In this document: in pieces, positions 1-33,563 of the stretch | How the letters are laid out: every line of letters starts with the position of its first letter | Position numbering within the stretch: position 1 is the stretch's first letter | Assembly (NCBI GenBank): GCA_024277055.1 | Contig: JAJRVZ010000250.1 | Span: 1-33,563, forward strand | From: Calditrichota bacterium | GTDB taxonomy: Bacteria > Calditrichota > Calditrichia > JAJRVZ01 | DNA length: 33,563 nt | Direction of reading: 5' to 3' | The notes under the pieces: model-generated | Told to the model about the DNA's origin: nothing | What the model saw: the letters and a program-made list of their open reading frames with translations, nothing else | Database searches by the model: none | Translations under genes and position numbers: made by a program

Positions 1-1
1 A

Positions 2-268
2 TCGAGCATTGCCTTTTCTATCATCCTGTTCGCTTATTATATATTGTTGATTTTTTTCCCGTTGCTCTGGCCGCAGTGGACGGCGACCTGGCTGCTGCTG
101 CTCGCCGCAAAATTTATTCTCGAATATATTCCGCTGCGTAAAGCCGCGAAGATTTTCAGGCAGCAATCGATAATTCCGTACATCCCGCTGATGCAGATTA
201 TTTATCCCGCCTACATCATTTTTTTCAGTATATTAGGCGCGTTGCAACTGTATCAGTGGAAAAAATAA
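2..268 (+). CDS. Family 2 glycosyltransferase, C-terminal fragment
   Basis: The reading frame is open from the left edge, so only the last 88 or so residues are present and the gene begins outside the window. The fragment has two or three hydrophobic segments separated by a basic stretch (PLRKAAKIF) and ends in QLYQWKK. This resembles the membrane tail of processive or cell-envelope GT2 glycosyltransferases, where a C-terminal TM pair follows the catalytic domain; the catalytic domain itself is not visible. Its stop codon overlaps the ATG of the flippase-like gene (TAATG), so the two are translationally coupled. The family call rests on the tail alone and is tentative. Confidence 0.55.
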   Translation, partial: SSIAFSIILFAYYILLIFFPLLWPQWTATWLLLLAAKFILEYIPLRKAAKIFRQQSIIPYIPLMQIIYPAYIIFFSILGALQLYQWKK

Positions 269-1233
269 TGCGCCGTTTTTTCAGGGAAAAAATAATATAT
301 CTGGCCAAACTGAGTATCGGTCTTATACTGGTCGGGTGGATATTGTCGCGGGTGGACAGCAGCCGGTTGCTCGAATATTTTCTGCAACTGAATTTCTGGC
401 CGCTGGCCGTTGTAATTCTGCTGAGTGTGTGCGGTCTGTACGTCCAGTTCCGCCGCTGGCGCTTCCTGGTGGAAAGCAACTCTGCGCATTTTGAAACCCG
501 CGATCTGCTGCCGTCTTTTTTTGCCGGCTTCGCCTTCCGCCTGATGATTCCCGGTGGTCATGCCGAGGTAAGCAAAATTTTTCTGCTGCCGGGGCGCAAA
601 CGCGGCAAAGCGGTGGCATTCGGTATGGAAAAGTTTTTTCAGACTTATATAAAAGTTCTGCTGATTACCGCAGCCGTTCCGCTTACCTTCCCCGAATACG
701 GTTTCTGGTGTGCGACGCTGCTGACGGTTCTTGTCATTGCCTATTTCCTGCTACCCAAAATTCCGTGGTTGAAATATTTTCAGGAAAAGGAAGTAAATAA
801 TCATGCCGTGTTTTTTAAAACGCTGCTGTTTTCAGTGACCGTATTCCTGGTTATGGCATTCCAGTATTTTATTCTGCTGAACCAGGTGCACAAAATCGAC
901 CTGATGCAAACACTGCAGACCGTGGTGTTCATGTGGGGCGCCGGACTGGTGCCGGTCAGCATATCCGGGCTGGGCGTGCGCGAGGGGTTAGCCGTTTACT
1001 TTCTGCACATGTACAATTTTCCACCAGCCTATGCCGTAGCAACCTCGCTTTTCCTGTTTACATTGAATGCCGTACTTCCGGCCACGATCGGCGCCGTCAT
1101 TATTTATCGAAAACGGGAGTATTTGAAAGACATAAAAGAAACGCTGAAGTCTTCAGGCCGGATATGGCAGACCATTCGCAACGGAAATGACGCCCGGAAT
1201 AAAAGCGAAAAGACTGAAATGAATCAGGCCTGA
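268..1233 (+). CDS. Flippase-like integral membrane protein (LPG synthase TM / UPF0104-like)
   Basis: A 321-residue protein with about eight hydrophobic segments. It resembles the lysylphosphatidylglycerol synthase TM domain / YbhN / AglD group, whose members are associated with lipid or glycolipid translocation across the inner membrane. Recognisable family features are the segment FFAGFAFRLMIPGGHAEV (about residues 85-102) and, in the second half, VPVSISGLGVREG. No cytosolic synthetase domain follows, so it is the membrane half only. The ATG at 268 overlaps the upstream glycosyltransferase stop codon; a GTG four codons earlier (256) is possible but less likely. Pairing with a GT2 enzyme suggests handling of a lipid-linked sugar, which is an inference. 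Confidence 0.75.
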   Translation: MRRFFREKIIYLAKLSIGLILVGWILSRVDSSRLLEYFLQLNFWPLAVVILLSVCGLYVQFRRWRFLVESNSAHFETRDLLPSFFAGFAFRLMIPGGHAEVSKIFLLPGRKRGKAVAFGMEKFFQTYIKVLLITAAVPLTFPEYGFWCATLLTVLVIAYFLLPKIPWLKYFQEKEVNNHAVFFKTLLFSVTVFLVMAFQYFILLNQVHKIDLMQTLQTVVFMWGAGLVPVSISGLGVREGLAVYFLHMYNFPPAYAVATSLFLFTLNAVLPATIGAVIIYRKREYLKDIKETLKSSGRIWQTIRNGNDARNKSEKTEMNQA

Positions 1234-1263
1234 ATCGGGTTTCTTTATTTTTAATTTAACGAT

Positions 1264-1282
1264 CACCGGCGGTAAACCGGTG
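1264..1282 (+). promoter_or_regulatory. Inverted repeat between flippase-like and radical SAM genes
   Basis: CACCGG (1264-1269) and CCGGTG (1277-1282) form a perfect 6-bp stem around a 7-nt loop, and flanking AT/GAT bases can extend it. A short T-rich stretch (TTTCT) follows, but no real U-run, so it is a weak terminator or attenuator candidate. Confidence 0.3.
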
Positions 1283-1307
1283 TGATTTCTATAGATTGGA
1301 TTGCTTC

Positions 1308-2375
1308 ATGGTTGTTCCGCTTCGGTCAATGATCCGTTCGTTCTTCAAAATAAATTTCCGGCTAACCCCGCGCCGCATCTGGAATGCCGTCCAACTGTAC
1401 GGTTCCATGTATCTTTCCCGGATTTCAGGCAAGCCGGTAGTACGGGGTTACCCGCTGATGCTGATGGTTGAGCCGACCAATATCTGCAACCTGAAATGCC
1501 CGATGTGTCCCAGCGGCAACGGCGATATGAAACGCCCCCTCGGTAAACTCGATTTGGAACAGTTCCGTAAGCTGATGGATGAAGTGGGACCGTACATCAT
1601 GCAGGTCCAGTTATGGAACCAGGGCGAACCGTTCATTAATAAAAATTTTCTCGATTTCGTCGCCTGTGCACGCAGGATGGGAGTGATGACGCAGACCTCG
1701 ACCAACGGGCATTACATCCGTACCGCTGAAGACGCCGAAGCGCTGGTGCGTTCCGGGCTGGATATCCTGATTTTTTCACTGGACGGCACCAATCAGGAAA
1801 CCTATGAAAAATATCGTGTCGGCGGAAAGTTCGGGATTGTCATGCAGGCATTACGACTGATCAGTGAAGCGAAAACGGAATTGAACAGTAAAACGCCAAT
1901 CATTGAATTGCAGTTTTTACTGTTCAAACACAACCGGCAGGAAATCGACGAAGTAAAAGCCATCGGCAAAAAATACAAGGTCGATCGTCTGTCGCTGAAA
2001 ACGGCACAGGTGTATACGGCGGAACAGGCGGAAGAATTTTTGCCGGAGGAAGAGGAAGCCCGGCGTTATTCCTTTGATGGCGAGCATATTGAAATGAAAG
2101 GGCAGGTGCCCAACTGGTGTAAAAGATTGTGGCTCAATTCCACAGTCAACTGGGACGGCTCGGTTTCTCCCTGTTGCTTTGATAAGGATGCCGAGCATGC
2201 TTTCGACAATATTTTTGAAAACGGAACGAGTTTCACCCAGGTCTGGAAAAACAGTCGCTACAATTCTTTCCGCCGGCAGATCATGTCTGAACGCAAAGCC
2301 ATCGAAATGTGCCGTAATTGCACCGAAGGACTGGAAGTGCCCTACGCGCAGATTATCGAAATGAAAAAAACATAA
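1308..2375 (+). CDS. Radical SAM protein with SPASM-type C-terminal cluster domain
   Basis: The radical SAM cluster motif CNLKCPMC lies about 55 residues in, following the strand MVEPTN that commonly precedes it. The C-terminal region has SPASM-like cysteines: NWCKRL, SVSPCCFDK and MCRNC, expected to bind auxiliary Fe-S clusters. The family uses SAM and a [4Fe-4S] cluster to make a 5'-deoxyadenosyl radical; SPASM members modify peptides, proteins or other substrates. No precursor peptide gene was seen nearby, and the neighbours are envelope-glycan genes, so the substrate is open. ATG 1308 is preferred; a TTG at 1296 is in frame, and neither has a strong Shine-Dalgarno sequence. It ends with TAA just before the convergent EamA pseudogene. 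Confidence 0.88.
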   Translation: MVVPLRSMIRSFFKINFRLTPRRIWNAVQLYGSMYLSRISGKPVVRGYPLMLMVEPTNICNLKCPMCPSGNGDMKRPLGKLDLEQFRKLMDEVGPYIMQVQLWNQGEPFINKNFLDFVACARRMGVMTQTSTNGHYIRTAEDAEALVRSGLDILIFSLDGTNQETYEKYRVGGKFGIVMQALRLISEAKTELNSKTPIIELQFLLFKHNRQEIDEVKAIGKKYKVDRLSLKTAQVYTAEQAEEFLPEEEEARRYSFDGEHIEMKGQVPNWCKRLWLNSTVNWDGSVSPCCFDKDAEHAFDNIFENGTSFTQVWKNSRYNSFRRQIMSERKAIEMCRNCTEGLEVPYAQIIEMKKT

Positions 2376-2523
2376 ATTGAAACGTTTATTCTATCTCTTC
2401 AGTCGGATGTGAAACAACAGAAAACGACGTTTACAGACAACCTGTGGCTTTAAGTTTATTTATTCGCCGTTGTTATATGATGAGTATAGGTGTTGAGCAG
2501 TGACGGAAAATGAATCTCAGCGC

Positions 2524-3405
2524 TCATGCTGTGGGTTGCGAACTGATAACCCTGGAATTGGCAAAAAGCGCCATGCCGACCCCGCTGAATATCAGCAAGG
2601 TGGCGATTACAAATCGAAATGAAATGGATTCATTCATAAATACCATGCCCCCCAGGGCAGCCAGAACCGGAACCAGCAATTGTACCACGGCTGCCTGTGT
2701 TTTACCCAGACTTTTCATGGCGGCGTACCAGACGGCCTAGCCCACACCCGAAGCCGGCGTTCCCGACGGCGCCGCCAGCAGAATACCGCGGGCAGACAAG
2801 CGGTTGTCGGCAAAGAACAGCACCGACAGCAGGATGACCAGCGGCAGGGTACGCATAAAATTGAAAGCGCTATCGGAAAGAGGATCGCCTATTCCTTTTC
2901 CGCGCAGAGAATAGATTCCCCACGAAATTCCGGCGATTGTCATCAACAGCGAACCACTGAGCGACGGAGCTTCCAGACCCGGGAAAACCAGGTACAACAA
3001 ACCGCCGAAAGCCAGCGCAGCTCCCGACCATTCGCTTAAAGACAAACGATAGGTGTCGCGTAAGGCGGAAAGTATCATAACCAGTTGCACGGCACCGAAA
3101 AGGATCAGGGCGCCGGTGCCCGTGCTCAGGGAAATATAGGCGAAAGAGAAGGCCGCGGCGTAGGAAAAGAGTATCAGGCCGGAAAACCAGTTGCCGCGCG
3201 AAGTTTTTGATTTGCCGTTATTTCGCAGTACCAGCAGCAGGTACAGAACCAGCGCGCCGGAAAACAGCCGTACCGATGTAAAACCGGCCGCATCGATGGT
3301 CTGATCGCCAGGGGCCAGCCGGCACAGAATTGAATTGGAAGCGAAAGCGCTCAGGGCAAGAAGTGTAAGTAAATAGGTTCTCAGGATTCCGTTTTTCTTT
3401 GTCAT
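2524..3405 (-). pseudogene. EamA/DMT family transporter interrupted by an in-frame amber codon
   Basis: Read through, this is a 293-codon drug/metabolite-transporter-type permease with about ten hydrophobic segments in two EamA halves. The N-terminal half begins MTKKNGILRTYLLTLLALSA. A TAG at 2737-2739 interrupts the frame between ...SGVG and AVWYAAMKSLGK, and the frame then continues without any shift to the normal C-terminus (...ISSQPTA) at 2524. EamA relatives usually carry a residue such as Tyr here (GYAVWYAAL-like), so a single-base change of a TAY codon would explain it. Other genes in the window stop at TAG, so recoding of TAG is not indicated. The gene is either a young pseudogene or contains a base error. 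Substrate unknown. Confidence 0.85.
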
Positions 3406-3510
3406 TAAGTTTCCGGTGATTACTGCTTTCTGACAAATCTATAATCACATTCAAAAAACAACGGTAGGGGAGCATACATTCCATTCCCTGAACCCGAATT
3501 TACCGTGGGT

Positions 3511-3532
3511 TTTGTAATATCGCTTTTACAAA
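3511..3532. promoter_or_regulatory. Perfect 7-bp inverted repeat upstream of the EamA gene
   Basis: TTTGTAA (3511-3517) and TTACAAA (3526-3532) are exact inverted copies around an 8-nt spacer. The site lies in the roughly 175-bp gap between the end of the DUF4097-like gene and the start of the EamA gene, both on the minus strand. It could be an operator or a weak terminator; no U-run follows on either strand. Confidence 0.35.
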
Positions 3533-3581
3533 TTAATAAACGGTTTTGCGGCCATTCCGGCTAACGGTCATATACTGAATC

Positions 3582-4700
3582 TTACCGGCCTTTCCGAATA
3601 ATTATGTTTCCGTTGATCGTTTCCAGCTGCACGTCAAATTTGCCGTCGTTGATTTTGCCCGTGCCGAAAATATATTTCCGCGGAGTGCCATGATCGTAAT
3701 TCCATTCATCCGACTCCTCGATATTCAAAGGAAAATCGGATTCAATTTTAAAATCCTGGCTGCTGTTACGGGTGTAGGTCAGTTTGACACGAAAGTCCGC
3801 TGAGAATCTTTCCGGGAGCGAAAGTTTGATTTCCCCCCCCATTGAGGACAGGTCCACATCACGGTGAATATCATCGGAAACGCCGGTTACATTCACAACC
3901 ACATCACCTCCCATGGTTGATGCGCGGATCTCGCCATTCACCTTCTGCACTTCGATATCCCCGCCCATGGTCTTGGCCTTTACAAAAATCCCCGCACTGC
4001 GGATATCGATATCTCCGCCCATGGTGGATACTTCAGCGCCTTTTGGCGCCGATTCAACATAGATGTCACCCCCCATGGTGTTTATATTTACTTTACTTTT
4101 TTTATCCTGCGCGGAAAAACTTATACTGCTACGCAGGGTTATGTCTCCCCCCATGGTCGTACCTTTCATATCACCGGAAACATTGTAAAAATTAATGTCG
4201 CCGCCCATGGTTTTTATATCGCCCGCCAATTGTGAATCGCGCATATCGATATCTCCGCCCATGGTGGTCATGTGAATTTCACCGTTCAGTTTAATGAAAT
4301 CGAGATTTCCCCCCAGGGTTTGACCGTCAATCACACCCTGCACATTTTCAATGCGAATGTCGCCGCCCATGGTTTCCAGGTTCAGATCGAATTCGTACGG
4401 GACGCGGATTTTGAAATGAATATTCCGGTTGTTTCCGAAGGCGTCAAAGGCTTCGATGTCCACGCCGTCATCATGACGGTCGATTTCAATATGGTACTTT
4501 TCCGGGTCGTAGCGGCGAATATCTGCACGAACCTCAATCCTGGAATCGTCCCAACCCAGCACATCGATGGAACCGCCGCTGTTAATGTCAACACGCAGTT
4601 TTTGCCCGGGCCGGACGTCGATTTCTTTTTTGAATTCGTTTTGTGCAAAAGCGACGCCGGTGATCAGCAGTATGGCTAATAACACGTGTTTCAATTTCAT
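3582..4700 (-). CDS. Exported DUF4097-like beta-repeat protein with iterated TMGGDI motifs
   Basis: A 372-residue protein with a clear signal peptide (MKLKHVLLAILLITGVAFAQ), so it is exported. The body looks like a right-handed beta-solenoid of the DUF4097 / putative-adhesin type. About ten rungs each begin with TMGGDI or a close variant (TLGGNL, TMGGDV, SMGGEI) at roughly 13-25-residue spacing between about residues 110 and 290. The start at 4700 is chosen because GAGGAG lies just upstream and the signal peptide begins there; an in-frame ATG at 4724 would overlap the preceding stop. It lies 20 bp after the anti-sigma gene and is probably the structural or sensory output of the sigma-factor operon. 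The biochemical role of this family is unknown. Confidence 0.85.
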   Translation of the reverse strand: MKLKHVLLAILLITGVAFAQNEFKKEIDVRPGQKLRVDINSGGSIDVLGWDDSRIEVRADIRRYDPEKYHIEIDRHDDGVDIEAFDAFGNNRNIHFKIRVPYEFDLNLETMGGDIRIENVQGVIDGQTLGGNLDFIKLNGEIHMTTMGGDIDMRDSQLAGDIKTMGGDINFYNVSGDMKGTTMGGDITLRSSISFSAQDKKSKVNINTMGGDIYVESAPKGAEVSTMGGDIDIRSAGIFVKAKTMGGDIEVQKVNGEIRASTMGGDVVVNVTGVSDDIHRDVDLSSMGGEIKLSLPERFSADFRVKLTYTRNSSQDFKIESDFPLNIEESDEWNYDHGTPRKYIFGTGKINDGKFDVQLETINGNIIIRKGR

Positions 4701-4720
4701 GTGTTTCTCCTCGGATAATT

Positions 4721-5629
4721 TCAATTATTTAATACTTTTTTTACTTTGAACTCAACCGCCCGGTTAGGCTGCTGCTGAATTTGCCGCAGCAATTCCGGTG
4801 AAAACTTTTTATTGGCCAGGTAATCGATGGCTGCCAATCGTACAGTGACCTGCGTATCGGATTTAAGCAATTCAATGAATGCATTCTGAATTTCACTGTC
4901 GTCCGGATACCGCATCAACGAATGTATGGCTTTCATACGAACGGCCGCATTGTTATCGTTTTTCATGGCATAAATCAGCGCTTCTTTGATGCGCGGGTCA
5001 ATGACCTCGTCCGCCCAGGCAATGGCTTTCAGTCGTGAACCCACCGATTCCTCATTCAACAGCGACTGGGCCAGCACGTCTTTCACCAGCGGATCATCGG
5101 GATCGCGGACAATATCGAGATGAGTGGTGACATCAAATGAAAGGGCAACCTGCTGCTCATCGATTTTTTTAAAAGAAATATTACTGTATATGTAGGGAGA
5201 ATTCTGAACATCCCTCAGGTCCGTGTTACCGGCTGCAACCTTGCGTATTTCACCGATAAAATTCTTTCTGCCGTCCGAGTCAACCAGCCGACCGGCTGTC
5301 CAACCGCCGATTAATAGCAGAATACTCAGGGCATACGCCACGGACGGACGCCGGAACCATTCCGGAATCCAGCTTACGCTTTGTTGCACCTTTATCTTTT
5401 TTGGACGGTCCAGTTTGCTCAAAACATCCCGCCGCATTTGACTGAATTCTTTCTCCGGGGCGGTTTCGAGGGAGGCGCCACTTTGCAACAGCAAATGATG
5501 GGTAGCGATCATTTCCGCACAATCACTGCATTCGGCCGCGTGTTGCCGCAGTTGTACCGTCTGATCGGCATCCAGTTCGCCGGCCAGAAATTTGGTTATA
5601 AAATCGTCGAATTTTTTACTGTGTGCCAT
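4721..5629 (-). CDS. Transmembrane anti-sigma factor (zf-HC2) with C-terminal HEAT-like repeats
   Basis: A 302-residue protein. The N-terminal cytoplasmic part holds the zinc anti-sigma motif H-x3-C-x2-C (H30, C34, C37 in QHAAECSDCAEM), which in this family clamps an ECF sigma factor. One transmembrane helix follows at about residues 96-115. The C-terminal part, on the far side of the membrane by topology, contains helical repeats of the HEAT type from about residue 195 (for example AAVRMKAIHSLMRYPD and VTVRLAAIDYLANKK). It starts 9 bp after the sigma factor stop, with a GAGGA ribosome site overlapping that stop, so the two are coupled. HEAT-like repeats would make a protein-binding sensor domain, which is an inference. 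Confidence 0.85.
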   Translation of the reverse strand: MAHSKKFDDFITKFLAGELDADQTVQLRQHAAECSDCAEMIATHHLLLQSGASLETAPEKEFSQMRRDVLSKLDRPKKIKVQQSVSWIPEWFRRPSVAYALSILLLIGGWTAGRLVDSDGRKNFIGEIRKVAAGNTDLRDVQNSPYIYSNISFKKIDEQQVALSFDVTTHLDIVRDPDDPLVKDVLAQSLLNEESVGSRLKAIAWADEVIDPRIKEALIYAMKNDNNAAVRMKAIHSLMRYPDDSEIQNAFIELLKSDTQVTVRLAAIDYLANKKFSPELLRQIQQQPNRAVEFKVKKVLNN

Positions 5630-5638
5630 GATGATTCC

Positions 5639-6181
5639 TCATCCAACCGTTGATATGTGTTTACGCATTTTCCGCAGGCTGCGAAACAGCATGTTTTTTA
5701 CCATGCCTTCACTGCATTCCATGGTTTCTGCGATTTGTTTTACCGGCATATTCTCAAAATACCGTAAAACGACCGCCAGCCTGTACCGCGTGTTTAACTC
5801 CTGCATGCTGCGCAGCAAATGAATGCGCTGTTCTTTGTTCATCATTTCCTGCTCCTGATTTTTTCCGGAAAAAGACAAACCGTTGCTCTCGTCAAATAGT
5901 TCATTGTTCAGGTGCCGCTTATGCTTTTTTGCCCAATTGATACTTTCATTGCAGGCAACACGTATCAGCCAGGTGTGGAACAGGCTGTTGCCTTTGAAAG
6001 AATCCAGCCGCTGATAAACCCGTAAAAAAACATTTTGAGAAATATCCAGTGCATTCTCACGGGTTTTACCATAACTCAAAGCAATCCTGAAAACCGTGTT
6101 CTGATACCGTGACATCAGGATATCAAATGCCTTCGTTGAACCATTGCGTATCTGTGTAATCAATTCCCGGTCGCTTTGCAC
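5639..6181 (-). CDS. ECF-family RNA polymerase sigma factor
   Basis: A 180-residue sigma-70 family protein of ECF size. Region 2 covers about residues 20-90 (LMSRYQNTVFRIALSYG, ALDISQNVFLRVYQRLDSF, HTWLIRVACNESINWAKK). Region 4 is at about 120-175, with the helix-turn-helix ending in MKQIAETMECSEGMVKNMLFRSLRKMRKHI-like sequence (written here from the segment VKQIAETMECSEG and what follows). The start is a GTG with AAGGA about 8 nt upstream. It leads a three-gene operon with its membrane anti-sigma factor and an exported beta-repeat protein, the usual arrangement for envelope-stress control. A promoter-like site upstream suggests autoregulation. Confidence 0.93.
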   Translation of the reverse strand: MQSDRELITQIRNGSTKAFDILMSRYQNTVFRIALSYGKTRENALDISQNVFLRVYQRLDSFKGNSLFHTWLIRVACNESINWAKKHKRHLNNELFDESNGLSFSGKNQEQEMMNKEQRIHLLRSMQELNTRYRLAVVLRYFENMPVKQIAETMECSEGMVKNMLFRSLRKMRKHISTVG

Positions 6182-6204
6182 CCACTAATCCTTATTTTTT
6201 TCAA

Positions 6205-6230
6205 TTAGACAGGGGATAAGTTGAAAGGTT
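6205..6230 (-). promoter_or_regulatory. Candidate autoregulatory ECF promoter
   Basis: On the minus strand AACCTT (-35-like, with the AAC core common to ECF promoters) is followed, with 17 bases between AAC and GTC, by GTCTAA (-10-like). It lies 24-49 bp upstream of the sigma-factor GTG. The match is to the general ECF pattern only; no cognate consensus for this sigma factor is known from the sequence. Confidence 0.35.
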
Positions 6231-6236
6231 AGCAAA

Positions 6237-6818
6237 TTAATCAGAAGGTGGCAAAATTTTCAGTGCGGTCTGTTCAACATCAATTCCGTACCGTTGAAAA
6301 ATATCGGTTGCAAAGGTCTTTGTTTTCAGTTCGGCCCGGGTAAGCCGTTCCAGGAAAAATGTGTTGGCCCGGTTTTTTTTACGCAGTGCTGCAAAACGAG
6401 CCTTAAAAGACGTGGCGCGATCGTGCTGCACCAGGAAATCGGCCAGCGGCACCAGTTTTTGCTCCAGGGTTTTCGGGATGAAATTTCGTGCGGGCAGACC
6501 GAATCGGGCAGCGGTTTCAACCTCGAGTCCGAACAGCACATGGGATGCACAGACAAACGCCTCGGCCTCCAGTTTGTACCGCCTCAGCAGGAGGTATCCT
6601 TCCACGCCGTGAAGGATCGGGTCGTGTGTTTTGCAGCGGCCGATATCATGCAGCAGCGCAGCCCGGTTTACAAAATTAACGTCCACGCTTGTTTGCCAGG
6701 AAATCTGCACGGCCAATTCACGTGCAATTTGAGCAACCGCCAGACAATGCCTGGCCCAGGGGCTGCGGCCGGCAAGCTGAAAAAGCAGGTCCTTTGCATT
6801 TGGATTTTCCAGGTACAT
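6237..6818 (-). CDS. HD-domain protein (putative phosphohydrolase)
   Basis: A 193-residue single-domain HD superfamily protein. Metal-binding residues are visible in order: HCLAVAQIA (first His), ALLHDIG (HD pair), then CASHVLFG and a final Asp in PLADFLV. This matches a small metal-dependent phosphohydrolase of the HDIG type, acting on a nucleotide or similar phosphate ester; the substrate cannot be read from the sequence. The ATG at 6818 (MYLENPNAKDLL) is preferred to the upstream in-frame ATG at 6854, because the domain begins right after it. It is transcribed divergently from lpxB and sits directly upstream of the ECF sigma factor. No GYP motif is present, so it is not a c-di-GMP phosphodiesterase. 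Confidence 0.8.
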   Translation of the reverse strand: MYLENPNAKDLLFQLAGRSPWARHCLAVAQIARELAVQISWQTSVDVNFVNRAALLHDIGRCKTHDPILHGVEGYLLLRRYKLEAEAFVCASHVLFGLEVETAARFGLPARNFIPKTLEQKLVPLADFLVQHDRATSFKARFAALRKKNRANTFFLERLTRAELKTKTFATDIFQRYGIDVEQTALKILPPSD

Positions 6819-6953
6819 GATGCTAATTATATTTATCGAATATGAAACAAGCAAATTATCGATTCAATTATTACAGGATTGAAATACAAGGGCACTTTCT
6901 GGTAATTAAATCCGATTGTGTTTAAATTCGCCCGAATCAATTATAAAGGCAAA

Positions 6954-8066
6954 ATGAAACTTACAATTATTGCCGGAGAAGTTTCCGGCGACATGCACGG
7001 CGCTAACCTGGTTAAGGCATTGAAGGAACAGGTGAGTGATTTACAGTTGAGCGGCATCGGCGGTGATCTGCTGCTGGCGGAGGGACAACGGCAATTATAC
7101 CACGCGCGGCAGATGGCTTTTCTGGGGATCGGTGAAATCGTACGCCACCTGCCTTTTATCCGTCGTGTATTTCATACCCTGCTTGAGCATATTGGCAGGG
7201 AGAAACCGGATGCGGTAATATTAATTGATTATCCCGGCTTCAATCTTCGGCTGGCGAAAAAACTGAAACGAATGGGGGTGCCGGTCATTTATTATATCAG
7301 TCCGCAGCTGTGGGCCTGGGGTAAGCGCCGCGTGAAAATTATTCGTGATTGTGTGGATAAAATGCTGGTAATTTTTCCCTTCGAAGTTGATTTTTACCGG
7401 CGGCACGGTATCGAAGCTACGTATGTCGGTCATCCCATTGTGGACAGTCTCGAAGGACATGTATCGCCGAAAGCAAATGAAAACGGGAAAAGAATTCTGG
7501 GGCTGATGCCCGGCAGCAGGCGGCATGAACTGGATAGTTTACTGCCGGATATGCTGGCGGCGGCCGACCTTTTGCATGACCAGGGGCGAGTCGCAACAGT
7601 ACTCGTGGCGCGGGTGGATAATCTGCCGCTGGAAGTTTATCAGCGCTACATAGGTACACGGGGTTTTGTACGGGTGCATTTCGGCGACAGCGCTTCTTTT
7701 TATAATCAACTGGATGCGGCGCTGGTGAAATCCGGCACCTCCACCCTGGAAACCGCGTTTTTCAGGGTGCCTTTCGTTATTGTGTACCGGGTCAGTTATC
7801 TTACCTGGTATCTTGGAAAAATGCTTGTCAAATTGGACAATATCGGATTAGCCAATATCGTCGCCGGGCATAAAATTGCCGAAGAGCTGCTGCAATCGGA
7901 ATTTACCCCCGAGACGGCGGCGGATGCTCTAACGCCGTTATTACAGGCAGAAAACAATCGGAAGCGCAGAAAGGAACTGGCCGTCGTCGCTGAAAAACTG
8001 GGAGGAACCGGGGCGTCACAGAAAGCGGCGGGCGAGATCATATCTTTCGTAAATAAGAAACTATGA
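6954..8066 (+). CDS. lpxB: Lipid-A-disaccharide synthase LpxB
   Basis: A 370-residue GT19 enzyme that joins UDP-2,3-diacylglucosamine and lipid X to form the lipid A disaccharide at the inner membrane. Diagnostic segments are AGEVSGDMHGANLV at the N-terminus, the YYISPQLWAWGKRRV stretch, VGHPIVDS, MPGSRRHEL (UDP-sugar loop) and KSGTSTLETA. The start at 6954 (MKLTIIAGEVSGD) is preferred over the GTG at 6918 because the family begins at this strand and AAAGG lies upstream. Its TGA overlaps the next ATG by four bases (ATGA). The gene shows that the host makes lipid A; the usual lpxA/lpxD/fabZ neighbours are absent here. Confidence 0.95.
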   Translation: MKLTIIAGEVSGDMHGANLVKALKEQVSDLQLSGIGGDLLLAEGQRQLYHARQMAFLGIGEIVRHLPFIRRVFHTLLEHIGREKPDAVILIDYPGFNLRLAKKLKRMGVPVIYYISPQLWAWGKRRVKIIRDCVDKMLVIFPFEVDFYRRHGIEATYVGHPIVDSLEGHVSPKANENGKRILGLMPGSRRHELDSLLPDMLAAADLLHDQGRVATVLVARVDNLPLEVYQRYIGTRGFVRVHFGDSASFYNQLDAALVKSGTSTLETAFFRVPFVIVYRVSYLTWYLGKMLVKLDNIGLANIVAGHKIAEELLQSEFTPETAADALTPLLQAENNRKRRKELAVVAEKLGGTGASQKAAGEIISFVNKKL

Positions 8067-9340
8067 ATAAAGCTATAGAACTACCCTGGCATCAGTCAAA
8101 AATTACGTTGCGGATTCCTGCAGAAAATCTGTTGCGAATCGTCGAATCCTCAGTCCACCGGACACAGCGGCTGACGAATACCGGACTGGCCGGCCGGCTG
8201 GAATCCATCGCTTCGGCAGCGGCGGACAAACATATGGGACTGATCATCGAAGACGATACTCGGGATGTGCCGTTTGAACAGAAGCTGACGACGGTTTTTC
8301 CGCACCTCAATTCCGTCGGGAAGCTGACGGTGTTTATCGCAACCGGCACACACAATCCGCATACGTCGGGCAACAGAAGTATCGCCGAACTGGTGCGAAA
8401 ACTTGCCGGCAGGGTTGGTCTGCCGCTGGAAGAAGTTGTTATTCACGATTGCCGGAAAAGCGAATTCGAGGAAGTGGGCCGCACGCAAATCGGCAACCGA
8501 ATCAGCGTGAACGCAAAGCTGCTTCAGGCCGATGTGCTTCTTATTTTTTCGGATATGAAATTCCATTATTTCGCCGGTTATTCCAATCCGGTAAAAGGCA
8601 TTGTGCCGGGACTATGTCATTACGATACCATCGAGCGCAACCACGCGCTGGCGCTGAACGAGCGGTCTTCATTCGGCAGGCACCCGCTGCATGAGGATAA
8701 CTCCCGGCGGGACAACCCGCTGGCGCAGGACATGTGGGAAGGATTTCAGCTGGCGATCGGACAGCGAGCGGTTTTTGCCTTTATTACCGTATCCGCTCAG
8801 GGAAATTTTCTCTGGTCGGGAGCCGGTGCACTGCAGCAGATCAGCGCACAGGCCATGACCGAAGTGGACCGCCTGTTCGGCGTAAAACTGAAACCGGCGG
8901 ACAAGCTGGTGGTCAGTTGCGGCGGCTATCCGAATGACGAATCGTTGTACCACGCCCAAAAGGCGCTGGAACTGTGCAAAGCGGCCGTAAAGCCGGGAGG
9001 CGAGATTTTACTGCTGGCCGGTTGCGCCAACGGCATCGGCCCGGGAAATTCCCCGCAAAATTTTTACGAACCGTTGAAAAACCCGGTTGATGAAATTCTG
9101 AAAAACCTGCAGCAAAAATATATCATGTATTCCCACAAAACGTATAAATTCGCGCAATTGATTAATCAAATGAAAGCGATTCACCTTTACAGCCGGCTGA
9201 CATCCGGACAGGTATCCGCCATTCATCTGCAGCCCTGTGAACATCCGCAACAACTGGTTAATCGCTGGATAAATGAATCCCCGGATTGTACGGTGAATGT
9301 GATCGGAGAGGGCAATAAACTGGCTGTTTTCCCGGAGTAG
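8063..9340 (+). CDS. LarA-like nickel-pincer-dependent racemase/epimerase family protein
   Basis: A 425-residue DUF2088/LarA-type protein. Lactate racemase of Lactiplantibacillus uses H108, H174, K184 (covalent link to the nickel pincer cofactor) and H200. Here H168 (FHYFAGYS), K178 (NPVKGIVPG) and H194 have the same 10- and 16-residue spacing, and H97 in ATGTH is the likely fourth residue. The DDTR motif at about residues 64-67 matches the family DRTR-type loop. LarA homologues racemise or epimerise various 2-hydroxy acids, so lactate is not certain. No larB, larC or larE, needed for cofactor synthesis, is seen in the window. It overlaps lpxB by 4 bp and is followed 5 bp later by a methyltransferase. 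Confidence 0.85.
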   Translation: MNKAIELPWHQSKITLRIPAENLLRIVESSVHRTQRLTNTGLAGRLESIASAAADKHMGLIIEDDTRDVPFEQKLTTVFPHLNSVGKLTVFIATGTHNPHTSGNRSIAELVRKLAGRVGLPLEEVVIHDCRKSEFEEVGRTQIGNRISVNAKLLQADVLLIFSDMKFHYFAGYSNPVKGIVPGLCHYDTIERNHALALNERSSFGRHPLHEDNSRRDNPLAQDMWEGFQLAIGQRAVFAFITVSAQGNFLWSGAGALQQISAQAMTEVDRLFGVKLKPADKLVVSCGGYPNDESLYHAQKALELCKAAVKPGGEILLLAGCANGIGPGNSPQNFYEPLKNPVDEILKNLQQKYIMYSHKTYKFAQLINQMKAIHLYSRLTSGQVSAIHLQPCEHPQQLVNRWINESPDCTVNVIGEGNKLAVFPE

Positions 9341-9345
9341 TTTGA

Positions 9346-10014
9346 ATGGACCGTTCTCTGCTGAAAAAAACACATATGGAAACCCTGAAGCTGTCCGGAG
9401 AAACATTTCGGATCGAATGTGTCACCGATACAGATGCGTTGATCGATTCCATTGGTGACCGGGAATTTGAATTTGACGAACATCTGCCTTACTGGACGGA
9501 AATCTGGCCTTCGGCCAGGGCGCTGGCCGAGTTTATTCTGCAGCGCCCGGAACTGGTAAAAAACAGGTTCTGCATCGAACTGGGATGCGGTCTGGGGTTG
9601 AGCGGGCTGGCTGCCCTGCGCGCAGGCGGCAGGGTACTGTTCACCGATTACGACCTTGATGCGCTTGAATTCGTAAAGCGCAATGCCCAACACAATAATC
9701 TGACGCCGGTGAGAACCCGACAGCTGGACTGGCGCAGCCCGCCACGGGAGCGGCAATTTGATGTGCTGATCGCCGCCGATGTGCTGTATGAAAAGCGGTT
9801 CCTGCAACCGGTGATGAACTGCATTCTCGAATTGCGCAAGCCGGATGGGATCGTTTTGCTGGCTGAACCGGATCGTACAATTGCCGCACCGTTCTTCGAT
9901 TTATTACCGGCTCACCGGTTGCAGGCGGAAAAATTCAATACGACCACGCAATATTTTAACGAATCCAAAACCGTGTCGGTATATATTATCCGGGACATGT
10001 CGCAGCCGGATTGA
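9346..10014 (+). CDS. Class I SAM-dependent methyltransferase (METTL/Methyltransf_16-like)
   Basis: A 222-residue Rossmann methyltransferase. The pattern PYWTEIWPSARALAEF followed by ELGCGLGLSGLAAL (SAM-binding motif I), DYDLDALEFVKRN (motif II) and ADVLYE resembles the Methyltransf_16 group, which includes protein-lysine methyltransferases such as those acting on ETF-beta. The substrate here is not known. The start at 9346 is supported by GGAG about 8 nt upstream; a later in-frame ATG at 9376 lacks a ribosome site. It is the last gene of the lpxB-larA-like-methyltransferase run. Confidence 0.85.
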   Translation: MDRSLLKKTHMETLKLSGETFRIECVTDTDALIDSIGDREFEFDEHLPYWTEIWPSARALAEFILQRPELVKNRFCIELGCGLGLSGLAALRAGGRVLFTDYDLDALEFVKRNAQHNNLTPVRTRQLDWRSPPRERQFDVLIAADVLYEKRFLQPVMNCILELRKPDGIVLLAEPDRTIAAPFFDLLPAHRLQAEKFNTTTQYFNESKTVSVYIIRDMSQPD

Positions 10015-10029
10015 ATTTCAAAGAATATC

Positions 10030-10059
10030 TTGCTTTGGATTCCCGATTAAAATTACTAT
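10030..10059 (+). promoter_or_regulatory. Candidate promoter for the sigma-54 activator gene
   Basis: TTGCTT (10030-10035) and TACTAT (10054-10059) are separated by 18 bp, a plausible sigma-70-type arrangement. TATTTTTG (10059-10066) also fits the Bacteroidota-type TAnnTTTG element with TTTG 21 bp upstream, so the exact sigma class is uncertain. It would give a leader of roughly 130 nt. Confidence 0.35.
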
Positions 10060-10076
10060 ATTTTTGAGGCGGGGAA

Positions 10077-10097
10077 TACTCTCCGGTTTTGAGAGTA
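10077..10097 (+). promoter_or_regulatory. Leader hairpin 1 upstream of response regulator
   Basis: TACTCTC (10077-10083) and GAGAGTA (10091-10097) form a perfect 7-bp stem with a 7-nt loop (CGGTTTT). No U-run follows. It lies in the 181-bp gap before the sigma-54 activator. Confidence 0.45.
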
Positions 10098-10130
10098 CAA
10101 ACGGAAATTAATCCGATTTTAGTTTTAGAT

Positions 10131-10154
10131 TGAGTGATTCTTTTCGATTACTCA
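10131..10154 (+). promoter_or_regulatory. Leader hairpin 2 upstream of response regulator
   Basis: TGAGTGAT (10131-10138) pairs with ATTACTCA (10147-10154) over 8 bp with one G·U pair, and the loop is 8 nt. It is the second stem-loop in this leader. It could equally be a dimeric operator in DNA. Confidence 0.45.
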
Positions 10155-10195
10155 GTCAGGTGCCTGCCCGATAACCGGAATTTTCAGGAATTAAT

Positions 10196-11566
10196 ATGAT
10201 ACAGCCGAGACTACTGGTAATAGATGATGACCAGGCCCATCGCGAGGGCATGGTATTGATGCTGGAGGATGAATCCTATCAGGTGGATCAGGCGGACAGC
10301 GGTGAAAGCGCGTTGGAGCTGATCCGGCGTCACAGCTACGATCTGGTCGTTACCGATTATAAAATGCAGAAAATCGACGGCATGGAATTGCTGAAAATAA
10401 TAAACGACAGCAATCCGTTGCTGAAGGTAATCATGGTGACCGGTTACGGTTCCATCGAAAAGGCGGTGGAAGCTATTCATCTGGGCGCCATCGATTACAT
10501 CACTAAACCGGTCGATCCCAAGAAACTGAAATCGGTAATCCGACAGGCGCTGGAGATACCCGCCCTGGAGGAAGTTCCAGCCGCAGAAACAAAAACGTTA
10601 CCGGATCGCTATATTCACTTTGGTGAGATCATCGGGCGCAGCAAGGCGGTAAAGGATACCATCAATAAAATAAATGAAATCGCCGATATAGATGTGCCGG
10701 TACTGGTTTTCGGCGAAAGCGGCACCGGAAAGGAACTGGTAGCGCGGGCAATCCATTCTTCCAGCAAGCGCAGGGAGGAAGCGTTCATTGCCGTGAATAC
10801 CGGGGCAATCGCCAAAGATTTGATTCTGTCCGAATTGTTCGGTCATGAAAAAGGCGCCTTCACCGGCGCGGTCGATCAGAAAAAGGGCAAATTCGAAGAA
10901 GCCAATAACGGAACACTGTTTCTCGATGAAATCAGCACCATGAGCGAGCATGTACAGATCGCTCTGTTGCGGGTACTGGAAAACAATACGATTGATCGTG
11001 TCGGAGGTAAAAGAGCCATACCGGTAAATGTGCGTATTGTGGCGGCCACGAACGAAAACCTGGAACAGTGCATTGCCGACGGCCGGTTCCGTGAGGACCT
11101 CTACTACCGGTTGAATGTATATGCCATCGAACTGGCGCCGTTGCGGGAACGCACCGAAGATATTCCGCTGCTGTGCGATTATTTTATCCGGAAATTTAAC
11201 AACGAGTTCGGCAAATCGGTGAAAGGGATAGCCGAAGATGCCATGCAGTTTTTACAGAGTTATTCATGGCCGGGTAATATTCGCGAACTGCGTAATGTGG
11301 TTCTGCGGGCTATGATCCCGGCAAAAGAAAAGATAAACAAACGCAACCTGCCGGACATGGTGGTAAAAGGCGGTGGGCGAGGTGAGGAAATCCGCTTTCA
11401 GGCAGGTACGCCCTTGCCGGAAATCGAGCGGGAATCAATCATCAAAACCCTGAAAAAAGTGCGCGGCAACAAGCTGAAAGCGGCGGAATTGCTGGGTATC
11501 AGCCGGCGTTCTCTTTATAACAAGATTGAAGATTATGATATCCGTGATGAAGAGTTTGGCGGATAG
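10196..11566 (+). CDS. NtrC-family sigma-54-dependent response regulator
   Basis: A 456-residue protein with three domains. The receiver (1-115) has acidic residues D10-D12, phosphoacceptor D54 (VVTDYKM), T82 and K104. The AAA+ domain (about 143-370) has Walker A GESGTGKE at 173-180, the sigma-54-contacting GAFTGA at 220-225 and Walker B GTLFLDEI at 239-246. The C-terminal Fis-type HTH ends KAAELLGISRRSLYNKIEDY. It activates transcription by RNA polymerase with sigma-54 after phosphorylation. No histidine kinase gene is adjacent, so it is an orphan regulator and its signal and targets cannot be assigned. The long leader upstream contains two stem-loops. Confidence 0.95.
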   Translation: MIQPRLLVIDDDQAHREGMVLMLEDESYQVDQADSGESALELIRRHSYDLVVTDYKMQKIDGMELLKIINDSNPLLKVIMVTGYGSIEKAVEAIHLGAIDYITKPVDPKKLKSVIRQALEIPALEEVPAAETKTLPDRYIHFGEIIGRSKAVKDTINKINEIADIDVPVLVFGESGTGKELVARAIHSSSKRREEAFIAVNTGAIAKDLILSELFGHEKGAFTGAVDQKKGKFEEANNGTLFLDEISTMSEHVQIALLRVLENNTIDRVGGKRAIPVNVRIVAATNENLEQCIADGRFREDLYYRLNVYAIELAPLRERTEDIPLLCDYFIRKFNNEFGKSVKGIAEDAMQFLQSYSWPGNIRELRNVVLRAMIPAKEKINKRNLPDMVVKGGGRGEEIRFQAGTPLPEIERESIIKTLKKVRGNKLKAAELLGISRRSLYNKIEDYDIRDEEFGG

Positions 11567-11580
11567 GAGCGGAGGAGAAT

Positions 11581-11622
11581 ATTAAAGATTCAGGATTAGA
11601 GATTGAAGATTAAAAGTTGAAT
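11581..11622. repeat. Degenerate heptamer tandem repeat
   Basis: Six consecutive 7-nt units follow the response-regulator stop: ATTAAAG, ATTCAGG, ATTAGAG, ATTGAAG, ATTAAAA and GTTGAAT. The first five share ATTnArr. The array fills part of the 176-bp gap before the Nudix gene; short heptamer repeats of this kind are known in intergenic DNA of some bacteria. Confidence 0.7.
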
Positions 11623-11742
11623 AAATATATAAAAGATGATTTGGGAATGCCGAACAGTCGATGATTCACCGGTGTTTTTTATTTTTTCAAACCTTTTATA
11701 TTTTGATTAAATCATTCATTCAATTATGATATAAAAACCAAT

Positions 11743-12372
11743 ATGCAAGATAAATGGAAACAATTGTGCACGGATGCAGATGCGCTTTATGTTCACATAA
11801 AAGACCGGTTGGGAAAACACAAGCCGCAAACCTACAAGTTTGAAGACGCGCCGGCACGGCCGGCTGCGGTTATCATTCCGCTTTTTTTTAAAAACGGTGA
11901 GGCGCACCTGCTTTTCACCCAGCGTACGGAAAAGGTGAATAAACACAAGGGCCAGGTGTCATTCCCCGGAGGCGCGCAGGACGATACCGACTCCGATTCG
12001 CTGCAGGCGGCCCTGCGGGAAACCCATGAGGAAATGGGGATATTACCTAAGGATATCACTGTTTTGGGTCGTACGGACAACTTTCTTACGAATACGCATT
12101 TTCTGGTTACGCCGTGGGTCGGGCATTTCCCTTACCCCTATGAATATGTTATCAGTCACGACGAAATTGAAAAAGTCATCGAAGTACCGTTGATACATTT
12201 ACTGGATGACAGCAGTTTTGAAATCAGGGACTGGGAACGCAACGGTAAATGGTACAAAATTCATTTTTACGAATACAACGGAAACGTCATCTGGGGAGTG
12301 ACCGGATTTTTGCTGAGTAATTTTTTGAATATTGCTTTTGATGTACCCCGTATGACTGCCAATCCTGCTTGA
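11743..12372 (+). CDS. Nudix hydrolase, CoA pyrophosphatase type
   Basis: A 209-residue Nudix protein. The segment LLFTQRTEKVNKHKGQVSFP followed by GGA matches the UPF0035-type motif that precedes the Nudix box in CoA pyrophosphatases such as NudL and Pcd1, which cleave CoA to 4'-phosphopantetheine and 3',5'-ADP. The Nudix box ends RETHEEMGI, with the metal-binding REthEE intact; the usual Glu in the first part of the box is replaced by Asp. It stands alone between the response regulator and the glycosyltransferase, each with its own intergenic gap. CoA specificity is a family inference. Confidence 0.85.
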   Translation: MQDKWKQLCTDADALYVHIKDRLGKHKPQTYKFEDAPARPAAVIIPLFFKNGEAHLLFTQRTEKVNKHKGQVSFPGGAQDDTDSDSLQAALRETHEEMGILPKDITVLGRTDNFLTNTHFLVTPWVGHFPYPYEYVISHDEIEKVIEVPLIHLLDDSSFEIRDWERNGKWYKIHFYEYNGNVIWGVTGFLLSNFLNIAFDVPRMTANPA

Positions 12373-12418
12373 TTGATATTTTTTCCGTGAAAATTCGAAC
12401 TCCGGTTTCGAGATTTCA

Positions 12419-12427
12419 TGGTACAAT
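12419..12427 (+). promoter_or_regulatory. Candidate extended -10 promoter for the glycosyltransferase-ribD operon
   Basis: TGGTACAAT matches an extended -10 element (TGn plus TACAAT), 42 bp before the glycosyltransferase ATG. No convincing -35 box is visible, as is common for extended -10 promoters. The same form (TGGTATAAT) occurs ahead of the Cas6-like gene. Confidence 0.4.
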
Positions 12428-12468
12428 ATTTTTTATTATCTTTTGATCCACCTTAGACAGATGAGAAT

Positions 12469-13215
12469 ATGCTGAATCAAAAAAGAATTTGTGTAGTTTT
12501 GCCGGCCTATAATGCCGCCGCCACCCTGGAGGAAACGTGGAAGGATATTCCCGAAGACATCGTCGATGATATTCTGCTTGTCGACGATGCCTCGACAGAT
12601 GAAACCCTTACCGTGGCAAAAAGGCTGGGCATTGAAACCCATTTTCATGAAGCAAACCGCGGTTATGGCGCCAATCAGAAAACCTGCTATCGGCTGGCTC
12701 TGGAGAAACAGGCAGATATTGTTGTATTGTTGCATCCCGATTACCAGTACACCCCGAAACTGATCACGGCCATGTGCTCCATGCTGGCGTATGGTGTCTA
12801 TGATGTGGTACTGGGTTCCCGCATTCTGGGACAAGGCGCATTGCAGGGCGGCATGCCGTTCTACAAATATGTCGCCAACCGCATTTTAACCTTTGCCCAG
12901 AACATTTTGGTCGATCGTAAACATACCGAGTACCATACCGGTTACAGGGCCTACACACGAACAGTTCTCGAAAAAATTCCATACCACAAGAACAGCGAAG
13001 ATTTTGTTTTCGATAACCAATTGCTGGTGCAGGTAATCGCCAACGGTTTCAATATCGGGGAGGTTTCCTGTCCGACCCGATATGCAGAAAGTTCAAGTTC
13101 TATTAATTTTCCCCGCAGTCTTAAATACGGGGTTGGTTGTATGTGGACATCTTTCCGCTACTTTTTACACCGTATAAAATTGATTAAATACCCGATGGTT
13201 ATGCCGGATGCGTAA
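12469..13215 (+). CDS. GT2 glycosyltransferase, polyprenyl-phosphate mannosyltransferase-like
   Basis: A 248-residue family 2 glycosyltransferase of the DPM1-like size. Visible motifs are VVLPAYNAAATLEETW at the N-terminus, LLVDDASTDET (nucleotide binding), ANRGYGANQK, HPDYQYTP in the place of the DxD metal site, and YHTGYRAYTR in the acceptor region. There are no obvious TM helices. Such enzymes transfer a sugar from a nucleotide donor to a polyprenyl phosphate at the inner membrane. It overlaps the next gene, a GT-C-like membrane protein, by 8 bp. A polyprenyl-P-sugar synthase followed by a user of that donor is a sensible pair. Confidence 0.85.
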   Translation: MLNQKRICVVLPAYNAAATLEETWKDIPEDIVDDILLVDDASTDETLTVAKRLGIETHFHEANRGYGANQKTCYRLALEKQADIVVLLHPDYQYTPKLITAMCSMLAYGVYDVVLGSRILGQGALQGGMPFYKYVANRILTFAQNILVDRKHTEYHTGYRAYTRTVLEKIPYHKNSEDFVFDNQLLVQVIANGFNIGEVSCPTRYAESSSSINFPRSLKYGVGCMWTSFRYFLHRIKLIKYPMVMPDA

Positions 13216-14305
13216 AAAATTAATTCTTCCCGCGATTTTATATTTTCTCATCAACGGCACGTTTATGCTGAAATATGCTGTTCGCCTGACAGAATTGGCC
13301 TGGATCCTGGTGTTTATTTATTTCGCGATAGTTGTACTTATTGTTTTCAAACATGAATATTGGGATACTAAGATAAGCTTTCACAAAAGTCAGTTTATTC
13401 TAATCTTCATTACGGTAATAGCAGGGGTGATTATTTGGCAGAATTTGCCGGTAGACCAATTACGGGTAGACCGTTGGAGTGTAATATCTTCATTTCTTGA
13501 TAATTTATTAGCCGGAGAGTTTCCATACGAAGCCACTTCACATTTAAATAATCCACCCGGTCCATTTCCGTTTCATTATGTGCTTGCATTTCCATTTTAT
13601 CTGATAGGAGAGATTGGATATTTTACCGTTATGGGTTTCATAGGCTTCTATCTGATTGTCCGATATTATTCTCAAGAAATCGCCGGATCATCCCTCCCAC
13701 TTTTGTTATTATTTCTCTCTCCGGCCTGGTGGTGGGAACTGGCCGTACGCAGTACGATACTTATAAATATGGTAATGGTCATCGCCTGGTTGCTCTGGTT
13801 AAAAGGAAATTTTAACCGTAAATCGGAATCAATACTTCATATTGCATTTATTGGCGGATTGCTGGTTTCTACGCGTGGAATAGTCGGGGTGATCATGATC
13901 TCGGTATTATCATATATGTTTTATAATAGAGACAAATTTACACATTGGTTGGCGTTTACATTGATCATGGGCATGGGATTTGTATCGACTCTTATTCCAT
14001 TTATGATCTGGGATGCGGGTCTGTTTTTTAAATATAATCCGGTTACTCTGCAGGCCGGCTTTCTTCCGTTATGGATTTTGGTCCTGATTTTTTTTATAAC
14101 CGCATTAAGTGGAAAATGGATCAGTTCAATAACCCATTTGATAAAGCTATCAGGACCGGCATTGTTTGTTATAGTTTTTTTATCTATAACGAAAACAATC
14201 TTTCAGGTTGGCTTGACGCAGGCCATTCGAGACAGCGTATTCGACATTTCATATTTTTTGTTTGCTTTACCTTTTTTGCTTCTTATGATGGTACCATCAA
14301 AATGA
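13208..14305 (+). CDS. GT-C-like polytopic membrane protein, probable polyprenyl-sugar-dependent glycosyltransferase
   Basis: A 365-residue protein with about ten hydrophobic segments. Loop 1, after the second or third TM segment, holds RVDRWSVISSFLDNLLAGEF and then NNPPGPFPFHYVLAFPFYL. An acidic residue in this loop and the PPGPFPFHY stretch recall GT-C / DUF2029-type enzymes, which use polyprenyl-phosphate sugars on the outer face of the membrane. The gene looks noticeably more AT-rich than its neighbours, suggesting different origin or relaxed constraint, though this was judged by eye. It overlaps the upstream GT2 gene by 8 bp, and its TGA overlaps the ribD ATG (ATGA). No exact family is claimed. 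Confidence 0.6.
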   Translation: MRKKLILPAILYFLINGTFMLKYAVRLTELAWILVFIYFAIVVLIVFKHEYWDTKISFHKSQFILIFITVIAGVIIWQNLPVDQLRVDRWSVISSFLDNLLAGEFPYEATSHLNNPPGPFPFHYVLAFPFYLIGEIGYFTVMGFIGFYLIVRYYSQEIAGSSLPLLLLFLSPAWWWELAVRSTILINMVMVIAWLLWLKGNFNRKSESILHIAFIGGLLVSTRGIVGVIMISVLSYMFYNRDKFTHWLAFTLIMGMGFVSTLIPFMIWDAGLFFKYNPVTLQAGFLPLWILVLIFFITALSGKWISSITHLIKLSGPALFVIVFLSITKTIFQVGLTQAIRDSVFDISYFLFALPFLLLMMVPSK

Positions 14306-15396
14306 AAACTACAAGAATACATAAAAATTATATCAGCCGCTGTTTTTATCTGGCCAAAAAAGGCAGGGGTTTTGTAAGCCCCAATCCGCTTGTAGGCGCT
14401 GTACTGGTCAAAGACTGTCGGATTATTGGCGAAGGGTACCACCAGCGCTTCGGTGGACCCCATGCCGAAGTAAATGCCATCGAAGCAGCCATTGAACCGG
14501 TGGAAGGAGCGACGCTTTACGTCAACCTTGAACCCTGTTGTCATCTCAATAAAAAAACACCGCCCTGTGCCCAGCGAATTGTGGCCGAAAAAATTGCCCG
14601 TGTCGTAATCAGCAACCGTGACCCGAACCCGAAGGTGAGCGGTCGTGGTCTGCAACTGCTGCGCGATGCCGGTATCGAAGTAGAAGAAGGAATCCTCAAT
14701 GAAGAAGGTGCATGGTTAAACCGCTTCTATTTCAAACATGTTTCCAGCGGTCTGCCCTGGGTTACGGTAAAAATTGCACAGACAAAAGACGGTTTCATTG
14801 CCAGGGAAAAGGGTAAACAATCCTGGATCACCGGTCCCGGGGCACGGAAAGAAGTGCACCGCATTCGGGCCGAACACGACGCCGTGCTGGTCGGCGCCGG
14901 AACAGTGCTGGCCGACGACCCGCAGTTAACGGTTAGAGAAGTAAAGGGGCCAAACCCGGTTCGGGTGATACTGGACGGGAAACTGCGATCAGTGGGCAGC
15001 CGAAAAGTATTTGATGACGAACACAGGGAACGAACCTGGGTGCTGTGCGGCAAGCCGGTATCGAGGGGGAAACTGGAATATCTGCACAAAAAGGGCTGCC
15101 GTGTTATTTCGCTGCCGAAAAATGATAGCGGTATTGATTTGAAAACGGTGTTAAAACTGCTGGCTGAAAATAAAGTTATATCGCTGCTGATTGAAGGCGG
15201 TCAAGAGGTATTTACGCAGTTCCTTTCAGAAAACCTGGTGGATGAATTACTTGTTATTCAGTCGGAATCAAAATGGTTGAATGGTTTGCCCGCCTTCGGA
15301 AAGGAAATTGATGTACAATCTTATTATAAATTAGAAAATGAAAAAAAACTGGGAGCAGACCGGTTGTTCCAATATATATTAAAAAATAAGGTGTAA
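14302..15396 (+). CDS. ribD: Bifunctional riboflavin biosynthesis deaminase/reductase RibD
   Basis: A 364-residue two-domain enzyme acting after GTP cyclohydrolase II: deamination of the pyrimidine intermediate, then reduction of the ribosyl group. The deaminase domain (about 1-145) has the zinc site HAEVNAI and LEPCCHLNKKTPPCAQ. The reductase domain follows with VTVKIAQTKDGFIA, AVLVGAGTVLADDPQLTVR and LLIEGGQEV. The start at 14302 (MKTTRIHKNYISRCFYLAKK) is used because the family begins here and ATGA overlaps the stop of the membrane gene; upstream in-frame sequence to 14071 lies inside that gene in another frame. Overlap with a glycosylation gene is an unusual context for ribD. Confidence 0.94.
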   Translation: MKTTRIHKNYISRCFYLAKKGRGFVSPNPLVGAVLVKDCRIIGEGYHQRFGGPHAEVNAIEAAIEPVEGATLYVNLEPCCHLNKKTPPCAQRIVAEKIARVVISNRDPNPKVSGRGLQLLRDAGIEVEEGILNEEGAWLNRFYFKHVSSGLPWVTVKIAQTKDGFIAREKGKQSWITGPGARKEVHRIRAEHDAVLVGAGTVLADDPQLTVREVKGPNPVRVILDGKLRSVGSRKVFDDEHRERTWVLCGKPVSRGKLEYLHKKGCRVISLPKNDSGIDLKTVLKLLAENKVISLLIEGGQEVFTQFLSENLVDELLVIQSESKWLNGLPAFGKEIDVQSYYKLENEKKLGADRLFQYILKNKV

Positions 15397-15400
15397 AATT

Positions 15401-15470
15401 AGATTTGATACAGCACAAATGTCCGTTCTCTAAATTTTATATGAATTTAGCGTCAATCTGTATTAAATTT
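15401..15470 (+). ncRNA. Structured leader element in the ribD-ribE gap (candidate cis-regulatory RNA)
   Basis: AGATTTGATACAG (15401-15413) pairs along its full 13 nt with CTGTATTAAATTT (15458-15470), with two G·U pairs. Inside it CTAAATT (15430-15436) pairs perfectly with AATTTAG (15444-15450) around a 7-nt loop. The outer stem ends five bases before the ribE ATG (15476), which has no Shine-Dalgarno sequence, so folding would cover the initiation region. No FMN riboswitch core was recognised. In DNA the same symmetry could be an operator; TAAATTTG (15464-15471) also resembles a Bacteroidota-type -7 element. Confidence 0.45.
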
Positions 15471-15475
15471 GCCCA

Positions 15476-16114
15476 ATGTTTACAGGATTGATTGAAGAGG
15501 TTGGCCGAATCCGTGATATTGAACCGATCTCCGGTGGCGTAAAACTGACGATTTCGGCACAGAAGATTTTAGACGATTTGAAAATAGATGATTCGGTCAG
15601 TATCAACGGGGTTTGTCTCACGGCCGTAGCGGTTGGAAACGATCATTTTATCGTGGAGGCGGTGGGGGAGACACTGGATAAAACGACCATTGACGGTTTA
15701 AAGCCGGGTACGCCGGTAAATCTGGAGCGGGCACTGAGGCTGGCCGACCGGTTGGGCGGGCATCTGGTTCAGGGCCATGTAAATGGAATCGGCGTTATTC
15801 TGCGATGGCAGCGCCGCGGTGACAACCGGTGGCTGGAGGTTGAAATTCCGGAACATTTGCAGAAATATTTAATTGAAGAGGGCAGCATTGCTATGGACGG
15901 CGTCAGCCTGACGATTGCCGCATTGAATGGAAATAAAGTCGGGGTGTCCGTCATTCCACATACCTGTAAAAATACCGTCATGTCGGGCTACGCAATAGGA
16001 CAGCGCGTGAACATCGAAACGGATTTCCTGGCCAAATATGTGGAGAAAATGTTGGGCCATTCGACGGCCCGACAGGGACTCACGGAGGATAAGTTGAAAC
16101 GGATGGGATACTGA
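15476..16114 (+). CDS. ribE: Riboflavin synthase alpha chain RibE
   Basis: A 212-residue protein starting MFTGLIEEVGRI, the hallmark of riboflavin synthase. It dismutates two molecules of 6,7-dimethyl-8-ribityllumazine to riboflavin plus the pyrimidine donor. Two lumazine-binding barrels are visible: the first with VSINGVCLTAV and the second with GHLVQGHVNG and MDGVSLTIA. Length is normal for the family. It follows ribD after a 79-bp structured gap and precedes ribBA and ribH. It lacks an evident ribosome binding site, and the start codon sits right after a predicted stem. Confidence 0.95.
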   Translation: MFTGLIEEVGRIRDIEPISGGVKLTISAQKILDDLKIDDSVSINGVCLTAVAVGNDHFIVEAVGETLDKTTIDGLKPGTPVNLERALRLADRLGGHLVQGHVNGIGVILRWQRRGDNRWLEVEIPEHLQKYLIEEGSIAMDGVSLTIAALNGNKVGVSVIPHTCKNTVMSGYAIGQRVNIETDFLAKYVEKMLGHSTARQGLTEDKLKRMGY

Positions 16115-16239
16115 GAACAGGCTCATCCCCGAAGAAGTTCTTTTGTGATTGATTTTATGGTTTGGTTACTTTTATAAAGGAAGAAATGTAAGAATTTAAC
16201 AGTATAGAAGAAGCGATCGAAGATATTCGCGCCGGAAAA

Positions 16240-17406
16240 ATGGTCATTGTTGTTGATGACGAAGACCGCGAAAATGAAGGTGATCTGATCATGGCTGCCG
16301 AGAAGGTCACGCCGCAGGCTGTCAATTTTATTGCCAAAAACGCCCGCGGCATGATTTGTACGGCGATTACCCATCAGCGGGCAAAGGAATTGCATCTCGA
16401 GTTCATGGTCGAGGATAATACGGCCCTGCACAGCACACCCTTTACGGTTACGGTGGATGCCAGGCACGGGACAACAACCGGCATTTCCGCTTTCGACCGG
16501 GCGACAACAATCCTTGCCCTGGTTGATCCGCAGACCGGGCCAAAGGATCTGGCGCGTCCTGGCCATATCTTTCCGCTGGTTGCCAAAGAGGGCGGTGTTC
16601 TGCGGCGCGCGGGTCATACCGAAGCCGCCTGTGATCTGGCGCGACTTGGCGGGCTTAGTCCTGCCGGGGTGCTGTGCGAGATTATGGATGATGACGGCAG
16701 CATGGCCCGTGTTCCGAAATTACGCCGGATCGCTGAAAAATTCGGATTGAAACTGATCACCATTGCCGACCTGATCGAATACCGGCGAATCCGTGAAAAA
16801 CTGGTACGTCGCCGGGCGGTTATTGATATGCCCACGCAATACGGGGAGTTCAAATTATTTCTGTACGAAAATATCCTGAATTCCAACGAGCATCATGTAG
16901 CATTGGTGAAAGGTAATGTTGCCGACGGCGAGCCTACGCTGGTTCGGGTACATTCGGAATGCCTGACCGGCGACGTATTCGGATCGATGCGCTGTGACTG
17001 CGGTTCGCAATTGTCGCGGGCGCTGGAAATGGTGAATGCCGAAGGACGCGGTGTTGTACTGTACATGCGTCAGGAAGGGCGCGGTATCGGCCTGGTTAAT
17101 AAGATTCTGGCCTACGCATTGCAGGAAGAAGGCAAAGACACGGTGGAGGCCAACGAAATGCTGGGCTTTAATGCCGACCTGCGTGATTACGGAATCGGTG
17201 CGCAAATATTAAAAGATCTCGGTTTGAATAAAATAAAACTGATGACCAACAACCCTAAAAAAATAGTTGGGCTGGAGGGGTATAAACTGGAAATAGTCGA
17301 TCGCGTTCCGATTGAAATTTTACCGAACGATAAGAATGAAAAATATCTGAAAACCAAACGTGATAAAATGGGGCACATGATTTTAAACAAGAAACTGGAG
17401 GTGTGA
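16240..17406 (+). CDS. ribBA: Bifunctional DHBP synthase / GTP cyclohydrolase II RibBA, start disrupted
   Basis: From ATG 16240 this gives 388 residues. The RibB half (DHBP synthase) has [10 protein letters not shown] and GHTEAACDL; the RibA half (GTP cyclohydrolase II) has the zinc site [14 protein letters not shown] and RQEGRGIGL. It supplies both precursors of riboflavin. The usual first helix is encoded upstream in frame ([16 protein letters not shown], 16192-16239) and is preceded by AAGGAAGAA and ATG at 16186, but the codon after that ATG is TAA (16189). So the natural start is blocked by a nonsense codon, or initiation occurs further down. A single change such as TCA to TAA would explain it. 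ATG 16240 would remove about 17 conserved residues. Confidence 0.9.
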
Positions 17407-17871
17407 ATGGCCGGAGAGGTACAGGGTCTGTTAAATGCCGATGGGCGCACATTTGCCATCGTAGTGAGCCGTTTCAATGATTTTATTTCCAATAAATTAC
17501 TGGAAGGTGCCATGGATTGTCTGAAACGTCACGGAGCGGATGAAAAGAATATCACGGTTTATCGTGTTCCCGGATCATTTGAAATACCGCTGACTGCGCA
17601 GAAAATTGCTTCGTCCGGCAAATTCGATGCCGTTATTTGTCTTGGCGCAGTCATCCGCGGAGCCACACCCCATTTCGAATATGTGGCGGCGGAAGTTTCC
17701 AAAGGCATTGCCCAGGTTAGTCTGAACAGCGGAAAACCCGTTATCTTCGGCGTTATTACCGCGGATACAATCGAACAGGCGATTGAGCGTGCCGGTACCA
17801 AAGCCGGTAACAAAGGCTGGGATGCCGCCCTCAGTGCTATCGAAATGACAGACCTCATGACGAAAATCTAA
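17407..17871 (+). CDS. ribH: 6,7-dimethyl-8-ribityllumazine synthase RibH
   Basis: A 154-residue lumazine synthase that condenses the pyrimidine from RibD with DHBP from RibBA. Recognisable segments are [28 protein letters not shown] (substrate site), [17 protein letters not shown] (phosphate and catalytic His region) and [17 protein letters not shown]. The start directly follows the ribBA stop, with GGAGGTG upstream. It completes the riboflavin pathway genes ribD, ribE, ribBA and ribH in this window. The next gene follows after 14 bp with a GGAGG site, so transcription probably continues. Confidence 0.96.
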
Positions 17872-17885
17872 ACCGGAGGTCGTTA

Positions 17886-20231
17886 ATGAAGCGCCCTGTT
17901 CTCAACGTGTTGATTGCCCTGGCAATCGGCACCATCGGATTTACACAAGACCTGCATGACTGGCAGGTCAAAAGTTACATGAATGATATCACCGGTATTG
18001 AGTATGCCGGTGGAAAAATCTGGGCCAGTACTACCGGCGGGGTGCTCAGTTTTGATGTTCAGGATTCTTCCTATCGTTCCTATACCAATATCGATGGGTT
18101 ATCATCCCTGAAACTTACGTGTGTTGTCAAAGATACCTATGAACGCCTGGTATTCGGTTCGGCTGACGGACAGATCAACTTGCACGACCCGAAAACGGGC
18201 GGCTGGCAGTACAGCACAAAGCTGGCGGGCCAGTATATCAGCGGCCTGCACGTAACAGGCGATACGCTCTGGGTTGCCACCGCAGAAGGCGCGGGCGTAT
18301 TTATTTTGAATCAGAACGGGCTTGAGTTCAGGGATTTTTATAATAACCTGCCGCGCCGGATCGGTGCATCTTCAGATATTACGGTGTTTGCCAATCGCGT
18401 TTATTTCGGTACGAATAAAGGCGTGTTGTCCGCCCCTTCCGATTTCCTGGCAAATAATCTTAAAATCGCCGACGCCTGGCAGGTTGCGGATAATTCAAAT
18501 TTTCTGCCGTCCGATAATGTACTCGGCCTGCGGGCAATCGGTGATACCCTTTACATCGGTACGGATCTTGGAGTAGCCTGGATAGCCGGTGACGGCACTG
18601 GTGATATCCTGGGTAACTGGACACGAGGGTACGCATCCGATTTCGCCGGAATTAACGGTATTCTATATATTATCCGCTATTCCAATTATTATAAGAAACA
18701 GGGAAACGGTTTTGTATTTGCCGGGGAACCGGGGCTTGCAATTCAGGATATTACTGTGGATAGTGAGCAAAATCTCTGGATGGGGTTACGTCGCGGCGGT
18801 ATTTTAAAACATAACTGGCAACGACCGTTACTTACGCCCGGCCCGGCCAGCAATCATGTCGGCGTGATTACACGCGACAAAACAGGAAAATTCTGGATAT
18901 CTTCCGGCAAACTGAAAATCTATTTTTCCGACGGCTTTTATATTTACGATAAAAATGAATGGGTCAATTACAAATTTCGCGCTGACGACTGGTACCGCAA
19001 AAACCAGACGGTTTCCGTTTACCGCGACCGGTTGGGAAATATCTGGATGGGCACCTGGGGCGGCGGAATGTTCATGTATGACGGACAGCAGTTTAATTTT
19101 TTTCACAACTGGCGTCTGGATGGGTTTTTAACGGCCACATTTGTAGATACCGTTATTGATATGCCTGTTTCCGATGCAGATGTAGCGGGCCACGATTGTC
19201 TGGGTGAAGCCGCCGTGGGAGTGAATGATTATTCGGTGGTCACTGATTTTGCCGAAGACAGCGAAGGCAATCTCTGGATCAGCAGCTACGGGCCGTCGGA
19301 CGGGCGCTATATTACCGTCGTTCCGCGGGATATAAACGGCAAACTGGATATTGATTGTGCGAACTGGGTAACCTTCGGGACAAATATAGGAATGTCTAAC
19401 GATGAGGGCGAAGTCACAACCATAGAATTTGATGATTTCGGCCGCCTGTGGATCGGCACTTTCGTCGATAACAGCGGTATCCTGGTTTTTGATTTTAACC
19501 ATACCATTTATGACCGGAGTGATGATCAGGTTTTTCGCATTCAAAAAGGAACGGACAATTTATACAGCAATGTTATCCTGGATCTGAAAAAGGACAGAGA
19601 TGGTGTAATGTGGATCGGCACGGATGCCGGGCTTAATTCATACGACGGCGTAAATTTTTATAAACATGTCGGAGAGATCGGACCGGTCGAAAATAAAATC
19701 AATCAGATATTTGTCGATTCGAATAACAATAAATGGTTTGCGACCGACGGCGGTCTGAGTGTGCTTCAGGGTGATAAAAGCCCCTGGGACCCTGCCGCCT
19801 GGGTTCAGTATACGCCCGAAAACAGCGGATTGCCGGACCCGGTTGTAAACAGTATTTATATCGATCAGAACAGCGGTACGGCTTATATCGGTACAGAAGG
19901 TGGACTGGCGTTGTTCAGCGGCCCCTTCACTGAATTTCGCGCCGGCTTCGACGCCGTAGCCACCGGGCCAAATCCTTTTGTTATCGGCAGGGAAACTCCG
20001 TTTTACACCATTCAAAATATGATGGCCAATTCCACTGTAAAGATCCTGAGTTTGAACGGAAGACTGATCAGGCTGTTGTCCGGCGAAAACGGACTGGTGC
20101 AGGGCAGCCGTGCCCGCTGGGACGGACGTGACAGTGAGGGGAAAATAGTTCCCAGCGGAATTTATGTGTATCTTGTCTACACGCATGGCGGTGCAACCGC
20201 TTCCGGTAAAATAGCGGTCATTAAACCATAA
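17886..20231 (+). CDS. Exported two-component-regulator-type propeller protein with FlgD-like C-terminal domain
   Basis: A 781-residue protein with a signal peptide (about residues 1-21). The body contains repeated propeller blades with the Reg_prop signature, for example NLWMGLRRGG, NIWMGTWGGGMFMYDG, NLWISSYG, RLWIGTFVDN, VMWIGTDAGLNSYDG and NKWFATDGGLSV. Reg_prop domains are known as sensor modules of hybrid two-component systems, but here no TM or kinase follows. The C-terminal 95 residues (TGPNPF ... RWDGRDSEGKIVPSGIYVYL) resemble FlgD-like Ig domains found on secreted proteins of FCB bacteria. GGAGG lies just before the ATG. Role unknown; it sits between riboflavin genes and recN, separated from recN by 7 bp. 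Confidence 0.85.
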   Translation: MKRPVLNVLIALAIGTIGFTQDLHDWQVKSYMNDITGIEYAGGKIWASTTGGVLSFDVQDSSYRSYTNIDGLSSLKLTCVVKDTYERLVFGSADGQINLHDPKTGGWQYSTKLAGQYISGLHVTGDTLWVATAEGAGVFILNQNGLEFRDFYNNLPRRIGASSDITVFANRVYFGTNKGVLSAPSDFLANNLKIADAWQVADNSNFLPSDNVLGLRAIGDTLYIGTDLGVAWIAGDGTGDILGNWTRGYASDFAGINGILYIIRYSNYYKKQGNGFVFAGEPGLAIQDITVDSEQNLWMGLRRGGILKHNWQRPLLTPGPASNHVGVITRDKTGKFWISSGKLKIYFSDGFYIYDKNEWVNYKFRADDWYRKNQTVSVYRDRLGNIWMGTWGGGMFMYDGQQFNFFHNWRLDGFLTATFVDTVIDMPVSDADVAGHDCLGEAAVGVNDYSVVTDFAEDSEGNLWISSYGPSDGRYITVVPRDINGKLDIDCANWVTFGTNIGMSNDEGEVTTIEFDDFGRLWIGTFVDNSGILVFDFNHTIYDRSDDQVFRIQKGTDNLYSNVILDLKKDRDGVMWIGTDAGLNSYDGVNFYKHVGEIGPVENKINQIFVDSNNNKWFATDGGLSVLQGDKSPWDPAAWVQYTPENSGLPDPVVNSIYIDQNSGTAYIGTEGGLALFSGPFTEFRAGFDAVATGPNPFVIGRETPFYTIQNMMANSTVKILSLNGRLIRLLSGENGLVQGSRARWDGRDSEGKIVPSGIYVYLVYTHGGATASGKIAVIKP

Positions 20232-20238
20232 CAATACC

Positions 20239-21942
20239 ATGCTGAAGCGATTATTCATTAAAAACTTCGCCATTGTCGACGAGCTGGAAGTCCAATTTGA
20301 AAACGGATTTCAGGTAATCACCGGAGAAACCGGCGCCGGTAAGTCCATTCTGGTGGGTGCCATTTCTTTACTTTGCGGAGAACGGGCCAGCAGTGATCTC
20401 ATTCGTACCGATGCGCAAAAGGCGATCATTGAAGCGGAGATTGCCACCCGGCAAACGGACGAAGTTCTGGCGACACTGCGAGATGCCTCCATCGAACCGT
20501 TCGATAACCTGATTCTTCTGCGCCGTGAGATCAACAGTTCCGGTGTGAGCAGGGCGTTTATAAATGATACACCGGTAAATCTGAATGTGATGAACCGGGT
20601 TACGCGACAGTTAATGGATTTGCACGGGCAGCACCAGCATCAGAGCCTGCTGTATCCCGTCAATCACATTTCGTACCTGGATGCCTTCGGGCAACTGGGA
20701 ACACTGAAAGATAAATACCGGGAAATATTCAATTTTTACAATCAAACGGCGGAGCAGTTGCGTCGGTTACAGGCACAAAAAAGAGCGGCCATCGATCGGC
20801 ATGATCTGTATTCATTCCAGCTTAATGAACTGCGCACGGCAAATCTGGATGCTGATGTCTGGCATGAACTTAAAAACGAGGGCCGAATCCTTGAAAACAG
20901 CGAGATGTTGTATAAGGCTGCCCAGACCGTCAGCGGTCTTTTGTATGAATCGGATGAAAGCGCTTTAACGTCGGTGGCAAAAGCCATGGAGCAACTGCGT
21001 CAGATCGCGGCTGTCGATGCCTCTTTTGAGGAAACAGTGAAAGAACTGGAATCGGCGCGATTGAGCCTGGAAGAAATCGGCAGGCAGACACAGAATTATT
21101 ACAACAATCTGCAATTTAATCCTGAAAGACTGGAAGAGATCAGGAATCGTGAGGCGGAAATCGAATGGCTGCTTAAAAAGTATCAGAAAAATTCGATGGA
21201 GGAATTGATTGAACTGGAAAAGCAATTATCCGACGCGGTAAAAGAAATGGGAAATTACGACGTTCAGATAGAAGAAACTGAAAAAGCGTTACAGGCTGCA
21301 AAAAAGGAGTTGTCGGAACTGGCCGAACAGCTGAGTCTGAAACGAAAAACGGTTGCCGAACAATTTGCGCTGAAAATTGAAGATGTTTTGCATACCCTGG
21401 GCATGGATTCTGCCGGTTTCACCGTGAAAATCAGCCGGGAAGAGACACTGGCGGGTCCCATAGAAATAAACAACCGGCATTATAAGGCCTTCGACACGGG
21501 CTGTGATATCATTGAGTTTTATGTTACCACCAATGCCGGCGAAAGTGCCCGTCCTCTCAGTAAAATAGCATCGGGGGGAGAAATATCGCGAACCATGCTG
21601 GCCGTAAAGTCCATCCTTGCCAGTTCCGATAATATTCCCGTTCTGATATTCGATGAAATTGACAGTGGAATTTCCGGTCAGGTGGCGCAAATCGTCGGGG
21701 ATAAAATGAAGCAGATTGCAAAGGACCGACAACTGATCGTAATCACTCATCTGCCGCAGATCGCCGCTCAGGCCCGAACCCATTATTCGGTTTCAAAATC
21801 AACCGATAACGGCCGGACCTTTGTAACCGTCAGGCAGCTTTCTGCAGAGGAAAGAGTAAAAGAAATAGCAGGACTGCTGGCCGGAAAATCGATCAGCGAA
21901 CAAGCGCTCGAAAATGCACGCGATTTACTTTTATCAAATTAA
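20239..21942 (+). CDS. recN: DNA repair protein RecN
   Basis: A 567-residue SMC-like ATPase involved in double-strand-break repair. The N-terminus MLKRLFIKNFAIVDELEVQF leads to Walker A GETGAGKS (about residues 31-38). A central coiled-coil region spans roughly 155-370, rich in Glu, Lys, Gln and Leu. The C-terminal head has the ABC signature ASGGEISRTMLA, Walker B VLIFDEIDSGISG and the H-loop VITHLPQIAA. Length is normal for RecN. It starts 7 bp after the propeller gene and appears to be the last gene of the rib run. Confidence 0.96.
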   Translation: MLKRLFIKNFAIVDELEVQFENGFQVITGETGAGKSILVGAISLLCGERASSDLIRTDAQKAIIEAEIATRQTDEVLATLRDASIEPFDNLILLRREINSSGVSRAFINDTPVNLNVMNRVTRQLMDLHGQHQHQSLLYPVNHISYLDAFGQLGTLKDKYREIFNFYNQTAEQLRRLQAQKRAAIDRHDLYSFQLNELRTANLDADVWHELKNEGRILENSEMLYKAAQTVSGLLYESDESALTSVAKAMEQLRQIAAVDASFEETVKELESARLSLEEIGRQTQNYYNNLQFNPERLEEIRNREAEIEWLLKKYQKNSMEELIELEKQLSDAVKEMGNYDVQIEETEKALQAAKKELSELAEQLSLKRKTVAEQFALKIEDVLHTLGMDSAGFTVKISREETLAGPIEINNRHYKAFDTGCDIIEFYVTTNAGESARPLSKIASGGEISRTMLAVKSILASSDNIPVLIFDEIDSGISGQVAQIVGDKMKQIAKDRQLIVITHLPQIAAQARTHYSVSKSTDNGRTFVTVRQLSAEERVKEIAGLLAGKSISEQALENARDLLLSN

Positions 21943-22007
21943 CCTCCGGCAAAATCGAAAGACAAAAATCGTATAAAACGAATCAGGAATCAGGACGGTC
22001 GTAAATC

Positions 22008-22026
22008 ATAAGTAACTTATTATAAT
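22008..22026 (+). promoter_or_regulatory. Palindrome adjoining a consensus -10 box
   Basis: ATAAGT-A-ACTTAT (22008-22020) is a perfect 6-1-6 palindrome directly followed by TATAAT (22021-22026). No good -35 box is seen 17 bp upstream. The position, 70-90 bp before the unknown gene at 22096, suits a repressor or activator site on its promoter. Confidence 0.45.
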
Positions 22027-22095
22027 TATATAACTTGCATTTACTTTTAATGTTTGTTAATTTGCCAGCGCATCAAGACTGGGAGGTACGGGGCA

Positions 22096-22758
22096 ATGAA
22101 ATCATGGTTCAAGAGTTTCGATCCGCTTCTTTTGGATGACCTGTCAAAGGGTGATCGCTATTTTCTGAAACTGTTCAAAAAGAAATCTAAAACAACGATG
22201 CGCGAAGGTGCGCTTGCTCCCGATGAATTAAAAAAACTGGTTACAACAATCGGTGTTGGTAAAAAAGTGAATATCGTCAGGCTGTCCTATGACGGTACGC
22301 CGGAGGACAGGCCTGTATCCGTAAAAATCACTGATATTCGGGATGATCATTTTTCAGGAAAGGTGATAAACGTAGAGCGATCCATCCGCCAGAGTCAGGA
22401 TGACCGCCTGGTGTATGTGAAAGGCGGTGGTGGTTCCATAGAATTCTATTTTGATGACGGCGACATTATGAGTATTGAAGAAGATGTGGATGAGGCCATT
22501 GTCGTACAGCGAAATACCGAAGAAATTAAAGAAATTCTTGATGCGCTTGATTTAGGTGAAGATATACTTATCAGCTACTATGACAAAGATGAAGGCGGTG
22601 TTATTAACGGTGTCGGTGTGTTAAAAGACAAAAACATGGAAACGATGGATTTCACCGTTGAACTAAAACTCATTAATGAAATCGAATTGAACGAGAAAAA
22701 AGAGATACATTTAAATCTTGAGAAAGACAGTATTCTGGATATCGAAGTTGTTTTTTAG
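22096..22758 (+). CDS. Hypothetical protein with two similar-looking beta-rich halves
   Basis: A 220-residue soluble protein that I do not recognise. The N-terminus MKSWFKSFDPLLLDDLSKGDRYF is helical and amphipathic. Two beta-rich regions follow: about 65-140 (VNIVRLSYDG ... VSVKITDIRDDHFSGKVINV) and about 165-220 (ILISYYDKDEGGVINGVGVL ... IHLNLEKDSILDIEVVF). These could be two small barrels. There is no signal peptide, TM helix or catalytic motif, and acidic residues are plentiful. The start at 22096 is set by GGGAGG about 10 nt upstream; an in-frame ATG at 22054 lacks such a site. It is monocistronic, with its own palindrome/-10 region and a terminator after it. Confidence 0.7.
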   Translation: MKSWFKSFDPLLLDDLSKGDRYFLKLFKKKSKTTMREGALAPDELKKLVTTIGVGKKVNIVRLSYDGTPEDRPVSVKITDIRDDHFSGKVINVERSIRQSQDDRLVYVKGGGGSIEFYFDDGDIMSIEEDVDEAIVVQRNTEEIKEILDALDLGEDILISYYDKDEGGVINGVGVLKDKNMETMDFTVELKLINEIELNEKKEIHLNLEKDSILDIEVVF

Positions 22759-22789
22759 TTGAATGTGAATTAAAAAGTTGAAATTTTAC

Positions 22790-22819
22790 AAGGCTGGCCT
22801 GTCGTCAGTCTTTTTTTTT
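22790..22819 (+). terminator. Rho-independent terminator after the hypothetical gene
   Basis: AAGGCTG (22790-22796) pairs with CAGTCTT (one G·U) around a 9-nt loop and leads into a run of nine T (22811-22819). Confidence 0.8.
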
Positions 22820-22930
22820 GCACTTCCGTGGAATTTAAGAAATTACTACTCGTTATATTTCCTTTCAATATATTGATTTGAATTGTTAAATTATCAGAAC
22901 TTTTAAATAATAAAACCGACAGGAGAGTAA

Positions 22931-23971
22931 ATGGTCAGCAAAGATCAAATTCTGGCAGAACTGAAATCGATTAACTATCCGGGATTTAAAAAAGATATTA
23001 TTTCATTCGGACTGGTGAAGGATGTCCTGATTGACGGTGGAGCCGTGCAGTTGATTCTGGATATACGAACGCAGGATCAGAAAGTCATCCAGCAAATTAT
23101 AGATTCGGTAAAACTGGCGGTACAGGCCATTGACGGGGTAAACTCGGTGGAAACGAAGTTGGGAGCTGCTGCGGCACAACCGGCGCCCACACAGGATTCC
23201 GCCTATTTGCCCGGAGTAAAATATAAAATTGCGGTCGCCAGCGGAAAAGGCGGTGTTGGTAAATCCACGGTTGCGGTGAACCTGGCAGTTGCCCTGGCGA
23301 AACAGGGTCATAAAGTCGGGCTGCTCGACGCTGATATTTACGGTCCGAGTATTCCTTTGATGCTGGGTGTAAGCACACGTCCGGATTTTGACGGTCAGAA
23401 ATTAAAACCGATCGATCGATACGGTGTAAAACTGATGTCACTGGGTTTCCTGCTGACGGATGAAAGTCCGGTTATCTGGCGGGGGCCGCTGGTAATGCGC
23501 GCCATTCAGCAGTTAATGAAGGATGTTGACTGGGGTGATGTCGATATTATGCTGTTTGATATGCCGCCGGGAACAGGGGATGCACAACTGACGCTTTCGC
23601 AATCCGTCAGTCTGGACGGCGCCGTGATTGTCTCAACCCCGCAGGATGTTGCCCTGCTGGATGCGGTGAAAGGCGTACAAATGTTCCAGAAAGTAAACGT
23701 ACCGATCCTCGGTATCGTAGAAAACATGAGTTATTTTTTATGCCCCCATTGCAACGAGCGAACAGATATTTTTGATTCAGGCGGCGTAAAACGGGAATGT
23801 GACCGTCTGGGAGTTCCGTTGCTTGGTGAAATTCCTCTGGATACCGAGATACGGGCCGGAGGGGACAGTGGTACGCCGGTGGTTCAAAAGAATCCGGAGA
23901 ATCCACAATCTTTATCATTTATGCATATTGCCAAACGGATTACAGCTAATCTGTTCCGTACCGGGGAGTAA
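22931..23971 (+). CDS. mrp: Mrp/ApbC-type P-loop Fe-S cluster carrier
   Basis: A 346-residue protein. The N-terminal 75 or so residues are a DUF59/MIP18-like domain (ILAELKSINYPGFKKDII ... DGVNSVETKLG). The ParA/MinD-like ATPase follows with the deviant Walker A GKGGVGKSTVAVNL, FDMPPGTGDAQLTLSQ and, near the C-terminus, the cluster-binding CPHC (LCPHCNERTDIF). The family binds and transfers [4Fe-4S] clusters to apoproteins. GGAGAG lies just upstream of the ATG. It may serve Fe-S enzymes such as the radical SAM protein, but that is inference. A hairpin begins inside its last codons and stop. Confidence 0.93.
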   Translation: MVSKDQILAELKSINYPGFKKDIISFGLVKDVLIDGGAVQLILDIRTQDQKVIQQIIDSVKLAVQAIDGVNSVETKLGAAAAQPAPTQDSAYLPGVKYKIAVASGKGGVGKSTVAVNLAVALAKQGHKVGLLDADIYGPSIPLMLGVSTRPDFDGQKLKPIDRYGVKLMSLGFLLTDESPVIWRGPLVMRAIQQLMKDVDWGDVDIMLFDMPPGTGDAQLTLSQSVSLDGAVIVSTPQDVALLDAVKGVQMFQKVNVPILGIVENMSYFLCPHCNERTDIFDSGGVKRECDRLGVPLLGEIPLDTEIRAGGDSGTPVVQKNPENPQSLSFMHIAKRITANLFRTGE

Positions 23972-23977
23972 TTCCCC
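23961..23977 (+). promoter_or_regulatory. Hairpin overlapping the mrp stop codon, near-copy of the terminator stem
   Basis: GGGGA and TCCCC flank the TAA of mrp. The surrounding ACCGGGGAGTAATTCCCC is a near-copy of the terminator stem that begins 33 bp downstream (ACCGGGGATATAATCCCC). No T-run follows this first copy. Confidence 0.45.
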
Positions 23978-23992
23978 ACTTTAATATCACAT

Positions 23993-24027
23993 ACCGGGGA
24001 TATAATCCCCGGTGTATTTTTTATTTG
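23993..24027 (+). terminator. Rho-independent terminator after mrp
   Basis: ACCGGGGA (23993-24000) and TCCCCGGT (24006-24013) form a perfect 8-bp stem with a 5-nt loop, followed by GTATTTTTTATTTG. It separates mrp from the Cas6-like gene. Confidence 0.85.
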
Positions 24028-24096
24028 TCCCTATTTCATTTTGCTAATATACTGATTTTAAAGCGATTACGGCGTAACGATATTTTAAACGGTTTT

Positions 24097-24105
24097 TGGT
24101 ATAAT
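24097..24105 (+). promoter_or_regulatory. Extended -10 promoter of the Cas6-like gene
   Basis: TGGTATAAT is an extended -10 element with a perfect TATAAT at 24100-24105. No clear -35 box lies upstream. Transcription would start at about 24112, at the base of the leader hairpin. Confidence 0.5.
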
Positions 24106-24110
24106 AATTG

Positions 24111-24134
24111 CCCTGATAACTTCGTAAATCAGGG
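24111..24134 (+). promoter_or_regulatory. Leader hairpin abutting the Cas6-like gene ribosome binding site
   Basis: CCCTGAT (24111-24117) and ATCAGGG (24128-24134) form a perfect 7-bp stem with a 10-nt loop containing TTCG. The 3' arm includes the first bases of the Shine-Dalgarno sequence GGGGAG (24132-24137), so the folded RNA would partly mask translation from the ATG at 24142. Confidence 0.55.
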
Positions 24135-24141
24135 GAGTTTT

Positions 24142-24981
24142 ATGCGCATTCGTGTCACGTTTAAAAATAACAATGTCACAAGTTCGTTACCGATCAACAC
24201 CAATTATTATCTGGCCGACATTCTGCAACAGATCAGCTACGAGTATAACAGTTTTCTGTATTCGCTGATACCGAGAAGATATCGAAACGGCTCGGCATTT
24301 GATTTTTTTACATTTTCCCAGCTGTTAATCCCCAAACGCAAAATCATTAACCGAAGAATAGTCGTTATGTCGAAGGAATTTCACTGGTATATTTCATCTC
24401 CGTTTCACCAGTTTCTCGGGATTATTGCGCAGGGTTTAAGAAATCGGGGAAAAATTCGTATTAGAAGTCAGGTTTATGAAATAGAAAGGGTGGCTTTTCT
24501 GAAAAGCCCGAAGTTTAAGGAATACGGTATGCGCTTCAAATGCCTTTCGCCGGTTATTATTCAACTGACTAAAAATGAAAGCATTCAGGGGGTGCGAACT
24601 CTTGGGAATTTTATTCTGCCGGATGATGAAAAATTTTTCGAAAAAGTTCGAGAAGATATTGAATACAAGTTCAGAAAAGTTAAGGGGTACAGTCTTCGCA
24701 AACTCGATTTTAAAATGCGATTCGATGAAAGGTATCTTCAAAGCAGGGATTTCAAAATCACAAAACTTGTTGCGATTGAAAGAAAACGACACCGTCCCGA
24801 TATGGTCCGCGGGTTCCTGTCGCCTTTTTATATAAAAGCCCGGCCCCCAGTATTGCAACTCATCTATGATACCGGTCTCGGTGACTTAAATAAACTTGGA
24901 TTCGGGATGGTCGAAAGAGTCGATTTAAAAAGAAAACCTATCAAAACGGTCGGAGCCGACCGGTTCCGGTCTGTTATTTGA
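24142..24981 (+). CDS. cas6: Solitary Cas6-like CRISPR RNA endoribonuclease (RAMP protein)
   Basis: A 279-residue protein with the layout of Cas6. It starts MRIRVTFKNN followed by LPINTNYYLADILQQI, a FTFSQLLIP segment at 56-64 and YISSPFHQFLG at about 83-93. The C-terminal RAMP domain carries ITKLVAIE, GFLSPFYIKARPPVLQLIYD and the glycine-rich loop TGLGDLNKLGFGMVE (244-258), the family hallmark. Cas6 cuts CRISPR precursor RNA within repeats. No CRISPR array or other cas gene is in the window. The N-terminal region holds no His before H81, whereas several catalytic Cas6 proteins use a His near residues 26-46. The start is set by AGGGGAG; longer in-frame sequence to 24025 has no support. It is monocistronic, with its own promoter and terminator. 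Confidence 0.85.
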   Translation: MRIRVTFKNNNVTSSLPINTNYYLADILQQISYEYNSFLYSLIPRRYRNGSAFDFFTFSQLLIPKRKIINRRIVVMSKEFHWYISSPFHQFLGIIAQGLRNRGKIRIRSQVYEIERVAFLKSPKFKEYGMRFKCLSPVIIQLTKNESIQGVRTLGNFILPDDEKFFEKVREDIEYKFRKVKGYSLRKLDFKMRFDERYLQSRDFKITKLVAIERKRHRPDMVRGFLSPFYIKARPPVLQLIYDTGLGDLNKLGFGMVERVDLKRKPIKTVGADRFRSVI

Positions 24982-25010
24982 AGCATTTCTGTTTCGTTCC
25001 TTCCGCTTAG

Positions 25011-25047
25011 AAGGTCCTGCAAACGCCTTATGCAGGGCCTTTTTTTA
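25011..25047 (+). terminator. Rho-independent terminator after the Cas6-like gene
   Basis: AAGGTCCTGCA (25011-25021) pairs with TGCAGGGCCTT (25031-25041), 11 bp with one T·G pair, and the T-run 25040-25047 follows. Confidence 0.92.
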
Positions 25048-25359
25048 TTTAATACGCAATAAACCGAAACTTTCATGACCGGATTTATTCAATACCGCAA
25101 AATAATAAAAAATGCATTTATATGGTTCAGCGTCTATTGTTTATTTAAACAGGAGATATGGGTACCGGAGAATCAGATTGATAATCCAGTATTTTTCCGA
25201 ATCGGTCTTTTAAATCCTGGTGAAAAAGTGTCGAAGAACAGCGGTTGGAACCGGTGCGGATTTCCGGGAAAAGTGAAGTCTAAATTTCAGGCAAATTATT
25301 AGGTCAAATGAGCAAAAAATCGTATATTCCCTGCCCTGAAATATGAGAAGGATGTATTG
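25048..25359. other. Intergenic stretch with no convincing gene
   Basis: About 310 bp between the Cas6-like terminator and the YpdA-type gene. I see no CRISPR-like direct repeats, no tRNA fold and no recognisable protein. A 75-codon open frame (25075-25302, plus) lacks a ribosome site and resembles no family. A small palindrome CGGTT-GG-AACCG lies at 25242-25253, and TATATT at 25323-25328 could be a -10 box for the next gene, with no clear -35. Confidence 0.5.
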
Positions 25360-26337
25360 ATGGATACAACAATCGCCATCGTCGGAGCGGGGCCCGCGGC
25401 CCTTTCCTGTGCAATTGCTGCAAAAAAAGAACAGATAGACAGTGTTATGCTGGACAAAGGCAACCTGGTTAACAGCATCATTAATTTTCCGACGAATATG
25501 ACATTTTTTTCTACTCCTGATTTGCTCGAAATCGGTGGGATCCCATTTACGTCAACCAACTTTCGCCCGACGCGTCTTGAGGCTGTGAGTTACTACCAGA
25601 GACTGGTACGACATTTCGGCCTGCAATTCGAGCCGTTCTGTGAAGTGCAAAGTATCATAAAGGAAAACAGTCATTTTGAAATTAATTTTCAGCGGAAAGG
25701 AAGGACGGAACACCTCCGGGCGAAGCAGGTAATTATCGCCACCGGTTTTTATGACAACCCGAACCGGTTAAATATCCCGGGCGAGGATATGCCGCATGTT
25801 TCACATTACTACCGCGAACCTTTTCAACATTTCGGGCAAAATGTTGTTGTTGTCGGTGGAAAAAATTCCGCGGTAGAGGCGGCGCTTGAGCTGTTTCGGG
25901 GCGGGGCAAGGGTTACCATGGTTCACCGCAGGGAAGAGATAAAAGAAAGTGTAAAATACTGGATTTTACCGGATATACTGAACAGAATAAAGGAAGGGAA
26001 CATAAAAACATACCTGCGAAGCACGATCACAAATATCGGCAGGGACTCGGTTGCGATTCATTCAGGACACGAAAAAACCGAAATTCCGGCTGATGCCGTT
26101 TATCTGTTGACCGGATATCATCCCGACATGCGGCTTCTGACGCAAGCCGGAGTGTCGGTCGATAAGCAAACACAAATTCCGGCTCATAATGCGGAAACAC
26201 TTGAAAGCAATATACCGGGTCTGTATCTGGCGGGTTCCATAATTGCCGGCCGCAATGCGAACAGGATATTTATAGAAAATTCGCGCGAGCATGGTGATTT
26301 GATAGTTTCCGATATAAAAAACAGGCAAAACGTTTGA
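25360..26337 (+). CDS. ypdA: YpdA-type FAD/NADPH disulfide reductase (putative bacillithiol disulfide reductase)
   Basis: A 325-residue flavoprotein with two dinucleotide folds. The FAD motif is IVGAGPAALSCA at the N-terminus, and the NADPH motif VVVGGKNSAVEAALEL is at about 165-180. YpdA-like hallmarks are LVNSIINFPTNMTFFSTPDLLEIGG-type sequence at about residues 35-60 and the absence of the CxxC pair of thioredoxin reductases. In Firmicutes, YpdA/Bdr reduces bacillithiol disulfide using NADPH; whether this host makes bacillithiol is not shown by the window. ATG 25360 is preferred to TTG 25357, with AAGGA just upstream. It precedes the PTS genes but is separated from them by a promoter. Confidence 0.85.
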   Translation: MDTTIAIVGAGPAALSCAIAAKKEQIDSVMLDKGNLVNSIINFPTNMTFFSTPDLLEIGGIPFTSTNFRPTRLEAVSYYQRLVRHFGLQFEPFCEVQSIIKENSHFEINFQRKGRTEHLRAKQVIIATGFYDNPNRLNIPGEDMPHVSHYYREPFQHFGQNVVVVGGKNSAVEAALELFRGGARVTMVHRREEIKESVKYWILPDILNRIKEGNIKTYLRSTITNIGRDSVAIHSGHEKTEIPADAVYLLTGYHPDMRLLTQAGVSVDKQTQIPAHNAETLESNIPGLYLAGSIIAGRNANRIFIENSREHGDLIVSDIKNRQNV

Positions 26338-26350
26338 ACAGATGAACAAT

Positions 26351-26379
26351 TTGACAAGCAGGATTTTACGGCCTATATT
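26351..26379 (+). promoter_or_regulatory. Sigma-70-type promoter of the PTS operon
   Basis: TTGACA (26351-26356), a 17-bp spacer and TATATT (26374-26379) make a near-consensus promoter. Transcription would start about 20 bp before the EIIC GTG, leaving a short leader with GGGAG. Confidence 0.7.
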
Positions 26380-26390
26380 GGCCTCGTAAA
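26365..26390. promoter_or_regulatory. Inverted repeat centred on the -10 box of the PTS promoter (operator candidate)
   Basis: TTTACG-GCC (26365-26373) and GGC-CT-CGTAAA (26380-26390) are inverted copies with a 2-nt offset, and exactly enclose the TATATT -10 box. A regulator bound here would block RNA polymerase directly. The same sequence as RNA could fold as a hairpin before the EIIC start. Confidence 0.55.
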
Positions 26391-26404
26391 GTATCGGGAG
26401 TTGC

Positions 26405-27085
26405 GTGGAAAATCTTCTCATCGGACTGTTCGGAAGCCTGATTGCTCTGGATACAACCGTTGCCTTTCAGTTCCTGATTTCCCAACCGCTGATAGCATGC
26501 ACGGTGCTGGGATGGATTCTTGGCGACGTACAATTGGGGTTGCAGGTTGGCATATATCTCCAGTTACTTTGGCTCAGCAGTTTGCCGGTTGGAGCAGCGA
26601 TTATTCCTGAAGGAAATGTTGCGGCAATAGTAACGGCAGCACTAACGATCCGTTATACTCATCTTTCGTATCATTTTTATACGGTTTTGGTACTGGCTAT
26701 CCTGTACGGCCTGCTGATCAGCTATATTGCCGGGGAAGCGGTTGTCCTGGACAGAAAATTGAACAACAGATTCATGAACCGGTTTCAACGAATTCTCGAT
26801 CAGGGAATCGTTACCTTTCTGGGCAGGGTTCATTTTCTCTCGCTCAGTGCGCATTTTTTACTGATGTTTGTTCTGATTTATCTGTCACTTTTAGTGGGCG
26901 ACTGGTTATTCGGGAATATCACCTTGATACCGGCATCATGGGATAATATTTTCAGATACGGCAGTATCGCTGTGCTTGGAATCGGGGTAGGGCTGGCATT
27001 GCCATTGTTCAAGGAAAAAAACTACCGGCCGTTTCTTGCTGCCGGATTAATCACCGGAGGTGTATTATTCCAGTTCGTCCGGTAA
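26405..27085 (+). CDS. PTS mannose/fructose/sorbose family permease subunit EIIC
   Basis: A 226-residue integral membrane protein with about seven hydrophobic segments. The N-terminal part (LLIGLFGSLIALD ... FLISQPLIACTVLGWILGD, then GLQVGIYLQLLWLSSLPVGAA and IPEGN) matches EIIC of the mannose-family PTS, which together with EIID forms the sugar channel in the inner membrane. It is somewhat short for the family. The start is GTG with CGGGAG upstream, 20 bp downstream of the predicted transcription start. No EIIA or EIIB, which carry the phosphate to the sugar in this family, is found next to it. Confidence 0.88.
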   Translation: MENLLIGLFGSLIALDTTVAFQFLISQPLIACTVLGWILGDVQLGLQVGIYLQLLWLSSLPVGAAIIPEGNVAAIVTAALTIRYTHLSYHFYTVLVLAILYGLLISYIAGEAVVLDRKLNNRFMNRFQRILDQGIVTFLGRVHFLSLSAHFLLMFVLIYLSLLVGDWLFGNITLIPASWDNIFRYGSIAVLGIGVGLALPLFKEKNYRPFLAAGLITGGVLFQFVR

Positions 27086-27111
27086 AACTGAGATTCGTTG
27101 ATTTTCTCGGT

Positions 27112-27846
27112 GTGTTCTGGCGTTCTTTTTTTATCCAGGCTGTCTGGAATTATACCAACATGCTGGCAATAGGATTTTGTTATTCGATGGTGCCGATAGC
27201 ACGCAGATTGTACCCGGATGCGGAGGAACAGCAGAAATTTCTGAAAAGGCACCTGAATTTTTTCAACGCTCATCCTTATTTTACTACTTTCGCGTTGGGG
27301 GCTATCGCCAGAATTGAAGAAGAAGAAGTGATATCCGGAAATTTCGATCATTCTAAAACCGATCGCTTCAAAAGCGCACTGATCGGGCCCCTGGGTGCCG
27401 TGGGAGATCAGCTGGTCTGGGCTCTGATTAAACCGGCCTCTATCCTTTTCGGTCTTGCCGGTATTATTATGATACCGGATTTTACCATGCAGCTGGTTTT
27501 CCTTTTCGTTCTTCTGCTGATGTACAATGTTCCGCATTTGTACATACGGGTCTATGGATTGTACAAAGGCTATCAGTTGGGTTTCTCGGTATATAAAAGG
27601 TTAAGCCTGGAAAACTTCCGGCTTATCCGTAATTTCTATGGAATTCTGGGGGCCTTGTGCCTTGGATTGTACGCCGGGTTCACCGGAATGAGATTCATTA
27701 ATTATGATATTGGGTCGGTTCTGGTTTTCGGCATTGGTGTTGTTGGTGTTTACCTGCTGCGGAGAAAACAAATTGCATTCTTCATCGCCATACTGTTGCC
27801 GTTGGCGCTGGGAATAATTACAGGAGTGGTATTAGAATCAGTATGA
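27112..27846 (+). CDS. PTS mannose/fructose/sorbose family permease subunit EIID, start uncertain
   Basis: At least 244 residues. The N-terminal FWRSFFIQAVWNYTNMLAIGF, the region AHPYFTTFALGAIARIEEE and GPLGAVGDQLVWALIKP are typical of EIID, partner of EIIC in the mannose-type permease. GTG 27112 has no ribosome site and cuts into the conserved start: the frame upstream reads KLRFVDFLG, as expected for the family N-terminus. The codon before it is GTA at 27082, overlapping the EIIC stop (GTAA). A G-to-A change from GTGA would restore a normal GTG/TGA overlap. CTG at 27088 is another possible start. Its TGA overlaps the HPr ATG. Confidence 0.88.
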   Translation: MFWRSFFIQAVWNYTNMLAIGFCYSMVPIARRLYPDAEEQQKFLKRHLNFFNAHPYFTTFALGAIARIEEEEVISGNFDHSKTDRFKSALIGPLGAVGDQLVWALIKPASILFGLAGIIMIPDFTMQLVFLFVLLLMYNVPHLYIRVYGLYKGYQLGFSVYKRLSLENFRLIRNFYGILGALCLGLYAGFTGMRFINYDIGSVLVFGIGVVGVYLLRRKQIAFFIAILLPLALGIITGVVLESV

Positions 27847-28109
27847 TAGATCAGGTATTGAAAATACAGAATCAGCATGGGTTGCATGCACGGCCGGCGG
27901 CGCAATTTGTGAAAATTGCCGGTCAGTTTGAATCGGATATTAAGGTTATTAAAGACGGGCTGGAAGTGAATGGCAAGAGTATAATGGGTATAATGATGCT
28001 TGCCGCGGAACCGGGAAGTGAAATCCGGTTGATCATCGATGGAAAAGATGAGCGGCAGGCAATGGAGGCACTGAAAGAATTATTTGATAACAATTTTTTC
28101 GAAGAATAA
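27843..28109 (+). CDS. ptsH: HPr phosphocarrier protein
   Basis: An 88-residue PTS phosphocarrier. The EI-phosphorylated histidine is H15 in NQHGLHARPAAQF. The loop NGKSIMGIM places a serine at position 46, the regulatory site phosphorylated by HPr kinase in many bacteria. Whether an HPr kinase exists here cannot be seen. It overlaps EIID by 4 bp and is followed directly by EI, so the general PTS proteins are encoded with the permease subunits. Confidence 0.95.
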   Translation: MIDQVLKIQNQHGLHARPAAQFVKIAGQFESDIKVIKDGLEVNGKSIMGIMMLAAEPGSEIRLIIDGKDERQAMEALKELFDNNFFEE

Positions 28110-28112
28110 ACT

Positions 28113-29888
28113 TTGAATATCAAAAAAATAAGCCAAAAGTTTAAGCGGGAAATTTCGCTCGATTGTACCTCAATGGCCCCCGGCATTGCCATGGGGCCGG
28201 CCTTTAAATTTAAAAAAATTACTTTCGATATTGAAGAATATAAATTTAGAATTACCGATCCGGAATCTGAAATCAGCATTTTCCTGGAAGCTTGCGACAA
28301 AACGATAGAACAGTTAAAAGAAACGAAACAATTCAGTATAAAAATCTACTCCGATCAATTCTCCGAAATATTTGAAAGCCAGATTGAATTATTGCAGGAT
28401 TCCTTTTTCCTGTCTGAAATAGAAGCCGTAATCAAAAAGCAGAAAAGACCGGCCGTTTATGCGGTTCATCAGGTTTTTAAAAATAAAAAGGAGTATTTTT
28501 CCAATCTGGACAGTCCCTATTTCCGTGATCGGGCATTTGATATTCAGGATCTGAAACAACGTGTTCTGAATACTATCTTCGGCGTCGCGCCGGATTACCA
28601 GTTGAATATCCCTTCAATCATTTTCGCCAGAGAACTCACCCCCTCGGATACGGTGCATTTTAACCGCAATTTCATTCTCGGTTTCGTAACCGACCAGGGC
28701 GGAAAAACTTCTCATGCCGCCATTATGGCCAATGCGCTGCAAATTCCTTCGGTGGTCAACCACAACCAGCTGGCGGAGGTTATCAATACCGGCGATTTTG
28801 TAATTGTTGACGGTCACAGCGGCAAACTTATTATTCATCCTGACCAGGTAACGGTGGATGAATATAAAAGCCGTATGGAAAAATCGGAATCCCTTTCATT
28901 GCAGTTAAAACAGGAAGCCCAAGAAAAATGTCTGACGCTTGACGGCGAAGAGGTTCGCGTGATGGCAAATGTTGAATTTGCCGAAGAAATGCACGATCTG
29001 GAAACTTTCGGTGCAGACGGGATCGGACTTTTTCGCACAGAAGGATTGTTCCTTGAAGGTCAAAAATTACCGGGTGAAGAAAAGCAATTTGAGGTTTACA
29101 AACGATTTTCCGAGAAGATGGGATCGAAAATCTTTACGTTACGTACAATCGACCTGGGGGGCGATAAACTCATTTCGGAGTATCAGGCCGCATCGGAGCA
29201 AAATCCGTTTCTGGGCTGGCGGGGCATCCGGGTTTGCCTGGATGAACCTTCCCTATTCAAAACACAATTGAGGGCGGTCATGCGTGCCAATGAGAAGGGA
29301 AATATCCGTGTTCTGCTGCCGATGATATCCTGTGTTGATGAAATTCACGAATCCCGTCGGATCATTGAAGAAACACGAAAAGAGTTACAAAACGAAGGTG
29401 TTGCCACGCAGCCGCTGAAAATCGGTATCATGGTCGAGACGCCTTCTGTAGCGGTTCTGGCCGATCAATATGCACGGTATGTGGATTTTTTCAGTATCGG
29501 TACCAACGATCTTACCCAGTATACCCTGGCAGTAGACCGGACCAACACTAAAATTGCCAGACTGTTCAACGATCTGCATCCTGCCGTTTTACGCCTGATC
29601 CGGCAGTCCATCGAGCAGGCGAAATCCCATGGCATCGAGATTTCCATTTGCGGAGAGCTGGCTGCAGACCCGAAAGCGATTCCGGCCCTGCTGGGATTGG
29701 GGTTGCGTACATTCAGTGTAAGTTTGTACATGGTTCCGAAAGTAAAAAGAATTATCCGGGGACTTGCCGTCAGCGATTGCTCGGAAATTGCAAGCAATTT
29801 ACTGGAATGTCCGACAGCGAAAGAGGTAATTGCACGCAGCGTTGAATTTCTTGAACGAAAATTTAGCGGCGCAGAATTTATAAACTAA
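28113..29888 (+). CDS. ptsI: PTS enzyme I (phosphoenolpyruvate-protein phosphotransferase)
   Basis: A 591-residue EI, which takes phosphate from PEP and passes it to HPr. The swivelling domain carries the phospho-histidine at about residue 201 (GGKTSHAAIMANAL). The PEP-binding barrel shows GADGIGLFRTEGLFL, LRTIDLGGDK, GWRGIRVCLDEP, GIMVETPSVA, SIGTNDLTQYTLAVDR and the active-site cysteine in ISICGELAADP. An N-terminal extension of about 15 residues precedes the usual APGIAMGPAF. The start is TTG, three bases after the HPr stop; no strong ribosome site is visible, so coupling to HPr translation is likely. Confidence 0.95.
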   Translation: MNIKKISQKFKREISLDCTSMAPGIAMGPAFKFKKITFDIEEYKFRITDPESEISIFLEACDKTIEQLKETKQFSIKIYSDQFSEIFESQIELLQDSFFLSEIEAVIKKQKRPAVYAVHQVFKNKKEYFSNLDSPYFRDRAFDIQDLKQRVLNTIFGVAPDYQLNIPSIIFARELTPSDTVHFNRNFILGFVTDQGGKTSHAAIMANALQIPSVVNHNQLAEVINTGDFVIVDGHSGKLIIHPDQVTVDEYKSRMEKSESLSLQLKQEAQEKCLTLDGEEVRVMANVEFAEEMHDLETFGADGIGLFRTEGLFLEGQKLPGEEKQFEVYKRFSEKMGSKIFTLRTIDLGGDKLISEYQAASEQNPFLGWRGIRVCLDEPSLFKTQLRAVMRANEKGNIRVLLPMISCVDEIHESRRIIEETRKELQNEGVATQPLKIGIMVETPSVAVLADQYARYVDFFSIGTNDLTQYTLAVDRTNTKIARLFNDLHPAVLRLIRQSIEQAKSHGIEISICGELAADPKAIPALLGLGLRTFSVSLYMVPKVKRIIRGLAVSDCSEIASNLLECPTAKEVIARSVEFLERKFSGAEFIN

Positions 29889-29904
29889 CAGGAGAAATAT
29901 TCCC

Positions 29905-30945
29905 ATGTATTCAGTCGACAAATCCAACTTCATTGAGTTCCTGGAAAATTTTCCCAATCAGATCAGCACATGTTTTGAGAATTTGCACAATCTTGAAATG
30001 AATCTCGACACATCACGTATACAAAATATAATTTTTTCCGGTATGGGAGGTTCCGCCATCGCCGGCGACCTGGTCGCGGAATATTTGTTCGACCAGCTTC
30101 CCGTTCCGATGAATGTATTGCGCGGGTACGAAATACCGGCCAGTTGTTCGGAAAATACACTGGTGATCGCATCCAGTTATTCGGGAGATACGGAAGAAAC
30201 GCTCAGTGCGGTTTCCCGCGCTACCGAAACCGGCGCTCAGATTATCGGTATCACCTCCGGGGGACAACTGACCCGGATGTGTAATGAAAAAGGATGGCCG
30301 CTGATTTCCATGCCGAAGGGGTTCCCGCCGCGACAGGCATTCGGATACTCCTTTTTTTCGATTTTGTTTGTGATGAGATCATTGGGTTTTGCAAAGGTTG
30401 ATGATGCGGATTTAAACGAAACGGTAAACCTGGTAAAGGCCATGGTCGAGAGAAATCATTATCAGAAAGCCACAGGAAAAATTCTTTCACAGGAAGTAGC
30501 TCGCCGTATTCACGGAAAAATACCGGTAATTTATTCAACGGCACCCTATCTCCGCAGTCTTTCCCGTCGCTGGCAGAATCAGTTTCATGAAAATGGAAAA
30601 TCGATCGCTTTTTCAAATGTACTGCCGGAATTGAATCACAACGAGATCGTCGGCTGGGAAATGGAACATCCGGCGCTCAAAGATTTCATTATCATAGTTA
30701 TTGAGGATCCTGAAATCAATAAGCGTAATCAGGCCAGACTTAATTTGACCAAGGAAATTATTAAAGACCGCGGGATCGAGGTGCTCGAAATCTATTCACA
30801 GGGTCAATCCCGATTACAGCGCCTGATATCTTTAGTGGCAATGGGCGACTGGATCAGTTACTACCTGGCCATTGACTATAAAAAAGATCCGATGGAAATA
30901 CTGAACATCGATTTTCTGAAAAACGAGCTGAAAAAAATAAATTAG
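29905..30945 (+). CDS. Bifunctional phosphoglucose/phosphomannose isomerase (SIS family)
   Basis: A 346-residue double-SIS isomerase of the archaeal/bacterial PGI/PMI family, which interconverts glucose-6-P or mannose-6-P with fructose-6-P. Sugar-phosphate loops are visible as SGMGGSAIAGDL and SSYSGDTEETL. The conserved ELNHNEIVGWE supplies the catalytic His/Glu region. AGGAG precedes the ATG by a few bases, 16 bp after the EI stop. Placement after a mannose-family PTS makes sense: the imported hexose-6-phosphate would be isomerised to fructose-6-P. Actual sugar specificity is not determined. Confidence 0.92.
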   Translation: MYSVDKSNFIEFLENFPNQISTCFENLHNLEMNLDTSRIQNIIFSGMGGSAIAGDLVAEYLFDQLPVPMNVLRGYEIPASCSENTLVIASSYSGDTEETLSAVSRATETGAQIIGITSGGQLTRMCNEKGWPLISMPKGFPPRQAFGYSFFSILFVMRSLGFAKVDDADLNETVNLVKAMVERNHYQKATGKILSQEVARRIHGKIPVIYSTAPYLRSLSRRWQNQFHENGKSIAFSNVLPELNHNEIVGWEMEHPALKDFIIIVIEDPEINKRNQARLNLTKEIIKDRGIEVLEIYSQGQSRLQRLISLVAMGDWISYYLAIDYKKDPMEILNIDFLKNELKKIN

Positions 30946-30949
30946 GCAT

Positions 30950-30978
30950 TTGTAAACGTTCGTAATATGTTTTAAATT
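30950..30978 (+). promoter_or_regulatory. Candidate metK promoter
   Basis: TTGTAA (30950-30955) and TAAATT (30973-30978) are 17 bp apart, each matching the sigma-70 consensus at four of six positions. It would give a leader of only about 35 nt, too short for a SAM riboswitch. Confidence 0.4.
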
Positions 30979-31022
30979 TTCTGCTTTGCGAAAAAGTATT
31001 CAGACAGAAGGATCGTTAAACT

Positions 31023-32162
31023 ATGACAGATTATATTTTCAGTTCGGAATCTGTGACCGAGGGTCATCCGGACAAAGTTGCCGATCAAATATCCGATGCC
31101 ATTCTGGACCAGGTACTGAAGAAAGATTCCTTCGGAAGGGTTGCCTGCGAAACATTTGTAACTACCGGCCTGGCGCTCATCGGTGGGGAAATTACGACCA
31201 AATGTTATGTGGACATTCCGACCGTTACCAGGGAAGTGATCAAAAACATCGGTTATACCGATGCCCGCTTCGGATTTGATTACGAAACCTGTGCTGTAAT
31301 GACATCCATCGACCAGCAGTCACCGGATATTGCGATGGGCGTAGACCGTGCCGGGGCCGGTGATCAGGGAATGATGTTCGGTTATGCTACACGCGAAACA
31401 CCGGAACTGATGCCGATGCCGATCAGTCTGGCTCATAAATTGACTCATGCCCTGTCCCGGGCCCGCAAAAGCGGAGAAATACCTTATCTGCGTCCGGACG
31501 GAAAATCACAGGTGTCGGTTCGTTATCAGGATGGTAAACCGGTTGCCGTGGAAAGCGTGGTTATCTCCACTCAGCACAACGACGAAGTTGATAACGATAC
31601 GATTAAAAGCGATGTAATCGAAAAGATTATCAAGCCCAACATTCCGGCGGAGTTCCTGTCGGGCGAAAATGTTCGCTATTTTGTTAACCCGACGGGACGT
31701 TTTGTGATCGGGGGGCCGAAAGGCGACGCCGGTCTGACGGGAAGAAAGATTATCGTCGATACTTACGGTGGTTCCTATTCCCACGGCGGGGGCGCCTTTT
31801 CGGGGAAAGATCCCACGAAGGTAGACCGCTCGGCATCCTATTTCGCGCGCTACGTGGCGAAGAATGTGGTTGCCGCCGGCCTGGCGGAACGATGCGGCAT
31901 TCAGGTTGCCTACGCAATCGGCGTGGCAGAGCCGGTGTCATTAATGGTGGAAACGTTCGGTACGGCTAAAATGGATGAAAAGGCGCTTTCTGATCTTCTG
32001 CGCCGCGTTTTCGATTTCACTCCGGGCGGTATCATTGAAGCGCTTGACCTGCGCCGGCCGATTTATCTGAAAACAGCCGCTTACGGTCATTTCGGCCGCG
32101 AGGAAAAAGAATTCAGCTGGGAAAAAACAGATCGCGTAAAAGACTTACTCAAAGAAGTGTAA
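31023..32162 (+). CDS. metK: S-adenosylmethionine synthetase MetK
   Basis: A 379-residue enzyme making SAM from ATP and methionine. Family signatures are [16 protein letters not shown] at the N-terminus, [12 protein letters not shown] at about residues 112-123 and [17 protein letters not shown] at about 256-272 (phosphate loop). Length is normal. AGAAGGA lies upstream of the ATG. It follows the isomerase after a 77-bp gap with its own candidate promoter and ends at a strong terminator. It provides the cofactor for the radical SAM protein and methyltransferase in this window, among many others. Confidence 0.97.
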
Positions 32163-32166
32163 AATC

Positions 32167-32190
32167 AGAGGGCCGCAAGGCCTTTTTTTT
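32167..32190 (+). terminator. Rho-independent terminator after metK
   Basis: AGAGGGCC and GGCCTTTT pair around a GCAA tetraloop (GGCC core, extended by A-T and G·T pairs), followed by a T-run. It lies between convergent metK and the HD-GYP gene. Confidence 0.85.
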
Positions 32191-32303
32191 TAACGGAAGT
32201 GCCGCTTAAAATGTAAATCTGATATTGTACCTTTTATTGACCGTTCCCCGGAACTGCATTAAATACGTACCAGCCAGGTTAATATAAACATTTCAAAAAA
32301 TGA

Positions 32304-33563
32304 TCAGATCTGGTCGACACCACGATATTTTCTGAGATAGTACCGCATGAACGTGGATTCGGCGAGCTTTTCTTCCTTTGTTTTGCGGTTTTTCAGACGG
32401 ATCTCTACGATTTCCTTCAAACTGTAATCCCGCAGGATATCAATATCATGTTCGGATAATTCGGAACGGTGGCCGTATTCCAGCACCTTGATAAGCCTGT
32501 CCAGAGTGATATGCTTGAAATTATAAACGACGAACGGTTCAAAGGAGCTGCCGGTTTCCTTGTCAATAATTTGTACGACCTTTTCGATTTCCATTCTGTC
32601 GCGGTACTGACGTCGTGAAGTCAGGGCATCGAAGACATCGGCCACAGCCAGTATTTTACCACCGAGCGGAATTTTATCGCCGGTTATGCCGAGCGGATAG
32701 CCATGCCCGTTAATCTTTTCATGATGGCTGGATGCGATATCGGGAATTTCCCGGTACTGTCGCTGGAAATGTATTTTGGATAGAATGCTTTTGGTCAGGT
32801 GTGCGTGTCGTTTGATGATTTCGTATTCTTCTTCAGAAAGCCGGCGGTCTTTGAAAAGGACCAGTTCCGGCACCCCCAGTTTACCGATATCGTGCAGCAG
32901 TGCAGCGTAACGTAAAATTTCAAGATCATGACGCGGAAGTTTCATTTGCCGGCCGATTTCGAGTGCGTACAGGGTTACACGCCGGGAATGACCGGCGGTG
33001 ATATAGTCGCGTGCATCAAGAGTTGTTGAGAGCGTTTCGATAAAACTGGAAAAGGTTAATTTCAATTCCTGGTAAAGTTGGGCGCTTTCGATGGCGGAGG
33101 TTGCGATCAGTGCGAGCGTTTTAATCAGGTCGGTGTCGGATTCTGAGAAATCCCCGTCCCGTTTGTTGACGGCCATCAAAACGCCGATGGTGTCGTGCAG
33201 CTGATTATCAACCGGGATGCACAGCACCGATCGGGAGGTACATCCCAGTTTCCGGTCGACATTCAGATCGAAATGCTTGTGGGTGTAAACATCGGCAATG
33301 GAGTGCTGCCTTCCGCTTTTAAATACATAACCGGGAATCCCCTCATCAGTTCTGAAACGGATAATATCACCGTTGGTCCGCATGGTGCACGTCCATAAAT
33401 TATCGCGCTTATCGTCATAAATAAAAAGAAACGCCCGCTCGCAGTTGAGCATATGTCTGATTTCATCGGTTATGTTGTGAATAAGTGTCTGAAGGCCCAA
33501 TTCCCCGGAAAGAGTTCGTATCAACTGCAGAGGACATGTCAGACGTTCCTGTTCGCCGTACAA
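32304..33563 (-). CDS. GAF and HD-GYP domain protein (c-di-GMP phosphodiesterase), N-terminus outside window
   Basis: At least 419 residues; the frame is open to the right edge, so the true start is probably beyond it. A GAF domain covers about residues 10-165 (CERAFLFIYDDKRDN, GYVFKSGRQHSIADVYTH, SVLCIPVDNQL). The HD-GYP domain follows at about 175-350 with HSRRVTLYALEIG, ALLHDIGKLGVPE, HHEKINGHGYP and GGKILAVADVFDALTSRRQYR. HD-GYP proteins with these residues hydrolyse c-di-GMP. The remaining 65 or so C-terminal residues are charged and helical, with no family recognised. GAF probably senses a small ligand or redox state. Convergent with metK. Confidence 0.93.
   Translation of the reverse strand: MYGEQERLTCPLQLIRTLSGELGLQTLIHNITDEIRHMLNCERAFLFIYDDKRDNLWTCTMRTNGDIIRFRTDEGIPGYVFKSGRQHSIADVYTHKHFDLNVDRKLGCTSRSVLCIPVDNQLHDTIGVLMAVNKRDGDFSESDTDLIKTLALIATSAIESAQLYQELKLTFSSFIETLSTTLDARDYITAGHSRRVTLYALEIGRQMKLPRHDLEILRYAALLHDIGKLGVPELVLFKDRRLSEEEYEIIKRHAHLTKSILSKIHFQRQYREIPDIASSHHEKINGHGYPLGITGDKIPLGGKILAVADVFDALTSRRQYRDRMEIEKVVQIIDKETGSSFEPFVVYNFKHITLDRLIKVLEYGHRSELSEHDIDILRDYSLKEIVEIRLKNRKTKEEKLAESTFMRYYLRKYRGVDQI

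Follow-up and report, generated by a model that had tools for sequence, protein, structure and literature searches.

A stand-alone Cas6 without the canonical catalytic triad, kept at a fixed locus in Calditrichia, may be a domesticated RNA-binding protein under sigma-54-like control

A cas6 gene standing alone among housekeeping genes raises the question of whether its product still serves CRISPR or has been taken into other service. The gene considered here lies at positions 24142 to 24981 on the plus strand of a 33,563-nucleotide stretch of DNA (the window), which is one entire contig of a Calditrichota assembly of 3.96 Mb in 386 contigs (88.8% complete). Its open reading frame starts with an ATG at 24142 and closes with a stop codon ending at 24981, the frame being open since 24025, and encodes 279 amino acids. 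Upstream lies mrp (22931-23971, plus strand), encoding an Fe-S carrier P-loop NTPase, and downstream, in this genome, a gene for a YpdA-like oxidoreductase (Pyr_redox; 25357-26337, plus strand), as the initial annotation had described.

Membership of the Cas6 sequence and fold family is firm. The protein matches TIGR01877 with 99.6 bits (3.1e-28; cut-off 58.65), PF01881 with 74.7 bits (1.5e-20; cut-off 23) and PF21350 with 39.4 bits (7.7e-10; cut-off 27), all above the curated cut-offs, and it matches the PADLOC Cas6b profile at 9e-38. These matches agree with its earlier recognition as a Cas6 RAMP protein from a glycine-rich loop and the FTFS and ISSPF segments, all of which are present. An AF2 model (pLDDT 84.9, pTM 0.83) has the Cas6 fold. 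Its top Foldseek matches in the PDB are PH0350 (3qjj, E 8.6e-21) and then PF0393 (3ufc, 6.1e-20), with the Pyrococcus furiosus Cas6 (PfCas6) structures 3i4h and 3pkm ranking below them; archaeal Cas6 structures such as 3zfv and 4ilm match the model weakly (TM ~0.43-0.52).

The same gene recurs beyond the window. Among Calditrichota/Calditrichia genomes, some of them labelled Caldithrix, the order recN - unknown - mrp - cas6 - ... PTS - pgi - metK is found in 11 further Calditrichia genomes, whose orthologues are 33-45% identical to the window protein. Counting the window's own genome, this core cas6 occupies one site in 12 genomes from eight genera and two families, and its neighbours are housekeeping genes in all 12 (three contigs end near cas6: G025 and G033 show one side only, and G017 shows little of the far side). 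While mrp is the constant upstream neighbour, a subtilase gene occupies the ypdA-like position downstream of cas6 in relatives, where the downstream cluster reads PTS IIC-IID-HPr-ptsI-pgi-metK. Other relatives lack the gene at this site: mrp is followed directly by PTS genes in G002, a member of the same family, by ypdA in G001 and by the subtilase gene in G031. The junctions in all three are clean, so cas6 behaves as a discrete unit confined to one site. In the simplest view, core cas6 is ancestral to both families and has been lost several times since; its transfer into the window lineage at the same site is a less simple account. In G015 (L148, 1-984), a sigma-54-like site and palindromes follow mrp without cas6, and unrelated sequence then runs to the contig end; an insertion perhaps removed cas6 there.

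In a tree of the 12 core proteins and 23 other Cas6 proteins, including those from CRISPR loci of Calditrichia, the core proteins form a single clade on a long branch (support 100/100), and the Cas6 proteins of the Calditrichia CRISPR loci fall outside it. A stray gene from a cas operon was considered and rejected, given the locus shared with 11 further genomes and the separation of the core clade from CRISPR-locus Cas6; a recent horizontal fragment or pseudogene was likewise rejected for the constant place and frame. The dN/dS of core cas6 was readable for one pair of genomes (G021/G039), other pairs being, for example, saturated, and in that pair it is 0.037, compared with 0.023 for mrp, 0.028 for metK and 0.060 for pgi. 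Core cas6 is under strong purifying selection in this pair, and its frames are intact in relatives, with stops located at the gene ends. An ordinary cas6 that has strayed from its operon and is decaying without function would fit the absence of the gene from several relatives with clean junctions, but such decay should bring broken frames and relaxed selection, neither of which is seen, and the occupation of one locus in eight genera with conserved flanking elements speaks against it as well; we regard this explanation as very improbable. Calditrichota have long retained core cas6 at a single, fixed position surrounded by housekeeping genes.

What has been kept is not the usual active site. 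We take Tyr31, His46 and Lys52 to be the active-site residues of PfCas6. In the alignment, each of the 12 core proteins has other residues at all three positions, whereas all aligned Cas6 proteins outside the core clade that span this stretch retain the triad, within the pattern IY ... LH..G ... K.FKLFTFS. The His slot holds Tyr in the window protein and Asn, Thr, Ser, Lys, Ala or Glu in the others, and the Lys slot mostly Asp or Asn. The initial annotation had noted an atypical N-terminal site with no His before residue 81; the first His is indeed residue 81, and the same triad loss is common to the 11 syntenic orthologues. Its candidate replacements, Tyr33, Tyr35, Tyr40 and Arg45-Arg46, occur at those positions but find no support as an active site. 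Tyr40 sits in the His slot and, on the alignment, is no conserved stand-in for the catalytic His, because the residue in this slot varies freely across orthologues; Arg45-Arg46 also vary, and only Tyr35 is almost invariant. Canonical Cas6 (PfCas6, 3pkm) and core Cas6 share the PF01881 and TIGR01877 profiles, the two-domain fold and the C-terminal glycine-rich loop GxGxxNxxGFGMVE, which is conserved in the core alignment, but core Cas6 lacks the triad equivalents and a CRISPR locus and has a sigma-54-like promoter.

The closest structural likeness is to PH0350 and PF0393, which we take to be non-catalytic Cas6 proteins of Pyrococcus. They are the best fold matches, share the RNA-binding RAMP fold and are also without the Tyr/His/Lys positions, but they branch with PfCas6 and 5yi6 (88/98) and not with the core clade, so the triad losses in the Pyrococcus pair and the core clade look independent. 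Loss of the triad need not mean loss of cutting, since Sulfolobus solfataricus Cas6-1 lacks the catalytic His and is still active with a Lys (PMC4041471). We would be wary of annotation by profile, as a TIGR01877 match need not mean a CRISPR processing enzyme. We would not file the core protein as a crRNA-processing Cas6, though the Tyr/His/Lys site is not universal among active Cas6 proteins.

The gene had also been credited with its own promoter and terminator, and both are borne out. A sigma-54-like -24/-12 site (TTGGTATAATAATTGCC) lies at 24096-24112 on the plus strand, and by consensus match such a site stands at fixed spacing in 11 of 11 readable mrp-cas6 gaps. It reads TTGGCAN6TTGTA in most relatives and is weaker in the window (TTGGTAN6TTGCC) and G019 (CTGGCAN6TTGAG). 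Two GGGAAATATTCCC-type palindromes are found about 100 bp upstream of it, with a spacing of 30-34 bp in 10 of the 11 gaps. In the window, palindrome 1 (GGGGAGTAATTCCCC, 23963-23977), a candidate binding site for an activator, runs across the mrp stop codon, and palindrome 2 (GGGGATATAATCCCC, 23996-24010), 33 bp from it, forms the apex of a terminator-like hairpin and doubles as the mrp terminator. Sigma-54 promoters with sites for an enhancer-binding protein are usually arranged in this way, with a -24/-12 site of the GG-N10-GC type and palindromes upstream, both recognised here by consensus match only.

A strict sigma-54 pattern matched 12 times in 651 kb read on both strands (1.3 Mb), with nine of the matches upstream of core cas6, and strict palindromes occur in 12 copies in the 2.3 kb upstream of cas6 versus 10 in the ~649 kb elsewhere. 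In a regulon scan covering 1.69 of the 4.98 Mb of G004, a good tandem palindrome was essentially unique to cas6; other intergenic sigma-54 sites in that genome precede genes that, named from sequence, look like PFOR, NifX-like, HdeD and Hsp20 genes. Support for the site comes from its conservation across genomes and not from shuffling of single intergenic regions, in which it was not significant singly (p 0.05-0.65) and in which the best-scoring position in the window's genome and in G034 was not the conserved site. The window also encodes an NtrC-type sigma-54 response regulator (10196-11563, plus strand) whose G004 orthologue is 68% identical over the AAA domain. A sigma-54 activator system therefore exists in this genome, with no sign of acting on cas6; the regulator was considered as the cas6 activator and not assigned, its G004 orthologue lying ~50 kb from cas6. 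Within the cas6 leader of the window, a hairpin CCCTGAT...ATCAGGG (24113-24137) would pair with the ribosome-binding site, and TTTAATC is common to several relatives at this position; translational control by this hairpin is possible.

Directly 3' of cas6 is a conserved RNA-like element (24982-25046, plus strand) that ends in a stem and T-run (25013-25046). In relatives, the cas6 stop codon is followed by GGGTTTATTGCTTC..., then by a GC stem whose loop is of the CCCRCCGG type, and by a T-run; the window form has diverged (24992-25046). TATTGCTT is found in the element of 8 of 10 genomes, and 10 of 13 predicted pairs show changes on both sides. Any terminator should show paired changes of this kind; the feature that exceeds a plain terminator is the conserved, unpaired 5' section. 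An Rfam search of the window gave no match, and the element was not found at the cas6-less locus of G031.

Whether CRISPR remains a possible employer depends on the rest of the genome. An array search of the window found none, and the absence of an array stated in the initial annotation holds for the window; it fails for the genome, where contig C297 (L032, 1-12238) is type III-like and carries cas1, cas2, two array stretches and CARF genes without effector genes, cas6 not being among them. Its 37-nt repeat, on the minus-strand reading GTGAGAATGCTCCCCGTTATTCAGAGGGGATTGAGAC, is present in 15 copies over the two stretches. Four CARF genes (CARF5, CARF-HEPN, CARF-PDDEXK and CARF-RelE) are present, and a PolA-like gene with a weak RTasPolA match adjoins cas1, the genome's one Cas1 gene. 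Among the CARF genes, a 331-aa protein (L032, 8799-9794, minus strand) has no PADLOC match and looks ARPP-like by eye. Elsewhere in the window, the DNA encoding a DUF4097 protein (3582-4724, minus strand) has an imperfect run of 54-nt-spaced repeats (GCCCATGGT). No RAMP gene or second Cas6 (PF01881 or PF10040) was found in the window's genome at its 88.8% completeness, making the window gene the sole Cas6 detected there.

The protein could therefore act in trans, as the initial annotation had allowed, since the genome does hold arrays: it would process or load pre-crRNA with a non-standard active site, cutting or holding repeat RNA from arrays such as those of C297, with their 8-nt end ATTGAGAC. 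With cas1, cas2 and CARF effectors beside the two array stretches and no other Cas6 found in this genome (G000) or in G019, this option stays in play; besides the His-less Cas6-1, Sulfolobus offers Cas6-3, which also processes a repeat-like, non-CRISPR ncRNA (PMC4041471), and repeats related to the window genome's own occur in G004 and G015. Against it, those ATTGAGAC-related repeats accompany type III loci with their own PF10040 Cas6, G015 is array-rich yet without core cas6, G034 shows no interference system other than a type I-C operon, a type that processes crRNA with Cas5 (PMC8616872), and the His-slot residue is unconserved among orthologues. We consider trans action a serious possibility, though on balance doubtful.

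Across the class, most of the CRISPR systems seen have their own processor, be it a PF10040 Cas6, a catalytic-type PF01881 Cas6 or the I-C Cas5c. The type III loci of G004, G015, G025 and G036 bring a PF10040 Cas6, which in G036 is fused to RT-Cas1, and a separate catalytic-type PF01881 Cas6 is present in G004, G017, G023 and G033, the G023 copy being broken by a frame change. The G036 fusion is a 938-aa Cas6-RT-Cas1 protein (L130, 763-3579, minus strand) whose gene neighbours the type III locus and an array of the GATTGAGAC type. G027 (89% complete) keeps core cas6, and no Cas1, RAMP, other Cas6 or GATTGARAC array was found there, this being the one array type searched for; CRISPR parts were likewise not found in G039 (72% complete), which also keeps the gene. 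Conservation in relatives lacking CRISPR is thus seen in a few, incomplete genomes. Because CRISPR systems bring their own processors and G027 and G039 keep cas6 without detected CRISPR parts, a role outside crRNA maturation is favoured.

In the 18 genomes of the two families, Cas1 accompanies core cas6 in eight of the 12 that have it and turns up in one of the six that lack it; a weak link of core cas6 to CRISPR is possible. This frequent co-occurrence would suit a third role, in which a dead Cas6 produced under stress would act as a CRISPR regulator or inhibitor, competing for the repeat RNA and tuning the supply of crRNA. The lost triad, the kept fold and glycine-rich loop, and a sigma-54-like promoter fit for a signal-driven switch are compatible with it, but core cas6 is also present in G027 and G034, where no Cas6-using system was found. 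We judge it unlikely.

The 12 genes trace back to one origin and occupy a constant place; their products keep the fold and have lost all three active-site residues, and the promoter layout is shared. The long-kept place, the replaced RNA-cutting residues and an own stress-type promoter suggest another RNA job, and of the three fates first considered for the gene (trans action, RNA binding without cleavage, domestication) the evidence favours domestication, short of proof. We give about an even chance that the protein is a sigma-54-controlled, non-cleaving, lineage-domesticated RNA binder with the Cas6 fold. Under this domestication proposal, cas6 would have left its CRISPR context in an ancestor common to the Caldithrix family and the family of the window's bacterium, and would have settled permanently between mrp and the PTS/pgi/metK cluster. 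Upon a signal, an activator bound to the palindromes would turn cas6 on via sigma-54; the protein would then bind structured or repeat-like cellular RNA without applying the standard Cas6 cleavage chemistry to it, and the bound RNA may be protected, folded or silenced. The element just downstream of cas6 is one possible ligand. That domestication has brought a Cas6 pseudoenzyme into the core genome of this lineage, where it would serve as an RNA-binding regulator switched by sigma-54 and working outside CRISPR immunity, possibly on this element, is a tentative proposal that we place somewhat below an even chance.

In the open-access literature, we found no earlier report on Cas6 with sigma-54, on Calditrichota CRISPR or on domesticated Cas6. 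Cas genes in non-immune service are rare, and, if the proposal is correct, bacteria would have a clear instance of it in this orthologous Cas6, inherited vertically and stripped of its active site, and RNA binding derived from CRISPR would be connected with sigma-54 signalling. Caldithrix, as a cultured genus, would then offer a tractable test of a Cas6 fold freed from crRNA maturation.
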